Positions 1-64,000 of a stretch of 64,000 nt of DNA are shown here, one piece after another (the stretch's first letter is position 1; every line of letters starts with the position of its first letter). The notes under the pieces were generated by a model, which saw only the letters and a program-made list of their open reading frames with translations, was not told where the DNA came from and ran no database searches. Both the position numbers and the translations under genes were made by a program. Source of the DNA: Thermacetogenium phaeum DSM 12270 (GTDB lineage Bacteria > Bacillota > DSM-12270 > Thermacetogeniales > Thermacetogeniaceae). The DNA lies in contig NC_018870.1 in the NCBI RefSeq assembly GCF_000305935.1, forward strand, positions 699,942 through 763,941, written 5' to 3'.

Positions 1-921
1 AAGTACACCGAAAACATCACCGCCATCGTCACTGTAGCCGATGACGGCGGGAGTTCGGGGAGGCTGCGGGGTGAATTCGGGATCCTGCCGCCGGGGGATA
101 TCAGAAACTGCCTGGTGGCCCTTGCGGAGACGGAAACCCTAATGGATAAACTCTTTCACTACCGCTTTGCCCAGGGGGATGGGCTCACCGGCCATAACCT
201 CGGCAATCTGCTGCTCACCGCTTTGACGGATATCACAGGGGACTTTCAAACGGCGATCAGGGAGGCCAGCAGGGTTTTGAAGGTGCGCGGACAGGTGCTT
301 CCCTCTACCCTGCACCAGGTAACCCTTCATGCCGAACTGGCAGACGGGACCGTGATCAGCGGCGAAAGCACCCTGCCCCTGGCCGGAGCTCCTTTGAAGA
401 GGGTTTTCCTGACGCCGGAGTCCTGCTCGCCGGTACCGGAGGCCATTGACGCCATCTACCGGGCGGATCTGATCCTGCTCGGGCCGGGCAGCCTCTTTAC
501 GAGTGTTTTGTCCAGCCTGCTGGTTCCGGGAATTGCCTCCGCCATCAAGCAGTCCCAAGCTGTAAAGTGCTACGTCTGCAATATCATGACCCAACCCGGT
601 GAAACCACCAACTATACCGCTTCGGATCACCTGCGGGCGATTTACGACCATGTCGGGCACGGCTGGATCGATTACGTGCTGGTCAATACGAAGAAAATTG
701 CCCAGGCCAGTCTGGAGAAATACGCACGCCAGGGAGCGGCACCGGTCAAAATCGACTACGGCGCGCTGGAGAAAATGGGGGTGAGGGTGCTGAAGGCAGA
801 CCTGCTGGACGAGAGGGAGCTGGTGCGCCATGACCCTGAGAAGCTGGGGCGTGCCGTTCTTAGGCTCTTAGGCGGGCACATACCCCCCGGCGGCAGAGGC
901 CAGCCGAGCCGAGAGCGATAA
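1..921 (+). CDS. yvcK: YvcK/CofD-like gluconeogenesis factor, 5' truncated by window edge
   Basis: The reading frame is open from base 1, so roughly the first 25-30 residues lie outside the window; 306 residues remain, against about 320 in the family. Seen: the nucleotide-sugar-binding signature TVADDGGSSGRLR near the start, PPGDIRN, GHNLGNLLL and GPGSLFTSVL. In Firmicutes this cytoplasmic protein binds UDP-sugars and is needed for growth on gluconeogenic carbon sources and for normal cell-wall synthesis; it is related to the CofD 2-phospho-L-lactate transferase fold but is not thought to be that enzyme. It sits directly before whiA, the conserved order rapZ-yvcK-whiA, so rapZ probably lies just upstream of the window. 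The C-terminal tail is Gly/Arg-rich and less conserved. Confidence 0.93.
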   Translation, partial: KYTENITAIVTVADDGGSSGRLRGEFGILPPGDIRNCLVALAETETLMDKLFHYRFAQGDGLTGHNLGNLLLTALTDITGDFQTAIREASRVLKVRGQVLPSTLHQVTLHAELADGTVISGESTLPLAGAPLKRVFLTPESCSPVPEAIDAIYRADLILLGPGSLFTSVLSSLLVPGIASAIKQSQAVKCYVCNIMTQPGETTNYTASDHLRAIYDHVGHGWIDYVLVNTKKIAQASLEKYARQGAAPVKIDYGALEKMGVRVLKADLLDERELVRHDPEKLGRAVLRLLGGHIPPGGRGQPSRER

Positions 922-1088
922 CGCAGTTGCGGAAGGCACAAGCGGATATCCGGCGACCGGAGCCGTCTTGAGTGGGTGAAAACAGGAGTTACCGGGGCGG
1001 GGCCGACGGAAGTTTTAGAGCGGTGCAGCTATTAATTATTGATAAAGAGCGGCGTATCTTTCAGGACGGGGGAAAGGGTGATGGTAAG

Positions 1089-2039
1089 ATGTCTTTTTCG
1101 GCACAGGTCAAGGATGAGGTAGCCCGCCTCGAATTGCGAAACGACTGCTGCCGACGGTCGGAGCTGGCGGCCCTGGCGCGGGTTGCGGGGACGATTCTGC
1201 TCGGACAGGAAAAGAGGCAGCTGGTCCTGACCACCGAAGCCTCTACCGTTGCCCGCCGCATCTTCAGGCTGGTCAAGGCGTTGGGATGGGGCGGGGTGAT
1301 CACGGTGCGGCGCTATGCCCGGCCGCGGCGCCACCGGTTGTTCGCAGTTCACATACCCCTGGAGGAAGAAGGACGCCTTCTGCTGCCGCAGCTGGGGTTT
1401 GTCGGCGGTGAGAACATTCCCCTCCCCCGCCTGGACCCCGCTGTTTTTGAGAGAAACTGCTGCCGGCGGGCATTTCTCAGGGGCTGCTTTCTTGGCTGCG
1501 GCTTTGTCAGCGACCCCAATCGGGCCTATCACCTGGAACTGGTGCTGAAGACTGTGCAGGGTGTCGAGGATGTGGCGGCTGCGCTCTCCGCATTCGGTTT
1601 GAGGTCGGGCATTGGGGAACGCAAGGAGGCCTACCGGATTTACCTTAAGGATGCGGAACAGGTGGTGGAGTTTTTGCGGGTGATCGGAGCCAACCAGGCG
1701 GTGCTCTATTTCGAAAACTGCCGTGTCCTCAAAGAGATGAAGAATCAGATCAACAGGTTGGTGAACTGTGAGACCGCCAACCTCGGGAAAACGGTGGAAA
1801 CGGGGCTGAAGCAGGTGGCCCTGATCAAAGAGATCGAGGCCCTGGCAGGGCTCGGTGCCCTGCGGCCGCAGCTGCGGGAACTGGCTCTGCTTCGGCTGCG
1901 TTACCCGGAGGCGAGCCTCTCCGAGCTGGGCCGGCTGCTCATGCCTCCCTTGGGGAAATCCGGGGTCAGCCACCGCTTCAGGGAAATGCAGCGCTTCGCC
2001 GAACAGCTGCGCAAGCGGCAGGGGAATCCCGGTTCATGA
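1089..2039 (+). CDS. whiA: WhiA-type DNA-binding protein
   Basis: A 316-residue protein, the normal family length. The frame is open further upstream, but ATG at 1089 is chosen because the family begins MSFSAQVKDEVARLE and a purine-rich GGGGGAAAGGG site lies just upstream. Seen: an N-terminal region of LAGLIDADG homing-endonuclease ancestry (FLRGCFLGCGFVSDP with the YHLEL strand after it) and a C-terminal helix-turn-helix (RYPEASLSELGRLL, then GKSGVSHRFREM). WhiA controls sporulation septation in actinomycetes and affects cell division and chromosome segregation in Firmicutes. It follows yvcK with a 167-bp gap, as in most Firmicutes. Confidence 0.95.
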   Translation: MSFSAQVKDEVARLELRNDCCRRSELAALARVAGTILLGQEKRQLVLTTEASTVARRIFRLVKALGWGGVITVRRYARPRRHRLFAVHIPLEEEGRLLLPQLGFVGGENIPLPRLDPAVFERNCCRRAFLRGCFLGCGFVSDPNRAYHLELVLKTVQGVEDVAAALSAFGLRSGIGERKEAYRIYLKDAEQVVEFLRVIGANQAVLYFENCRVLKEMKNQINRLVNCETANLGKTVETGLKQVALIKEIEALAGLGALRPQLRELALLRLRYPEASLSELGRLLMPPLGKSGVSHRFREMQRFAEQLRKRQGNPGS

Positions 2040-2145
2040 TCTCTCCGCTGAATTAGCCCACGACTGGCCGTCTTTTATTTTCGCATTTTCACCGCTAAAG
2101 TGGCAGCAGCGTTAAATCGAATGCTTTGCTTTTGGAGGTTGGACG

Positions 2146-2817
2146 ATGGTGTGGAGGTTTTTGCGCCGTTATTTCCTGACGGGTGTGCTCGTGCTCCTGC
2201 CGGTGATCATTACAGTTTATATTCTGGTGTTTGCCTTTAACCTGGTGGATGGAATGCTCCGCAGCCTCATTCAGAGAATTGCCGGCCGCTATATACCCGG
2301 CCTGGGTTTATTGATCATCCTGGTTCTTATCTTCCTGGCCGGCGTCATCGGAACCAATGTGGTGGGAAGGAAGTTCCTCAATATCGGGGAGCAGCTCTTT
2401 GAGCGCCTCCCGGTCGTCAAAAGCATCTACACAGCTGTCAAGCAGGTCATGGAGGTGCTGACCACACAACGCCGGGCGGCCTTTCGGCACGTGGTCCTGG
2501 TGGAATACCCCCGCAAGGGAATCTATTCTTTAGGGTTTATAACCGGAGAAGCCCCCTTCGAGGTGAAGGAGAATGTTGCTGAGGATCTTCTAAACGTTTA
2601 CCTTCCGACAACCCCCCCGACCCAGGGAGTGTTTATCATGGTGCCCAGGAGTGATGTCCGCATCCTGAAGATGAGTGTCGAAGACGGCTTTAAGCTGCTT
2701 GTTTCGGCGGGAATCATCACCTCCTCTCCCTCCTATCTCAACAGACAAAAACCCTCCCGGCGAGGGGGTGGAGATATTCCGATCTACCGGAGGGCTCCCG
2801 ACAGCGGTGAGAGTTAA
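2146..2817 (+). CDS. DUF502 family membrane protein
   Basis: A 223-residue protein with two clear N-terminal membrane helices (about residues 8-32, LLPVIITVYILVFAF; and about 52-72, LLIILVLIFLAGVIG), followed by a soluble domain with the family hallmarks PVVKSIYTAVKQV and the TQGVFIMVPRSDV strand. The ATG is preceded by TTTGGAGG. DUF502 proteins are widespread and of unknown biochemical function; some are reported near envelope or stress genes. Here the gene lies between whiA and rpoN on the same strand and probably belongs to the upstream transcription unit. The C-terminal 25 residues are basic and probably disordered. Confidence 0.85.
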   Translation: MVWRFLRRYFLTGVLVLLPVIITVYILVFAFNLVDGMLRSLIQRIAGRYIPGLGLLIILVLIFLAGVIGTNVVGRKFLNIGEQLFERLPVVKSIYTAVKQVMEVLTTQRRAAFRHVVLVEYPRKGIYSLGFITGEAPFEVKENVAEDLLNVYLPTTPPTQGVFIMVPRSDVRILKMSVEDGFKLLVSAGIITSSPSYLNRQKPSRRGGGDIPIYRRAPDSGES

Positions 2818-2930
2818 GGGCGGTTTTGAATTTTTTCTTGTTTATCAAACCGCATATCTTATTAATGAGAAGGCAGGAATCCGGCCGGTCGGGGGAGAAT
2901 TCCTTAGTTAATAAAACGGGGGGTGCGGAA

Positions 2931-4334
2931 ATGCGCTTGAGTTATGGGATCAACCTGGAGCAGACCCAAAAACTGATCATGACACCGGAATTGCGCCAGG
3001 CGATCACTGTGCTTCAGCTTTCGGCGGTGGATCTCGCTCAATACGTGGAAAACGCCATGCTGGAAAATCCTCTCCTTGAAGTTACCGAGGATGCTGATGC
3101 TGAGGGGGTGGCGTCTTCCGAGAAGTTCAAAGATGATTTTACGCGGGAATGGTGTGAATACCTTTCGGAGTGCGGCCAGGTTGACAGGTCCTTTGACCGC
3201 GCCTGGGCAGAGGAAGAAGGTGAGCGCTATAATTTTGAGCACTTCGTGGCTCAGGTGCCTACTCTCAGTGAGCACCTGGACCTGCAGCTGCGCCTTGCCC
3301 TTTCCGATCCCCGTGATCTCAAGATAGGGGAGTTTTTGATCGGCAACATCAACGACCGCGGCTATCTGCAGATCAGCCTGGAAGAGGTGGAAAGAACATA
3401 CGGTTATCCCGTTCGGGAGACCGAGCGCATTCTCAAGATTATTCAGAGCTTCGATCCGCCTGGCGTGGGGGCCCGGGACCTGTCTGAATGCCTTTTGATT
3501 CAACTTGAACAGCGCGGCTGGCGAACGCCCGCCTTGGAAAAGCTGGTTCGCTTCTATTTAGGCGACCTCGCCAACGGTAATCTGCTGAAGATCGCCGCGG
3601 CCCTGGATCTGCCGGTTCAGGACGTGCAGCACATGGCCGATCTGATTAAAACCCTCGATCCGATACCGGGACGGAATTTTTCCCGGCCCGGGGAGAATCG
3701 CTACATCGCCCCGGATGTGGTTGTGGAGAAATTCGATGACGAATATATAATCCTGGTCAACGACATCTCCGTCCCGCGCTTGATGATCAATAAAACCTAT
3801 CAGAGCCTGTTGAACCAGCAGGAATCGTGCGACCCGGGGACGGCCCAGTTTATTCAGAACAAGCTGAAGTCGGCCATCTGGCTGATACGCAGCATTGAGC
3901 AGAGGCGGCTGACGCTCTACCGGGTAGTCAGCTGTATCGTGGAATTCCAGAAGGAGTTTCTGGATAAAGGGGTGAAACACCTCAAGCCCTTAAACCTGAA
4001 GCAGATTGCAGATGCTGCCGGGCTGCATGAGTCTACCGTCAGCAGGGCGATCGCCAATAAATACATTCAGACCCCCCAGGGGCTTTTTGAGCTGAAATTC
4101 TTCTTCACCAGCGGGGTGGAGAACGTCCTTGCCGGTAAGATGGTGGCGGCGGAGAGCATCAAGCAGGTTTTGAAAGAACTGATCGCAGGGGAGGATCCGT
4201 GCCGTCCGTACAGCGACCAGCAGCTCTGTGAGCTGCTGCAGGCCAAGGGTATCAATATAGCGCGGCGCACGGTGGCGAAATACCGGCAGGAGATCGGAAT
4301 CCCCCCTGTGCGGCAGCGGAAGCGCTATCGATAA
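2931..4334 (+). CDS. rpoN: RNA polymerase sigma-54 factor
   Basis: A 467-residue sigma-54 factor. The frame is open upstream, but ATG 2931 is chosen because the family starts with MRLSYGINLEQTQKLIMTP and a GGGGGG run precedes it. Seen: the Gln/Leu-rich activator-interaction region I, the core-binding region (PPGVGARDLSECLLIQLEQR), the helix-turn-helix (HESTVSRAIANKYIQTPQG, contacts the -12 element) and the RpoN box ARRTVAKYRQ at about residues 444-453 (reads the -24 element). It directs transcription from -24/-12 promoters with AAA+ activators. A rho-independent terminator follows at 4383-4407. A degraded activator fragment of the matching NtrC type is present near 40.1 kb. Confidence 0.96.
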   Translation: MRLSYGINLEQTQKLIMTPELRQAITVLQLSAVDLAQYVENAMLENPLLEVTEDADAEGVASSEKFKDDFTREWCEYLSECGQVDRSFDRAWAEEEGERYNFEHFVAQVPTLSEHLDLQLRLALSDPRDLKIGEFLIGNINDRGYLQISLEEVERTYGYPVRETERILKIIQSFDPPGVGARDLSECLLIQLEQRGWRTPALEKLVRFYLGDLANGNLLKIAAALDLPVQDVQHMADLIKTLDPIPGRNFSRPGENRYIAPDVVVEKFDDEYIILVNDISVPRLMINKTYQSLLNQQESCDPGTAQFIQNKLKSAIWLIRSIEQRRLTLYRVVSCIVEFQKEFLDKGVKHLKPLNLKQIADAAGLHESTVSRAIANKYIQTPQGLFELKFFFTSGVENVLAGKMVAAESIKQVLKELIAGEDPCRPYSDQQLCELLQAKGINIARRTVAKYRQEIGIPPVRQRKRYR

Positions 4335-4382
4335 AATATTAACGGTAAATCGCCTCAGGATTTCAATAAATACGCAGTGAAG

Positions 4383-4407
4383 ACGGCTGGATGAAGCCGT
4401 TTTTTTT
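4383..4407 (+). terminator. Rho-independent terminator after rpoN
   Basis: Six-base-pair stem ACGGCT/AGCCGT, loop GGATGA, followed by seven T residues, 48 bp after the rpoN stop. Confidence 0.85.
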
Positions 4408-4696
4408 CTCGTGATCTGGGTCAACAGAAACTTCAGTAACCATGTGAACACCGGGTAAGGTTTGCTGAAGCCCTGCGGGCGTAAATCCTTCAGCAAGTCC
4501 GTTTCACTTTTTTCAATGCTTAAGCTCCATGAGTTAACAGGTTTGCCAGTTCTTGCAGGCACACTTTTGTAAGTCTTTCAGTTCACTATTGATGCGGGAA
4601 CCGACAGCCCCTCTGTTACCGGCACCGACGCTGCATCGGGTTACCTCCCCTTTTCTTTCAGGATTTGCTTTGCTCTCCTTTTTCCTCCCCCTTGGG

Positions 4697-4724
4697 TTGC
4701 ATTGCCATTTAAATAGTATATAAT
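4697..4724 (+). promoter_or_regulatory. Probable sigma-A promoter of the gap-pgk-tpiA-gpmI operon
   Basis: TTGCAT, a 16-bp spacer and a perfect TATAAT -10 box in an AT-rich stretch, leaving a leader of roughly 190 nt before gap. Judged by match and position only. Confidence 0.55.
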
Positions 4725-4782
4725 TTTAAATGAAATGTTATATATTAAATGGGGATTGAGGCTTATTTTTATGGATGATTTC

Positions 4783-4802
4783 CCGGCACACAAGAGTGCC
4801 GG
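4783..4802 (+). promoter_or_regulatory. Hairpin in the gap leader
   Basis: Perfect 7-bp stem CCGGCAC/GTGCCGG with hexaloop ACAAGA, about 120 nt before the gap start and without a T-run. It may stabilise the 5' leader or be an operator; no function is shown. Confidence 0.4.
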
Positions 4803-4851
4803 AATTTGCGGCAGGTCCAATATATTAGGGGGGAAAACCGCATACTATTAG

Positions 4852-5931
<1,080 letters not shown>

Positions 5932-5949
5932 ATCGATCGGAAAGGCGGG

Positions 5950-7140
5950 ATGGCAGAGTTGAAGCTGAGAACGATCAGGGAGATCGATGTCGGCGAGAAA
6001 AGGGTACTGGTGCGCGTTGACTTCAATGTTCCCCTGGATGATCAGGGGAATGTGACCGATGATACCAGAATTAAGGCTGCTCTTCCCACGGTCAGGTATC
6101 TCCTCGACCGCAGGGCACGGGTGATTCTGATGAGCCACCTGGGACGCCCCAAGGGTAAGGTGGTTGAGGGCTTGAGAATGACCGGTGTCGCCAAGAGGCT
6201 GGGTGAGCTTTTGGGTCAAGAAGTCAAAAGGGTGGACGACTGTGTAGGGCCGGAAGTGGAGAAGGCGGTGCAGGGCCTGCGGCCGGGGGGGGTTCTGCTG
6301 CTGGAAAATCTGCGCTTCCACCCGGAGGAGGAGAAGAACGATCCGGAGTTTGCCCGCAAACTGGCCTCCCTGGCCGATATTTACGTCAATGATGCCTTCG
6401 GCACCGCTCACCGGGCGCACGCCTCGACGGCAGGTGTGGCCTCCTTTCTCCCCGCCTTCGCCGGCTTCTTGATGGAAAAGGAGGTCAAGGCACTGGGGAG
6501 CATTTTGACCGATCCGGCCCACCCCTTCGTGGCTGTGCTGGGAGGGGCGAAGGTTACGGACAAGATCGGTGTTCTCAACAACCTGGTCGAGAAGGTGGAC
6601 ACCATCCTCTTCGGTGGGGGAATGGCCAATACCTTCCTGCTGGCCCAGGGCCGGGACGTGGGTGACTCTCTGGTGGACAGGGAACACCTGGACTTTGCCC
6701 GGGAGTTTATGCAGAAGGCCCGACAGCGGGGGGTTCGCGTCGAGCTGCCAGAGGACTTGGCCATCGCTCCTGCGGACGGGAACGGCTCCCTCCGGGTCGT
6801 TGACTCTGATGCAGTGCCTTCCGGCTGGCGTGCGCTGGATATCGGCCCGCGCACCGCGGAGCGGTACGCAGGGGTGATTCAGAGGGCGAAGACAGCCTTC
6901 TGGAACGGCCCCATGGGGGTGTTCGAGAAGGATGAGTTCGCCCGCGGGAGTAAAGCGGTGGCCCGCGCCCTGGCCGAGTCGGATGTTGTCTCTGTCGTGG
7001 GGGGCGGGGACTCCCTTGCCGTTCTGGAGAAGTTCGGCCTTGCCGACAAAGTCACGCACGCCTCGACAGGTGGGGGGGCTTCGCTGGAGTTTCTCGAAGG
7101 GCGGGAGCTGCCGGGTGTGGCGGTGCTCGCCGAAAAGTAA
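5950..7140 (+). CDS. pgk: Phosphoglycerate kinase
   Basis: A 396-residue monomeric kinase, normal length, transferring phosphate from 1,3-bisphosphoglycerate to ADP. Seen: VLVRVDFNVPLD at the substrate-binding N-lobe, SHLGRP, the LLENLRF strand, VNDAFGTAHRAHAST, the hinge GGAKVTDKIGVL and the nucleotide-binding loop GGGDSLAVLEKFG near the C-terminus. An AAAGGCGGG site precedes the ATG. In the same operon as gap and tpiA. Confidence 0.97.
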   Translation: MAELKLRTIREIDVGEKRVLVRVDFNVPLDDQGNVTDDTRIKAALPTVRYLLDRRARVILMSHLGRPKGKVVEGLRMTGVAKRLGELLGQEVKRVDDCVGPEVEKAVQGLRPGGVLLLENLRFHPEEEKNDPEFARKLASLADIYVNDAFGTAHRAHASTAGVASFLPAFAGFLMEKEVKALGSILTDPAHPFVAVLGGAKVTDKIGVLNNLVEKVDTILFGGGMANTFLLAQGRDVGDSLVDREHLDFAREFMQKARQRGVRVELPEDLAIAPADGNGSLRVVDSDAVPSGWRALDIGPRTAERYAGVIQRAKTAFWNGPMGVFEKDEFARGSKAVARALAESDVVSVVGGGDSLAVLEKFGLADKVTHASTGGGASLEFLEGRELPGVAVLAEK

Positions 7141-7172
7141 GCGAAGGGTTTCTGAAGAGAGGAGAAATTATT

Positions 7173-7958
7173 GTGAAAAATAGAAGGATTCCTTTGGTGG
7201 CGGGCAACTGGAAGATGCACAAAACGCCCGCCGAGGCGGGGAACTTCGCCAGGCTGCTGCGGCAAAGGGTTGCCCCCGGGCGCGGGGTGGAAGTGATCAT
7301 TTGTCCGCCCTTTCCTGCCCTGGCAGCTGTGGCCACGAAGCTTGCCGGCAGCGAGATCGGCTGGGGTGCCCAAAACATGCACTGGGAGCCCGAGGGGGCT
7401 TATACGGGGGAGGTCTCCGGACCGATGCTGCAGGCGATGGGCTGCCGCTATGTGATCCTGGGGCACTCGGAGCGCCGCAGTTATTTCCGGGAGACGGACG
7501 AGGAGATCAGGAAAAAGGTGGGGGCTGCCCTGGCCTGCGGCTTGCGTCCGATCTTTTGCCTGGGTGAAAACCTCGCTACCCGCAGGTCCGGAAAGGCCGT
7601 TGACTTCTGCCGCCGGCAGTTTAAGGATGTGCTTGAGGGAATGGAGATCAGTGTCCCCGATGCCCTCGTCGTTGCCTACGAGCCGGTCTGGGCGATCGGG
7701 ACCGGAAAGACGGCAACACCGGCGGATGCCACTGAGGTCATCGGAGCCCTGAGGGAGGAGGCCGCCCGTCTCTTCGGGCGTGAATTCTCGGCGAGGCTGC
7801 GCTTCCTGTACGGCGGCAGCGTCAAGCCTGACTCCATGCCTGCCTTCCTGGAAGAGGAGGAAATTGACGGGGTGCTGGTCGGTGGGGCCAGCCTGGATAT
7901 CGAACAGTTCACGGCTATTATCGACATTACAGCCGATCTAAGGGGGAACAATGATTGA
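7173..7958 (+). CDS. tpiA: Triosephosphate isomerase
   Basis: A 261-residue TIM-barrel isomerase interconverting dihydroxyacetone phosphate and glyceraldehyde-3-phosphate. Seen: NWKMHKT (substrate Asn/Lys), ILGHSERR (catalytic His), [13 protein letters not shown] (catalytic Glu and start of the mobile loop) and LYGGSVKP. Starts at GTG 7173 behind GAGGAG. Its stop overlaps the start of gpmI by 4 nt, indicating translational coupling. Confidence 0.97.
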
Positions 7959-9496
7959 AAGGCCCGCTTGCTCTGATCATTCTTGACGGCTGGGGTCTGT
8001 CCCCCCACGAGCGGGGGAATGCCATTCGCCTGGCCGGCACTCCTAATTTCCAGCGCTTGCAGGAAAACTATCCTTATACCGTGCTGGCAGCCTCCGGTGA
8101 ACGGGTGGGGTTGCCCGAGGGCCAGATGGGCAACTCGGAGGTCGGGCACCTCAACATCGGTGCCGGGAGAGTGGTTTATCAAGATATTACCAGGATCAGC
8201 AAGGCGATCCGGACGGGAGAGTTCTTCTCCAATCCGGTACTCATTGAGGCCATGCAGAAGGTGAAGGAAGAAGGCTCTTCACTCCACCTGTGCGGACTGC
8301 TTTCCGACGGGGGTGTCCACAGCCACTTAGCTCACCTCTATGCCCTTCTGGAGATGGCAAAGCGCTTCCGCCTGCCCCGGGTTTACATCCACGCCTTCCT
8401 GGACGGGCGGGATGTCTTGCCCACCAGCGGTGCCGGTTATATCGAAGAGGCGGAGAGGAAGTGCCGGGAGATCGGTTGCGGCGAAATCGCCACCGTCAGC
8501 GGCAGGTACTACGCCATGGACCGGGATAAGAGGTGGGAGCGGGTGGAGAAGGCCTTCAACGCCGTTGTTTACGGTGAAGGGGAGCCCGTGACCTCGCCCG
8601 CCGCTGCCGTCCGCGACTCCTATGAAAAGGAAGTTACCGATGAGTTCGTCGTTCCCAAAGTGGTTGTCGACGGTAGCGGGCGTCCCAAAGGAACGGTGCA
8701 GCGGGGGGATACCGTTATTTTTTATAACTTCCGGGCCGACAGGGCGCGGGAGCTCACCCGCGCCTTCACCGATCGTCGCTTCGAGGGGTTTGTCCGGAAG
8801 GGAGGGTATCCGGATGTACACTTCGTTTGTATGACCCAATACGATGTAACCATCCCGGCCCCTGTTGCCTTCCCCCCTCAAACCCTGCAGAACACCCTGG
8901 GGGAAATCCTGTCCGGGAACGGACTCAGGCAGCTCAGGATCGCCGAAACGGAAAAGTATGCCCATGTCACCTTTTTCTTTAACGGGGGTGTAGAGGCGCC
9001 CAACCCGGGAGAGGAGCGCGTTCTGATCCCCTCGCCGAAGGTCGCCACCTATGACCTGAAGCCGGAGATGAGCGCGCCCGAGGTCACGGAGAGGGTCCTG
9101 AAGGAGATTAATGGGGGCGCTTACGACGTGATCATCCTGAATTACGCCAACCCGGATATGGTGGGGCACACGGGCGTTCTGGAGGCGGCCGTCCGGGCGA
9201 TCGCAGTGGTGGATGAGTGTCTGGGAAGGGTGGTACAGGGGATTCTCGATAAAGGAGGAATTGCCCTCGTGACCGCCGACCACGGGAATGCCGAGCAAAT
9301 GCTCGAAGAGGAGTCTGAGGAGCCGCATACCGCCCACACCACAAATCCCGTGCCCTTCATCCTGGTGGGAGATGAGTACCGGCAGAGGCGGCTTCGAGAA
9401 GGCGGGGCCCTGGAGGATATCGCTCCGACCATGCTGGAGATCCTGGGGATTCCCCGGCCGCCGGCGATGACCGGGCGTTCGCTGCTGGCAGGGTAG
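7955..9496 (+). CDS. gpmI: 2,3-bisphosphoglycerate-independent phosphoglycerate mutase
   Basis: A 513-residue, two-domain alkaline-phosphatase-superfamily mutase (3-phosphoglycerate to 2-phosphoglycerate, usually Mn2+-dependent). Seen: the metal-binding start [10 protein letters not shown], the catalytic Ser in [26 protein letters not shown] and the metal-binding [11 protein letters not shown] near the C-terminus. It starts at TTG 7955, overlapping tpiA by 4 nt. The Mn2+-type enzyme and this operon position are usual in Firmicutes. Confidence 0.96.
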
Positions 9497-11120
<1,624 letters not shown>

Positions 11121-11302
11121 GCGGCAATACTTGAAGACGAACGGTTTAACCCTGCCGTAACTTTACAGAAGCGCCCACATCGCTCACAACGGCTGCTTTA
11201 CAAGCGCTTCCGGTAATGCTAAAATGAATGTGATTTTCGGAGGGAGCGGCGCAATTTAACGGTGCCGTCACCTGGCGTCACCGGGAAAGGGAGGAACCAG
11301 GC

Positions 11303-11530
11303 TTGCTGAAGACCATTTTGATGATACTGGAAGTGCTGGTGAGCATCGGCCTGATAACGACGATCTTGATGCAGTCCGGAAGGGCCTCCGGCCTTTCGGG
11401 GGCTATCGCCGGAGGCGCCCAGGCCCTGCTGGGCAAGAAGAAGGGGCTTGATGAGTTTCTCGGAAAGGTTTCCATGGTTCTTGCCGCAGCCTTTCTCATC
11501 ATCACCATGCTGATAACCGTAATTGAGTAA
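11303..11530 (+). CDS. secG: Preprotein translocase subunit SecG
   Basis: A 75-residue protein with two membrane helices (about residues 3-22 and 53-74) joined by the conserved cytoplasmic loop rich in Gly and Ala (LMQSGRASGLSGAIAGGAQ). SecG assists the SecYE channel. Starts at TTG 11303 behind GGGAGGAACC. Position after eno and before a terminator is typical; in most Firmicutes rnr, smpB and ssrA follow directly, whereas here they are about 29 kb away. Confidence 0.93.
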   Translation: MLKTILMILEVLVSIGLITTILMQSGRASGLSGAIAGGAQALLGKKKGLDEFLGKVSMVLAAAFLIITMLITVIE

Positions 11531-11545
11531 AAGACCCTGCAGGAT

Positions 11546-11577
11546 AAACCCCGGACGTTACCTGTTCGGGGTTTTTT
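11546..11577 (+). terminator. Rho-independent terminator after secG
   Basis: Eight-base-pair stem AAACCCCG/CGGGGTTT with a 13-nt loop, running into six T residues. Confidence 0.85.
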
Positions 11578-12620
11578 ATTTACGCTCTGCACGGATCTTT
11601 GTTGTTGGGAAAGGTCTTGAACGGTGAAGCTGACAGGTGATGTTGGCTAAGGGAAGGCCTTCCGGCAGTGCAGAAAGTGAACGCGGCGGCAGGACCTGCA
11701 GATGCGACGAGCCTTTGAATCCAGGCTGTGAATTGTCTTAGAGAATAGTAATCCTGCCTGAAATTGGTCTTTAATCTATTATAATTCTATGAGTAATAAT
11801 ATCTTTAATTAGGGTATTGATTTATTACAAGAAGTAACTATAATATATAGTAGCGGAGATAGTTGATATTTCATATTTTTTTAACTTGTAATATTACTAC
11901 AGGAAATATTATATCCACTCAAGCCAGATAATAGCTACAGCGTGTATTCTCGTTGTACGACTCACACTCACCCAAGACTTCTTTTAGCGCATGTAGTATA
12001 TCTGTAGTTTTATAAAAAACCTGCCTGGCTTATTTCCTTTATCTTTTAATCACAGCAACAGTTGCTTAAAGATAGAGAGTATTCAATCAGATATACCTGG
12101 AGAGCATTAGAGATGTTTGGATTGCTTAGAACGCGACGCATATCCGCTTTATTTTGCTGACGCTTTTCCACCGCCAGGAGTCACATGCCAAAATTTCTTG
12201 CTGCTGCTGTCGTTATTCCAAGTTTCACTCTAAATGTAAAAGCTTTTTGCTGGAGAAAAGATGAAAAAAGATACGGATAGGCTGACATTGAGAAGATAAA
12301 AGGAAATAATGCCGGAAAGTAATGCCCGTCACTGAAAGAGGTATTTGTAATCGAGAGATCGTTAGAAGGGGCGCGACTTTTAAAAAGTGGTGCCTTTGAT
12401 GGGGAAAGCAGTGAAGAAGAGGAGGGAAGTGGTTTGTGATCAGGTTAAGGAGGGAGGGAGATAGGTGTCAATAATAGTCGAAGGCAGACAGGACGGTGGA
12501 TAAGGCACGACATAAAAACTGAAAGACTTGAATCAGATCAATTCCATAACGGGTGGAGGGGTTGTCGGTCTTCGAGTGGACTAATCTAAAACTATAGCCT
12601 GATGAGAGGGGGTATATTTT
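11578..12620. other. AT-rich non-coding stretch at the left edge of the eut island
   Basis: About 1.04 kb with no supportable gene. After about 11,740 it becomes strikingly AT-rich compared with the GC-rich core before it, with many stops in all frames. I searched for tRNA-like folds (including a CTA-anticodon tRNA-Pyl) and recognisable gene remnants and saw none. This is probably the left junction of the acquired island and may hold the promoter of the methyltransferase gene. Confidence 0.5.
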
Positions 12621-14132
12621 TTGGCGAGGTTGGTGAGACGTGGGATCCATGCGGGTTCACATCGCATGGAAGGTATAGGTTTAAGGATGTTCACTGAAGA
12701 CGAGCTATGGGATATTCACTACGCAACACTTGACCTTCTTTGGAATGTGGGTGTCAAGATCGAGAGCGAACAAGCTCGTCAGATTTATGCCGACAACGGC
12801 TGTCTTGTTGATGAAGAGACTCAAATTGTAAAGATTCCCCCGCATTTAGTCGAAGAAGCATTAGTTACGGCGCCGAAGACCTTTCGGGCCTGCGGTAGAG
12901 ATCCGGAAAATGACTGGATATGTGACGGTAACAGAACAGGATTCGTTAATTTCGGAGAAGCTGTTCAGTTAATAGATCCTGAAACGAGGGAGCTAAGAAA
13001 GCCGACCCAGAAAGACCTTGATGATGTAGTTAGAATTTGTGAGTATCTCGATCAGATTGTGGTTTTTGAGAGGCCGCTGGCACCGTCCGAAGTTGACCAA
13101 GATGTCGGGCAGGTATATGTTGCCGAATCCTTTTACCGCAATTGCACGAAACATGCTTACATTGGAATGAACCGACCGGAAAACATGAGGGCCGCAGCAA
13201 AAATGGGTTATGTGGTGGCTGGCGGTGAGGATAAGTTCCGGCAGCGTCCATTATTTTCTCAGAGCACTGACCCGGTAAGCCCACTGGTTTTTCCGAAGGG
13301 TGCGGTTGATACCTTACTCGAGGCAATAAAGTGTGGAGTTCCCGCCAAGATCAATCCCTTAGGAATGCCGGGTGGTACCACCTGTGTTAATTTGGCGGGA
13401 ACGCTGGTGACCGAGAATGCCGAAAAACTAAGCATGTTTGTTCTCGGTCAGTTGGTTAAGAAAGGATATCCGATGGTTTACGGTTCATCGACGTCGGCTA
13501 TGGATATGAAGACAGGATTAGCAGCTATGGGAGCACCGGAGCTTGCTTTATATGCAGCTGCTACGGCTAAAATGGCACAGTTTTACAACCTACCGAGTTG
13601 GGTTGGCGGCGGATAGACTGATAGCAAGGTTCCGGATGCTCAGGCAGCATTCGAGTTTGCTCTCACTGCCACTTTACCAGCGTTAGCAGGTGCTAACATG
13701 ATTTATGGCATGGGGCTGCTCGAGGGAGGGCTGACCTGGGATTATGCCATGGTAGTGATGGAGAACGAGATGGCGAGAATGATCATGCACTGTGTGCGGG
13801 GGATTCCTGTAAATGACGAGAAGATTGCCTTTGAAGTGCTCTCCGAGGTAGGGCCCGGAGGAGAGTATATCAGTCATCCGCACACATTTAAGCATTTTAA
13901 AGAGCTATCTCACGCAGAATTGCTTGACCGGCGCAGCCGGGAGGCGTGGTCAGCCGATGGAGGTAAGGATTTAGTAGAGAGATCTTATGAAAAAGCTTTA
14001 GAAATTCTAAACTCGTTCAAACCAAAACCGCTTCCTGAAGATGTGCAGAGGGAACTGAAGCGTATATTGGCCGAGGCAGAAGAGGAAACGCGGGAGATTA
14101 AAGAACGCGAGAGAAGAAGCAAGGCGAAGTAG
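12621..14132 (+). CDS. mttB: MttB-family methylamine:corrinoid methyltransferase with in-frame TAG (pyrrolysine) codon
   Basis: Reading through one TAG at 13614-13616 joins two open segments of the same frame into a 503-residue protein, the normal MttB length. TAG is codon 332, next to the known pyrrolysine position (334) of archaeal MttB, in the conserved context GGG-TAG-TDSKVPDAQAA. Family features: N-terminal RRGIHAGSHRMEG, FTEDELWDIHYATLDLLWN, and the TIM-barrel core on both sides of the TAG. MttB moves a methyl group from trimethylamine (non-Pyl relatives use glycine betaine, carnitine or proline betaine) to a corrinoid protein, which is encoded next. Start TTG 12621 follows AGAGGGGG; the TTG at 12630 and GTG at 12633 are alternatives. 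No pyl genes or tRNA-Pyl are in the window, so read-through is inferred. The substrate may be choline-like given the neighbours. Confidence 0.9.
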
Positions 14133-14145
14133 TGAAATTAGGATT

Positions 14146-14187
14146 AGGGGAGAAGTGGAAGAGCATATTCTTCCCTTCTTCTCCCCT
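14146..14187 (+). promoter_or_regulatory. Strong hairpin between the methyltransferase and corrinoid-protein genes
   Basis: Outer 10-bp stem AGGGGAGAAG/CTTCTCCCCT, a small bulge, inner 6-bp stem GGAAGA/TCTTCC and loop GCATAT, followed by a pyrimidine-rich tract but no clean T-run. It may be a weak terminator or a processing and stability element setting different levels of the two proteins. Confidence 0.6.
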
Positions 14188-14247
14188 CCCCCCCTCTATT
14201 CTTTCTCTTTCTTCTTTTAACAACAATAAAGGGAGGCTGAGGCTTAA

Positions 14248-14886
14248 ATGGCGATATTTCAGGATGTGGCGAATGCAGTGATAGGAGGTGATATAGAACG
14301 GGTTAAAGGGCTAATCAAAGATTTGCTTGATAGCGGGAAAGATCCGTTAGAGATCATTGACCAGGGGCTAATTGCGGGAATGGATGAAGTAGGAGTTCGC
14401 TTCAAGGCGGGGGAGATGTTTGTTCCCGAGGTATTAATGTGTGCAAAAACAATGGCTGAAGGGATGTCGCTAATCAGACCTCACCTTGAAGGGAAGGATG
14501 TAAAAACCCATGGGACGCTTTTAATCGGAACGGTGAAGAGCGATTTACACGACATCGGTAAGAACTTGGTGGCGATGATGGTAGAAAGTGCTGGTTTTGC
14601 GGTAATTAACCTGGGGACGGACGTATCTCCTGAGGCATTCGTGAAGGCTATTCAGGAACATAAGCCGGATATTTTAGGGATGTCGGCATTGTTGACGACC
14701 ACTCTGCCCTTCATGAAGGAAACGATTGAGGCGATTAAAGAAGCGGGTTTACGGGAGACGGTAAAGATAATCGTGGGAGGGGCTCCGGTAACGGAGGAGT
14801 ATGCCAGGCAGATTGGAGCAGACGGATATGCGCCGGATGCCGGGTCGGCGGCAGAGCTTTGCAAAAAGCTCGTAGGGGCTAACTAA
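14248..14886 (+). CDS. Methyltransferase cognate corrinoid protein (MttC/MtbC-like)
   Basis: A 212-residue two-domain corrinoid protein. Residues about 1-85 form the helical cap domain; the rest is the Rossmann-like cobalamin domain with the base-off His motif SDLHDIGKN (His at about residue 101), then SALLTTT and IVGGAPVT. It accepts a methyl group on Co(I) from the upstream methyltransferase and passes it to a second methyltransferase that would feed tetrahydrofolate or coenzyme M; no such enzyme is in the window. ATG is preceded by AAAGGGAGG. The specific amine cannot be told from this protein alone. Confidence 0.93.
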   Translation: MAIFQDVANAVIGGDIERVKGLIKDLLDSGKDPLEIIDQGLIAGMDEVGVRFKAGEMFVPEVLMCAKTMAEGMSLIRPHLEGKDVKTHGTLLIGTVKSDLHDIGKNLVAMMVESAGFAVINLGTDVSPEAFVKAIQEHKPDILGMSALLTTTLPFMKETIEAIKEAGLRETVKIIVGGAPVTEEYARQIGADGYAPDAGSAAELCKKLVGAN

Positions 14887-14919
14887 GCGATTATCTAAAT
14901 AAGATATCACAAACCGTAA

Positions 14920-15966
14920 GTGGAGGTAGCTACTCGAATGGAGAAAAGAGAAGAAATAATTTTTGTCGAATCATCAATAAATTTGTCTCATCTTGGGCAG
15001 GTAATCCAGCTTATTGGGGAGATCCCCTACTTTGCTGAAAGAAAGGTTCGTGTCAAGAGAATCGGGGTATTGCCATATGGGCTTACCAATTTCAATTTCC
15101 GTGTAACTATCAACGGGGAAGAGTATGCGCTTAGATTGGCTGCCCCGGGGAGCTGGGAGTACATAGATCGGGTTGCTGAAAAGCATACTGCTTCATTGAT
15201 GGCTGATATTGGAGTGAGCCCGAAGGTTTTCTATTATGATGACAAAACCGGCAATCAGGTTTGTGAATATATCGACGGCAAGACTCTTCATATTCCTGAT
15301 TTCCAAGATCTCGAGATCGTTAAAATGGCGGCACGACTGTTCCGTAAGTATCATACCTGCGGAAAAGAATTAATCGCGGAATTCAATCCCTTTAAAGTAA
15401 AGAAAGAGTACCTCGAAATCATTGAGGCAAAGAATGTGCCGATATATGAGGAGCACGATCGTATATGGAATAAAGTTGATGAAATTGAAGAAATCTTTAA
15501 AATTAATCCCCCCAAGTGCACTCCATGCCATAATGACCCCCTTGCTGAGAACTGGATGTTAGATGAGAGAGGTTTGTGGTTGATTGACTGGGAATATGCA
15601 GGAATGAATGACCCGATGTTTGACTTGGGGGACTTTATTTCAGAGGTGGAGCTAACTCCTGAGGCTGAAAAGGCTTTTCTTGAAGAATACTTCGAAGGTA
15701 ACCTTACGTGGGAAGATTATGGGAGGGTAGTCATCGAAAAGCTCATGTGTAATGCTCTTTGGGAGCTATGGTCGCTCGTTCAAATAGCTAATGATAAGCC
15801 ATTTGATGAGTATTGGGAATTTGGTTTATCAAAGGTTAAGAAAGCCATCAAATTAATAGAAGCCCCTAATTTTGAGAAGTGTCTCCAAGCAGTTCGAGAG
15901 CGGTGGGCAGAACCCATTTTGCTGGAAGATAATGTTTTGTCGAGCTTAAGTGTTCTTTCTGCATAA
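14920..15966 (+). CDS. Choline/ethanolamine kinase family protein (LicA-like)
   Basis: A 348-residue phosphotransferase of the choline-kinase/aminoglycoside-kinase fold. Seen: a glycine-poor nucleotide loop GLTNFNFRV typical of LicA-type choline kinases, YALRLAAPG with the ATP-binding strand, the catalytic Brenner motif CHNDPLAENWM (about residues 203-213) and the metal-binding IDWEYAGMNDPMFDLGD. It would phosphorylate choline or ethanolamine with ATP in the cytoplasm. It starts at GTG 14920 or ATG 14938; the GTGGAGG region makes ATG 14938 (MEKREE) possible. Directly followed by a LicB-like permease, recalling the lic1 choline operon, but here beside a methyltransferase and the eut locus rather than licC/licD. 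Confidence 0.85.
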   Translation: MEVATRMEKREEIIFVESSINLSHLGQVIQLIGEIPYFAERKVRVKRIGVLPYGLTNFNFRVTINGEEYALRLAAPGSWEYIDRVAEKHTASLMADIGVSPKVFYYDDKTGNQVCEYIDGKTLHIPDFQDLEIVKMAARLFRKYHTCGKELIAEFNPFKVKKEYLEIIEAKNVPIYEEHDRIWNKVDEIEEIFKINPPKCTPCHNDPLAENWMLDERGLWLIDWEYAGMNDPMFDLGDFISEVELTPEAEKAFLEEYFEGNLTWEDYGRVVIEKLMCNALWELWSLVQIANDKPFDEYWEFGLSKVKKAIKLIEAPNFEKCLQAVRERWAEPILLEDNVLSSLSVLSA

Positions 15967-15992
15967 GTTGAGCTTTTAAAGGAGGGTCACTG

Positions 15993-17015
15993 ATGGGTAC
16001 GATAATGGAGAGCAGTGCGGAGCGAGCAGCTAGGGCGAAAAGAATGCTGGAAGATCGACAAATCTCACACTCTAAAACTGGGATTTTGTGGGGAATCCTA
16101 TCCGGCGCCACTTGGGGATTAGATGGAGTTATTTTAGGGATTGCCTTATCTTTAGCTCCCTTTACTAACGGTGTCAGTCTTTTTGCAGCACCGCTCGCGG
16201 GTGCCGCACTACATGATGGTTTTGCGGGGCTCTGGCTGCTGATATACAACATCTTCACCGGCAAGTGGCGGGAGTATCTGCGAACATTAGCTACTAAACC
16301 GGGCTTGATGGTATGCCTAGCTGCTCTTTTCGGTGGACCTCTTGCCATGTCTGGTTATCTATTAGGGATCAGTATGGCGGGACCAACATATGCCCTTCCG
16401 ATTACAGCAATGTATCCTGTTGTGGGAGCATTTTTAGCCATGATCTTTCTTAAAGAGAAGGTCACTTTAAGGGTTTGGATTGGATTGTTTTTGTGTATTG
16501 CCGGCGCAGTTATCGTTGGTTACACTCCACCGGAAGGCAGTTCCCCGAATTTTCATTAAGGGATTTTTCTGTCATTATTGGCATGCCTGGGCTGGGCGGC
16601 TGAAGGCGTTATTTCTACTTTCGGCATGGACATGGTTGATCCGGACATTGCCATTGGAATCAGAGAGGCGGCATCCTGTGTGGTGTACTTGGTTGCTGTT
16701 TTACCTTTTGTCGGTGGCTTAGTTATCTTTGGGGATGCTTTTGGAGCACCACAAGCTCTAATGTATTTAATTATCGCTGCTTTTTCAGGGGCTCTTTCTT
16801 ACCTGGCATGGTATCGTGCCCTAAATATGGCCGGCGTAGGACGAGGTATGGCTCTCAATATAACCTACTGCTTGTGGGCAATAGTATTCGGCTGGCTTAT
16901 TACCAAGACTCCGGTTACTTTACCGCTTGCAATCGGGGCTTGCTTGATTTTCATAGGAACGCTTGTGTCGGTTACTAACGTCAAAGAACTTTTGGATTTA
17001 CGAAAGGTTTCGTAA
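15993..17015 (+). pseudogene. LicB-like DMT/EamA transporter split by an in-frame TAA
   Basis: Two open segments (15993-16559 and 16560-17015) share one frame and together encode a single EamA-type transporter of about 10 membrane helices (about 340 residues). They are separated by one TAA at 16557-16559, after SSPNFH and before GIFLSLLACLGWAAEG, where homologues read through with an ordinary residue. Each half is one EamA repeat. The lic1 permease LicB imports choline, and the choline-kinase-like gene just upstream supports that substrate. The second half could restart at TTG 16578 behind AAGGGA (14 nt), giving two half-proteins; otherwise this is a nonsense mutant or a sequencing error. The codon is TAA, not TAG, so pyrrolysine read-through is not an explanation. 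Confidence 0.75.
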
Positions 17016-17034
17016 TCTCAGCAAAGAGGGGGTA

Positions 17035-17319
17035 ATGGCGGTGAAATTGCCACTGAGATTTCGTATAATTCATTATCTATCGAAAAGTGACGGTGGTGTT
17101 ACCTGCGATCAGTTAGTAGATTCATTAAAGAGTGAATATGGAGATGAAGGACAATTCAAACCATCCACGATAGAAAATCATCTTATGTCACTTCGTGCCG
17201 TAGGGATTGTAGAGGTAGATAAGGTAGACTTAGATGATAATGACAATTTGATATTGTGGTATAAGATTTCTGACTATGGAAAATCTAAATTGTCTTATTT
17301 GCCTCAGGGGTGGAAGTAA
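17035..17319 (+). CDS. Small winged-helix regulator
   Basis: A 94-residue protein; ATG 17035 is chosen because AAAGAGGGGG lies just before it. Seen: a winged-helix pattern (LRFRIIHYLSKSDGGVTCDQ, then KPSTIENHLMSLRAVGIVEV as recognition helix, and a beta wing ending LILWYKISDYGKSKL). It resembles ArsR/MarR-like or archaeal-type small repressors but I cannot place it in a named family. A likely local regulator of the amine/choline genes upstream or of the eut operon downstream. A hairpin follows at 17331. Confidence 0.7.
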   Translation: MAVKLPLRFRIIHYLSKSDGGVTCDQLVDSLKSEYGDEGQFKPSTIENHLMSLRAVGIVEVDKVDLDDNDNLILWYKISDYGKSKLSYLPQGWK

Positions 17320-17330
17320 TATATTTTAGA

Positions 17331-17354
17331 GGGAATGGCCTTTCGGCCATTCCC
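17331..17354 (+). terminator. Hairpin after the winged-helix gene
   Basis: Perfect 10-bp stem GGGAATGGCC/GGCCATTCCC with TTTC loop, 11 nt after the gene. No T-run follows, so it may be a 3'-end stabiliser rather than a terminator. Confidence 0.5.
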
Positions 17355-17413
17355 TACAATTCCAGCTAAATAACAAGAGGCATGGAACCACCTTGACCTT
17401 ACAAACTTGCTTC

Positions 17414-17443
17414 TTGTCGTAAGGAATGCCATTATGCTATAGT
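17414..17443 (+). promoter_or_regulatory. Possible promoter of eutS and following genes
   Basis: TTGTCG, an 18-bp spacer and TATAGT. The predicted start of transcription, near 17450, leaves a short leader before the preferred eutS start at 17502. Confidence 0.45.
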
Positions 17444-17821
17444 TATGGGAAATGGCGAAAAATCGGGAATGGCTGAGCTTTCCGAGGCAGGAGTTATCAA
17501 AATGAGTGAAGGGACAAAAGAACGGATTATTCAGGAGTATGTGCCCGGAAAGCAGGTAACTTTAGCTCATGTTATTGCTGCACCGGTTCCGGAGATGTGC
17601 GAAAAACTCGGTATTAGCAGCAGGGGCGCGATTGGAATTATGACCATTACCCCGGGAGAGGGAGCTATTATTGCAGCTGACATTACGGTGAAAGCCGCAA
17701 ACGTCGAACTGGTCTATGTCGACAGGTTTAGTGGGTCACTGCGGCTTGACCCCCTAAAATTGGACAATTAGTCTTTATTGCTAACTATTTCATAAAGTAT
17801 CATTGAATTGTTTAGTCGGAA

Positions 17822-17979
17822 GGCGGCGGCCTTGACTGCCACCCCGCAGGTGGTAGGCCAGGAACTACCGACGGGGTGGCTCCGGGGAACATGTAGGCAA
17901 GGTGTGCACGCCCCGTCGGAAAACACATTTTACCATCTCCGGGGTCCCCGGCCGTCAAGGCTTCCCTGACGGCGCCGCC
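17822..17979. other. GC-rich multi-helix structured segment inside the insertion sequence
   Basis: About 158 bp that folds into a closed multi-branch structure. Helices: GGCGGC (17822-17827) with GCCGCC (17974-17979); GCCTTGAC (17829-17836) with GTCAAGGC (17954-17961); CCACC (17839-17843) with GGTGG (17849-17853); CCGACGGGG (17868-17876) with CCCCGTCGG (17911-17919). It is much more GC-rich than the transposase genes and surrounding eut genes. No open frame explains it. It may be a structured RNA (3' of the transposase message on the minus strand) or a DNA structure used in transposition. Confidence 0.6.
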
Positions 17980-18010
17980 CAAAGACCTCCAGGGCCCACC
18001 AAAGAACATG

Positions 18011-18931
18011 TTAAACTTTTACTGGTTTTAACTCTACCTGGTTGTTTTTCAGCAGTTGATAGCATTCCAGCGGTGGTAAGTATTTAGTTGCTGAATGAAT
18101 CCGGGTTTCGTTGTAAAAGCGGATAAAGTCGACAACCGTTGCATACGCTTCGGCATAGCTGGCAAACTCATGACGCGATAGGCATTCCTCCTCCAAGATA
18201 GCGTTAAATGACTCGATATGAGCGTTTAAATTGGGTGTTTTAAAGGGAATCCTTTCGTGCTCGATGCCAAGTTCCAGGCACGTTTCCTCGAAAAGGTTGC
18301 TGATAAACTGCGGCCCGTTATCGGATCTGAAGATTGGTTTTTGTTCAGCTGTGTATAATTGCCGTTTAAAAAGAGCGTTTTTAAAGGTGATTACAGCATC
18401 CTTCGCTTCACAGGACAAACCGATATGGTAAGCTACAATGCAACGGTCAAAAACGTCAATAATCGGCATGATGAAAAAGAATCTGTCTTCCCCGGCAATG
18501 TAGCCGTATTTAAGATCGGCTTCCCAGAGCTGGTTGGAAGCCGTAATGACCCGGTTCCTGGCCAGCCGGCGGGGGTGTTTGCGCTTTATTTTCCGCTGCG
18601 GCCTTAAGATATCCAGTTCCTTGCAAAGCCGGTACACCTTTTTCTTGTTAATGATCAGGTGAAACTTCCGGCGCAGGCAGTGGGTTAATTTTAAGTATCC
18701 ATAGACAAACCCTTCGGCGGTAATTAATTCGCACAACCATTCTTTGACCTGTTCGTTGCTCACAACCTTGTTATCGCTGGTAAAGGTATAATGGGATTTA
18801 GGCCGGCCGCCGGCAAAGATCCTGGGTTTGGGTTGGCGCTTTAAATTAGCGTAATACGTGGAACGGCTGATCCCGATAATCCGCAAAACCAGGGAGACTT
18901 TATATCCCAAAGAGATCCATTTTTGCGCCAC
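18011..18931 (-). CDS. IS3-family transposase OrfB (DDE integrase domain)
   Basis: A 306-residue rve-type integrase core. Seen: N-terminal HTH_21-like region (RIIGISRSTYYANLKRQ), then catalytic Asp in LWEADLKYGYI, Asp in FRSDNGPQFISNL and Glu in NAHIESFNAILEEE. GTG 18931 may serve as an independent start, but the frame is open back into orfA, and the functional transposase is probably the OrfAB fusion made by a -1 frameshift at the A8 run of orfA. No stops or deletions are seen, so the element may still be active. Confidence 0.92.
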   Translation of the reverse strand: MAQKWISLGYKVSLVLRIIGISRSTYYANLKRQPKPRIFAGGRPKSHYTFTSDNKVVSNEQVKEWLCELITAEGFVYGYLKLTHCLRRKFHLIINKKKVYRLCKELDILRPQRKIKRKHPRRLARNRVITASNQLWEADLKYGYIAGEDRFFFIMPIIDVFDRCIVAYHIGLSCEAKDAVITFKNALFKRQLYTAEQKPIFRSDNGPQFISNLFEETCLELGIEHERIPFKTPNLNAHIESFNAILEEECLSRHEFASYAEAYATVVDFIRFYNETRIHSATKYLPPLECYQLLKNNQVELKPVKV

Positions 18932-18933
18932 GG

Positions 18934-19257
18934 CTATTTTATCGGCAAGGGTAGGTTCGTTTTTTTTAACAAATCACGAAGAATGGCGATTTCCAGGTCT
19001 TTTTCGCCCAGCAGTTTCTTTAGTTGTTCATTCTCCTTTGTTATCTTCTTGTAATCAGGAGAAATACAGGAGCCGTTTGTTCCTGGTACCTCCTTTTGCG
19101 GGTAAAATGTGCCGTATCTTTTATAGCACCTTGCCCAGCGGGCGACTAGACTGGGTGCAATATCATGTCTTCTGGCCACGATCGAGGCATTGCCCGTTTC
19201 CAGGGTTTCTTTCACGATCTGCATTTTCATCTCTGGTGAATATTGTTTTCTGTTCAA
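18934..19257 (-). CDS. IS3-family transposase OrfA (HTH and leucine zipper)
   Basis: A 107-residue DNA-binding subunit: helix-turn-helix near the start (SPEMKMQIVKETLETGN, ARRHDIAPSLVARW) and a coiled-coil tail (ENEQLKKLLGEKDLEIAI). Near its 3' end the minus strand has eight A residues (plus-strand T run at 18960-18967); a -1 slip there continues KKNEPTLADKIAVAQKW straight into OrfB, giving the fused transposase usual for this family. Confidence 0.92.
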   Translation of the reverse strand: MNRKQYSPEMKMQIVKETLETGNASIVARRHDIAPSLVARWARCYKRYGTFYPQKEVPGTNGSCISPDYKKITKENEQLKKLLGEKDLEIAILRDLLKKTNLPLPIK

Positions 19258-19450
19258 CTAAATCATGCCCCCTTACTTAACTGTAACAGATTGTGGTCTA
19301 GCTGTCCAATCTCGTTAGGGGGCTAAATAGACTGATTTTTATCGGAGATGTCGCCGAAGTAGAGGCTTCCCTCAGTGCTGCTAACGATTACCTGGCCCGA
19401 GTATTGGGCTTTGCCCCTGCCTTTCTCACTAAGTCCTAGGGGGAAATTAG

Positions 19451-19957
19451 TTGGAGAAGCACAAGAAGCAGAGAAGAATTCTCGTGGTGGGCGAGGTCGG
19501 AGCAGGAAAAACAACCCTTATCCAGACGGTTTTGAAAGGGGTTGAGTCGGTTCCCAAGACTCAGGCACCGGTATATTGGGATTGTTTTGTGGATACACCT
19601 GGCGAGTATTTTCAGAATCCTCATTATCGGCGGAATTTGCTGTCATTAGCACAGGGTTGTAGTAAGGTCCTTTTTATTCAGGACTGCACAAAACGGATGA
19701 GCGCTTTTCCACCTGACTTTGCGCATGGGTTCTTGGTACCGGTAATAGGAATTGTTACTAAGGCTGATTTGGGTTGCCGGGATGATTACCGAAGAGCGGA
19801 GAGATGGCTTCGGCAGGCAGGAGCTCGGAATATTTATGTGGTCAGTGCTGTGACGGGGTTCGGTTTAAAAAGACTCAAAGATGAATTGTTCGTCAGACAA
19901 GAGAATCGCAACAGGACGGTGACAGAGCAATTCGATTGTCATGTTAGTAAAAGCTGA
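19451..19957 (+). CDS. eutP: EutP/PduV family GTPase-like protein
   Basis: A 168-residue P-loop protein of the EutP/PduV family: Walker A GEVGAGKTTL, switch region with DTPGEYFQNPHYRRNL, TKADL for guanine specificity and a C-terminal VSAVTGFGLKRL. EutP has been reported with acetate-kinase or GTPase activity and PduV associates with microcompartments; its exact role is unsettled. TTG 19451 follows AGGGGG. It lies downstream of the disrupted eutS, so the insertion could be polar on it, and overlaps eutW by 17 nt. Confidence 0.88.
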   Translation: MEKHKKQRRILVVGEVGAGKTTLIQTVLKGVESVPKTQAPVYWDCFVDTPGEYFQNPHYRRNLLSLAQGCSKVLFIQDCTKRMSAFPPDFAHGFLVPVIGIVTKADLGCRDDYRRAERWLRQAGARNIYVVSAVTGFGLKRLKDELFVRQENRNRTVTEQFDCHVSKS

Positions 19958-21410
19958 TCCCGACGGTTACTATCAAATTCAATTGGAAGAAGATGACTGG
20001 GAAATATTAGAGGGGATCGCTGCCAACCTCCAGCTTATTGCAGATGTTTCTCAGTGTGATGTGTTTATCGATTGTCCGACGAACGATCGAGATGTTGCAA
20101 TTGTTGTGGCTGAAGCCAAACCGCGTACAGGCAAGAGCTTGTACAAGGGGAAAGTTTCCGGACAGAGGGCGATAAGATTTAACGAACCAGGGGTGTTTGA
20201 GGCATTAGAAAAGGGTGAGCCTACTGTTGGTACCAGAGCGGTTTCCCAGGAGGGAGTTTTTATCAGCCAAAACGCTGTACCGATCTTTAATGCGAAGAGA
20301 AAGGTGATCGGAGTATTAATCAGAGAACGAGATATCAGCGAAGCAATGAAAAAGGAAAAGCAAGTGCAGCTCCTGGAAGAAACCACTGAATTGTTGACTG
20401 AAAATTTGCTTCGTGTGGCGATAGAAAGCGGCACTTTACCGGGTGCGCTGCATGACGGGCTGCTGGTCGTCAATAAGGATGGGATTATAGTTTATGTTAA
20501 TCCATCTGCCTTACGTCTGGCTGATGTGATCATTTCCTCTGAAAAGACTTTGCAGTCTGAGGGCAATTACATTGCCGAAACGGAACTCTGTGACATAGTT
20601 TTAGAGAAAGAACAGGATGGAAGGATGCGCGTCAGCCAAGAATACCGCTGTTGCGAATACTCGGTTGGTGATCGTATCGTCAACGTTTCATGGGTGCCTC
20701 TCTTTCGCAAGGAGTTTGTTGGAGGTATTGTTTTAATAAGAGATATTACCGATGTGCGTAAAAAAGAAAAGGAGCTTATGGTCAAAAGCGCCGTAATTAG
20801 AGAAATACATCACCGGGTTAAAAATAACCTCCAAAACATTGCCAGTATCCTGCGGTTGCAGATGCGCCGAGAGCATAACAAAACCGTTAGGGAAGCACTA
20901 GGGGTTTGCATCAACCGCATTCTTTCAATTGCTTCGGTACATGAGCTTCTTTCACAGAGTGGTCTTGAGACGATAGACTTGCATCAAATACTCCGGATGA
21001 CTGTAGAGAGAATTGTTCAAGTTGAGAATGAGTTGTGCGATTGTGAGGTTGAAATCTGCCTGTACGGGGATACCATTAACATTCCGGCTTTTCACGCTTC
21101 GACTATAGCTCTGGTGATCTGTGAACTGGTACAGAACGCGATGAGGCACGGTTTCAGGGGAAGCATAAACAGCAAGGGTAAGATCGTTATCTACACTAAA
21201 CAAATGGGCAGTTTCTATGAACTTCAGGTTGTCGATAATGGTGTGGGACTGCCGGCAAATTTTAAAGAAAATAAAGATTCACGGCTTGGAATCCAACTGG
21301 TGGATGTGTTAGTTAGGGAAACCTTAAAAGGAACTTTTCAGATAGGTAATAATCCTGAGGGAGGTGTGCGGTGCAGTATTACCTTCGATGTTGACAGGGC
21401 CGGTGTGTGA
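19941..21410 (+). CDS. eutW: EutW-type sensor histidine kinase
   Basis: A 489-residue cytoplasmic sensor kinase. The N-terminal 150 residues are the EutW input domain (GAF/PAS-like, TVGTRAVSQEGVFISQNAVP); a PAS domain follows (GALHDGLLVVNKDGIIVYVN); then a HisKA_2 dimerisation domain with phospho-acceptor His in REIHHRVKNNLQNIASILR and an HATPase domain (ICELVQNAMRHGF, VVDNGVGLP). No membrane segments. In enterococci and clostridia EutW autophosphorylates on ethanolamine and activates EutV. The ATG lacks a strong ribosome site, consistent with coupling to eutP. Confidence 0.92.
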   Translation: MLVKADPDGYYQIQLEEDDWEILEGIAANLQLIADVSQCDVFIDCPTNDRDVAIVVAEAKPRTGKSLYKGKVSGQRAIRFNEPGVFEALEKGEPTVGTRAVSQEGVFISQNAVPIFNAKRKVIGVLIRERDISEAMKKEKQVQLLEETTELLTENLLRVAIESGTLPGALHDGLLVVNKDGIIVYVNPSALRLADVIISSEKTLQSEGNYIAETELCDIVLEKEQDGRMRVSQEYRCCEYSVGDRIVNVSWVPLFRKEFVGGIVLIRDITDVRKKEKELMVKSAVIREIHHRVKNNLQNIASILRLQMRREHNKTVREALGVCINRILSIASVHELLSQSGLETIDLHQILRMTVERIVQVENELCDCEVEICLYGDTINIPAFHASTIALVICELVQNAMRHGFRGSINSKGKIVIYTKQMGSFYELQVVDNGVGLPANFKENKDSRLGIQLVDVLVRETLKGTFQIGNNPEGGVRCSITFDVDRAGV

Positions 21411-21461
21411 GTTTACATTAAAAGAACACTTAAGTGCGGGAGGGAGGCAATGAAAGGATAA

Positions 21462-22058
21462 GTGGAAAAAAGCGCTCGAAAATCGCGATTAAAAGTGTTG
21501 ATTGCTGATGACGAACCCATAACCCGCATGGACATTAAGGAAATACTTCAAGAAAACGGTTACAATGTCGTAATCGAAGCAGGAGATGGCCTGGCGGCAG
21601 TGAAGCTTGCCGAAATCTATTGCCCGGATATCGTTTTGATGGACATCAGGATGCCTCATTTAAATGGTATTGAGGCAGCTGCAGAAATATCTCAAAAGAT
21701 TGAGGGTGCTATCATTTTCCTAACGGCCTACAGCGACATCACGCTAATTGAAGAGGCGAAACAGATTCCAAAAGTCGTCGGGTATATAGTTAAACCGGTA
21801 AGTGAAGAGGAAATATTACCGGCTGTAGAGATAGGATTTTCATGCTTTTTAAGAATGCAGACTTTAGAAAAAGAAAAAGAGAAATTCAAGGGCGATCTCG
21901 AAGCACGCAAGATAATCGAAAGGGCAAAAGGTATTTTAATGCAGAAGTATGGTTGGAGTGAAGAGTTTGCTTACAAAAAATTACGGCGTTTGAGTATGGA
22001 CCAGAGAAAGCCGATGAAAGAAATTGCTGAAGCGATAATATTCACTGATTTTCTTTGA
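21462..22058 (+). CDS. eutV: EutV response regulator with RNA-binding ANTAR domain
   Basis: A 198-residue antiterminator: receiver domain (acidic pocket DDEP, phospho-Asp in DIVLMDIRMPH, Thr in IIFLTAYSD, Lys in YIVKPVSEE) joined by a coiled coil to a C-terminal ANTAR domain (KIIERAKGILMQKYGWSEE, AYKKLRRLSMDQRKPM). Phosphorylated EutV dimers bind tandem RNA hairpins with A1/G4 hexaloops and prevent terminator formation in eut leaders. Two such leaders are visible, directly after this gene and before eutH. Start GTG 21462 behind AAAGGA. Confidence 0.95.
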   Translation: MEKSARKSRLKVLIADDEPITRMDIKEILQENGYNVVIEAGDGLAAVKLAEIYCPDIVLMDIRMPHLNGIEAAAEISQKIEGAIIFLTAYSDITLIEEAKQIPKVVGYIVKPVSEEEILPAVEIGFSCFLRMQTLEKEKEKFKGDLEARKIIERAKGILMQKYGWSEEFAYKKLRRLSMDQRKPMKEIAEAIIFTDFL

Positions 22059-22089
22059 TAATTGTGATAAGTGATCTCAAACATATCTC

Positions 22090-22144
22090 GGAGAGTCAAC
22101 GGCGTCTCTCCATAGCTCGTGGCTGAGCTAAGGAGAGATTTTTT
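22090..22144 (+). promoter_or_regulatory. ANTAR-type antitermination leader before eutA
   Basis: First hairpin: GGAGAGTC (22090-22097), hexaloop AACGGC (22098-22103; A at 1, G at 4, the ANTAR rule) and GTCTCTCC (22104-22111), one T-T mismatch. The same CTCTCC forms the 5' arm of a terminator: CTCTCC-A-TAGCTC, loop GTGGCT, GAGCTA-A-GGAGAG, then six T residues (22106-22144). The two folds exclude each other. The second loop has G rather than A at position 1, a deviation from the consensus. Confidence 0.75.
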
Positions 22145-22174
22145 ATTTCTAATAGATGGGGTGGGCTTGGGCAA

Positions 22175-23614
22175 ATGGTAACATCGGGAGAAGGTTATGC
22201 ACTTCTTAGTGTAGGCATCGACATCGGAACTACAACGACCCACCTTGCTTTTAGTAGACTCTATGTCGTCAATCTGGCAGGAGGCAGCTCCGTAGCTAAC
22301 TTTGAGATTATTTCCAGAGAAATTATCTATGAGTCGCGGATTTATTTTACCCCTTTAATTGATGAGAACAAAATCGATCTCAGTAGGCTAAAGGAGATTA
22401 TTGCCACTGAGTATGCAACAGCGGGGATTGAACCTGGTGAAGTGAAGTCAGGGGCGGTCATTATAACGGGTGAAGCTGCTCTGAAAGAGAATGCCGATGA
22501 AGTTGCGAAAATTCTCGAGGGTTTAGCAGGAGACTTTGTGGTTGCGTTGGCAGGACCGGATCTCGAAGCGATTCTTGCAGGCCAAGGTTCGGGAGCGCAA
22601 CGTATCTCCCGGCGAGAAGGGATTACTGTGGCTAATCTTGATATAGGCGGCGGTACTACCAACATTGCTGTTTTTCGTTGTGGGGATCTTTGTGACACAG
22701 CTACCGTTCAAGTCGGTGGAAGACTGTTTACTTTTAATCCTTATTCTCTTGTGGTGAATTCGGTAACTAAGGTGGGACGTCAGTACGCTGACTACCTCGG
22801 TGTTTCGATAGAGAAGGGGCGACCGCTTAATCCGGATGATGTGGAAGTTTTTTGCCAGGGCTTGGTAGATATTCTTGATGAAGTGATAGAGCGGAGAAAT
22901 ATCAGTGCCCTTTCGAAAATCGGTTTGTTGAGAGGTCCTTTGAGAAGGGATTATCAAATTGATGCTCTGATTTTCTCCGGAGGAGTAGGGCACTTCGTAT
23001 ATGAAAACGAAATCAAGGATTTTTTTGACTACGGAGATTACGGTCCTTATTTTGCACAAATGATTAAAGAAAAATCCGTTATGCTCAAAAGGTATCACAT
23101 CATTCAACCTGATCATACTTTACGGGCAACCGTGATCGGGGCTGGAGTCTATAGCATGAAGTTGAGTGGGAGCACGATATTTCTTAAGAAAAAAGATTTT
23201 CTTCCTCTTCGTAACATTCCTGTTTCTCTTGTTCATCTGAAAGAACAAGAAAATTTGGAAAACATTAAGAGGAAGTTAGAAACCGCAATAGCCCCATTTC
23301 AAGAAAAGTACCCTGTTGTTGCAATTGCCATTACCGGCTGGAGGCACCCGAAACTTAACCGGATTGAGCAGTTGGCGCATGCAATAGCAACCGTTAAAGA
23401 GGACGGAATAGGATCACCGCTGGTCGTGATCACAGAGGGAAACTATGGGAAGGTGCTTGGGTACCTTCTCGAAAATCGACTTGAAGATGGGGAAGACCTG
23501 ATTTGCCTCGATGAGATAAAGCTTGGTGGAGGTGATTTTATCGATATCGGCAAGCCTTTAAATATAGGGGCTGTTGTTCCGGTGATCGTTAAAACACTGG
23601 TGTTTTCCAACTGA
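22175..23614 (+). CDS. eutA: Ethanolamine ammonia-lyase reactivating factor EutA
   Basis: A 479-residue Hsp70/actin-fold ATPase. Seen: phosphate-1 loop VGIDIGTTTTHLAFSR, IITGEAALKENADEV, phosphate-2 loop LDIGGGTTNIAVFR and a C-terminal adenosine-motif region (IFSGGVGHFVYE). EutA ejects damaged cobalamin from EutBC so that fresh adenosylcobalamin can bind. Its transcription is likely controlled by the ANTAR leader ending 30 bp upstream. eutB follows after 18 bp. Confidence 0.94.
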   Translation: MVTSGEGYALLSVGIDIGTTTTHLAFSRLYVVNLAGGSSVANFEIISREIIYESRIYFTPLIDENKIDLSRLKEIIATEYATAGIEPGEVKSGAVIITGEAALKENADEVAKILEGLAGDFVVALAGPDLEAILAGQGSGAQRISRREGITVANLDIGGGTTNIAVFRCGDLCDTATVQVGGRLFTFNPYSLVVNSVTKVGRQYADYLGVSIEKGRPLNPDDVEVFCQGLVDILDEVIERRNISALSKIGLLRGPLRRDYQIDALIFSGGVGHFVYENEIKDFFDYGDYGPYFAQMIKEKSVMLKRYHIIQPDHTLRATVIGAGVYSMKLSGSTIFLKKKDFLPLRNIPVSLVHLKEQENLENIKRKLETAIAPFQEKYPVVAIAITGWRHPKLNRIEQLAHAIATVKEDGIGSPLVVITEGNYGKVLGYLLENRLEDGEDLICLDEIKLGGGDFIDIGKPLNIGAVVPVIVKTLVFSN

Positions 23615-23632
23615 AAAAGGGGGTTGTCTTTT

Positions 23633-25024
23633 GTGGCGAAACGATACTCTGCTAGGGTTAGGGGTGAAACTTTTGGATTCTCTTCTCTTAAAGAAGTTTT
23701 TGCGAAATCCAATGAAGAAAAGTCGGGAGACCTGCTTGCCGGTGTTGCTGCTTCTTCTGCTGCGGAAAGGATCGCTGCCAAGAGAGTCCTTTCCGAGACT
23801 ACCTTGGAGGAAATTTATAACAATCCTTTAATTTCACCGGATGAGGATGAAGTCAGTAGGGTGATTTTGGAAAGTGTCCGAATGCCGATTTACAATCAGA
23901 TTAAAAACTGGACGGTTGCCGAGCTGCGGGAGTTTCTTCTGGCAGACACTACCACAAATGAGGATATTGCGTACCTTAGACAAGGACTCACCAGTGAGAT
24001 GATTGCAGCAGTATGCAAAATTATGAGCAATCTCGATCTCATTTATGCAGCCTCTAAAATAGTCGTTACTTCACACTGTAACAACACCCTTGGTATCAAA
24101 GGGACTTTAAACGCTAGGCTTCAGCCAAACCATCCTACCGATGATGTTGAGGGTATTCTTTGGTCGATGCGCGAAGGTTTAGCCTACGGAGTGGGAGATG
24201 CTGTAATTGGGATTAATCCTGTAAACGATAGTGTTGCCAGCGTTTCTCGTCTTATGGAAGCGACACATGAAATGATTACTGAATTCGGTATTCCTACCCA
24301 AAATTGCGTTTTGGCTCATATCACTACTCAAATGGAGGCTGTTCGCAATGGAGCACCGGTTAGCGTTTTCTTTCAAAGCATTGCCGGAACTGAAAAAGGA
24401 AATAAGGCTTTTGGCATAAGTGTCTCCCTTCTTGATGAGGCCTATGAAGTGATTAAAAGATATAGTACGGCGGCAGGGCCGAATCTGATGTATTTTGAAA
24501 CAGGACAAGGCTCGGAGCTGTCTAGCGATGCTCATGAAGGTGTCGATCAGCTGACTTTAGAAGCCCGATGCTATGGGTTGGCAAAGCGCTATAATCCTTT
24601 GCTCGTGAATACGGTCGTCGGCTTCATAGGACCTGAGTATCTCTATGATTCGCGGCAGGTAATTAGGGCAGGTCTTGAGGATCACTTTATGGGAAAGCTT
24701 ACGGGGGTTCCAATGGGGTGTGATGCTTGCTACACCAACCACATGAAGGCCGACCAGAAGGACATTGAAAACCTGGCGGTTCTCCTTACTGCAGCTAATT
24801 GCAATTATTTTATGGGGGTTCCTATGGGGGATGATGTGATGCTTAATTATCAGTGTACAAGTTATCACGATATAGCTACCCTGCGTCAGTTGCTAGGCCT
24901 CAGGCCGGCGCCGGAGTTCGAATGTTGGATGGAAAAAATGGGGTTGATAAGAGAAGGAATACTTACCGATCGAGCCGGTGACCCAAGGGTCTTTACAAAA
25001 GGAGGTTTTGCCGGTAATGGATGA
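23633..25024 (+). CDS. eutB: Ethanolamine ammonia-lyase large subunit
   Basis: A 463-residue TIM-barrel subunit holding the active site; with EutC and adenosylcobalamin it converts ethanolamine to acetaldehyde and ammonia by radical chemistry. Seen: RLQPNHPTDDVEGILWSM, DAVIGINPVNDS, ENVxx-type substrate Glu region in YFETGQGSELSS, and GCDACYTNHMKADQ. GTG 23633 is preferred over TTG 23624 because AAGGGGG sits about 9 nt before it. It overlaps eutC by 8 nt. It shows no frameshift or missing motif. Confidence 0.97.
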   Translation: MAKRYSARVRGETFGFSSLKEVFAKSNEEKSGDLLAGVAASSAAERIAAKRVLSETTLEEIYNNPLISPDEDEVSRVILESVRMPIYNQIKNWTVAELREFLLADTTTNEDIAYLRQGLTSEMIAAVCKIMSNLDLIYAASKIVVTSHCNNTLGIKGTLNARLQPNHPTDDVEGILWSMREGLAYGVGDAVIGINPVNDSVASVSRLMEATHEMITEFGIPTQNCVLAHITTQMEAVRNGAPVSVFFQSIAGTEKGNKAFGISVSLLDEAYEVIKRYSTAAGPNLMYFETGQGSELSSDAHEGVDQLTLEARCYGLAKRYNPLLVNTVVGFIGPEYLYDSRQVIRAGLEDHFMGKLTGVPMGCDACYTNHMKADQKDIENLAVLLTAANCNYFMGVPMGDDVMLNYQCTSYHDIATLRQLLGLRPAPEFECWMEKMGLIREGILTDRAGDPRVFTKGGFAGNG

Positions 25025-25874
25025 GAGACAAATTGCAGCTTTGGTTGAGGAGATAATTAGTGAACTTGAAGGAAAAAGTGGAGCAAGACGTGTTAACTCC
25101 CCCCAAGAGAACGTTTCTCAGGGTAAAGAAGCAGCCAGAGGGGGGCGAGGCTTAGTCAAAGGTGTTTATGATTACGGCAACCTGAAAGAAGTAATCAAAA
25201 CTTCGACTTCGGCGCGCCTGGGAGTAGGACGATGCGGCCCTCGGCCCCTGACGGATGTGCTGCTATCCTTCCTGGAGGACCATGCAGCTGCTCAGGATGC
25301 TATTTTCATTAGAGTTGATAGTGAATTCATTAAACGCTTAGGTTTGATACATTTAAAAACACGTGTAACCGATATTAATGAACATTTAACACGGCCCGAC
25401 CTTGGAAGGCGGCTTGATGAAGAATCAGAGAAAATCTTACGAGCTGAAGGTGTAACTGAGCCTCAGGTTCAGTTGATTGTAGCAGACGGGTTGAGTTCGA
25501 CGGCTGTAGAGAAGAATGTTCCGGAACTTCTACCTTTCCTTCAGAAGGGCTTGGAGAAGGAAGGAGTGAAGATAGGGAAACCCGTATTCGTGGAGTTCGG
25601 AAGGGTCGGCGTAATTGACCACATCGGAGAAATCGTCAGGGCAGAATCTGCGATATTGCTGATAGGTGAAAGACCGGGGTTGGCGACTGCGGAGAGTATG
25701 AGCGCCTATCTGGAATATGAGCCCCGGCTCGGGAAAACCGATGCTGACAGAATAGTCATCTCCAATATCCACGAGCGCGGATTGTCTCCGGCTGAGGCTG
25801 GGGCCGAAATTCTTGAACTCATTCAGAAGATCCTGCGTGCCAGGCAGAGTGGCGTAGGCGCAAACCTCAGTTAA
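25017..25874 (+). CDS. eutC: Ethanolamine ammonia-lyase small subunit
   Basis: A 285-residue cobalamin-binding partner of EutB. ATG 25017 is chosen because AAAGGAGG precedes it and the frame upstream lies inside eutB. Seen: an N-terminal amphipathic helix (ERQIAALVEEIISELEGK) of the kind that targets cargo to microcompartments, a linker, then RLGVGRCGPRPLTDVLLSF, LIVADGLSSTAVEKNVPE and LIGERPGLATAESMSAYL, which line the cofactor site. Confidence 0.96.
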   Translation: MDERQIAALVEEIISELEGKSGARRVNSPQENVSQGKEAARGGRGLVKGVYDYGNLKEVIKTSTSARLGVGRCGPRPLTDVLLSFLEDHAAAQDAIFIRVDSEFIKRLGLIHLKTRVTDINEHLTRPDLGRRLDEESEKILRAEGVTEPQVQLIVADGLSSTAVEKNVPELLPFLQKGLEKEGVKIGKPVFVEFGRVGVIDHIGEIVRAESAILLIGERPGLATAESMSAYLEYEPRLGKTDADRIVISNIHERGLSPAEAGAEILELIQKILRARQSGVGANLS

Positions 25875-25902
25875 GTGTACCTGCTTTTAGGGGGTGAGCA
25901 GC

Positions 25903-26559
25903 GTGAATAATTTACAGGCGATTAAACCTAGGGTACTCAGCGTGAAAATTATTCCCAACGTTTATCCAGAACTCGGTAAAGAATTGGGATTCAAGCCTCA
26001 CCACAGAAGCATTGGCATGATTACCTGTGATATTGATGATGCCGGCTACACTGCAATTGATGAGGCAACAAAAAAGGCTGACGTAGAAGTTGTTTATGCA
26101 AAGTCCTTTTATGCCGGGGCAGCTCATGCCTCCGGCCCGTTGTCCGGAGAATTTATCGGAATTCTTGCCGGCCCTAACCCTGCGGAAGTTCAAAGCGGTC
26201 TTAATGCAGCCATTCAGTGTCTGGAAGAGGAGGCCTGGTTTTACGCCGCCGATCCGGATGGGAAAATTGCTTTTTATCCCCATGTGATTTCCCGGACTGG
26301 GAGTTATCTTTCGAAGGTTTGTGGAATTCCGGAGGGCACGCCGATAGCTTACTTGATTGCCCCTCCAATTGAAGCCATGTATGCTCTTGATTTAGCTTTA
26401 AAAGCTGCTGAAGTTAAACTTTGCGTGTTTTATGGACCGCCTACCGAAACCAACTTTGCCGGTGGATTGTTGACGGGAACTCAAAGCGCGTGTCGTGCTG
26501 CAGCCCGCGCTTTTCAGGAAGGTGTTCTCTATGTTGCTCGAAATCCCTTGAAATTCTAG
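25903..26559 (+). CDS. eutL: EutL-type trimeric microcompartment shell protein
   Basis: A 218-residue protein of two circularly permuted BMC domains, forming pseudohexameric trimers with a gated pore. Seen: KIIPNVYPELGKELGF, SIGMITCDIDDAGYTAIDEA, SGPLSGEFIGILAGPNPAEV and TETNFAGGLLTGTQSAC. GTG 25903 is chosen over GTG 25894 because AGGGGG lies at the right distance. Follows eutC by 28 bp and precedes eutE by 12 bp. Confidence 0.95.
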   Translation: MNNLQAIKPRVLSVKIIPNVYPELGKELGFKPHHRSIGMITCDIDDAGYTAIDEATKKADVEVVYAKSFYAGAAHASGPLSGEFIGILAGPNPAEVQSGLNAAIQCLEEEAWFYAADPDGKIAFYPHVISRTGSYLSKVCGIPEGTPIAYLIAPPIEAMYALDLALKAAEVKLCVFYGPPTETNFAGGLLTGTQSACRAAARAFQEGVLYVARNPLKF

Positions 26560-26571
26560 GAGGTAAGGCAG

Positions 26572-28083
26572 GTGGGTATTGATAAGGATTTAATTTCCAG
26601 ACAGCAGGCGCGAGACTTAGCTAAAAAAGCCTCTGCTGCGCAGAAGATTTGGGCTCAAGCATCTCAGGAAGAGGTGGATCGCGTTGTGGAAGCTGCAGTT
26701 AAGGCGGGGGCTGATGCTGCTCAGAAGCTCGCGGAAATGGCTGTAGAAGAGACCTGCATGGGTACAGTTCAGGATAAAGTAGTAAAAAACCTCCTGGCGA
26801 CGAAGATTCTTGGTGATTACATCAGAGATATGAGAACCGTTGGAGTTGTCAATGAGGATCAAGAGAAAAAAATCGTGGAAATTGCAGAACCTGTTGGCAC
26901 GATTGCCGGCATCACTCCAACGACTAACCCAACTTCAACCGTTCTTTACAAAGCGATTATCGCTTTAAAGTCGAGGAACGCGATTGTCTTTTCACCCCAC
27001 CCCAGAGCGGTGCGGTGCAGCTGTGAGGCTGCCAGAACTGTTTACGAGGCAGCTGTAAAAGCAGGAGCGCCTGAAGGGATCATCGGTTGTATGGACACAC
27101 CTACCATGGAGGGAACTCGAGAATTAATGACCTATCCGGATGTCAGCTTCATTCTGGCTACCGGAGGCACGAGTCTGGTACATGCTGCTTACAGTTCTGG
27201 AAAGCCGGCGATTGGGGTGGGCCCCGGGAATGTGCCTGTCTACATTGAACGAACTGCTGATGTGGAAAAAGCCGTGCGCTACATTATTTTGAGTAAAACC
27301 TTTGACAACGGAACGGTTTGTGCTTCTGAGCAGCATGTTGTGACCGAGCGGGTGATCGAGGATGTGGTTGTAGAGGCTTTAAAAGAAAACGGCGCCTATT
27401 TTCTGGACAGTTCAGAAAAGAAAAAGGTTGAGGAGGTGGTTGTCCGCAACGGAGGCGTTAATCCAAAAGTCGTTGGTCAGGCGGCGACGAAGATTGCTGA
27501 AATGGCGGGTATCAAGGTTCCTGTCGGAACAAAAGTTCTTATTGCAAACCTCTCGCAGGTAGGGCCTCATGAGCCTCTTTCCGGCGAGAAGCTTTGTCCG
27601 GTTCTTGGGTTCTACACTGTCGACAACTGGGTGGAGGCATGTGAGTTGTGCATATCTTTGCTTCAGTATATGGGAATAGGCCACACTCTGGCAATTCATT
27701 CACAAAATGAAGCTGTTGTCATGGAGTTTGCTTTAAAGAAGCCGATTTCCCGGATAGTTTGGAATTCTCCGTCAACCCACGGAGCGGTAGGTCTCACCAC
27801 AGGGCTGGCGCCGGCGCTGACGCTAAGCTGCGGAGCAATGGGAGGAAGCAGTACCGCGGATAATGTAACTCCGTACCATCTTCTCAATATTAAAAGACTT
27901 TGCGCCGGGATTAAGGATCCTGAAGAGCTTAATTTCGGGAGCGCAACAGGCACATTGCAGAGGCAAGATTTAGAGGCTATTGTTCGGGAGGTGCTGCGCC
28001 GTAGTCCGGATAAGTGCCTGCAAGAAGTTGAGTCTATCGTTTGGGAGACGTGGAAACGGTTACAGGAAAGTTCTGTTAAATGA
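26572..28083 (+). CDS. eutE: CoA-acylating acetaldehyde dehydrogenase EutE
   Basis: A 503-residue aldehyde dehydrogenase turning acetaldehyde, CoA and NAD+ into acetyl-CoA. Catalytic Cys at about residue 250 in NGTVCASEQ; cofactor-fold motifs GITPTTNPTSTV and GVGPGNVPVYIERTAD; C-terminal GAMGGSSTADNVTPYHL. The N-terminal 35 residues form an Ala-rich helix (LISRQQARDLAKKASAAQ) that may act in encapsulation. No eutG alcohol dehydrogenase or eutD phosphotransacetylase is nearby, so downstream steps are encoded elsewhere. Confidence 0.95.
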   Translation: MGIDKDLISRQQARDLAKKASAAQKIWAQASQEEVDRVVEAAVKAGADAAQKLAEMAVEETCMGTVQDKVVKNLLATKILGDYIRDMRTVGVVNEDQEKKIVEIAEPVGTIAGITPTTNPTSTVLYKAIIALKSRNAIVFSPHPRAVRCSCEAARTVYEAAVKAGAPEGIIGCMDTPTMEGTRELMTYPDVSFILATGGTSLVHAAYSSGKPAIGVGPGNVPVYIERTADVEKAVRYIILSKTFDNGTVCASEQHVVTERVIEDVVVEALKENGAYFLDSSEKKKVEEVVVRNGGVNPKVVGQAATKIAEMAGIKVPVGTKVLIANLSQVGPHEPLSGEKLCPVLGFYTVDNWVEACELCISLLQYMGIGHTLAIHSQNEAVVMEFALKKPISRIVWNSPSTHGAVGLTTGLAPALTLSCGAMGGSSTADNVTPYHLLNIKRLCAGIKDPEELNFGSATGTLQRQDLEAIVREVLRRSPDKCLQEVESIVWETWKRLQESSVK

Positions 28084-28176
28084 TGCGACAAAAAAGTGGA
28101 GTGGCGCTGTTCGGTAGCAAACTCACCGATCTCAAAAATCGATCGTTAAGCAAAATTCAAGGAGGGAGTATGAAAA

Positions 28177-28479
28177 GTGGTTAGTTTAATTGCTTTAGGG
28201 ATGATCGAAACAAGGGGGCTTGTGGCTGCGATTGAGGCTGCGGACGCCATGTGTAAAGCTGCGGACGTCAGACTTATTGGTCGTGACCTTTCTAGCGGTG
28301 GCCTGGTGGCTGTAATGGTGCGTGGAGATGTTGGTGCCGTCAAAGCGGCGGTAGATGCCGGTGCTGCTGCTGCTCAGAAGGTAGGAGAGTTGGTAGCTGT
28401 TCATGTAATCCCTCGTCCCCATAATGAGGTGGAATACATTCTCCCGCGTCCCGGTTCCCAAGACAAGACGAAAAAGTAA
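28177..28479 (+). CDS. eutM: BMC-domain hexameric shell protein EutM/PduA type (copy 1)
   Basis: A 100-residue canonical BMC protein: [34 protein letters not shown], pore loop region [20 protein letters not shown] and C-terminal [14 protein letters not shown]. It tiles the shell facets, with a central pore for small substrates. GTG 28177 follows GGAGGGAG. A close paralogue lies at 33799. Confidence 0.95.
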
Positions 28480-28495
28480 AAGGAGTTGAGCAATA

Positions 28496-29215
28496 TTGGG
28501 TGTGCTTACGGAAATAGAACTTCGGGACCGGGTGAGGCGGGAGGGGCCTTTGGACACTATTAGTGTTGAACCGGAAACCCTAATCACTCCGGCTGCCGCC
28601 CAGTATGCTCGGGAGCAAGGCATTAAGATCGTTTTTACAGACCGAGAAAAAGGAATTTCTAAGGAACAGCTTAAGGGGCAAAAAAAACCAGAGCACTATA
28701 CTCATCTTGATCGAAAAAACCTTGTTCCCAAAACTCATCCCCGGATTAAGTTGAGGGGGATGCTTGACCTCCTTCAGGCGGTTATTATTAAGACTCAGGT
28801 GGCCGCTCAACAAGAAGGGATGCCGCAATTAGTAGGTGACCTAGAGCAGATGCTTGCTTATGCACGCCAGTTATTGCGAGCTGAGGTTACCGGGGATGGG
28901 GTTCCTGAGTTGAGACTGTTTGGGCTCTCTGAGGAGGATATTCGTGAATATTCACATCATCCCTTCAGTAAGATCGGAGTCAACCATCTAACTCCCAGCT
29001 ACCACATGGGACAGGTAATTGCCGAACTCAACTACCTGCGTGCCGTTGTGCGTCAGGTGGAAGTATCCGCTTGTGATGCTTACCTCCACCAAGACGGAAC
29101 GCCAGAGAGAGCAGATATCATCAAGGCTTTAAACCGCTTAAGCAGCGCAGTCTATGTGATGGAATGCAAAGTTGTGGCCGGCCAGTATTATAGCCGTGCC
29201 AAAGGTGAGGATTAG
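28496..29215 (+). CDS. eutT: EutT-type cobalamin adenosyltransferase
   Basis: A 239-residue protein. The N-terminal 50 residues carry the module ITPAAAQYAREQGIKIVF; the rest matches the EutT adenosyltransferase fold (HPRIKLRGMLDLLQAVIIKTQ, then LNYLRAVVRQVEVSACDAY and LSSAVYVMECKVVAGQYY). It makes adenosylcobalamin from ATP for EutBC. The family has a metal-binding Cys-rich site in some members; here a single Cys (SACDAY) is seen there. TTG 28496 follows AAAAGGAG. Confidence 0.87.
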   Translation: MGVLTEIELRDRVRREGPLDTISVEPETLITPAAAQYAREQGIKIVFTDREKGISKEQLKGQKKPEHYTHLDRKNLVPKTHPRIKLRGMLDLLQAVIIKTQVAAQQEGMPQLVGDLEQMLAYARQLLRAEVTGDGVPELRLFGLSEEDIREYSHHPFSKIGVNHLTPSYHMGQVIAELNYLRAVVRQVEVSACDAYLHQDGTPERADIIKALNRLSSAVYVMECKVVAGQYYSRAKGED

Positions 29216-29300
29216 ATGCTAGAAGGAAACAAATCTGTAAAACTGTTGAAAAGAGGTTGTGCGAGGAAGATGGGATATTATTAGAAAGCGGTGATCCGAA

Positions 29301-30161
29301 ATGATCGATATCGACCGCGTTAATCAATATGTCGGTCAGATTGCCGGATACATTGAAGGCAATACAGCGCTGAGAGGAGCGAAGCAATACTTTGCCGGCG
29401 TTGATCTTGGGACGACCTATATGGTGGTAGCGGTTGTCGATGAAGAAGGCAGGCCCGCAGGCGGAGCTCTTCGCTGTGCTGAAGTGGTGAGGGATGGACT
29501 TGTGGTTGATTATGTCGGTGCTGTAAAAATTGTAAGAGAATTGAAGAAAGAAGTCGAAGAAGCGCTGGGGTCTGAATTGGAGGTGGCTGCCGTAGCTTAT
29601 CCTCCCGGTTGTGAGGGGAGGAATGTGGACGCGTTTAGATATGTTGCCGAAGGCGCAGGTTTTGAGTGTGTGCGATCCCTGGAGGAACCTGTTGCAGCGA
29701 ACTTAGTTCTTCAAGTTAAGGATGGAGCGATCGTCGATATCGGTGGGGGAACGACCGGAATAGCCGTTCTCAAAGACGGGGAAGTGGTTTACACTGCTGA
29801 CGAGCCTACAGGAGGGACACACTTTTCCTTGGTAATTGCAGGCGCTTATAAGATTCCATTTTACGAGGCTGAAGAAAGGAAAAAGGACCCTTCTTTACAA
29901 ATGGAGTTGTTTCCTGTGGTGAAACCGGTGATGGAAAAAATATCTATTATTATTGAAAGAGAAAGCCGTAGATCCGGATATTCAGTGAAAGAAATCTATC
30001 TCTGTGGCGGCACCAGTGCCTTTAAGGGAATAGAAAAAATTATTGCTGGCCGAACAGGTCTTCCGGTTGTAAAAGCCGCTTATCCCTGGTTGGTGACACC
30101 TGTAGGGATCGCCTTGGCCTGTAGGGAGGCAATCTTAAATGGTCACGAAGGAACTGATTGA
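29301..30161 (+). CDS. eutJ: EutJ, Hsp70-like chaperone of the ethanolamine locus
   Basis: A 286-residue actin/Hsp70-fold protein lacking a substrate-binding domain. Seen: YFAGVDLGTTYMVVAVVDE (phosphate 1), AIVDIGGGTTGIAVL (phosphate 2) and LCGGTSAFKGIEKII (adenosine). Its role in Eut is unproven; a chaperone for lyase or shell assembly is proposed. ATG 29301 follows a weak site (GCGGTGATCCG). It overlaps the next gene by 23 nt. Confidence 0.9.
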   Translation: MIDIDRVNQYVGQIAGYIEGNTALRGAKQYFAGVDLGTTYMVVAVVDEEGRPAGGALRCAEVVRDGLVVDYVGAVKIVRELKKEVEEALGSELEVAAVAYPPGCEGRNVDAFRYVAEGAGFECVRSLEEPVAANLVLQVKDGAIVDIGGGTTGIAVLKDGEVVYTADEPTGGTHFSLVIAGAYKIPFYEAEERKKDPSLQMELFPVVKPVMEKISIIIERESRRSGYSVKEIYLCGGTSAFKGIEKIIAGRTGLPVVKAAYPWLVTPVGIALACREAILNGHEGTD

Positions 30162-30894
30162 AGATATAGTCAAGAGGGTCCTGGAAAAACTGGCAAATCG
30201 CCGGCATTTGCTCCTGATAATAACCCGTGAGGGGTCAAAAAGTCTTGAGCCTGCTTTATTTGTTAAGTCCTTGAAGGAACTCCGGCTGCTTTATCAACTC
30301 AGTGTACTGCTTCCTGATGAGGATATTGATGTGAGAATTAAAAACGTTTTGAGAGATTTTGAAGTGGATGTTCTTGAGAGGCCGGAACATGACTCTTGGG
30401 AAGGCATTTTTGATGCAGTGGAAGCTGTAATCGTTCCTGCTCTGGATCAAGACACTTTAGCGCGGATAGCACTGGGGCTCTTAGATCGTTTTGCTACGGA
30501 AGCGGTATTTAAGGCCCTGTATGAAGGGAAAAAGATTATTCTTTGCCCTGATGGATTGTTGTCTAAACCAGGATTGACTCAGGGATTGCGCTGTTTTATT
30601 GAAGATTATCTTCAAAAGGCGCGCCTCATTGGGTGCATTGTTTCCCCGCTGAATGAAGTGGCACGAGTTTTAGGCGGTAGTGGAGAAGCGTTAGGCCATC
30701 AAAGCAACTCAGAAAATTCTGAAGACAGGATTTTTTCTAAGAAGTTACTGGCCGCCGAGGACGTTACTAGTTTGCCGCAGAGTGTGAAGCGGTTGGTGTT
30801 GGAAGAGGGAATCTTGATCACACCGCTTGCCTGGGATCAACTTCGTGCACGGGGAATGGAAGTGGTTTTCAGGAAAGGAGAGGGATCTGAGTAA
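30139..30894 (+). CDS. Microcompartment-associated flavoprotein-like protein
   Basis: A 251-residue protein I assign only tentatively. The first 18 residues (VTKELIEDIVKRVLEKLA) form an amphipathic helix like microcompartment encapsulation peptides. The middle resembles the flavoprotein family related to phosphopantothenoylcysteine decarboxylase: VPALDQDTLARIALGLLD matches the PAxxNTxAKIAxGIxD-type signature, followed by ALYEGKKIILCPDG. The C-terminus ends with ITPLAWDQLRARGMEVVF, a version of the module seen in EutT and in the protein at 33143. A role in flavin-linked cobalamin reduction inside the shell would fit the adjacent pduS-like gene but is inference. Confidence 0.65.
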   Translation: MVTKELIEDIVKRVLEKLANRRHLLLIITREGSKSLEPALFVKSLKELRLLYQLSVLLPDEDIDVRIKNVLRDFEVDVLERPEHDSWEGIFDAVEAVIVPALDQDTLARIALGLLDRFATEAVFKALYEGKKIILCPDGLLSKPGLTQGLRCFIEDYLQKARLIGCIVSPLNEVARVLGGSGEALGHQSNSENSEDRIFSKKLLAAEDVTSLPQSVKRLVLEEGILITPLAWDQLRARGMEVVFRKGEGSE

Positions 30895-31196
30895 TGTTTT
30901 TAGCGAGAGTGGTCGGGAATATTTGGTCGACCAAAAAAAATGAGGACCTAGTGGGATTAAAACTTTTGATGGTCCAACTTATCGATCACCAGGGACGCCC
31001 CTTTGGAAATACGATGATTGTTGCCGATCAAATTGGCGCCGGAATTGGGGAGGATGTCATCGTCACCCAGGGAAGTTCTGCCCGTAAGGCAATACCAGGA
31101 AAGGAAATTCCTGTAGATGCTTCAGTTGTGGGGATAGTCGATAGTATTGAGGTAGAGCGTTCCGGATTGCTCCGGGAGGGCACAGACAAGTCATGA
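30894..31196 (+). CDS. eutN: EutN/CcmL pentameric vertex protein
   Basis: A 100-residue BMC vertex protein that closes the shell's corners: FLARVVGNIWSTKKNEDLVG, LLMVQLIDHQGRPFG, VADQIGAGIGEDVIVTQGSS and PVDASVVGIVDSIEV. It overlaps the previous gene by 1 nt and the next by 4 nt, so the genes are translationally coupled. Confidence 0.96.
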   Translation: MFLARVVGNIWSTKKNEDLVGLKLLMVQLIDHQGRPFGNTMIVADQIGAGIGEDVIVTQGSSARKAIPGKEIPVDASVVGIVDSIEVERSGLLREGTDKS

Positions 31197-32524
31197 GCGA
31201 AACGATTCCTCTTGTGGAAAAAGTCCGGCTCGCTGGTGTTGTGGGGGCTGGGGGAGCGGGTTTCCCTACCCACATAAAATACCAGGGACAGGCAGATTTA
31301 GTGATCGTCAACGGTGTTGAATGTGAACCTCTTCTCTGGGTTGACAAGGAAATCCTGCGTTTGAGGGTTATTCAGGTCCTCGCTGCTCTTCGTTCGGTAA
31401 TGGAAGCTTTGGGGGCCAAACGGGGAGTAATTGTTATGAAGAGGAAGTACGAAGATATCGCCGGTATCGTCAAAAAGTTTTGTTCTAGATCCCAAGCGGC
31501 CCTTGAGCTCATTGATGATTATTATCCTGCAGGTGATGAACATGTTCTGGTCTACGAGGTTACGGGGGAACCCCTACCACCAGGGGTCATACCGGCGCAG
31601 AGAAAAATCATCGTTAACAATGTCGAGACAATGCTCAATGTTCACAATGCACTGAAGGGGCAACCGGTAACAGAAAAATGGGTTACGATAACGGGAGCTG
31701 TTCCAAAACCGGCCACTTTTATTGTCCCTATAGGTACCCCTGTCAGGTTGCTTATTGAGGCAGCAGGTGGAGCGACAGAGAACGATTATCTGGTTATCAG
31801 TGGTGGTCCCATGATGGGCAAGGTCATTGATCCCGAAGCTCCGGTGACGAAGACGACGAAAGGCATCCTGGTTTTGCCGCCCAGGCTACCGGTTAGTATT
31901 CGCAGCAGCGCGGAGATTTCAAACATCCTGCGCCTTTCGAAAAAATTTTGTGTTCAGTGTTCGTTTTGTACGGAGATGTGCCCCCGCTATTTGCTGGGTC
32001 ATCCCTTAGAACCTCATCGGATCATGAGGGCATTTGCTTACAGCGATGATCTTACTCTCGAAGTTTTTCGACTGGCTCATCTTTGCTGTGAGTGTGGAGT
32101 TTGTTCTGTAATTGCTTGCCCGATGAATATTTCGCCTATGCACGTTAATCAGTGGTTGAAGAAAGAGCTTTCAGAGAGAGGATTGCGTTACGAGGGGAGA
32201 AACGATAGATTAAGCCCCCGTTCTGTCAGAAATATGAGGTTAATTCCCTCGAAGAACGTCCTCCGCCGGCTGGGAATCAGCCATTTTGATAAATATGCGG
32301 GTTATAAGAAATTTGATAATTCAAAGGTGCGGGAAGTGCGCTTACTGCTAAAACAACATGCAGGTAAACCGGCAGTTCCTAGAGTTCGCCCAGGGGATTA
32401 TGTAAAGAAAGGTGATTTAATTGCTGAAGTGGTCGATGGTATCGGGGCCTTGCTTCATGCATCTATCGACGGTATGGTGAAAAATGTTACTTCGGAAGTG
32501 ATTGTGCTTAGGGCAGAGAGGTAG
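31193..32524 (+). CDS. PduS-like Fe-S/flavin cobalamin reductase (RnfC/SLBB fold)
   Basis: A 443-residue protein. Seen: glycine-rich nucleotide/FMN site VGAGGAGFPTHIKYQ, NGVECEPLLWVDKE, an SLBB domain (VPIGTPVRLLIEAAGG) and two 4Fe-4S clusters (CVQCSFCTEMCP and CCECGVCSVIACP). In propanediol compartments PduS reduces cob(III/II)alamin and is proposed to pass electrons through PduT across the shell. Its presence in a Eut locus of this type, next to a PduT-like gene, suggests the same electron path. Confidence 0.88.
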   Translation: MSETIPLVEKVRLAGVVGAGGAGFPTHIKYQGQADLVIVNGVECEPLLWVDKEILRLRVIQVLAALRSVMEALGAKRGVIVMKRKYEDIAGIVKKFCSRSQAALELIDDYYPAGDEHVLVYEVTGEPLPPGVIPAQRKIIVNNVETMLNVHNALKGQPVTEKWVTITGAVPKPATFIVPIGTPVRLLIEAAGGATENDYLVISGGPMMGKVIDPEAPVTKTTKGILVLPPRLPVSIRSSAEISNILRLSKKFCVQCSFCTEMCPRYLLGHPLEPHRIMRAFAYSDDLTLEVFRLAHLCCECGVCSVIACPMNISPMHVNQWLKKELSERGLRYEGRNDRLSPRSVRNMRLIPSKNVLRRLGISHFDKYAGYKKFDNSKVREVRLLLKQHAGKPAVPRVRPGDYVKKGDLIAEVVDGIGALLHASIDGMVKNVTSEVIVLRAER

Positions 32525-32561
32525 CCGTAAAGAGGTATTTTTTTACGAGGGGTGCATAAGA

Positions 32562-33110
32562 GTGATCACTGCGATTGGACTTGTGGAGTTTCAGAGTATT
32601 GCCAAAGGGATTGAAGGAGCCGATGCAATGGTTAAAGCTGGGCGAGTTGAATTAGTCCTGGCCAGACCTATCTGCCCGGGAAAATATATTGCTTTAGTTG
32701 AAGGTGATGTGGCTGCAGTAAGAGCAGCGGTGGATGCCGGAATCGCTTGTGGTGAAGAAATGATAGTGGACACTTTCGTAATTCCCAACATCCATTCCCT
32801 TGTTTTAAAAGGGCTTTACGGTCAGGTTGAGTTCGAGAGGGTGGATGCCTTAGGTATCATCGAGACGTTCAGTGTGGCTTCGTTGATTGAGGCGGCGGAT
32901 GCTGCAGTGAAGACTGCTGATGTCAGGCCCTTAGAGATTAGACTGGCTGTGGGAGTAGGTGGAAAGTCTTATGTGGTGATAACGGGAGATGTAGCAGCGG
33001 TTGAATCCGCAGTGAGAGCGGGTGCAGATGTGGCGGCTCAAAGGGGACTATTGGTGAAAGAGGTGGTTATCCCCGGACCTGCTTCAGAAATTAAGAAAGG
33101 GGCCTTCTAG
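32562..33110 (+). CDS. PduT-like tandem-BMC shell protein with a putative Fe-S pore
   Basis: A 182-residue protein of two BMC domains (TAIGLVEFQSIAKGIEGADA and DALGIIETFSVASLIEAADA). PduT-type trimers carry one 4Fe-4S cluster at the pore, bound by a Cys of domain 1; the matching loop here is RPICPGKYIALV with a Cys. GTG 32562 is chosen because GAGGGG precedes it and the domain starts there. A likely electron conduit through the shell, partner of the preceding gene. Confidence 0.87.
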   Translation: MITAIGLVEFQSIAKGIEGADAMVKAGRVELVLARPICPGKYIALVEGDVAAVRAAVDAGIACGEEMIVDTFVIPNIHSLVLKGLYGQVEFERVDALGIIETFSVASLIEAADAAVKTADVRPLEIRLAVGVGGKSYVVITGDVAAVESAVRAGADVAAQRGLLVKEVVIPGPASEIKKGAF

Positions 33111-33142
33111 CTTTACTATTGGAGTAAGGAGGGTTTGAAGTT

Positions 33143-33763
33143 TTGGGAGTCCTTACAGAAATAAGATTGCGAGACCTTCTCTCAAAGGGTTCAAAGGAGG
33201 TGTTTATAGAAAAAGGAACGATTGTTACTCCTGCTGCCCGTGATTTTGCTCGGGAAGCAGGCATAACGCTGGTCTACGATAAAAAACCAGAAGAGCGGTT
33301 AGAAAGAGAAGAAGAGAATGGTTTGCTGGAAGTACAGCAAGATGATTCTGAGAAAAAAGATTCTAGAGAACAACAATACGATGAACTTATTGCTAAAGTT
33401 ACAGAGATAACCAGGCAGAAGCTCGGAGATGGTCCCATAGCCGAGGAAGTGATTACGAAGGTTGTATCTTCTTTAATGAAGTGCCAGCAGCGTTACAGCC
33501 GTGCTAATTTGCTGGCAACGTCATCAGGCGGGAAAGGAGTAGATGTAACTCTACCTTCTGGCGGTCAGTGCACTTTGGGCTTAGTTTCTCTGGCGCGCGG
33601 GGAGGTTTGGCGGTTGCCGCACAAATCTCTTTTCCTTGTGTCTACCGGCAAGCTGAAGGTTTTACCTGATAGTCAGCTTTTAGGTGCCGGTGATGGATAC
33701 CAGGCCGCTGAAGGCTGTCAGGTTCAGGCATTGGACGATTCCACGTTTTTCTGTATCCAATAA
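33143..33763 (+). CDS. EutQ/EutT-N-like protein with a short C-terminal beta region
   Basis: A 206-residue protein of uncertain role. The N-terminus (GVLTEIRLRDLL, then TIVTPAARDFAREAGITLVY) matches the EutT N-terminal module. A charged linker with Glu/Lys runs and a helical segment (ELIAKVTEITRQKLGDG) resembling an encapsulation helix follow. The last 65 residues (VSLARGEVWRLPHKSLFLVS) look like half a cupin, as in EutQ, which has acetate-kinase activity in Salmonella; a complete cupin is not visible. TTG 33143 follows AAGGAGGG. Confidence 0.6.
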   Translation: MGVLTEIRLRDLLSKGSKEVFIEKGTIVTPAARDFAREAGITLVYDKKPEERLEREEENGLLEVQQDDSEKKDSREQQYDELIAKVTEITRQKLGDGPIAEEVITKVVSSLMKCQQRYSRANLLATSSGGKGVDVTLPSGGQCTLGLVSLARGEVWRLPHKSLFLVSTGKLKVLPDSQLLGAGDGYQAAEGCQVQALDDSTFFCIQ

Positions 33764-33798
33764 AATTCTGAGAAAACACTGATTGGGAGGGAGTAAGC

Positions 33799-34116
33799 TT
33801 GAATCGAGAGAGAATTGCATTGGGAATGATCGAAACTCGGGGAGAGGTTCCTGCTATCGAAGCAGCTGACGCTATGGTTAAAGCTGCTGATGTTCATTTG
33901 ATCGGTAAGGTGATTATTGGAGGAGGTCTGGTTACGGTTCTGGTGCGGGGGGACGTTGGAGCAGTCAAGGCAGCGGTGGACGCCGGCGCAGCCGCTGCTC
34001 AGCGAGTAGGTCAATTAATTGCTGTCCACGTTATTCCTCGTCCGCACCCTGACGTAGAAATGATTCTTCCTTCCATCGAAGAATTGGAAGAGAAACAATC
34101 AGGGGCTTCCTCTTGA
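33799..34116 (+). CDS. eutM: BMC-domain hexameric shell protein EutM/PduA type (copy 2)
   Basis: A 105-residue BMC protein nearly collinear with the copy at 28177 ([55 protein letters not shown]). It differs mainly in the pore loop ([13 protein letters not shown] against [13 protein letters not shown]) and has a longer acidic tail. Two hexamers with different pores may admit different metabolites. TTG 33799 follows GGGAGGGAG. An ANTAR-type leader begins 50 bp after its end. Confidence 0.95.
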
Positions 34117-34166
34117 AAGAATTGACAACCTGAAACAAGCCTTACTTTTGAAACTACTGATGGTTG

Positions 34167-34232
34167 TTGGTTAGGGAAGGCCAATGAAGTCCTTCTCGTG
34201 CACAAAGGTGTGCATGGGGAAGGACTATTTTT
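34167..34232 (+). promoter_or_regulatory. ANTAR-type tandem-hairpin leader and terminator before eutH
   Basis: Hairpin 1: TTGGTT (34167-34172), hexaloop AGGGAA, GGCCAA (34179-34184). Hairpin 2: TGCAC (34199-34203), hexaloop AAAGGT, GTGCA (34210-34214). Both loops have A at position 1 and G at position 4. Hairpin 2 is the tip of a terminator with outer stem AGTCCTTC (34188-34195)/GAAGGACT (34219-34226) and five T residues (34228-34232). A EutV dimer binding both tips would be expected to stop the outer stem forming. Confidence 0.78.
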
Positions 34233-34346
34233 GTATTAAAAACTAGCAGCTTTACTGGTGATTTATTTATAGGACGGCAACTCTTTTTTGATAATCTTTT
34301 AGATTTACTTTTTTAAAAAATAAATTTTTATCGGAGGGATCGGTGA

Positions 34347-35585
34347 ATGTCTCAGATAGGAACGTATGTCCTTTACGTTATTATGGCGTGTGCTATTTTA
34401 GGTGCTTTTGCAGCAATTCGTGATAGTGAGAGAGGTTTGGGATATGAATTTTTGCAAGGAATATATCAAATCGGTCCGATTTTTATACCGGTAGCAGGCA
34501 TAATGGCGTCGATACCCTATTTATCAAAAGCAATTGTATACTTATTTGGGCCATTATTTAGTCTAGTGGGGGCAGATCCTGCGATTGCAGCTACAACTAT
34601 AATCGCTGTGGATATGGGTGGTTACCAATTGGCTGAGGCTATAGCTGCAACAAAAGAAAGTTGGATTATGGCGATGATCACTGGTTATATGGCCGGAGCG
34701 ACAATTGTTTTTAGTGTTCCTGTCGGATTGGTAATGCTGGATAAACGTGATCATAAGTATTTAGCGTTGGGAGTTATGTCCGGCATTTTAACTGTCCCTA
34801 TAGGGGTACTTGCCAGTACATGTTTACTTGCTTTGACGAATACTCCTGTAAGAGATATTATTTCAACTGATGCTCTTCCCAATTATTACCTTGATTATAA
34901 TCTTGGTTTGATTTTTGCTAATCTTTTGCCTTTGTTCATTATTTGTGTGCTAATTGCCCTTGGTCTACGTTATTATCCCAATTTTATGATTAAAGCGTTT
35001 TTGTGGTTTGGCAAAATTATGGATACGGGAATCAAATTAGTTTTGGTTTTTTCAATAGTCGAGTATTTTACGGGGGTTTTTTCGACAATCTTTGGGTATT
35101 GGGGGTTCGACCCCATTATTGCCGATAGTGAAAATCAATTTCGGGCTCTGGAGATAGCTGGTTACATAGGAGTTATGTTGGCAGGAGCATTTCCAATGGT
35201 GTATCTCATTAAGAAGTATTTGGCCAAACCATTAGAAAGAATAGGGCGTAAATGTGGATTTACATCGGTTGGAAGTGCAGGAATATTGGCAGCATCAGCG
35301 AATATTCTGGCGATGTATCGTATAATCAAAGACATGCCGCCTAAAGATAAAGTTCGGTGTATAAGCTTTGCTGTTTGTTGCGCGTTTTTATTTGGTGATC
35401 ATATGGCTTTTACTGCTAATTTTCAGCCGACCATGATTGCTTGTGTAATGCTTGGGAAAATAACTGGAGGACTCCTTGGTATTGCTTTAGCGACATGGCT
35501 TTCTGTGCCCCGAGCCCTCGAGTTGGAGCAGGAAGATCGTGCTGCCGGTATTATAAAGAAAAATGAATACTTGAATCTTTCATGA
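34347..35585 (+). CDS. eutH: Ethanolamine transporter EutH
   Basis: A 412-residue membrane protein with about 10-11 hydrophobic helices and EutH hallmarks: IGPIFIPVAGIMASIPYLS, TIIAVDMGGYQLAEAIA, GFDPIIADSENQFRALEI and FAVCCAFLFGDHMAFTANF. EutH mediates ethanolamine (protonated) uptake at low external concentrations. AT-rich compared with the rest of the locus. ATG follows CGGAGGGATCGG. Expression is probably gated by the leader at 34167-34232. Confidence 0.95.
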   Translation: MSQIGTYVLYVIMACAILGAFAAIRDSERGLGYEFLQGIYQIGPIFIPVAGIMASIPYLSKAIVYLFGPLFSLVGADPAIAATTIIAVDMGGYQLAEAIAATKESWIMAMITGYMAGATIVFSVPVGLVMLDKRDHKYLALGVMSGILTVPIGVLASTCLLALTNTPVRDIISTDALPNYYLDYNLGLIFANLLPLFIICVLIALGLRYYPNFMIKAFLWFGKIMDTGIKLVLVFSIVEYFTGVFSTIFGYWGFDPIIADSENQFRALEIAGYIGVMLAGAFPMVYLIKKYLAKPLERIGRKCGFTSVGSAGILAASANILAMYRIIKDMPPKDKVRCISFAVCCAFLFGDHMAFTANFQPTMIACVMLGKITGGLLGIALATWLSVPRALELEQEDRAAGIIKKNEYLNLS

Positions 35586-35610
35586 ACCTTAAAGAATTTG
35601 GGGATTGATG

Positions 35611-35655
35611 GAGCCGGGCATTAATTGGTCCGGCTTCATGTTCGCTCCATTATTT
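35611..35655 (+). terminator. Possible terminator after eutH
   Basis: Stem GAGCCGG/CCGGCTTC, extended by the outer match GGAGC/GCTCC, followed by TTATTTTG. Weak T-run. Confidence 0.4.
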
Positions 35656-35802
35656 TGTAATAATGAAACCCAGCCGACTGGAAGAAGCAAGCAACCCCAA
35701 AAATGTTCATAGAGAAAAATGTATCGAGCCGAGGCAAACTGTAAACCCAATTAAAAATATCGCAAGTATTGTCGTACAAATCTTGTAATTGGAGGTTATA
35801 GT

Positions 35803-37554
35803 ATGAAGTATTTTGTTAATGTGGACATGAGCGAACTCAAGATTCGCTTTGAAGAGGTTCCTGAAAAGTATCGAAAGATGGGCGGACGCTGGCTGACTTC
35901 CCAATTTGTTTATGATGAGGTGCCTCCAATCTGTCATCCGCTGGGACCTTTTAATAAGTTAATATTTGCACCAGGTATTGTTACCGGAACGACGGCGCCG
36001 TGTTCTGGTCGAATCTCTGTAGGGAGTAAATCCCCTTTAACCGGGGGAATAAAAGAGGCTAATGCCGGTACACCGGCAGCTCAAGCTCTGGCCAAGATGG
36101 GAATAAAGGCTATAGTTATCCAAGGACAGCCAAAAGTACAGAATGGTTATTGGATTTTGAGGATAAAAGGTGGTAGTGGAAGCCTCGAACCGGCGGAGGA
36201 GTTTATTGGAATGGGAATCTATGAATTCGCCGAACGAGTAAAAAAGAAGTACGGCAAGGTCGATTTTGCTGTTATTGGGCCTGCAGGTGAAAAGTGCATG
36301 CCTGCCGCCGGGGTATGTTTTAATGATAAAGATGGGCGTCCTTATCGGTACGCAGCCCGCGGTGGATTGGGGGCTGTTATGGGAGCTAAAGGGCTTAAAG
36401 CGATTGTCATTGAAGATGATTGCAATAATTCGTCAGTAACCGTCGTTAAGCAAGGTAATTTTAAAGATGGACGGCGGAAATTGATAGAAGCTTTGAGAGG
36501 ACATAGAATGACTAAACCTGGTGGTTTGCTCAATACTTATGGTATGAGCTTTTTGATGGATGTATTAAATCGGATTGGGGCCTTACCTACTCGTAATTTT
36601 AGGGCTGGTAGTTTTGAGGGGGCTCACAAATTATCAGGCGAGGTTATCGTAGAGATGATAAAACAGAGAAAAGGGGAAGGCACAATTGGTTACCCATGCC
36701 ACCCAGGGTGTATAATTCAATGCGGTCATATTTGGCCTTGCCCTGATGGAGTTGAGCATGTTGATTTGAAATATGAATCAGTTTGGGCATTGGGTGCTAA
36801 TTGCGGGATAGACGATATCGATGCGATAGCTGAACTTATTTGGATCTGTAACAATTATGGTTTAGATACTATTGAGGTTGGAGTTACTTTAGGTGTGGCC
36901 ATGGAAGCAGGTCTTTTGCCGTTTGGAGGTCATCGAGAAGCAAAAAGATTAGTGATGGAGTGTGCCCAGGGAAAACTTTCAGGCCGCTTTCTAGGTAGCG
37001 GTGCTGCTACTGCAGGAAGGCTTTTGGGTGTCCGGAGGGTACCGGTAGTTAAGGGACAGGGGATGCCGGGTTATGATCCCCGAATAGTTAAGGGTTTAGG
37101 CATAACCTATATGACCTCGCCTATGGGGTCAGATCATACTGCCGGTTATACAGCAGCTGCAGAAATATTCGGCATCGGCGGCAGGGTTAATCCCTTAGCG
37201 TCTACAGGCAAAACGGAGTTATCAAGATATTTTCAGAGTATCACTGCCTTCCTGGACGCCGCAGGTTTTTGCCTGTTTATTCTTTTTGCTGTATTGGATA
37301 TTGATGATGGATTCAGAGGCGTGGTAGAAACCTGTAACGGAGTCCTGGGGACTGAGTGGACAGCAGATGATGTAATGTTAATGGGTGCGGAAATCCTTAG
37401 AATCGAGCGCTCTTTTAATGAAGCTGCAGGATTTACTAAGGCGGATGACCGAACGCCGGAGTTCATGCGTTATGAGCCTTTACCACCTCACAGCCAGGTT
37501 TACGATGTAGCTGCGGAGGAGCTAGATGGGGTATTCCACAATGAAACAAGGTAA
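35803..37554 (+). CDS. Aldehyde:ferredoxin oxidoreductase family tungstoenzyme
   Basis: A 583-residue AOR-family protein. Seen: bis-pterin-binding region FAPGIVTGTTAPCSGRISVG, KSPLTGGIKEANAG, GRPYRYAARGGLGAVMGAKG, Fe-S motif CHPGCIIQCG with a fourth Cys probably in AAGFCLFILF, and DDIDAIAELIWICNNYGLD. Such enzymes oxidise aldehydes to acids with ferredoxin as acceptor, using a tungsten-pterin cofactor. Next to eut, acetaldehyde is a reasonable substrate, so it could recover leaked aldehyde and yield reduced ferredoxin; this is inference. ATG follows TGGAGG. No partner ferredoxin gene is adjacent. Confidence 0.9.
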   Translation: MKYFVNVDMSELKIRFEEVPEKYRKMGGRWLTSQFVYDEVPPICHPLGPFNKLIFAPGIVTGTTAPCSGRISVGSKSPLTGGIKEANAGTPAAQALAKMGIKAIVIQGQPKVQNGYWILRIKGGSGSLEPAEEFIGMGIYEFAERVKKKYGKVDFAVIGPAGEKCMPAAGVCFNDKDGRPYRYAARGGLGAVMGAKGLKAIVIEDDCNNSSVTVVKQGNFKDGRRKLIEALRGHRMTKPGGLLNTYGMSFLMDVLNRIGALPTRNFRAGSFEGAHKLSGEVIVEMIKQRKGEGTIGYPCHPGCIIQCGHIWPCPDGVEHVDLKYESVWALGANCGIDDIDAIAELIWICNNYGLDTIEVGVTLGVAMEAGLLPFGGHREAKRLVMECAQGKLSGRFLGSGAATAGRLLGVRRVPVVKGQGMPGYDPRIVKGLGITYMTSPMGSDHTAGYTAAAEIFGIGGRVNPLASTGKTELSRYFQSITAFLDAAGFCLFILFAVLDIDDGFRGVVETCNGVLGTEWTADDVMLMGAEILRIERSFNEAAGFTKADDRTPEFMRYEPLPPHSQVYDVAAEELDGVFHNETR

Positions 37555-37764
37555 TAATATGGAAAAAGGAGGATATCCCTCCTAATTGTTGAATAAGTAA
37601 ATACGAGTTGACAGTGATGCTGGAAAACGGTTATTGCGAGAGATATAATTGTAATTGTTTTATAATTCACAATTTCGTGATATACTCATGTTAAGGTTAC
37701 TGTAGGTAACCAAAAAAATTGTTTTTAGTTTGTTTTAGTTTGTTTTAGAAGGGGTGGGGGAACT

Positions 37765-38199
37765 GTGGCTGAGAGTAAGCTGGGTCATAAGCTGCGTCAG
37801 CTCCGTAAAATCCGAAACCTAACGGCAGACGAGCTTTCCAAGCTATCGGGAGTCTCCCGATCATATATATTGTTAATCGAAACCGGCAAGCGCACGGAGG
37901 TATCCAATAAAATCTTAGATAAACTTGCCAGAGCTTTGCGCGTCAACCCCAATTATTTTAAAATCGATGATGCAGCTCTCCCTATGGATGTTCTCCCTGA
38001 CTTACCGCCCGACATCATTGAACTTATCGTTTCCGCAGACAGCATGCCCTATTTGAAGCTGACCCGGAAAGCCAAAGAAAAAGGGCTCTCTCCGGAAACG
38101 CTGGAAAAGGTTTTGGACATTTTAATTGAAGGGTTGGAGAAAAAGAATAACAACGAAACTACTATTTCAGAAAGAAATAATCCTTCCCATCGTAGATGA
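37765..38199 (+). CDS. XRE-family transcriptional regulator
   Basis: A 144-residue regulator with an N-terminal Cro/CI helix-turn-helix (LGHKLRQLRKIRNLTADELS, KLSGVSRSYILLIETGKRTE) and a C-terminal helical part (about 70 residues) without a recognised domain. GTG 37765 follows AGAAGGGGTGGGGG. Probably regulates the preceding tungstoenzyme gene. Its 3' end overlaps the convergent PAS fragment by 38 bp. Confidence 0.87.
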   Translation: MAESKLGHKLRQLRKIRNLTADELSKLSGVSRSYILLIETGKRTEVSNKILDKLARALRVNPNYFKIDDAALPMDVLPDLPPDIIELIVSADSMPYLKLTRKAKEKGLSPETLEKVLDILIEGLEKKNNNETTISERNNPSHRR

Positions 38200-39049
38200 A
38201 CTCCACTTCTTCGGCGAGGCGGGCGTATGCGTGAAAATCGATTTTAACGCTTTCTTTTACGAGATTAAGCCGTGACTGGATGCAGAGCAAGTCTTCGATA
38301 CTTTTTTGAATCATCATCAAGGCCTCGGCCTTGTGATCAATGGTGTCCCGGATCATATAAAGGTGGGAGATTACCTTGGATGTTAAGTTGTTAATTTCAC
38401 TGGCCATGTTCTCGTAATCGTTGAGCAAGGCTCTGAGCTGCTCTTCGGAGTGCTTGCGCTCGGTTATATCGGTAATGAAACCCTCGAAAAACTCTTCTCC
38501 TTTGCTGTTGACGATGCCCAGGCACTGCTCCAGAACCCATTTTTCCGTGCCATTTGCAGTAATGATGCGGTATTCTTGCTGGAAGGGTCTGGAATCCCGA
38601 AGGCCCATCTGGGCAACATCCCAAGTGCGCTCCAGGTCATCAGGAGGAATCAAGTCCCCCCAGGCCACGGTTTTATTATCGATCAAATCCTCTGCATGGT
38701 AGCCCGTTAGTTTGTAGCAATCGCCTTCGATCCATTTCATTGTCCATTTTCTGTCGTTTTTGCAACGATAATAGATGCTGGGCGCATAACCGAGGAGGGT
38801 GAAATATGCTCGCTGTTTTCTCCACGATTTTCGGGAATGTTTATGCCTTGGCAAAATATTGATAAAAGCCAAGAACTTGTGAACTTTACCATCATGACCG
38901 GTTATCGCATGAGCGACAACTTCTACAGGTATCCGCGAGCGGTTTTTATGCAACAGTTCTTTTCGGTAAACACGAGGCTCTCCGTTCTGACATAGAAGAT
39001 CTAAGGTTTCAGCTTCTTTCTGGCGCCATTCTGCAGGGGTCAGGTCCAT
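38162..39049 (-). pseudogene. PAS-domain sensor protein, N-terminally truncated
   Basis: The first recognisable residues (DLTPAEWRQKEAETLDLL, RKELLHKNRSRIPVEVVAH) are the second half of a PAS domain; its first half is missing where the sequence changes into an IS21 remnant. A second complete PAS/PAC domain follows (WIEGDCYKLTGYHAEDLI to GFITDITERKHSEEQ), then a coiled coil with no kinase or output domain. The frame runs open into the transposon remnant (to 39115), making an accidental hybrid N-terminus. Probably a fragment of a signalling protein cut by insertion and deletion. Confidence 0.7.
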
Positions 39050-39344
39050 AGATTGTGGCTGAGCTTCAGCGCTTTGCAGCAGGCGGCGATTTCGTCTTTC
39101 AGCATACATCGACACCGCCTTTTAGAAAGGCTTCGTCGTATTCCTCTGCATTGAAGCGAAATGCTGTCAATTCCGGAATCCCTTCGGGAAGTTTTACCGG
39201 TTCTAGTTGTGGGATTATGCCTGTTATCCTGCTGTGGATGGCTATGAGGCTGTCTATATCCTGTACCCCGTAAAGGAGGGCCTCAGTTACAGCGTTCACA
39301 GCCTGTTCAAAGCTGCTTTTTGCACAAAGTGCTCTTCTTTTCAC
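39050..39344 (-). pseudogene. IS21-family remnant: end of istA and start of istB
   Basis: The minus-strand frame 39344-39099 ends an IstA-type transposase (KSSFEQAVNAVTEALLYG, then DSLIAIHSRIT). Its stop overlaps the start of a second frame reading MLKDEIAACCKALKLSHNL, the N-terminus of an IstB ATPase, which breaks off after about 19 codons at the PAS fragment. The ATG/TGA overlap is typical of istA-istB. Both genes are truncated, so the element is dead. Confidence 0.7.
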
Positions 39345-40044
39345 CTAAAGGCGAAAAGGGCACTACTGTCGAACAGCAGCTCCTCGGCCAACAGCGTCCT
39401 TTAACTCAAATCGGCCGCATCTTGAACGAGTTAGGGATTCAACATATCCCCGCCCGTTCCCCTCAGGCTAAAGGCCGCATCGAACGTTCCTTCCAGACCC
39501 TCCAGGAAAGGCTCGTTCTTGAGTTGCGCCTGGCAGGTGCTGCTACCCTCGATCAGGCTAATGCCGTCCTTAAAAACTTTGTCGTGCGCTATAACAAAAA
39601 GTTCGCCGTGCAACCCGCTGATCCGGTTTCCGCTTTCCGCCCCATCCCCTCCCACTTGCGCCTGGAGCATGTCTTCTGCTGGAAGGAACACAGGATGTTG
39701 AACCCCGGCTATACCATCCGCTTCGAGTGTAAGGCTTATAAGGTGTTAAATCCTAAAGGTGCGCCTGTTATCCCTCCGCGGTCGAGGTGCATAAGCTCCT
39801 TGATGGCCGCTTGTATGTAGGATGGAAGGGTAATATATACTCGTTAGTGCCGTTGGATGTTACCTCTTCTACTGAAACAAAGTATAAGGTTGAGCCTCGT
39901 GTTTCTGCCAATATTAATAAAAAGGCGGGCGCTTCTTCAGTTCGCAGGCCCGCTCAAGATCATCCATGGCGTAAACCATGGAAACCCCTCAGGCCTAATT
40001 ATACCACTCCTACCCTGACAGATTCACAGACGAGTTTTACCTGA
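39320..40044 (+). pseudogene. ISNCY-type transposase remnant with a frameshift
   Basis: C-terminal part of a DDE transposase: VLFFSPKGEKGT, LTQIGRILNELGIQHIPARS, PQAKGRIERSFQTLQERLVL (catalytic Glu region) and NAVLKNFVVRYNKKF. The N-terminal catalytic part is missing at the junction with the IS21 remnant. Near 39780 the frame shifts; the second frame continues KLLDGRLYVGWKGNIYSLVP to 40044. Family assignment rests on the motif pattern only. Confidence 0.72.
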
Positions 40045-40104
40045 CATTTTCATTGATGCTTGACATAGGGTGTGTACTGGTGAGCGATTTGCGCTGTTTG
40101 GCTC

Positions 40105-40227
40105 TTAGAGAGCCGATTTTTCGCAAGTCCTCTTGATAACGATGTTGTGTTTTCTAATTTTGTTGTACAGCGTTGCCCGGCATATTCCCAGCTCCCTGGC
40201 GGTGGCGGCTATGTTGAGCCACAGTGC
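40105..40227 (-). pseudogene. Fragment of a sigma-54-dependent activator (C-terminal Fis-type HTH)
   Basis: The minus strand reads LNIAATARELGICRATLYNK followed by IRKHNI and a stop at 40105, the hallmark C-terminal helix-turn-helix of NtrC/PspF-type activators. An in-frame TGA lies just upstream, and no AAA+ domain is found. It is too short to function. It suggests that a sigma-54-regulated gene once lay here. Confidence 0.65.
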
Positions 40228-40325
40228 TCAAGTTTAAACTTCCAGGTTTCGGTTGATCCGATAGTACCTGATTAAATGTGGTAAAATAGCATTCGATCAA
40301 AAATTTACTTGGAGAAGCAGTCGGG

Positions 40326-41012
40326 ATGAGGCGCATTTATACTGGAAAGACAAAGGATGTCTGTGCCTTAGATGATGGAAATTATCTCTTAAAGTTTAAG
40401 GATGACGTTACTGGTGAGAATGGTGTGTTCGACCCCGGTGCAAATACGGTCGGTTTGACGATCGAGGGGGCGGGAAGGGCAGGATTGAGGCTGACGAAGC
40501 ACTTTTTAGAAATATTAGAAGAGAAAGGGATACCCACTCACTACATTGATGCAAATGTGGAAGAGGCGACGATGACGGTTAAGCCGGCGGAGGTTTTCGG
40601 CAACGGGCTGGAAGTCATCTGTCGCTACAGAGCTGTGGGCAGTTTTCTGCGCCGTTACGGGATGTATGACAAAGAAGGGCAGCCCCTGGATGCTTTTGTG
40701 GAGTTCCCCCTCAAAGACGATTCCCGGCAGGACCCGCCCATAACCGAGGATGCCCTCGTTGTGCTGGGGATCATGTCTTCGGAGGAATACCGGGAAGTCA
40801 AAAACCTTGCCAGGAAAATCGGCGCTATAATCAAAGAAGAGCTGGCCAAGAAGGGCATCGAGCTTTATGATATCAAGTTCGAGTTCGGCAGGGTTGGCGA
40901 AGATAGGAAGATCGCTTTGATCGACGAGATCTCCGGAGGGAACATGCGGGCTTACAAGGACGGTAAATACATTGAACCACTGATGCTGGAAAAACTGATA
41001 TTAGATGCCTGA
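40326..41012 (+). CDS. purC: Phosphoribosylaminoimidazole-succinocarboxamide synthase
   Basis: A 228-residue SAICAR synthetase of purine synthesis (CAIR plus aspartate plus ATP). Seen: IYTGKTKDVCALDDG (P-loop-like start), FKDDVTGENGVFDPG, EVICRYRAVGSFLRRYG, FPLKDDSRQDPPITED and LIDEISGGNMRAYKDG. Standing alone, outside a pur operon. The substitution FDPG near residue 39 and the orphan location hint at a second copy, but the catalytic motifs look intact. ATG follows TTGGAGAAGC. Start of the GC-richer core segment. Confidence 0.92.
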   Translation: MRRIYTGKTKDVCALDDGNYLLKFKDDVTGENGVFDPGANTVGLTIEGAGRAGLRLTKHFLEILEEKGIPTHYIDANVEEATMTVKPAEVFGNGLEVICRYRAVGSFLRRYGMYDKEGQPLDAFVEFPLKDDSRQDPPITEDALVVLGIMSSEEYREVKNLARKIGAIIKEELAKKGIELYDIKFEFGRVGEDRKIALIDEISGGNMRAYKDGKYIEPLMLEKLILDA

Positions 41013-41044
41013 AAAGGGTGCGAGAGATTGACAAGAGGCTGTCG

Positions 41045-41080
41045 GGGTTGAGGGGGGTTTCCTCTCAACCCTGTCTTTCT
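41045..41080 (+). terminator. Terminator-like hairpin after purC
   Basis: Stem GGGTTGAG/CTCAACCC with an 11-nt loop, followed by TGTCTTTCT. The T-run is imperfect. The remaining 240 bp before rnr holds no gene. Confidence 0.55.
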
Positions 41081-41266
41081 CTACCTCTCCGTTGGGTGTA
41101 CTTCGTTTCCAGGAAGTTCAGACGTTCGGATTTAGACCGGGACGAGAAGGGCGAGTGATTTCCGAAGAGGAACTCCGAAGGGGAGCGCCTCTTATGGGAA
41201 GGTGCGTTTGCCTGCTTTAATCGTGGAGCTGGTCGCACCGGATCTGACGGCAGCTGGCAGTTGTTT

Positions 41267-41295
41267 TTGACGCCGGGGAAGATTACAATTATCGT
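41267..41295 (+). promoter_or_regulatory. Possible rnr promoter
   Basis: TTGACG, a 17-bp spacer and TATCGT in a locally AT-rich stretch, 25 bp before the rnr start. Confidence 0.4.
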
Positions 41296-41319
41296 ATATA
41301 TCAGGGTGAGGTAAAGAGC

Positions 41320-43497
41320 ATGAGGAGAAAGAAGAAAGAGCGCAAGAAGCTCGCCAGAAAAAAGGGCACACTGGAGCCGGAGGCTATTCTCTCCTGTCTG
41401 CGGTCAGCCAGCAGGCCTTTGTCTTTAAGTGAAATTGTCGAGCAGTTGGGATGTGATCCGGGGGAGCTGCCTTTTGTGCTCCAGGAGATGGAAGAGCGGG
41501 GGCAGGTAATCCGGACGCGTAAGAACCGCTACGGAATTCCGGAGAAAATGAATCTCTTCGTCGGCACTATTCAGGGGCACCCGCGCGGGTATGCCTTTTT
41601 GATCCCCGATGACGGGAGGATGGAAGATATCTTTATTTCCAGAGAGAACCTGGGCGGGGCCATGCACAACGACAGGGTAATTGTGCGCCCTCTGGGTTTG
41701 AGCCTGCAGGGAAAGCACCTCGAGGGCGAAGTGATCAGGGTTATTGAGCGCGCTAACACCAGGGTCGTTGGGGTTTACGAAGAGGCCAACAGGCACTTTG
41801 GTTTTGTGGTGCCGGATGAGAAGAGGCTCGGGTGGGATATATTCGTTCCCCGGGCCAGGGCTAAGGGGGTTAAAACGGGGGATAAGGTTGTTGTGGAGAT
41901 TACCTCCTGGCCAGGGCCGCGCCGGAACCCGGAGGGAAGGATTGTCGAGCGCCTGGGCGCCGTCGGGGAGCCCGGTATCGACATCCTCTCGATTGTGAAG
42001 AAGTACGGCCTTTCAGAGGAGTTCCCGCGCCGCGTGATGAAAGAGGCCGAAGCGATCCCCCTGGAAGTGACACCTGAAGACCGGGAGGGGCGCTGGGATC
42101 TGCGGGAGCTTCCGATGGTTACCATCGACGGTGAAGATGCCAAGGACCTTGATGACGCCGTTTCGCTGGAGAGGCTGCCGGACAACAACTACCGTTTGGG
42201 TGTGCATATCGCCGACGTTTCCTATTATGTGAAAGAAAACAGCGAACTGGATAAGGAAGCTTTCCGGCGGGGCACCAGCGTCTACCTGGTGGACCGGGTG
42301 ATCCCCATGCTTCCGGCCAGGCTTTCAAACGGTATTTGCAGCCTGAATGCCGGTGAGGACAGGCTGGCCATTTCAGTGTTCATGGAGATCAATGCAGAGG
42401 GGAATGTGGTCCGCTACGAGATCGGCCCTTCGGTCATTCGGGTGGACGAAAGGATGACTTATACCAATGTGCGCCGAATCCTGGAGGAGGATGTTCCGGA
42501 GCTTTATCAGCGCTATTCCTCTTTCGTCAAGACATTTCAAGAGATGAAGGAGCTGTGCCTCATTCTCCGGCGAAGGCGGAGGCTGAGAGGAGCCCTGGAC
42601 TTCGATTTTCCCGAGAGCAAGGTGACCTTGGACGAAGAGGGCCGTCCGGTTGACGTCCTGCTCATGGAGCAGTCAATCGCCAATCAGATCATCGAGGAGT
42701 TTATGCTGATCGCCAACGAAACGGTGGCCCGCCATCTTACAAAAATGGAGGTGCCGCTCCTCTACCGTGTCCACGAGGAGCCGAAAGCGGAGAAACTAAA
42801 CGCCCTTAACGAGTTCCTGCACGGGTTCGGTTTTCATATCCCCTCTGCCAACGGGGTGCATCCCCGCTTTTTCCAGGAGATCCTGCATAAGGTGGAGGAC
42901 CGGCCGGAGCGGCTGGTGGTGCAGACGGTGATGCTGCGCTCGCTGCAGCACGCCCGCTACGATCCCAAACCTTTAGGGCACTTCGGGCTGGCGGTGCGGT
43001 ATTACACCCATTTTACTTCCCCGATCCGGCGCTATCCGGACCTGATCGTGCACAGAGTGCTCCGGGAGGTGCTGGCGCACGGGAAAATTCCCGCCAAGCG
43101 CAGGGAGAAACTGGAGCAGATGATGCCTGTTTATGCCGAGCAGACATCGGAGAGGGAGCTGATAGCTGAGGAAGCGGAGCGGGAAACGGTCGAACTGAAG
43201 CAGGTTGAGTATATCAGTCAGTTCCTGGGGGAGGTCTTCGATGGTATTGTGGTAAGCATTACCAGCTTCGGGATGTTCGTTGCCCTTCCCAACGGGATTG
43301 AAGGCCTGGTGCATGTGTCCACGATGACCGATGACTATTACCTTTTCAATGAAAAGAACTATACCCTGACCGGTGAGCACTCCGGGAAGACCTTCCGGAT
43401 CGGTGACCGGGTTAAGGTACAGCTGGTTCGCGCCAGCGTTGAAAGCCGGGAGATCGATTTTGAGCTGGTGCCGCAGCCGCCGGGACAGGGCAGTTGA
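41320..43497 (+). CDS. rnr: Ribonuclease R
   Basis: A 725-residue 3'-5' exoribonuclease: basic N-terminus (RRKKKERKKLARKKG), a winged-helix region, two cold-shock domains (GTIQGHPRGYAFLIPDDGRM), the RNB catalytic domain with metal-binding Asp cluster (TIDGEDAKDLDDAVSLERL), VPLLYRVHEEP and HFTSPIRRYPDLIVHR, and a C-terminal S1 domain (DGIVVSITSFGMFVAL). It degrades structured RNA and works with SmpB-tmRNA on faulty messages, in line with the next two genes. ATG follows GGGTGAGG. Confidence 0.96.
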   Translation: MRRKKKERKKLARKKGTLEPEAILSCLRSASRPLSLSEIVEQLGCDPGELPFVLQEMEERGQVIRTRKNRYGIPEKMNLFVGTIQGHPRGYAFLIPDDGRMEDIFISRENLGGAMHNDRVIVRPLGLSLQGKHLEGEVIRVIERANTRVVGVYEEANRHFGFVVPDEKRLGWDIFVPRARAKGVKTGDKVVVEITSWPGPRRNPEGRIVERLGAVGEPGIDILSIVKKYGLSEEFPRRVMKEAEAIPLEVTPEDREGRWDLRELPMVTIDGEDAKDLDDAVSLERLPDNNYRLGVHIADVSYYVKENSELDKEAFRRGTSVYLVDRVIPMLPARLSNGICSLNAGEDRLAISVFMEINAEGNVVRYEIGPSVIRVDERMTYTNVRRILEEDVPELYQRYSSFVKTFQEMKELCLILRRRRRLRGALDFDFPESKVTLDEEGRPVDVLLMEQSIANQIIEEFMLIANETVARHLTKMEVPLLYRVHEEPKAEKLNALNEFLHGFGFHIPSANGVHPRFFQEILHKVEDRPERLVVQTVMLRSLQHARYDPKPLGHFGLAVRYYTHFTSPIRRYPDLIVHRVLREVLAHGKIPAKRREKLEQMMPVYAEQTSERELIAEEAERETVELKQVEYISQFLGEVFDGIVVSITSFGMFVALPNGIEGLVHVSTMTDDYYLFNEKNYTLTGEHSGKTFRIGDRVKVQLVRASVESREIDFELVPQPPGQGS

Positions 43498-43692
43498 GCG
43501 TTGCTCTAGAAGAGGTAGGGGCAAGTTAATGATATAATCGAAGGTGCGGCGGCTTCTTCGGCGACGGGGTGTTCGTTTCCATGTCTCTCTTGCCCTGCCC
43601 GAACGGTTCGGACGGTTGGGTATGATTTGGGGCGGCAGCCGCTGCGATGAGCGTCGGTTTTCTCAGGAAAAGCATTGGCAGCGAGGTTGATG

Positions 43693-44163
43693 ATGGTGAA
43701 GGAACGGGTGAAAGTCGTGGCCGAAAACAGGAAAGCCCGCCATGACTATTTTATAGAGGAAACCTATGAGGCGGGGATCGTCCTGGTGGGTACGGAGGTG
43801 AAATCGATCCGTGCCGGCAAGGTGAGCCTGCGGGACAGTTATGCCGAGGTGCTGAACGGGGAGGTTTTTCTCCAACAGATGCACATCAGCCCCTACGAGA
43901 AGGGTAACCGCTTTAACCACGACCCCAAACGGCCGCGCAAGCTTCTGCTGCACAAGCGGGAAATCAAGCGGCTGCTGGGTCGAACCATGCAGAAGGGCTA
44001 CACCCTGATCCCCTTACGCCTTTATTTTAAAAACGGCTGGGTGAAGGTGGAGCTTGCCTTGGGGCGGGGCAAGAAGCTTTATGATAAGAGGGAGGATATC
44101 GCCAGGCGGGATGCTCAGAGAGAGATTGCCAGGGCATTGAGCGACCGCCAACGCTACCGGTGA
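43693..44163 (+). CDS. smpB: SsrA-binding protein SmpB
   Basis: A 156-residue RNA-binding protein of trans-translation: [59 protein letters not shown] and basic tail [22 protein letters not shown] 43693 (MVKER) is chosen for its GAGG site; ATG 43690 is an alternative. Lies 120 bp before ssrA. Confidence 0.95.
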
Positions 44164-44284
44164 ACAGTTCCTGCTGTCGGCCTGCTCCGCAAAAGAGCAG
44201 GCATCTTGTAAAAATCAGGGGGTGTGTTATAATAAAGGTGGCAGAATCCCGTACCGGCAGGTACGGAGGAAGAAGATGTCGATT

Positions 44285-44635
44285 GGGGGCGTACTGGTTT
44301 CGACGGGGGAATTAGGAGCAAAGGTAGCGAGCCGGGGTTCCACCCGCCCGTAAAACGGTGGAAGAAAAATAACTGCCAACAACGAATACGCTCTGGCTGC
44401 TTAATTAAGCGGCCCGTCCACCCGGCCTCGCCTGCGGGCCGGTGATGGGCGTCACCCAGCAGGCTCACCCGCCGGGTCCCGGGCCCCGGGGGAGCGGCGG
44501 GAAACCTCACGGGGCTAGCCCGAAGAAAGCCTGCCGGCGGGCGTTCTGAGGGCGAAAGGAAAACACCGGCTGCGCTCGGAGAAACCTTTGTAGCCGTTCT
44601 TTCGGACAGGGGTTCGACTCCCCTCGCCTCCACCA
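44285..44635 (+). ncRNA. ssrA: Transfer-messenger RNA
   Basis: The 5' end GGGGGCGTACTGGTTTCGAC pairs with the 3' end CGCCTCC-ACCA; the T-arm GGACAGGGGTTCGACTCCCC is present just before the acceptor. The tag frame at 44375-44404 reads ANNEYALAA then TAA, after the resume region. The middle contains GC-rich pseudoknot-like stems. CCA is genome-encoded. One-piece tmRNA, directly downstream of smpB. Confidence 0.96.
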
Positions 44636-44654
44636 TCTTTTTAGGTAAATAAAG

Positions 44655-44691
44655 ATGCCATGCGGCTAAACCCGCATGGCATAAGGCTTTT
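44655..44691 (+). terminator. Terminator after ssrA
   Basis: Eleven-base-pair stem ATGCCATGCGG/CCGCATGGCAT, loop CTAAAC, then AAGGCTTTT. Confidence 0.8.
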
Positions 44692-44810
44692 ATGGAGGTA
44701 AAGACTCCCATTTTTTACACTTCAAAATCAGAGATGACATTGGGCTTTTTTGGCAATCTGGAGAGAATTGAACCCTCGTATACAGCTGAATAAGGATTTT
44801 CAATAAAATG

Positions 44811-44850
44811 AGCGGATGTGTTTTCAAATGAAAATGCATCCGCTTTTTTT
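44811..44850 (+). terminator. Strong terminator at the left edge of the element
   Basis: Stem AGCGGATG/CATCCGCT with an inner match TTTTC/GAAAA and seven T residues. It isolates the first gene of the downstream element. The 120 bp between this and the ssrA terminator contain no gene and no visible copy of the ssrA 3' end. Confidence 0.85.
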
Positions 44851-44895
44851 GTGCCCTTTTTTAGATAAAAAATTTAAACGATTGGAGGAAATCAA

Positions 44896-45423
44896 ATGTC
44901 AAACATCAAGCAAACCGTCAAGTTTTTCAGTCCACTGTCGATTACAACATACCCTTCTCATGAATACGGCGAGTGCGGCGCAGGTGATCTGCCTGAAGAA
45001 TTATCTCCATCAGAGGCGGTGTATTACATGGATGAAATCCTTTCCGCTATCGAAAAAGAAAAGCTGCCCAGCGAAGGTGACCGTGGTCTGATGGTTTACT
45101 TCTACGATGACCAGGCACTATCTGAAAAAATCTATAGCCTCCACCCGACAGTTGAAGAATGGAACGGCAAGCTGTGGGGCGTAATGGTGGCAGAGGTTTA
45201 TGGTGAGCTGACCGAAGCGGAAACAGACAAACTGCTCGATTTTGCCGTTGGTCAAATGTCTGACGGCTGGGGCGAGGGGTTCGAGCAGCGTCCCATCAAA
45301 ACGGATGACGGTGAAATCTTCGTCAGCTTCTGGAACAGTGATCATTTCTTCATCAAACCGGAGCGGGAACTGAAACAGGAAAACGAACAAAACTTCAGCG
45401 AACAGACGATGGGAGGAATGTAA
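44896..45423 (+). CDS. Mobile-element accessory protein, unknown function
   Basis: A 175-residue acidic soluble protein: KFFSPLSITTYPSHEYGECG, SEAVYYMDEILSAIEKEKL, WGVMVAEVYGELTEAETDKL, GEGFEQRPIKTDDGEIFVSF. I recognise this style of protein from clostridial conjugative elements but cannot give a function. ATG follows TTGGAGG. It ends SEQTMGGM, one of several Met/Gly tails in this region. The next gene starts 1 nt after its stop. Confidence 0.8.
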   Translation: MSNIKQTVKFFSPLSITTYPSHEYGECGAGDLPEELSPSEAVYYMDEILSAIEKEKLPSEGDRGLMVYFYDDQALSEKIYSLHPTVEEWNGKLWGVMVAEVYGELTEAETDKLLDFAVGQMSDGWGEGFEQRPIKTDDGEIFVSFWNSDHFFIKPERELKQENEQNFSEQTMGGM

Positions 45424-45424
45424 C

Positions 45425-46024
45425 ATGCCCAATCATATCACAAACATACTTACCGCATATGGTGATAAGGAAAAGGTCAGGGCAATGTTTGAAGCCATTA
45501 AGAACGATGAGATTGGAGCCGGCAGCATTGATTTCAATAAAATTGTACCGATGCCGGAACATATCTACAGGGGGAACCTGGGCAGGGAGGAGATTGAAAA
45601 GTACGGTGCTGAAAACTGCTGGTATGACTGGAGCATAAAAAACTGGGGAACGAAATGGAATAGCTATGGCTATGACGAACATACCGCAGACAATTTTGAC
45701 GGCTGCACAGTAAAATTCTTAACCGCATGGAGCAGCGTTAGCGATCTGATGAAAAAGCTGTCCTCTATGTTTCCGGATATCCGTTTCGACTACAAATGGG
45801 CGGACGAGGACTTTGGGCATAACACCGGCAAGGCAGAGTATAAAAGCGGCAAAACCTTAAGCTGTTATATCCCGGCGGGCGGTTCTGCCGAAGCCCTTGA
45901 ACTGGCGGCAAGCATACTCGATATAGACCTTGCCGAAGCAGGATATATCTACAATGAAAGCACCGGCGAATATGAATATGTGGAAGATGAGCCGGATGAA
46001 ATTCCTAAGATGGGCGGTGTGTAG
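45425..46024 (+). CDS. Api92-like domain protein of a mobile element
   Basis: A 199-residue protein with the N-terminus MPNHITNILTAYGDKEKV and central WSIKNWGTKWNSYGYDE, FLTAWSSVSDLMKKLSSMFP, matching the ferredoxin-like fold of Api92-type phage/ICE proteins. Function unknown. C-terminus is acidic and ends DEIPKMGGV. Overlaps no gene but is coupled to the preceding one by a 1-nt gap. Confidence 0.72.
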   Translation: MPNHITNILTAYGDKEKVRAMFEAIKNDEIGAGSIDFNKIVPMPEHIYRGNLGREEIEKYGAENCWYDWSIKNWGTKWNSYGYDEHTADNFDGCTVKFLTAWSSVSDLMKKLSSMFPDIRFDYKWADEDFGHNTGKAEYKSGKTLSCYIPAGGSAEALELAASILDIDLAEAGYIYNESTGEYEYVEDEPDEIPKMGGV

Positions 46025-46125
46025 AAAGACATGCCGTCTATACATATATCGATAAGGCAAATGAGCATAAGGCGCTACCTGAAAAGGCGGCGTCTTATTT
46101 TGTTGCCGGAAAGGAGACTAAAACC

Positions 46126-46326
46126 TTGGACACAGATGTAAAACCACAACAGAAAAAAGAAAACAGCGACCACGGGCCGCCAAGAAAAATCTATACCGTC
46201 CCCCTTCCCAAAGACTTAAACCGGTGCAAAGGCTGTCCTTATCCCGGCGTCGGTTTTATCTGCTGGGACACGGACGGAACCTGCCTGCGCACCGAGATGG
46301 ACCGGGCCGGCAGGCCGGGGAGGTGA
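46126..46326 (+). CDS. Small Cys-containing mobile-element protein
   Basis: A 66-residue protein with a CKGCP motif and two later Cys (FICWDTDGTC), a possible zinc-binding site. Start TTG 46126 after GGAAAGGAGAC. Function unknown; it precedes the methylase by 7 nt. Confidence 0.6.
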   Translation: MDTDVKPQQKKENSDHGPPRKIYTVPLPKDLNRCKGCPYPGVGFICWDTDGTCLRTEMDRAGRPGR

Positions 46327-46333
46327 TGGATGA

Positions 46334-47269
46334 TTGAACAGCATCATCAGTTGGGTCGGCGGGAAAAAGGCCTTGCGATCCCTTATCTACCAGCGGATGC
46401 CCAAGGAGTTTGGACGGTACGTTGAGGTCTTCGGCGGCGGTGGCTGGGTGCTGTTCGGAAAGCCGCCCGGTGCCGACATGGAGGTCTACAACGACTTCAA
46501 CGCCGACCTTGCCAACCTGTTCCGCTGCGTCAAGGAGCGCCCTTTCGCCCTGCTCAAGGAGTTGAACTTCCTGCCCTTAAACGGCAGGGACGAATTCAAC
46601 GTCCTGAAAAAATATCTTGAAAAGGAGGAATTCACCAGCGAATACCTGCGGGAGGAACTGGAGCTGGCCCAGCAAAACTTGAGCGGGCCGCAGTTCGAGG
46701 AAATCAAGGCCATCCTCATGGAGAACGCCGTCATGAATGACGTCAAGCGGGCCGCAGCTTTCTTCAAGCTCATCCGCTACAGCTACGGCAGCGGCTGCAC
46801 TTCCTATGGCTGCCAGCCCTTCGACATCCGCAAAACCTTCCACCTCATCTGGTCGGGGAGCCGCAGGCTCAAAGACACGGTGATCGAGAACAAGGACTTC
46901 GAGGCGTTGATCCGTCAGTACGACAGGGACAACGCCTTTTTTTATTGTGACCCGCCGTACTTCGAAACAGAAGGTCACTACGCAGTGGAATTCCGCAGGG
47001 AGGATCACGCGCGGCTGCGGGACACGCTGGCCGGCTGCCAGGGCAAATGGCTGGTGTCCTACAACGACTGCGAATACATCCGGGAACTGTACAAGGACTA
47101 TCAAATCGAAGCCGTCAGCCGCATCAACAACCTGGCCCAAAGATATGATAACGGCTGTGAATTCCCCGAAGTCCTCATCTCCAACTACGACACCTCGGAG
47201 CGCATGCGGGACATCCCCACGCAGATAGGATTGTTTGATCTGATGGACGACTTATACGACACGGAATAG
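46334..47269 (+). CDS. D12-class N6-adenine DNA methyltransferase
   Basis: A 311-residue Dam-like methylase. Seen: N-terminal WVGGKKALRSLIYQRMP, AdoMet site EVFGGGGWVLFGKPP, catalytic motif FFYCDPPYFETEG and a C-terminal LAQRYDNGCEFPEVLISNYD. No restriction endonuclease is adjacent, so it is probably an orphan methylase that protects or regulates the element. TTG 46334 follows GGGGAGGTGA. Confidence 0.9.
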   Translation: MNSIISWVGGKKALRSLIYQRMPKEFGRYVEVFGGGGWVLFGKPPGADMEVYNDFNADLANLFRCVKERPFALLKELNFLPLNGRDEFNVLKKYLEKEEFTSEYLREELELAQQNLSGPQFEEIKAILMENAVMNDVKRAAAFFKLIRYSYGSGCTSYGCQPFDIRKTFHLIWSGSRRLKDTVIENKDFEALIRQYDRDNAFFYCDPPYFETEGHYAVEFRREDHARLRDTLAGCQGKWLVSYNDCEYIRELYKDYQIEAVSRINNLAQRYDNGCEFPEVLISNYDTSERMRDIPTQIGLFDLMDDLYDTE

Positions 47270-47340
47270 CGGTCTGAAAAAGACCATGCGAAAAAAATTG
47301 AATACGCCCCAGTGATGGGGCGCCAAGGAGGAAACAGTTT

Positions 47341-47763
47341 ATGAAAATGATTGAAATGCAAAGCATTGTGGACGGACAGGGCCAGCTCACTGTCCCCGCC
47401 CAGTTCCTGAAGGACATGGGACTGGTCCCCGGCGACACGGTGAAGCTCGCTTACATCAACAGTTCCACAGATTCCATCCACAACACCTATAAAGAATTTG
47501 TCTTGACACCGCACGGCGTCGCCGCTCTCAAGGACGATGAGGACGCGGAACTCACCTTGCCCCATGAACTGCTGGAGGCGGCGGAGATTCCCTTGGACAG
47601 CGACCTGGAGATCGTCTGCGCCAGGGGCACGGTCGTTATTTTGCAGGCCGATCTGCTGGATAGCCTGCCCGATGAGCTGCGGGAGCTGTTCGATGATCTC
47701 GGCATCCATCCCGACACCGTCCGGGAAGTCATGAGAAGCGGAGGTGTTTCGGATGGCCGGTAA
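47341..47763 (+). CDS. AbrB/SpoVT-like regulator, double swapped-hairpin domain
   Basis: A 140-residue protein with an AbrB-type N-terminus (IVDGQGQLTVPAQFLKDMGL, VPGDTVKLAYI) and a second similar segment (LTLPHELLEAAEIPLDSD). Probably a DNA-binding regulator of the element. ATG follows AAGGAGG; it overlaps the next regulator by 11 nt. Confidence 0.75.
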   Translation: MKMIEMQSIVDGQGQLTVPAQFLKDMGLVPGDTVKLAYINSSTDSIHNTYKEFVLTPHGVAALKDDEDAELTLPHELLEAAEIPLDSDLEIVCARGTVVILQADLLDSLPDELRELFDDLGIHPDTVREVMRSGGVSDGR

Positions 47764-48037
47764 AGGTATTTACAAGGTGCTGGACGACAAAGGCCGCGTC
47801 CTGATCCCCAGGCAGCTCCGCGCCGCCGCAGGGATGCAGCACGGCGACATTATAAAGCTGGCGGTGCAAAAAGGGGTCGTCACCGCCCAAAAGGTTGACC
47901 TCATCGAGGTGGGCGACCAGTCCCCGCAGGCGGTGGAGGCGTATGTGTTCTCCGCCGTCAAGACCATGGAAAAGCAAACCCTCCTCTCCCTCGCGGCGCG
48001 GCTCATTTCCCTCCTTGAAGAAAACAGCAAAGAGTAA
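47753..48037 (+). CDS. AbrB/SpoVT-type regulator
   Basis: A 94-residue protein with one swapped-hairpin domain (VLDDKGRVLIPRQLRAAAGM, HGDIIKLAVQKGVVTAQK) and a helical C-terminus. ATG 47753 is chosen for the GGAGG 8 nt upstream. The pair with the preceding gene is typical of clostridial conjugative elements. Confidence 0.82.
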   Translation: MAGKGIYKVLDDKGRVLIPRQLRAAAGMQHGDIIKLAVQKGVVTAQKVDLIEVGDQSPQAVEAYVFSAVKTMEKQTLLSLAARLISLLEENSKE

Positions 48038-48049
48038 GGAGGCTTTCAC

Positions 48050-48634
48050 ATGACGGTTAAAAACGCATTCACCCAGGAGGACTGCATCGAAACCGGGTAT
48101 GCCATGTACATCGCGGGCAAGGTCGTCGTATTGAAGCCGTCCTCCCTGCCGCCGGAGCGCTGGGACGGCGCGCATCAACTGTACTTTTGCGAAGGTGGCA
48201 ACGGCAGCAACCCCAACCCCATTGACCGTTCCATCTTCACGGTTTCCCTGGCCGACGGCGAGCGTGCGCGGTGGAACCGCGGCGACGTCCTTGGCATCCT
48301 GAAGCCGGAGCTTTTGCCCGACTCCGCCAGGCTGCACCTTTCGCAAATCCGGCCAAGAGGCGTTCTCGACCCGCGGGAGCATGAGCCGAGGTACAGCGGG
48401 TACAGCTTTCTGCCGGACGGCAGATACGCCTCGGGCGTGTGGCTCTGCAGCGAAAAGGAGGTCAAGGACTACATCGAGATGCAAAAGGAGTACCAGCACC
48501 GGGTAATGATCTGCGACCGCGACGGCTTCTGTGTGTTCGAGATGGTGCGGGGCGAGGTCATCTATCCATTACCGGAAACCATCGAGGCATTCCGCAAAGA
48601 GCAAGCGCGGGGCGGCATGAGCATGAACCTGTAA
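48050..48634 (+). CDS. Mobile-element protein, unknown function
   Basis: A 194-residue soluble protein (DCIETGYAMYIAGKVVVLKP, HQLYFCEGGNGSNPNP, YSGYSFLPDGRYASGVWLCS). I do not recognise the family; it resembles conjugative-element accessory proteins. ATG follows AAGGAGG. It ends RGGMSMNL, another Met/Gly tail. Confidence 0.75.
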   Translation: MTVKNAFTQEDCIETGYAMYIAGKVVVLKPSSLPPERWDGAHQLYFCEGGNGSNPNPIDRSIFTVSLADGERARWNRGDVLGILKPELLPDSARLHLSQIRPRGVLDPREHEPRYSGYSFLPDGRYASGVWLCSEKEVKDYIEMQKEYQHRVMICDRDGFCVFEMVRGEVIYPLPETIEAFRKEQARGGMSMNL

Positions 48635-48737
48635 AGACGATGGAGTGTTGCAAGCATGGAACGGAGCCGGGGGACCCGAAGCGAGACCACGGCTTTTTGA
48701 ATCCATAAAAAAACGAACAGAAAGGATTGAAAACCAC

Positions 48738-51700
48738 ATGAAACAGAAAGGCAGGAGAATCTGCGTCCTTGCCCTTGTTCTGTCCTTGCTGCTCTGCGGC
48801 AGCGCATACGCCGCGGCGGTCCTGTTCCCCGACATCAAGGGACATTGGGCGGAACAGACCATCATCGAGCTTGCGGAAAAAGGCGTGATCAAGGGCTACC
48901 CTGACGGAACGGTCAGGCCGGACGCCACCATCACCAGAGGTGAATTTATCGCCCTGCTGGCCAGGAATCACAAGGTGGACACGGCAGCAGCAGGGAGAGA
49001 GCCGCCCACCTTTGACGACATTGCCGGCCACTGGTCGGAGAAAAACATCGAGGCCCTTGTAGACCGGGGCATCCTCGACCCGGCGGATTATGGCGGCGGC
49101 TTAAAACCCGATGAACCGATTACCCGCATTGAAATCATCCGAATGCTGGTGCGGGCAATCGGCAAAGGGGAAGAAGCAAAACAGACCACGGACAACACCG
49201 GCTTTGCGGACGACAAGTCCATCAAAAGCTCCGACAAAGGCTATGTCAACATCGCAATCCGGTACGATCTGGTCAAAGGCTATCCCGACAACACCATCCG
49301 TCCGGAGGGCAAAACCACAAGAGCCGAAGCCTTTACATTGCTTGTGCGGCAGGATGAAGTACTGGAAAAAATCAGAAAAAAGGCAGAAAAGGAGGGCGAA
49401 AAGAAACCGCCCTCCGGCAGTTCGGGCGGAGGCTCCGCCAGTTATCCCAGGGCACAGGTTGCATTTGAACTGCCTGCCGCGGCGCACACCGATACAAGCA
49501 TCACCGTAACGCCTGTCCTTAAATACGCCAAGACGCTCGCTTGGTCGCTCGCAAAAGAAGCCGCGGACGGCAGCGCGCAGCCCCTTGACCTTGCGGAAGC
49601 CGTGTCCGGTTCCCTGGATAAAGAGGGCGGCACCATTGTATTCAAGGAAAGCGGCAGCTATACATTGACCGCCTCCGCCACCAATTACGATGGCAAAACG
49701 ACAAGCTGCTCACAGCATATCACGGTCTATCCGGTGGTGGGCATAGCCTTTGAGCTGCCGCAGCACACCCACACGGATAAAACAGTTTCTATCGAGGTGG
49801 CCACCACCGGGCTTGGAAATCTCGACATCGTGTGGTCAGCCACCAAAGACGGCGAGGCTGTGGCATGGGACACGGCTATCGACGGCGACCTCTCCAACGA
49901 AGGCGGTACAATCACCTTCAAGGAAAAAGGCGGCTATGGCATCACAGCCACCGTCACCGACGATACGGGGCGCAGCTTTAGCCATTCCTCCTCCATCACG
50001 GTCTATCCCGTGGCAAGCGTAGACTTCGAACTCCCCGAAAAAGCGCACACCGATACAACCATTGACCTCATCACAACCCTGTCTGAAATGGACGGCCTCT
50101 CTATCAATTGGGGTCTCACCCGAAACGGCGAGGTAGTAGCCATCGGCGATTACCTTGAGGGAGAATTGACGAACGCCGGCGGCGCAATCCGGTTCAAAGA
50201 AAAAGGTGTGTACGCTTTAACCGCAACGGTTACCGATGCCACCGGCAGAGAGTATGCAGCCACGTCGGAAACCACGGTGTATCCTGTTGGGGTAGCCGGT
50301 TTCTATCTGCCGGAAATAACCCACACGGACAAGGTTGTGACTGTAAAAGCCAGCTTTGAAAACATCGACGCCGCCACAGCGGTCTGGACGCTGACCAGGA
50401 ACGGCGCACCGGTCACCCTTGGCGACTACGTTGAGGGAACATTGACCAGCAACGGCGGCAGCATCCGATTCAAGGATAAGGGCGAATATATCCTGGCCGC
50501 CGCCTTTACCGATCCGGCAGGCAGAACCTACGGCTACTCCTTGCCGGTCACCGTTTATCCCGTTCCAAGCCTTTCGTTTCAGCTTCCGGCCACAGCGCAC
50601 ACCGACAGTGATATCAAGGTAGATACCACATCCGCCGAGCTGGATGGACTGACGGTAGAGTGGCTGGTGGACAACACCTACGGCTTCCAGGATTGGGCCA
50701 CCTATGTGGACGGCAAATTAGACAATGATGGGGGCACAATCCGCTTCAAGCACGCCGGTGTTTACGAGCTGGTAGCCAGAACGACAGACGCCGCCGGGCG
50801 GGTGTTCCTCTTTGAAAACGGGAGCAAGACCGAGGTGCATCCTGTGCTGAACATCCGGTTCAGCTTGCCGGAGGCAACCTATCCCGACCGGACAATCGAC
50901 TTAAGGACCAGCGGCAATATAGGCGTCCTGCCGGTAGAATGGAGCGTATCCAAGGATGGAATAGCCGTACCCTTTGACGCCTGTGTGGAAGGCGCCCTCA
51001 ACGCGCAGGGAGGAAAAATCCGTTTTACCCAAGCGGGTCAATATACCCTGACCGCTTCAATGACCGACGCCCTTGGCAGAACCTTCTCCTATACGGATTC
51101 TGTCGCGGTCTATCCCATACCTGAAATCCAGTTGGCATTGCCGCAGACCGCGTATGTGGGAGAAGCCGCCGCGGCGGCCGTCAGCGGAAGCGACTTGAAA
51201 AACCTCGCCGCCGCCTGGACCATATCGGCAAGCGGCGGCGACAGCAAGCCTTACACGGACTATGCCAGCGGAGATCTGTCCAATCTGGGCGGAAGCGTTA
51301 CCTTTAAAACGAAGGGCGACTATGTGCTGACCGTCACTATGACGGACGAACTTGGCAGAGCCTTCTCCCAAAGCAAAGCCATTACCGTCTACCCCATACC
51401 GGAAATACAGCTAACGCTGCCGCAGGTTGGCTACGCGGGAGAAACCACTTCGGTGTCCGTGAGCGGAAATGATCTTGAAAACCTAAATGCTTCATGGACA
51501 ATCTCAAAAGACGGCGGTGAGGCTAAAGCTTACACCGATTACGCTGGCGGCAGCCTGACCAACGAGGGCGGCAGCATTACCTTTAAAGCCAAAGGCAGTT
51601 ATCTCCTCACTGTCACCATGACCGACACCCTGGGAAGGAGCTTTGCAAGAAGCGAGGCAATCACCATCTATCCCATACCGGAAATCCAGTTAAATCTCCC

Positions 51701-53321
51701 GCAGGTTGGCTATGTGGGAGAAGCGGCCTCCGTGTCGGTAAGCGGAAGCGAGCTTGACAACCTTACCGCCTCATGGTCTATTTCCAAAGACGGCGGCGAC
51801 AGCAAACCGTACGCCGAGTACGCCGGCGGCAGCCTTTCCAACGTGGGCGGCAATATTGCCTTTAAAGCAAAAGGCGGCTATGTGCTGACTGTTACCCTGA
51901 CCGACGCCCTGGGCAGAACCTTCTCCCAGAGCAAAGCCGTTGCCGTTTATCCCATACCCGACATGCAAATCAGCCTGCCGCAGCTGACATACAGCGGAGA
52001 AGCCCTTCCGGTCACAGTTTCGGGCAATGAACTGGCCGGACTTAACATGGTCTGGCGCATCTCGATAGACGGAGGCGCGTTGGCGCCTTACACCCAGTAC
52101 GCCGCCGGAACCCTCGGCAATAGCGGTGGAGAGGTGCGGATCAGCACGGACAAGACCATCACGGTAAAGTTTACGGCTGTCACCAATGATGAAAACGGCC
52201 GCAGCTTTACGTTTGCTTCCAACACCGCGGCTATAAAACCTATTGCGCAAATCCCATTTAGTATTCCATCCTCCGTTCATGTCGGCACAAGCTTCACTGT
52301 TGCGATGGGGAACGTTTCCGGCCTGGAGGGCAAGAGCATCACATGGTCGCTGACCAAGAACGGCGGTGCGGCAAGCTATACCGGAACCCTCACCAACGGC
52401 GGGGGCGGCATATCCATCGGCGCCACCGGAACCTACACCCTGATGGCCAGCGTCACCAATGATGTGGGTAGGACGTTCACGCACTCCGAAAACATCACCG
52501 TCACCAACACCGCCCCGAACAAGCCGACCGCCAGCGCAACGGTGACTAGAACAGCCAAAGACGGGAAGCTGCTTGTCAACTTTGCCGTATCCGCCACCGA
52601 CCCCGACGGGGACGCGGTGACCTATGAATACTCCGGCCAGAGCGCGGACGGCTACTACGCGGTTGGCTCTTACACCGTCAAGGTCAGGGCAAAGGACACC
52701 TATGGCCTGTATTCCGACTGGACGACAATCAGCTTTACCGTTGCCAACTCGGAGCCAAACACGCCGGTCATCACAAGGACGCCGGATGGAAACAGCGTAC
52801 CGCCCGGCACGCCCGTCACCATCACCGCGTCTTCCACGGACCCGGATGGAGACGCCATCACCTACGTGTGGGAGGGCAGACCGGCTCAAACATCCACATA
52901 TCCGCTGGGTAAAAATACTGTCCGTGTGAAAGCGGTGGACGCCGTCGGGGCGGAATCCCCCTGGACGGCCATCGTATTCTTTGTGGCCGATTCCACCAAT
53001 GGCGGCGGCATGACCCTGACGGGTCCCGAATCCGTCATCCTGGAGGAAGGCATTGAGGGCGCGACCATCATCGAGTACACCTTCACAGTTCCCCCGGTCA
53101 GCGGCCACAGCGGAAGCGATTATGGCCGGGTGCGCGGCTACAACAAGAATACCCGCCAATGGGATCAACTGGACTACCAGACGACCACCAACGGCATCAC
53201 CTTCAGTCGGACGCTGGCTCCAGGTGTCTATACCCAGTTGGAGTTCTACTACTATACCAACCATACCTGCATGTACAACAAGTCCAACATCACCTATTCG
53301 GTTAAGTATTACTTTGAATAG
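48738..53321 (+). CDS. Giant S-layer-anchored surface protein with 11 Ig-like repeats
   Basis: A 1,527-residue exported protein. ATG 48738 is chosen because it starts a signal peptide (KQKGRRICVLALVLSLLL, cleavage after SAYAA) behind AGAAAGGA. Three SLH domains (FPDIKGHWAEQTIIELAEKG; FDDIAGHWSEKNIEALVDRG; FADDKSIKSSDKGYVNIAIR) anchor it to secondary cell-wall polymer. After a Ser/Gly linker come 11 tandem units of about 90 residues, each with an xFxLPxxxHTD-like start and ending near ITVYPI/V. Units 7-9 are much more alike than the rest (LPQVGY, GNDLENL, TDYAGGSL). Two DPDGDAVTY-type Ig/cadherin-like domains and a C-terminal beta domain close it. Probably a surface adhesin or mating-contact protein of the element. 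Confidence 0.92.
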   Translation: MKQKGRRICVLALVLSLLLCGSAYAAAVLFPDIKGHWAEQTIIELAEKGVIKGYPDGTVRPDATITRGEFIALLARNHKVDTAAAGREPPTFDDIAGHWSEKNIEALVDRGILDPADYGGGLKPDEPITRIEIIRMLVRAIGKGEEAKQTTDNTGFADDKSIKSSDKGYVNIAIRYDLVKGYPDNTIRPEGKTTRAEAFTLLVRQDEVLEKIRKKAEKEGEKKPPSGSSGGGSASYPRAQVAFELPAAAHTDTSITVTPVLKYAKTLAWSLAKEAADGSAQPLDLAEAVSGSLDKEGGTIVFKESGSYTLTASATNYDGKTTSCSQHITVYPVVGIAFELPQHTHTDKTVSIEVATTGLGNLDIVWSATKDGEAVAWDTAIDGDLSNEGGTITFKEKGGYGITATVTDDTGRSFSHSSSITVYPVASVDFELPEKAHTDTTIDLITTLSEMDGLSINWGLTRNGEVVAIGDYLEGELTNAGGAIRFKEKGVYALTATVTDATGREYAATSETTVYPVGVAGFYLPEITHTDKVVTVKASFENIDAATAVWTLTRNGAPVTLGDYVEGTLTSNGGSIRFKDKGEYILAAAFTDPAGRTYGYSLPVTVYPVPSLSFQLPATAHTDSDIKVDTTSAELDGLTVEWLVDNTYGFQDWATYVDGKLDNDGGTIRFKHAGVYELVARTTDAAGRVFLFENGSKTEVHPVLNIRFSLPEATYPDRTIDLRTSGNIGVLPVEWSVSKDGIAVPFDACVEGALNAQGGKIRFTQAGQYTLTASMTDALGRTFSYTDSVAVYPIPEIQLALPQTAYVGEAAAAAVSGSDLKNLAAAWTISASGGDSKPYTDYASGDLSNLGGSVTFKTKGDYVLTVTMTDELGRAFSQSKAITVYPIPEIQLTLPQVGYAGETTSVSVSGNDLENLNASWTISKDGGEAKAYTDYAGGSLTNEGGSITFKAKGSYLLTVTMTDTLGRSFARSEAITIYPIPEIQLNLPQVGYVGEAASVSVSGSELDNLTASWSISKDGGDSKPYAEYAGGSLSNVGGNIAFKAKGGYVLTVTLTDALGRTFSQSKAVAVYPIPDMQISLPQLTYSGEALPVTVSGNELAGLNMVWRISIDGGALAPYTQYAAGTLGNSGGEVRISTDKTITVKFTAVTNDENGRSFTFASNTAAIKPIAQIPFSIPSSVHVGTSFTVAMGNVSGLEGKSITWSLTKNGGAASYTGTLTNGGGGISIGATGTYTLMASVTNDVGRTFTHSENITVTNTAPNKPTASATVTRTAKDGKLLVNFAVSATDPDGDAVTYEYSGQSADGYYAVGSYTVKVRAKDTYGLYSDWTTISFTVANSEPNTPVITRTPDGNSVPPGTPVTITASSTDPDGDAITYVWEGRPAQTSTYPLGKNTVRVKAVDAVGAESPWTAIVFFVADSTNGGGMTLTGPESVILEEGIEGATIIEYTFTVPPVSGHSGSDYGRVRGYNKNTRQWDQLDYQTTTNGITFSRTLAPGVYTQLEFYYYTNHTCMYNKSNITYSVKYYFE

Positions 53322-53356
53322 TGTGAACAGCGCGTTGATGAAAGGAGGGATCTCCA

Positions 53357-53917
53357 ATGAACGGCGTCAGCATCAAAAACCACCGCGTCCTCTTCTACGG
53401 CAACACCGCGGGATACATCGAAAACGGCAGGGCAATCGTCGACCCCATGTTTCACTGCGAGGAATTAAAGGATTATCTCACAATGAAGCAGGGCCTGGAA
53501 ATTGAGTGGACAAACGGCGTGTACGACCGGCTGGCCGGCGGCGGGCTTGATCCGGACGGCAACGCTCCGGTCCTGAAAAACTGCCGCATCCACCAGCTCA
53601 AGCCGGAAGTGGATGTCATGATGAAATTCATCGGCTACGATGAGCTGCTGGAGCGCTTCGGCGAGCCGAATCCGGACAACTACCGTGTAGTTTACGACGG
53701 TCAGATTGAAACCAATGACCTCGACGCCATCTATGAAAAATTCAACCTTGACCATCCGCCCGGCTATCAGGGCCATAGCCTTTCCATGTCGGACGTCATC
53801 GAGCTGTACGACCAAAACGGCAGCTCCTTCCACTACGTCGACCGCTTCGGCTTTAAGGAGATTGCGTTCCAGTCTCCCGAACAGGAGCAGCAATATGGCC
53901 AGACCATGGCCCTATAG
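53357..53917 (+). CDS. YodL-domain mobile-element protein
   Basis: A 186-residue protein. Its second half (LKPEVDVMMKFIGYDELLER, NYRVVYDGQIETNDLDAIYE, GHSLSMSDVIELYDQNG, HYVDRFGFKEI) matches the YodL-like domain common in clostridial conjugative elements, of unknown function. ATG follows AAAGGAGGG. Ends QQYGQTMAL. Confidence 0.8.
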   Translation: MNGVSIKNHRVLFYGNTAGYIENGRAIVDPMFHCEELKDYLTMKQGLEIEWTNGVYDRLAGGGLDPDGNAPVLKNCRIHQLKPEVDVMMKFIGYDELLERFGEPNPDNYRVVYDGQIETNDLDAIYEKFNLDHPPGYQGHSLSMSDVIELYDQNGSSFHYVDRFGFKEIAFQSPEQEQQYGQTMAL

Positions 53918-53948
53918 CAAAGAGACAGCCGCGCGGCTGTCTCTTTGC
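53917..53948. terminator. Long perfect inverted repeat after the YodL gene
   Basis: Thirteen-base-pair stem GCAAAGAGACAGC/GCTGTCTCTTTGC with CGCG loop, starting at the last base of the preceding stop codon. No T-run; may be a 3'-end stabiliser or a bidirectional barrier. Confidence 0.6.
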
Positions 53949-53982
53949 GTCCAAAAACCAAACAGACAGGAGGGAAAATATT

Positions 53983-54369
53983 ATGAAGAAAACGGAAAAC
54001 ACCCAGGTCGCCCCTTTGGAAAGCGCGGAGCAGCCCCTGCCCATGAAAGTGGATGTGAAGATCGGCTCCATCCGTCCGGAGGGCGCCATCCGCGCCATAG
54101 CCTCGGTCAACCTGAACGACTGCTTTGCCATCCGCAACGTTAAAATCATGGACGGCGGCAAGGGCCTGTTCGTGGCCATGCCCAGCTACAAGGCGGAGAA
54201 CGGGGAATACAAGGACATCTGTTTTCCCGTGACCAAGGAATTCAGGCAGCAGCTCAACGACGCGGTCATCCTTGCCTATCAGCAGGCACTGAGCATGAGC
54301 CGGAACCAGACCCAGGGCGACCCCTCTTTCGCTTCTCCGGAGCAGACCCCCGGAATGCGGATGGGGTAA
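53983..54369 (+). CDS. SpoVG-like protein
   Basis: A 128-residue protein with the SpoVG core: KVDVKIGSIRPEGAIRAIAS, VNLNDCFAIRNVKIMDGGKG, LFVAMPSYKAENGEYKDICF and PVTKEFRQQLNDAVI. SpoVG proteins bind nucleic acids and affect septation and virulence genes; element-borne versions are common. ATG follows GGAGGG. Extra N-terminal 20 residues and a tail ending PEQTPGMRMG distinguish it from housekeeping SpoVG. Confidence 0.9.
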   Translation: MKKTENTQVAPLESAEQPLPMKVDVKIGSIRPEGAIRAIASVNLNDCFAIRNVKIMDGGKGLFVAMPSYKAENGEYKDICFPVTKEFRQQLNDAVILAYQQALSMSRNQTQGDPSFASPEQTPGMRMG

Positions 54370-54416
54370 GCAAAGCAAGATCATGCCCCAATTATAGATT
54401 TACGGAGATGATGCCC

Positions 54417-54635
54417 ATGAGCGAAGAAAAAAGCCTGTTATCCAAAGACGCCAACACCGGTCAAACCTCTTACCCGCGGCCTTCCGACGCAAAACTCCCG
54501 GAAAACTATACGATGCGCGACGGATTTTTAATCAAGGGCGGCACGCTTGTGTCCCTTGTAACTTCCGGAATTGTTGAGGCCGCGGCACGGGGCTTTCTCC
54601 ATGTGGACGAAACGGAGGAATACAGAACCGGATAA
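54417..54635 (+). CDS. Small hypothetical protein
   Basis: A 72-residue protein (SEEKSLLSKDANTGQTSYPR, DGFLIKGGTLVSLVTSGIVE). ATG 54417 is preferred over ATG 54408 because CGGAG lies 9 nt before it. No known domain. A terminator follows. Confidence 0.65.
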   Translation: MSEEKSLLSKDANTGQTSYPRPSDAKLPENYTMRDGFLIKGGTLVSLVTSGIVEAAARGFLHVDETEEYRTG

Positions 54636-54657
54636 AAATTTCACAGGTCGCATCCAG

Positions 54658-54687
54658 ACACCGGAATGAATCACCGGTGTTTTTTTA
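54658..54687 (+). terminator. Rho-independent terminator
   Basis: Stem ACACCGG/CCGGTGT, loop of 9 nt, seven T residues. Confidence 0.85.
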
Positions 54688-54703
54688 TTGCCTGCGCGGG
54701 GAG

Positions 54704-55057
54704 GTGGTAATTACGGAAGAATTGGAACTTGACCTGATCAGGGTTGTCCGCGATTCCAATCCTCTTTTCAAGTATCAACTGATTTACAAGGCCGGAAACG
54801 CCACGGGCATGGTGGGAGTGTACAGCTTTGATGAAGACTGGTACTACCTGTATAAAGAGGACAACGACAGGTACAAGGTAAAGAGGCGCAAAGACCTTGA
54901 AGGCATTCCGCCCGCCTTTACCTATAAACTGCCGCGAAGAAAGCAGAAAGAAAAACCGGCCGAACAAAAGCCCCCTGAGCAAAAAATTGCGGACGGGCCG
55001 TCTGTTTTGGAAGAAGCGCCGGAACAGGATTTCGGCATGCGGATGGGCGGCATGTAG
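54704..55057 (+). CDS. Hypothetical mobile-element protein with Met/Gly tail
   Basis: A protein of about 117 residues; the start is unclear. The frame is open from a GTG inside the preceding terminator, and GTG 54704 overlaps its own GGGGAGG site, so an ATT start at 54710 is also possible. Seen: LELDLIRVVRDSNPLFKYQL, YKLPRRKQKEKPAEQKPP and a tail EQDFGMRMGGM. No known domain. Confidence 0.6.
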   Translation: MVITEELELDLIRVVRDSNPLFKYQLIYKAGNATGMVGVYSFDEDWYYLYKEDNDRYKVKRRKDLEGIPPAFTYKLPRRKQKEKPAEQKPPEQKIADGPSVLEEAPEQDFGMRMGGM

Positions 55058-55169
55058 AACCTGCCCGTTTTTCCTGTGGAAGATGTGCACGATACGGATT
55101 CACACGATGCAAATCCCCGCCATAGCGCGGAAATCTCAACGAAAATATGAATTTTGGAGGTAAATTGCC

Positions 55170-55400
55170 ATGAGAAAAATTGCAACCAAGGTAAAGGATC
55201 AAATCACCGGCAAAGCATTGTTGGCAAAGGCTTTGCTGCGGTCTGAACGCGGTGAGAATTTTGTCGATTCGGCCATCCGCATATTAATCGCCGTGGTTAT
55301 CGGCGCTCTTTTGTTGGCCGGACTGTATACCTTGTTCGGCGACACGGTGCTGCCCACCCTCAAACAGCGCATTCAGGAGATGTTCAACTATGGGGGCTGA
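55170..55400 (+). CDS. Small pilin-like membrane protein (Flp/DUF6133-like)
   Basis: A 76-residue protein: positively charged leader of about 28 residues ending RSERG, then ENFVDSAIRILIAVVIGALL and a single hydrophobic helix. The RG-ENFVD junction resembles a prepilin cleavage site with Asp in place of the usual Glu at +5. First gene of the Tad-like operon; ATG follows TTGGAGG. Probable major pilin, cleaved by the peptidase encoded next. Confidence 0.75.
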   Translation: MRKIATKVKDQITGKALLAKALLRSERGENFVDSAIRILIAVVIGALLLAGLYTLFGDTVLPTLKQRIQEMFNYGG

Positions 55401-55851
55401 TTTCAGCGGTCTGGGTAATCCGCTATTTCTGCTCAAGGGCGGCATTTTTATCGTCCTGCTTTTGACCGCGTCCCTCATTGATGTCAGAAAGAGGATCATC
55501 CCCGACGCCATCTGCCTGGCAATCGCCCTGACGGGCTTTATCTGTTTTACGCCGGTGAAGCTGCTGGGCTGCCTTTCCGCCCTGCCGCTCCTGATTGCCG
55601 CCCTTGTTTGGGGCGGCATGGGCGGCGGCGACATCAAGCTGATGGCGGCGGCGGGCTTTGTCCTCGGCTTCAGGGGAGGTATGGCGGCCATGGTCATGGG
55701 ACTTGCCGCCATGCTTCTTTTTTATGCCGGTTGCTTTATGGTGCAAAGGCTGCGCAAGAGGGACTGCCCCAGGGCGTTCCCCCTCGCGCCCTTTCTGTCC
55801 GCCGGCTGTATAGCCGCGTATTTCATATTCCAAGGAGGAATCACACTATGA
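55390..55851 (+). CDS. A24 prepilin peptidase (CpaA/TadV type)
   Basis: A 153-residue membrane protein with both aspartic-protease motifs: SLIDVRKRIIPDAICLA (first Asp) and GGGDIKLMAAAGF (second Asp). It lacks the N-methylase domain, normal for Tad-type peptidases. Four or five hydrophobic helices. ATG 55390 overlaps the pilin gene by 11 nt. Confidence 0.9.
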   Translation: MGADFSGLGNPLFLLKGGIFIVLLLTASLIDVRKRIIPDAICLAIALTGFICFTPVKLLGCLSALPLLIAALVWGGMGGGDIKLMAAAGFVLGFRGGMAAMVMGLAAMLLFYAGCFMVQRLRKRDCPRAFPLAPFLSAGCIAAYFIFQGGITL

Positions 55852-56660
55852 GCTTTTTAAGAAACAGGACCGTTCTCGGCGTGATCTGCATCGCGCTGTC
55901 GCTTTTCATCTGCTTTGCGGTCACTCCGCTTTTCAATTCCGGCATTTCAAAAAAGACGGACATCGTCCGCGTCGCCAGGGACATCAAAGCCGGGGAGCAA
56001 ATCACCAGGGACATGGTGAAAACCGTGGAGGTCGGCAGCTACAACCTGCCCGACAACGTGGTCAGAAGCCTTGACGCCGCCCTGGGCAAATATGCGGCGG
56101 CGGACATGGCGCCGGGCGACTATATCTTAAACACCAAGCTGACCGACTCGCCCGCGGCGGAAAACGCCTACCTGTACAATCTCACCGGGGAAAAGCAAGC
56201 CATGTCGGTCACCATCAAGAGCTTCAGCAACGGCCTGTCCGGCAAGCTGATCTCCGGCGACATCGTCTCGGTCATCGCGCCGGATTACAGGAAGATGGGA
56301 GCCACCGTCATTCCCCCGGAGCTGAAATATGTGGAGGTCATCGGCGTCACCGCCAGCAGCGGCTACGACACCGACACCAGCCATGGGTTGAAAAAAGAGG
56401 ACGAAAAGCAGCTTCCGGCCACCGTCACCCTGCTGGTGTCTCCGGAGCAGTCCACCATCCTCGCCGGGCTGGAGGCGGACGGAAAGCTGCACCTGTCCCT
56501 GGTGTACCGGGGGAGCAAGGAAAATGCCGCGAAGTTTATCGAAGCCCAGGACAAGGCGCTTAAAACCCTGTATCCCGCTCCGGCGGGGGACGCAACGAAA
56601 GAAAACACCGGGGCCGCTCCGCCGACAGATAAATCCTCAACGGAAAGCGAGGGCGAATAA
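55848..56660 (+). CDS. CpaB/RcpC-like pilus assembly protein
   Basis: A 270-residue protein with one N-terminal membrane helix (TVLGVICIALSLFICFAVTP), an SAF domain (VRVARDIKAGEQITRDMVKT) and a following RcpC-type domain (ISGDIVSVIAPDYRKMG). In Tad systems this protein helps pilin secretion across the wall. ATG 55848 follows AAGGAGG and overlaps the peptidase gene by 4 nt. Pro/Thr/Glu-rich tail. Confidence 0.88.
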   Translation: MSFLRNRTVLGVICIALSLFICFAVTPLFNSGISKKTDIVRVARDIKAGEQITRDMVKTVEVGSYNLPDNVVRSLDAALGKYAAADMAPGDYILNTKLTDSPAAENAYLYNLTGEKQAMSVTIKSFSNGLSGKLISGDIVSVIAPDYRKMGATVIPPELKYVEVIGVTASSGYDTDTSHGLKKEDEKQLPATVTLLVSPEQSTILAGLEADGKLHLSLVYRGSKENAAKFIEAQDKALKTLYPAPAGDATKENTGAAPPTDKSSTESEGE

Positions 56661-56662
56661 CC

Positions 56663-57478
56663 ATGCTCAACTTTATGAAAGGAAGTCTTTTTTCCAGAGA
56701 CACCGGCAACCAGCCGGAGGGTCCGGCGGTGGAAAAGGATACGCAGGTGCTGGCCGTGTGGGGCAGCCCCGGATCGGGGAAAACAACCGTCAGCGTCAAG
56801 CTGGCCAAGCACCTGGCGGACAAAAAGCGCAATGTGGCGCTGCTCCTGTGCGATATGACCGCCCCCATGCTGCCCTGCGTCTGCCCGCCCTCCGACCTGG
56901 AATGCGAGAAGTCCCTGGGCAGCATCCTGGCGGCTGCCCATGTGACGGACACCCTCGTCAAACAGAACTGCGTCACCCACAAACGGTATCGCCATCTGCT
57001 CCTGATCGGCATGCTCAAGGGGGAGAATGTGTTCACCTATCCTCCCTATAGTGCCGAATTGGCAACAGAGCTGATCGACCATCTGCGGAATATCGCGCCC
57101 TATGTCATCATTGACTGCGGCAGCGCCATCGCAACAGATATCCTCTCCGCCGTTGCCTTGATGGAAGCAGACTCGGTGCTGCGGCTGGTGAACTGCGACC
57201 TGAAATCCGTCAGCTACCTGTCGAGCCAGCTTCCCCTTTTGCGGGACAACAAATGGGACGCCGACAAGCAGTACAGGGTGGCCAGCAACGTAAAGCCCCA
57301 TGAGGCCAGCGAACACATCGAGCAGGTGCTGGGCAACGTGGCGTTCAAAATACCCCACTCCGGCGAGCTGGAGAGCCAGGCCCTGGCCGGGGATCTGTTC
57401 CGGGACCTGACGCTCAAGGAAAGCCGCGGTTTCCGCAAAGAGATTGAAAAAATCAGCAGGGAGGTGTTCGGCGTATGA
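56663..57478 (+). CDS. TadZ/CpaE-like ParA-family ATPase
   Basis: A 271-residue ATPase with Walker A VWGSPGSGKTTVSVKLAKHL, a P-loop of MinD/ParA type, and YVIIDCGSAIATDILSA at the Walker B position. TadZ localises the pilus machine to a pole. Here it carries no receiver domain. Ends overlapping the next gene by 4 nt. Confidence 0.87.
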   Translation: MLNFMKGSLFSRDTGNQPEGPAVEKDTQVLAVWGSPGSGKTTVSVKLAKHLADKKRNVALLLCDMTAPMLPCVCPPSDLECEKSLGSILAAAHVTDTLVKQNCVTHKRYRHLLLIGMLKGENVFTYPPYSAELATELIDHLRNIAPYVIIDCGSAIATDILSAVALMEADSVLRLVNCDLKSVSYLSSQLPLLRDNKWDADKQYRVASNVKPHEASEHIEQVLGNVAFKIPHSGELESQALAGDLFRDLTLKESRGFRKEIEKISREVFGV

Positions 57479-58926
57479 GCAAAAAGCACCGGCAAAAAGG
57501 CCGTGAAAACCCGCAAATAAAGAATCCGGGCGCTCCCCTGGCGGAAGCGCCGCAAATTGTCCGGCCCGTGAACTTGGCCGGCAGCCGCAATTTGTTCTTT
57601 GCGCCCGACGACAGCTCCAGGGATTTTGGAAGTGTTTTGCGCGAGGTGCAGGAGTACATCTCTTCGAAGTATTCCACCCTCATTATTGACGGCGGCGGGG
57701 ACGAAGTCAAAACCAATGTCAAGCGGTACATCGCCAAATACATCCAGGATGGGCGCATCGCCGTAAGCGGCATGACCGAGGAGCAGCTTGTGGACGCCCT
57801 CTATACCGAGATGGCCGAGTTTTCCTTCCTCACCAAATACATCTTCGGCACGGGCATCGAGGAAATCGACATCAACGCCTGGAACGACATCGAGGTCCAG
57901 TACGGCAACGGCTCCACGGTCAAATTGGACGAACACTTTGAGTCCCCCGAACACGCCGTCAACGTGATCCGGAGAATGCTCCACGTGTCGGGCATGGTGC
58001 TGGACAACGCTAGCCCCGCCATCTTGGGGCATCTTTCCAAGAACATTCGCATCGCCGTGCTGAAAACGCCCCTGGTGGACGAGGACGTGGGTGTTTGCGC
58101 TTCCATCCGGATTGTCAATCCGCAAAGTCTCAAAAAAGAGGATTTTATCAACGGCGGCACAGCGACGGCCGAGATGCTGGACTTCCTCGCAGAGTGCCTG
58201 CGCTATGGCATTTCGGTGTGCGTGGCCGGCGCTACTTCCTCTGGAAAGACCACCGTGGCAGGCTGGCTTTTGACCACCATACCGGACAGCAAGCGCATCT
58301 TTACCATAGAAAACGGCTCCCGCGAGCTGGCGCTGGTACGGAAAAGAGACGGCAAGATAGTAAACAGCGTCATCCATACCCTGACCCGCAGCAGCGAAAA
58401 CGAGAAGCAGAACATCGACCAGGACATGCTGCTGGACATGGCGCTGCGCTTTAATCCCGAAGTCATCTGCGTGGGCGAGATGCGCTCGTCGGAAGCCTAC
58501 GCCGCCCAGGAGGCGGCCAGAACCGGCCACACCGTGCTGACCACCATCCACTCCAACAGCTGCGAAGCCACCTGGCGCAGGATGGTCACCCTCTGCAAGC
58601 GCAAATACGACATGGCGGACGACACCCTCATGTCCCTTGTCACCGAGGCGTTTCCCATCGTGGTGTTTACCAAGCAGCTTGAGGATAAAAAGCGCCGGAT
58701 GATGGAGATCATGGAATGCGAAATCCTGCCCGACGGACAGCGGAACTTCCGTACCCTGTTCCAGTTCCAGATTGCGGAAAACCGCGTGGAGGACGGCAAA
58801 TTCATCATTAAGGGACAGCACCGGCAGGTTATGGGCATTTCCACAAGCCTGCAAAAGCGCTTCCTGGAAAACGGCATGCCCCAGGAGGTGCTGGCGCAAA
58901 TCACGAAAGGAGGTCTGGCCGGATGA
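57475..58926 (+). CDS. TadA/CpaF secretion ATPase
   Basis: A 483-residue hexameric ATPase powering pilus assembly. Seen: N-terminal region VREVQ-like helices, EIDINAWNDIEVQYGNGST, Walker A VAGATSSGKTTVAGWLL, Asp box and Walker B NPEVICVGEMRSSEAYAAQE, and the His box GHTVLTTIHSNSCEATWRR. Full length. Overlaps its neighbours by 4 nt on both sides. Confidence 0.94.
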   Translation: MSKKHRQKGRENPQIKNPGAPLAEAPQIVRPVNLAGSRNLFFAPDDSSRDFGSVLREVQEYISSKYSTLIIDGGGDEVKTNVKRYIAKYIQDGRIAVSGMTEEQLVDALYTEMAEFSFLTKYIFGTGIEEIDINAWNDIEVQYGNGSTVKLDEHFESPEHAVNVIRRMLHVSGMVLDNASPAILGHLSKNIRIAVLKTPLVDEDVGVCASIRIVNPQSLKKEDFINGGTATAEMLDFLAECLRYGISVCVAGATSSGKTTVAGWLLTTIPDSKRIFTIENGSRELALVRKRDGKIVNSVIHTLTRSSENEKQNIDQDMLLDMALRFNPEVICVGEMRSSEAYAAQEAARTGHTVLTTIHSNSCEATWRRMVTLCKRKYDMADDTLMSLVTEAFPIVVFTKQLEDKKRRMMEIMECEILPDGQRNFRTLFQFQIAENRVEDGKFIIKGQHRQVMGISTSLQKRFLENGMPQEVLAQITKGGLAG

Positions 58927-59852
58927 TCACGCTTCAACTCATGGCCTGCGTCGGCCTGATTGCTGGCGCCTTTATTCTGCTTGGGCTGTCGCCCGCCGAA
59001 TTCACCGGCGGCCTGTTCGCCTTTCTAACCAGGCGCTCCAGGGGTATCCGGGATGAGATCAATGAGGCCGTTAAGCGTAAAAAACCGTCCTTCCTGCGCC
59101 GGGAAATCCTGGAGGCCCAGGATATCCTCGCCCTCACCGGACGAAGCGGCCGCTTCCCGCTGATCTGTGCGTCTTCGCTTTTGTTGTTCGCCGCCGGCGC
59201 AAGTATCGCCATCCTTCTGCAAAACGTGTTCCTCATCCCCGTCCTGGCGCTGGGCCTGATGTTTTTACCCTTCTGGTATGTCAGGCTGACGGCGGCCCAC
59301 TACAGGAAAAACATCGCGGCGGAGCTGGAAACGGCTTTGAGCATCATCACCACGGCCTATCTGCGCAATGAGGACATCCTGACGGCGGTGGAGGAAAACA
59401 TTCACTACCTGAACCCGCCGGTGCGCGGCGTGTTCGCCCAATTCCTCACTCAAATCAAGCTCATCAACCCCGATGTGAACGCGGCGCTCAAAGCAATGAA
59501 GCCCCGGATCGAAAACGAGGTGTTCCACGAATGGTGCGACGCCATCGCCGCCTGCCAGTACGACCGGAGCCTCAAGACCACCCTGACGCCCATCGTCGGC
59601 AAGCTGTCGGACATGCGGATTGTCAACGCCGAGCTGGAATACCTGGTGTTTGAACCGCGCAAGGAATTCATCATCATGGTGATCCTGGTGATGGGCAACG
59701 TCCCCGTGATGTATTTCCTCAATAAAGGCTGGTATGACACGCTGATGCACACCGCCGTGGGGCAGCTCGTCCTGGCGGTCTGTGCGGCGGCCGTTTTCAT
59801 CAGCGCGGCCATCGTCATCCGGCTGACCAAGCCCATTGAGTACAGGAGGTAG
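58923..59852 (+). CDS. TadB-like inner-membrane pilus protein
   Basis: A 309-residue T2SSF-type protein with hydrophobic segments at residues about 5-22, 70-110 and 245-300 and a central cytoplasmic helical domain (ELETALSIITTAYLRNEDIL, LKAMKPRIENEVFHEWCDAI). Partner of TadC, forming the platform for the TadA motor. Confidence 0.85.
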   Translation: MITLQLMACVGLIAGAFILLGLSPAEFTGGLFAFLTRRSRGIRDEINEAVKRKKPSFLRREILEAQDILALTGRSGRFPLICASSLLLFAAGASIAILLQNVFLIPVLALGLMFLPFWYVRLTAAHYRKNIAAELETALSIITTAYLRNEDILTAVEENIHYLNPPVRGVFAQFLTQIKLINPDVNAALKAMKPRIENEVFHEWCDAIAACQYDRSLKTTLTPIVGKLSDMRIVNAELEYLVFEPRKEFIIMVILVMGNVPVMYFLNKGWYDTLMHTAVGQLVLAVCAAAVFISAAIVIRLTKPIEYRR

Positions 59853-59858
59853 CGAAAT

Positions 59859-60731
59859 ATGCCGACATTACTGTTTTTATTCGCAGCCCTGCTCGCGGCG
59901 GGGCTGTTTTTGATCCTGGCCGACGCGCTGAAGCTGCCCACCCTCGGCGCGGCCAGGGCCATGCTCAGCACCGGCAGGCGGGACAAAAAGGCCGCAAAAA
60001 CCATGGAAACGTGGCTCATGTCCCTTGCGGTCAGGCTCTCGAAACACATCCCCATGGATGAGTACAAAAAGAACCGCATGAATAACATTCTCAAGGCGGC
60101 GGGCATCGGCGTAACGCCGGAGGTCTACGCCGCATACGCCATGGTCAAGGCGGGGATGATCCTTCTTAGCGCCATTCCCTGCCTGCTCCTGCTTCCGCCG
60201 CTCTCGCCGGCGCTGGTGTTCCTGGCGGTGCTGGTCTACTTCAAGGAAACCCGAAAAGCGGACGAGCAGCTGCGGGAAAAGCGGGAGCGGATCGAAAGGG
60301 AACTGCCGAGGTTTGTGGCCACCGTCGAACAGACGCTGAAAAGCAGCCGCGACGTGCTGGCGATGATGGAGAACTACAAGAAAAACGCAGGGGAGGCCTT
60401 CGCCCGCGAGCTGGACATTGTGACGGCGGACATGCGCTCCTCCTCCTACGAGGCGGCCCTCACCCGGTTCGAGGCAAGGCTCAATTCCCCCATGCTCTCG
60501 GACGTAGTCAGGGGACTGATCGGCGTCCTGCGGGGGGACGACAGCGCCGTCTATTTCCAAATGCTGGCCCATGACTTCAAGGCCCTGGAGCTGCAGCGGC
60601 TCAAGGGCCAGGCGCAGAAGATACCGTCCAAAATCCGGGTGTTCTCTTTCATCATGCTGATGTGCTTTCTGTTCACCTATCTGGCGGTCATCGCCTATGA
60701 GATCGTAAAGTCTCTGAACGCCATGTTCTGA
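59859..60731 (+). CDS. TadC-like inner-membrane pilus protein
   Basis: A 290-residue T2SSF-type protein: N-terminal helix LLFLFAALLAAGLFLILAD, a central cytoplasmic domain (RIERELPRFVATVEQTLKSS, DVLAMMENYKKNAGEAFARE) and a C-terminal membrane helix. Follows TadB by 6 nt. Confidence 0.85.
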   Translation: MPTLLFLFAALLAAGLFLILADALKLPTLGAARAMLSTGRRDKKAAKTMETWLMSLAVRLSKHIPMDEYKKNRMNNILKAAGIGVTPEVYAAYAMVKAGMILLSAIPCLLLLPPLSPALVFLAVLVYFKETRKADEQLREKRERIERELPRFVATVEQTLKSSRDVLAMMENYKKNAGEAFARELDIVTADMRSSSYEAALTRFEARLNSPMLSDVVRGLIGVLRGDDSAVYFQMLAHDFKALELQRLKGQAQKIPSKIRVFSFIMLMCFLFTYLAVIAYEIVKSLNAMF

Positions 60732-60769
60732 AGGTGGGCTTTAAATCTATACCAGGAAAGGAGAACGCA

Positions 60770-60850
60770 ATGAAAAGGATTGAGAAAATAAAGGAGCTGT
60801 TTCGGGAAAAACTCGAACCCGGACAGGAGCAGGGGGTGCGGATGTGTTAA
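60770..60850 (+). CDS. Very short conserved-looking ORF (26 residues)
   Basis: ATG 60770 lies behind AAAGGAG at ideal spacing and encodes KRIEKIKELFREKLEPG followed by QEQGVRMC, ending within the next gene's start. Charged helix plus a tail similar to the GMRMG tails of other proteins in the element. Too short for database-type support; the ribosome site and overlap are the evidence. Confidence 0.5.
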   Translation: MKRIEKIKELFREKLEPGQEQGVRMC

Positions 60851-61239
60851 CAAAGCTGCGCGATAGCCGCGGGGAAGGATACATCGATGTGGCTGTGCTG
60901 GTGCTCTGCACCATGCTGGTCGTTGCCCTGGCCGTCAAGGTGCTTCCTGTCTACATTGCCAAAAGCCAGCTGGACACCTTTGCCGCGGAGCTGTGCCGGG
61001 AGGCGGAGATCGCAGGCCGGGTGGGCAGTGAAACCAGCCTGCGGGAGCAGGTGCTGCGGGAAAAAACAGGACTTGATCCCGTCGTCACCTGGTCAAAGAC
61101 AGGCAAAATCCAGCTCAACCAGGAATTCACGGTGACCGTTACCCTGCGGAGAGATATCGGCCTCTTTGGCGGTTTCGGCTCCTTTCCCATTACGCTGACG
61201 GCAAAAGCCACGGGGAAAAGCGAGGTGTACTGGAAGTGA
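60844..61239 (+). CDS. TadE/DUF4320-like minor pilin
   Basis: A 131-residue protein: short leader ending DSRG, then EGYIDVAVLVLCTMLVVALA, a hydrophobic helix, and a beta-rich ectodomain (VTWSKTGKIQLNQEFTVTVT). The RG-EGYID junction again has Asp at +5. GTG 60844 follows GGGGG and overlaps the short ORF. Probable pseudopilin cleaved by the operon's peptidase. Confidence 0.8.
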   Translation: MLTKLRDSRGEGYIDVAVLVLCTMLVVALAVKVLPVYIAKSQLDTFAAELCREAEIAGRVGSETSLREQVLREKTGLDPVVTWSKTGKIQLNQEFTVTVTLRRDIGLFGGFGSFPITLTAKATGKSEVYWK

Positions 61240-61787
61240 AAATAAGGGAAATATATGGTATAATAAGGAATAAAAAGGGATCGTCATTCCCCCTGATTGT
61301 CGCCGTGGCCCTGGTTCTGGCGATGATTTTGTGCGGCGTATCCGAATACATGCGGCTGATGATGATTGCGCAGGGTGTTCGGGACGCGGTGCAGTCCGCT
61401 GTTGTTTCGACAGTGAACGACAACTATGACGACATCTATCACGGCGTGCGGGAGGGCTACGCCGGGGGCTACCAGCTAGTGGGCGCCTCCTGGGAGGACA
61501 GCGTCGACTACGGCGATATTTACGCGTATCTTGACAAAACTCTGGGCCTGCAAAAAAGCGGCGGGTACCATGTGAAGTATGCGGGCGAGAGTGTGGAATA
61601 CAAGCTCTCCGGCCTGTCGGTGGACATCCGGAACGCGCCGCTGGCTCCCTCCGATCCCGCCGGCGTGCAGGGCTTCCTGGCCGACGCGGCGATCCGGCTG
61701 GAGGTTCCGGTATCCTTCGGAGGCAAGATACTGCCGCCCATGGGGATCAATCTCCGGGTGCGGGCAAAATATATGTCTGTATTTTGA
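61236..61787 (+). CDS. TadE/TadG-like pilus-associated protein
   Basis: A 183-residue protein with an N-terminal NKKGSSFPLIVAVALVLAMI helix and a soluble ectodomain (GYAGGYQLVGASWEDSVDYG). It resembles TadG-type minor pilins in placement and topology. GTG 61236 overlaps the preceding gene by 4 nt. Confidence 0.72.
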   Translation: MKIREIYGIIRNKKGSSFPLIVAVALVLAMILCGVSEYMRLMMIAQGVRDAVQSAVVSTVNDNYDDIYHGVREGYAGGYQLVGASWEDSVDYGDIYAYLDKTLGLQKSGGYHVKYAGESVEYKLSGLSVDIRNAPLAPSDPAGVQGFLADAAIRLEVPVSFGGKILPPMGINLRVRAKYMSVF

Positions 61788-61879
61788 CTTTTTCGCAAAT
61801 ACGATAGACTTCCCGAAACTTCTGTGGTAGGGTGTGGACTATAAAGAGCTATCGAAAAACCGACAAGGAGGCAATTCTT

Positions 61880-62434
61880 ATGAGGAATATACAGGACAAG
61901 ACAAAGAAACGTCTGACCATCGCCGGGCTTGGCATTGTATGCGTGGCGCTGGTTATAGCGATATCCTCTCAATTTAAAACGGAAACGCCGCCGGACGGCG
62001 GGAACGCTCCGGCGTCCATCGCCACGGTCGAGGTCAACCCAAGCGCGGATATAGGCGGCAAGGCGGGAGAAAAAGAAGTGGTCGTCCCGGCCAGCGAGCC
62101 GACTGCGGCGCCAGCCGATAACACGGCGCCTCAGACCGACCAGCCGGTGCAAAACCTGCAGCCGGAAGTCACCAAACCGCCGGAGCCGACGGAAAGCCAG
62201 AAGACCGACCCGACCCGAAAACCGAGCGGGGAAAAGGTTGACAATGTGCAAGCTACGGACCACAACAATGTGCAGAAACCGGATGCCACGCAAACCGGTG
62301 AACCAAAGGGCGGCGAGAGAAAAGACGGCAAGGTTTATCTCCCCGGCTTCGGCTGGGTAACTGAAACAGGCGGCTCAGGCACAAAAGTAGACGGTGACGG
62401 TGATATCAACAAACAGGTTGGAACGATGGATTAG
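61880..62434 (+). CDS. Membrane-anchored Pro/Thr-rich protein (DUF6550-like)
   Basis: A 184-residue protein. ATG 61880 is chosen over GTG 61832 because AAGGAGG lies 9 nt before it. One N-terminal membrane helix (LTIAGLGIVCVALVIAISSQ), a long low-complexity Pro/Thr/Glu stalk and a C-terminal VYLPGFGWVTETGGSG motif. The surface stalk may span the wall. A terminator follows. Confidence 0.75.
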   Translation: MRNIQDKTKKRLTIAGLGIVCVALVIAISSQFKTETPPDGGNAPASIATVEVNPSADIGGKAGEKEVVVPASEPTAAPADNTAPQTDQPVQNLQPEVTKPPEPTESQKTDPTRKPSGEKVDNVQATDHNNVQKPDATQTGEPKGGERKDGKVYLPGFGWVTETGGSGTKVDGDGDINKQVGTMD

Positions 62435-62465
62435 CCCCCGACAATAGAATAAAACATTCCAGGGA

Positions 62466-62490
62466 ACGCGGCAGAAATGCCGCGTTTTTT
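62466..62490 (+). terminator. Rho-independent terminator
   Basis: Stem ACGCGGCA/TGCCGCGT, GAAA loop, and five further T residues; ends the Tad-like transcription unit. Confidence 0.88.
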
Positions 62491-62509
62491 GATGTTCAAG
62501 GAGGTCTCT

Positions 62510-64000
62510 ATGAAACGTACACTCAGCATTTTTATTGTGCTGGTCCTGCTGCTGACCGCCCTGCTTCCCCTAACCGCCTATGCCGAGGGCGAAGGAAACA
62601 TAGACAATGGAAGCGGCAGCATGGGCAGCGGCACCAGCGAAAACTTCTGGAATCCCGGCGACGAGGGAGTGCGGATCACGGTGGTCAGAGCCAGTGATCA
62701 CGCGGTGGTTACCATTCCCGTTGATTTTACCAACAAGCATCCCGACAACATACAGGCGCACTTCGGAAAGGTGAGCAAAATATCCTACACAAATGGTTTT
62801 TCCCTGACGCCCAGCATGCAGCAGTATACCTATGTCAATCCGGCGCAAGCGGTTCCGAGAATTATCAGCTCCGGCAGCGGTAATGCCAACATTGATGATA
62901 TAAAAAGATATTTCTGTTCGGAATATACACTGATGCGGATTGCCGATGTTACCGGTTTCAATTACGACACCCTTATCAACGGTGACTACAAAATACTGTT
63001 AGAGCCAGTTGCATATATGACCTTTCAAGGCGTAAGGATTGCTGTGACTGCAACAGAAGCTGCCCTTTATGACGAGCAGCTCGGCGGCGGTTTAAGAAGC
63101 AAAATGGCTTCTCTTTCACACCAAAATCTACCACTTGCCATGTTTCTGGAAACGCCTGATCTTGGCTATCCTGCGTGGTCGGGAAGCACCACATCAAAAG
63201 CTTCCAATGCGGATATAAAGTCCTCCCTTGGCCTTGGCATCATACGGTTCAGCGAGGCGGAGCCTCCCCAGGTGAGCGGTTATGACTACACCTACCGTGT
63301 CAACACACAGGTCATCACCTCGGTTACGGTCAGCGGAGGCCAGGCCGATCCCGACCATCCTGTGACGGCGCGCTTTACCATCGGCGGCCAAACCTACACG
63401 GTGAATAATATATATTATCCCGAAGGCGACAGCCAGCTTGTGTGGGTGCGCTGGACGACACCCTCCACGCCGCAGACCATGACCATCCATGTGTCCGTCA
63501 CAGGCAGGGGCAGGGCGAGCCAGGGTACCATCACCGCCAATATTGTGGACCTGTCGGGACATGAGCCGCCAAACCCCGTCGCCAACGACCGCAACGACTC
63601 CTATACCCAACCGGCCGTTCCGAACAACCCGCAGAAAACCTCCGCCACATGGGGCGTCTGGCGTCCCTGGTGGCACGCGTATTGGGTGTGGCACTCCACC
63701 GACGAGGATTCGGGGTACTGGTGTGATCACGGCTGGTGGGAGTTCGACTGGAACACTTACACCGCAAGCCTTTCGGCCTCCATGAGCGTCGTTCCGGATG
63801 CAAAAAATCCTACTGCTTCGGGCAAAACCATGAAAAGCGGGTATGGGATCAACCAGACCGTCACTGCAAATGTCAGCACCAACCAATCCTCGGCGGTGAC
63901 GGCCGCGCAGACCGCCGTCACCTATTTCCCCGAATTCCGGTATCAGTCCTACTGGCGCCTGCTGGAGAGGACCGGTGGCGGCCTCGGCACCCAGTTTGAG
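62510..64000 (+). CDS. Secreted protein of the mobile element, 3' truncated by window edge
   Basis: The frame is open from ATG 62510 (behind AAGGAGG) to the end of the window, 497 codons so far. A signal peptide (KRTLSIFIVLVLLLTALLPL, cleavage after TAYAE) leads into a beta-rich secreted region (VNTQVITSVTVSGGQADPDH, ARFTIGGQTYTVNNI). Residues about 380-415 are extremely Trp-rich (WGVWRPWWHAYWVWHS). No named domain recognised. Probably a surface or cell-contact protein of the conjugative element. Confidence 0.85.
   Translation, partial: MKRTLSIFIVLVLLLTALLPLTAYAEGEGNIDNGSGSMGSGTSENFWNPGDEGVRITVVRASDHAVVTIPVDFTNKHPDNIQAHFGKVSKISYTNGFSLTPSMQQYTYVNPAQAVPRIISSGSGNANIDDIKRYFCSEYTLMRIADVTGFNYDTLINGDYKILLEPVAYMTFQGVRIAVTATEAALYDEQLGGGLRSKMASLSHQNLPLAMFLETPDLGYPAWSGSTTSKASNADIKSSLGLGIIRFSEAEPPQVSGYDYTYRVNTQVITSVTVSGGQADPDHPVTARFTIGGQTYTVNNIYYPEGDSQLVWVRWTTPSTPQTMTIHVSVTGRGRASQGTITANIVDLSGHEPPNPVANDRNDSYTQPAVPNNPQKTSATWGVWRPWWHAYWVWHSTDEDSGYWCDHGWWEFDWNTYTASLSASMSVVPDAKNPTASGKTMKSGYGINQTVTANVSTNQSSAVTAAQTAVTYFPEFRYQSYWRLLERTGGGLGTQFE

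Follow-up and report, generated by a model that had tools for sequence, protein, structure and literature searches.

A pyrrolysine codon in an MttB-superfamily methyltransferase gene of Thermacetogenium phaeum and a probable link to choline-derived amines

The gene at positions 12621..14132 of the window, by which we mean the whole 64,000-nucleotide stretch of the Thermacetogenium phaeum genome analyzed here, carries an in-frame TAG, and comparison with its relatives supports the reading of this TAG at 13614 as a pyrrolysine (Pyl) codon. Within the MttB superfamily of corrinoid methyltransferases, we class the product as a Pyl enzyme that is neither a trimethylamine methyltransferase nor an MthB, and which probably demethylates a choline-derived amine rather than trimethylamine. 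The locus has the following features:

12621..14132, plus strand: MttB-superfamily corrinoid methyltransferase gene; TTG start, 503 aa, with Pyl predicted as residue 332
13614..13616, plus strand: in-frame TAG, read as pyrrolysine; kept in orthologs and aligned to Pyl334
13682..13697, plus strand: inverted repeat GTTAGC-AGGT-GCTAAC in the coding sequence, with synonymous covariation in relatives
14248..14886, plus strand: cognate corrinoid (B12-binding) protein, similar to an mthC-like protein
14920..15966, plus strand: choline/ethanolamine kinase family protein, LicA-like (Pfam PF01633)
15993..17015, plus strand: EamA-type transporter, broken by an in-frame TAA at 16557-16559
16963..17319, plus strand: small helix-turn-helix protein, kept after EamA in relatives
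17445..17771, plus strand: EutS-like microcompartment shell protein; it exceeds the cut-off for a BMC domain and falls short of that for the EutS model
18011-19257, minus strand: transposase gene pair with an rve/HTH_21 integrase-type domain (IS3-like), an insertion that separates the EutS-like gene from the remaining eut cluster
19451..28600 (end approximate), plus strand: ethanolamine utilization cluster, in agreement with the eut cluster of PMC6436200; it encodes an EutP-like GTPase, a sensor kinase, an ANTAR regulator, EutA at 22175, EutB at 23624, EutC at ~25185, EutL at ~25915, an EutE-like protein at ~26578 and a BMC protein at ~28183

The first-pass annotation had described a single TAG (13614-13616), flanked by open sequence of the same phase, as codon 332 of a 503-residue gene and as occupying the pyrrolysine position of archaeal MttB. 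This description holds: the frame is open on both sides, the count is right when begun at the TTG at 12621, and the codon aligns to Lys/X334 (Pyl334) of PDB 7xcm/7xcl. Absent from that annotation was the point that the terminator (14130-14132), which is immediately followed by a TGA, is also a TAG. The joined protein aligns over its full length to Methanosarcina barkeri MttB, wherein residue 334 is a crystallographic pyrrolysine, and both its sequence and its TIM-barrel fold place it in the MttB superfamily (PF06253): an AlphaFold model computed from an alignment of 40 homologs has a pLDDT of 91.7 and a TM score of 0.93 against 7xcl. The TTG start and its Shine-Dalgarno sequence are kept in orthologs.

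In a tree of 63 homologs the window gene belongs to a clade of 24 TAG-containing sequences, distributed in Clostridia and Sporomusa, and a long stem (0.44; support 1.0) divides this clade from the remaining Pyl-MttB. Gene neighborhoods were annotated with HMMs at 25 clade loci and 13 other Pyl-mttB loci, many of the Desulfosporosinus clade loci being near-identical and hence not independent counts. A choline-type kinase gene is encoded at 22 of the 25 clade loci: in 19 of them the choline kinase is LicA-like, and another 3 have instead a second kinase, of APH type. Of the three loci that have neither, two are on contigs that are short or truncated; the third is that of Sporomusa malonica (L055), where EutABC and shell genes occur with no kinase within 8 kb, and it counts against a choline-type reading. 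Genes for ethanolamine utilization or microcompartments lie nearby in 13/25 clade loci, and mtbB, a mark of methylamine gene context, in 0/25. At the other Pyl-mttB loci, in contrast, mtbB is found in 9/13, and kinases and eut genes in 0/13 each. The kinase/eut association spans about nine lineages, and is seen both within the pyl operon (Desulfosporosinus) and outside it (T. phaeum, L053, L069, L072 and L090); L090 presents the full set of Pyl-MttB, both kinases, EamA, helix-turn-helix protein, Leu-type MttB, EutB and EutC. A search of the literature, covering few subscription journals, returned no prior link of one Pyl-MttB clade to choline-type kinases and eut genes.

The window locus itself conforms to this pattern, a choline-type kinase being encoded with the methyltransferase: the kinase matches PDB 3dxq (E 1e-48) and the choline kinase 4r77 (E 4e-35). 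The corrinoid protein does not reach the cut-off of TIGR02370, the family of methylamine corrinoid proteins, and shows 72% identity to the mthC-like protein of another T. phaeum cluster (L014, see below) as against 36% to the MttC-type protein of the genome. The EamA gene is cut by a TAA, not a TAG, and is intact in relatives of equal synteny; that the transporter is broken in T. phaeum counts against a choline-type reading.

Nested inside the Pyl clade is an MttB paralog of T. phaeum (L013 8966-10471, C1:461,000) that has His (CAT) at the Pyl codon, in the motif GGG-H-SDSK; L028 and L092 of the related genome G002 are of the same type. G002 has this paralog without PylSn, and T. phaeum has it alongside Pyl enzymes. 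In this paralog His seems to have taken the place of Pyl.

The clade shares its fold, the Pyl position and the equivalents of Gly110 and Tyr364 with MttB of M. barkeri, the Pyl-dependent trimethylamine:corrinoid methyltransferase (7xcl, PMC9842639), from which it differs in its gene partners, in the bacterial split PylS and in the strands predicted to face the substrate. Lys243, Asn245, Asp217 and Ser215 are invariant in the clade, as against mostly Asn, Leu, Cys and varied or hydrophobic residues, respectively, in other Pyl-MttB. Positions 243 and 245 are on the barrel strand leading to the gate. Since both share the strand parity of the residue that aligns to gate Met249, and given the gate and pocket residues published for the M. 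barkeri enzyme (PMC9842639), Lys243 and Asn245 probably face the substrate. The gate residue itself is Met in most of the clade and Leu in the window protein.

A biochemical precedent is furnished by Eubacterium limosum, in which the kinase MthK produces phosphocholine and MthB, an enzyme without Pyl, demethylates it to dimethylaminoethanol phosphate; non-Pyl MttB relatives act on quaternary amines (PMC12155760). The E. limosum MthB-MthC-MthA-MthK system and that of the window have in common an MttB-superfamily enzyme, a corrinoid protein and a choline-type kinase. However, MthB is without Pyl and takes a quaternary amine, whereas the window enzyme has Pyl and its kinase is LicA-like. Thus, the window enzyme is not a non-Pyl MttB homolog of the phosphocholine-demethylating kind, and because of its Pyl not an MthB, and may still serve the same pathway. 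The L014 cluster of T. phaeum (~C1:609,500-614,400) encodes a corrinoid protein, an APH kinase, a Leu-type MttB and a methyl-tetrahydrofolate methyltransferase, a set equal to mthC-mthK-mthB-mthA of E. limosum, to which we liken it by components alone. The dimethylaminoethanol phosphate from such a first step is a tertiary amine and could be captured by the pyrroline imine. That Pyl is suited to lone-pair amines, with the non-Pyl relatives taking quaternary amines, supports a tertiary-amine substrate.

The physiology of these organisms bears on such a role. T. phaeum grows on ethanolamine (PMC6436200) and does not grow on trimethylamine (PMC3551663); the literature search found no report of its growth on choline or dimethylethanolamine, which counts against a choline-type reading. 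Formimonas, with two genes in the window clade, grows on choline and not on trimethylamine (PMC8163858). It converts choline to monomethylamine and about 3 acetate, which its authors explain by a route through glycine betaine, a point against the dimethylethanolamine reading; by arithmetic the acetate yield is equal for the betaine route and for a dimethylethanolamine route that stops at N-methylethanolamine. The proteome of 'Ca. Formimonas warabiya' DCMF contains seven Pyl-MttB proteins, and in the accessible portions of the two reports on this strain (PMC6778437, PMC9768040) the authors make no connection of Pyl-MttB to a choline kinase or eut genes and leave the role of the bacterial Pyl-MttB open (PMC9768040). 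Trimethylamine derived through CutC was considered as a source of substrate and set aside: no CutC scores over the cut-off in T. phaeum, G001, G012 or G076.

On balance, we lean towards the window gene encoding a Pyl-dependent methyltransferase for N,N-dimethylethanolamine or its phosphate, acting after an MthB/MthK-like step and feeding the Eut system. When the pyl genes are expressed, tRNA-Pyl would decode the internal UAG; when they are not, a 331-residue fragment would result. The pyrroline ring of Pyl would form an adduct with the lone pair of the amine, which we suggest is N,N-dimethylethanolamine, perhaps as a phosphate made by the adjacent kinase. The methyl group thus activated would be passed to the corrinoid protein (14248-14886), thence to tetrahydrofolate and into the Wood-Ljungdahl pathway. 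The window enzyme would accordingly catalyze the second demethylation, following the MthB/MthK-like phosphocholine step, and the leftover aminoethanol skeleton might be channeled to EutBC and the microcompartment.

Two other substrate assignments have to be weighed. The first, which we consider unlikely, is that this is an ordinary Pyl-dependent trimethylamine methyltransferase, a second MttB copy, with kinase and eut genes adjacent merely because amine-use genes cluster. The joined protein does score 609 bits on the trimethylamine equivalog NCBIfam TIGR02369 (cut-off 525), a result counting against a choline-type reading, and the retained Pyl, Gly110 and Tyr364 equivalents and the MttB fold agree with that assignment. 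Yet the His-type paralog, without Pyl, reaches 623 bits on the same model, so that passing the cut-off is no proof of substrate, and the family label is probably wrong for this clade. An ordinary trimethylamine enzyme also sits poorly with a separate clade that is never found with mtbB and nearly always with choline-type kinases, with the altered pocket strand, with a corrinoid protein under the methylamine family cut-off, with the canonical Pyl-MttB beside a Pyl-MtbB that the genome already has, and with the lack of reported trimethylamine growth for T. phaeum or Formimonas. The second assignment, to which we accord a still smaller likelihood, retains the pathway and the identical neighborhood evidence and changes the amine to choline or phosphocholine, N-methylethanolamine, or an N-methylated aminophosphate. 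A non-Pyl MtmB homolog takes choline (PMC13044021), and hence the assignment of amine by fold or family is not fixed; however, quaternary amines have no lone pair for attack on the Pyl imine, and phosphocholine is more plausibly handled by the Leu-type MttB, which has a kinase of its own.

The known substrates of Pyl enzymes are, to our knowledge, the three simple methylamines, namely mono-, di- and trimethylamine. We tentatively raise the possibility that the present clade is a Pyl-MttB subfamily for N,N-dimethylethanolamine (or its phosphate), and the first Pyl enzyme beyond these three. If so, it would complete an anaerobic route from choline to ethanolamine-type products in acetogens and sulfate reducers, comprising a non-Pyl phosphocholine demethylase, a Pyl-dependent tertiary-amine demethylase and the Eut microcompartment. 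Choline-derived amines would then be divided on chemical grounds, tertiary ones going to Pyl enzymes and quaternary ones to non-Pyl enzymes, and the retention of Pyl-mttB in bacteria unable to grow on trimethylamine would be accounted for. It would also be a warning that automatic annotation both splits such genes and misnames them.

The Pyl reading of the TAG draws on its conservation, on selection and on the translation machinery of the genome. The TAG is at the identical codon, in the motif GG-TAG-(T/C)DSK, in every ortholog found (67-89% identity; Clostridia, Sporomusa, Desulfosporosinus and Formimonas), and is kept in 24/24 full-length clade members. Among close pairs dN is ~0.03-0.07 before and after the TAG alike, with dS from 0.5 to saturation, and on this comparison the post-TAG sequence is under purifying selection. 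The pyl genes and a CTA-anticodon tRNA-Pyl, which the first-pass annotation expected elsewhere in the genome, are present: PylSn, PylSc, PylB, PylC and PylD all score above curated cut-offs, and the tRNA lies 92 bp after pylB. With these genes present in a complete genome (a single contig of 2,939,057 bases), the objection that it might have no pyl genes falls away. Together, the conserved TAG, purifying selection and full pyl set support the initial view that a coded 22nd amino acid is likelier than a mutation. We see very little room for the TAG being a nonsense mutation in a pseudogene, a sequencing error or a site where an ordinary amino acid is inserted on read-through: although TAG is an ordinary stop for about a quarter of the sampled genes and the nearby EamA gene is truly broken, by a TAA, relatives from independent assemblies carry the TAG at the identical codon, purifying selection persists 3' of it, and the genome has the full pyl set with tRNA-Pyl.

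The machinery is encoded at two loci. PylC, PylSc, PylD and PylSn are encoded together near C1:2,500,000, along with a corrinoid-activating protein and a protein of the DUF1638 family; ARAGORN gave no tRNA-Pyl at this cluster, and a motif search with a fixed anticodon stem gave none either. The second locus, near C1:2,794,000, has pylB followed by the tRNA-Pyl (anticodon CTA, CCA encoded), detected by a structure-based scan, and then a sigma-54 activator gene. Adjoining pylB is a methylamine cluster with one TAG-containing mttB and one TAG-containing mtbB; a search of the T. phaeum genome for mtmB found none. Divergent consensus sigma-54-type promoters, TGGCACGGAAATTGCA and TGGCACTGGATTTGCA (L020 2783 and 2938; C1:2,792,800), separate the pylB-tRNA-Pyl side from this cluster, and because of these promoters and the activator gene Pyl production is probably conditional. 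This would fit TAG serving as an ordinary stop in 44/175 genes sampled over ~200 kb of the genome; in this sample backup stops are not enriched after TAG-ended genes relative to other genes. No sigma-54 promoter was found upstream of the window gene.

Across 81 related genomes PylSn is present in only 12, including 9/9 of those whose TAG-mttB is full-length and exceeds the family cut-off. Pyl is known from Clostridia, including the sister genus Syntrophaceticus (PMC5113046): for S. schinkii, as here for T. phaeum, pylS, pylBCD and tri- and dimethylamine methyltransferases are reported. Unlike S. schinkii, T. phaeum is nowhere in the literature found said to use Pyl, and its genome paper names other methylamine methyltransferase loci.

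The inverted repeat at 13682-13697 begins 66 nt past the TAG, and synonymous constraint in the gene is strongest at codons 353-359 (shuffle P ~0.0005). Paired synonymous changes are seen there (TTA/GCT to TTG/GCC, GCG/AAC to GCA/AAT), with the caveat that the peptide LAGAN by itself favors complementarity, which is broken in two Pyl sequences. The repeat is absent from the minimum-energy single-sequence fold, and falls outside the Rfam PYLIS_3 consensus. PYLIS_3 (RF02510) was rejected as evidence of recoding: the window gene matches it with 82 bits, and as the non-Pyl CAT (His) paralog also matches (59.7 bits, above the gathering score), the match is not specific to recoded genes.

The canonical Pyl-mttB of T. 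phaeum (L011 10823-12400) likewise has an internal TAG as Pyl and a TAG terminator, read-through of which would add ~31 residues. In the same methylamine/pyl neighborhood the transhydrogenase-like alpha-1 and alpha-2 genes share a frame with one TAG between them (L011 16470-16475, C1:2,791,470), where Pyl read-through would fuse both; we judged this TAG between pntAA and pntAB (L011 16473) to be an ordinary stop, after which a GTG/TTG restart follows.
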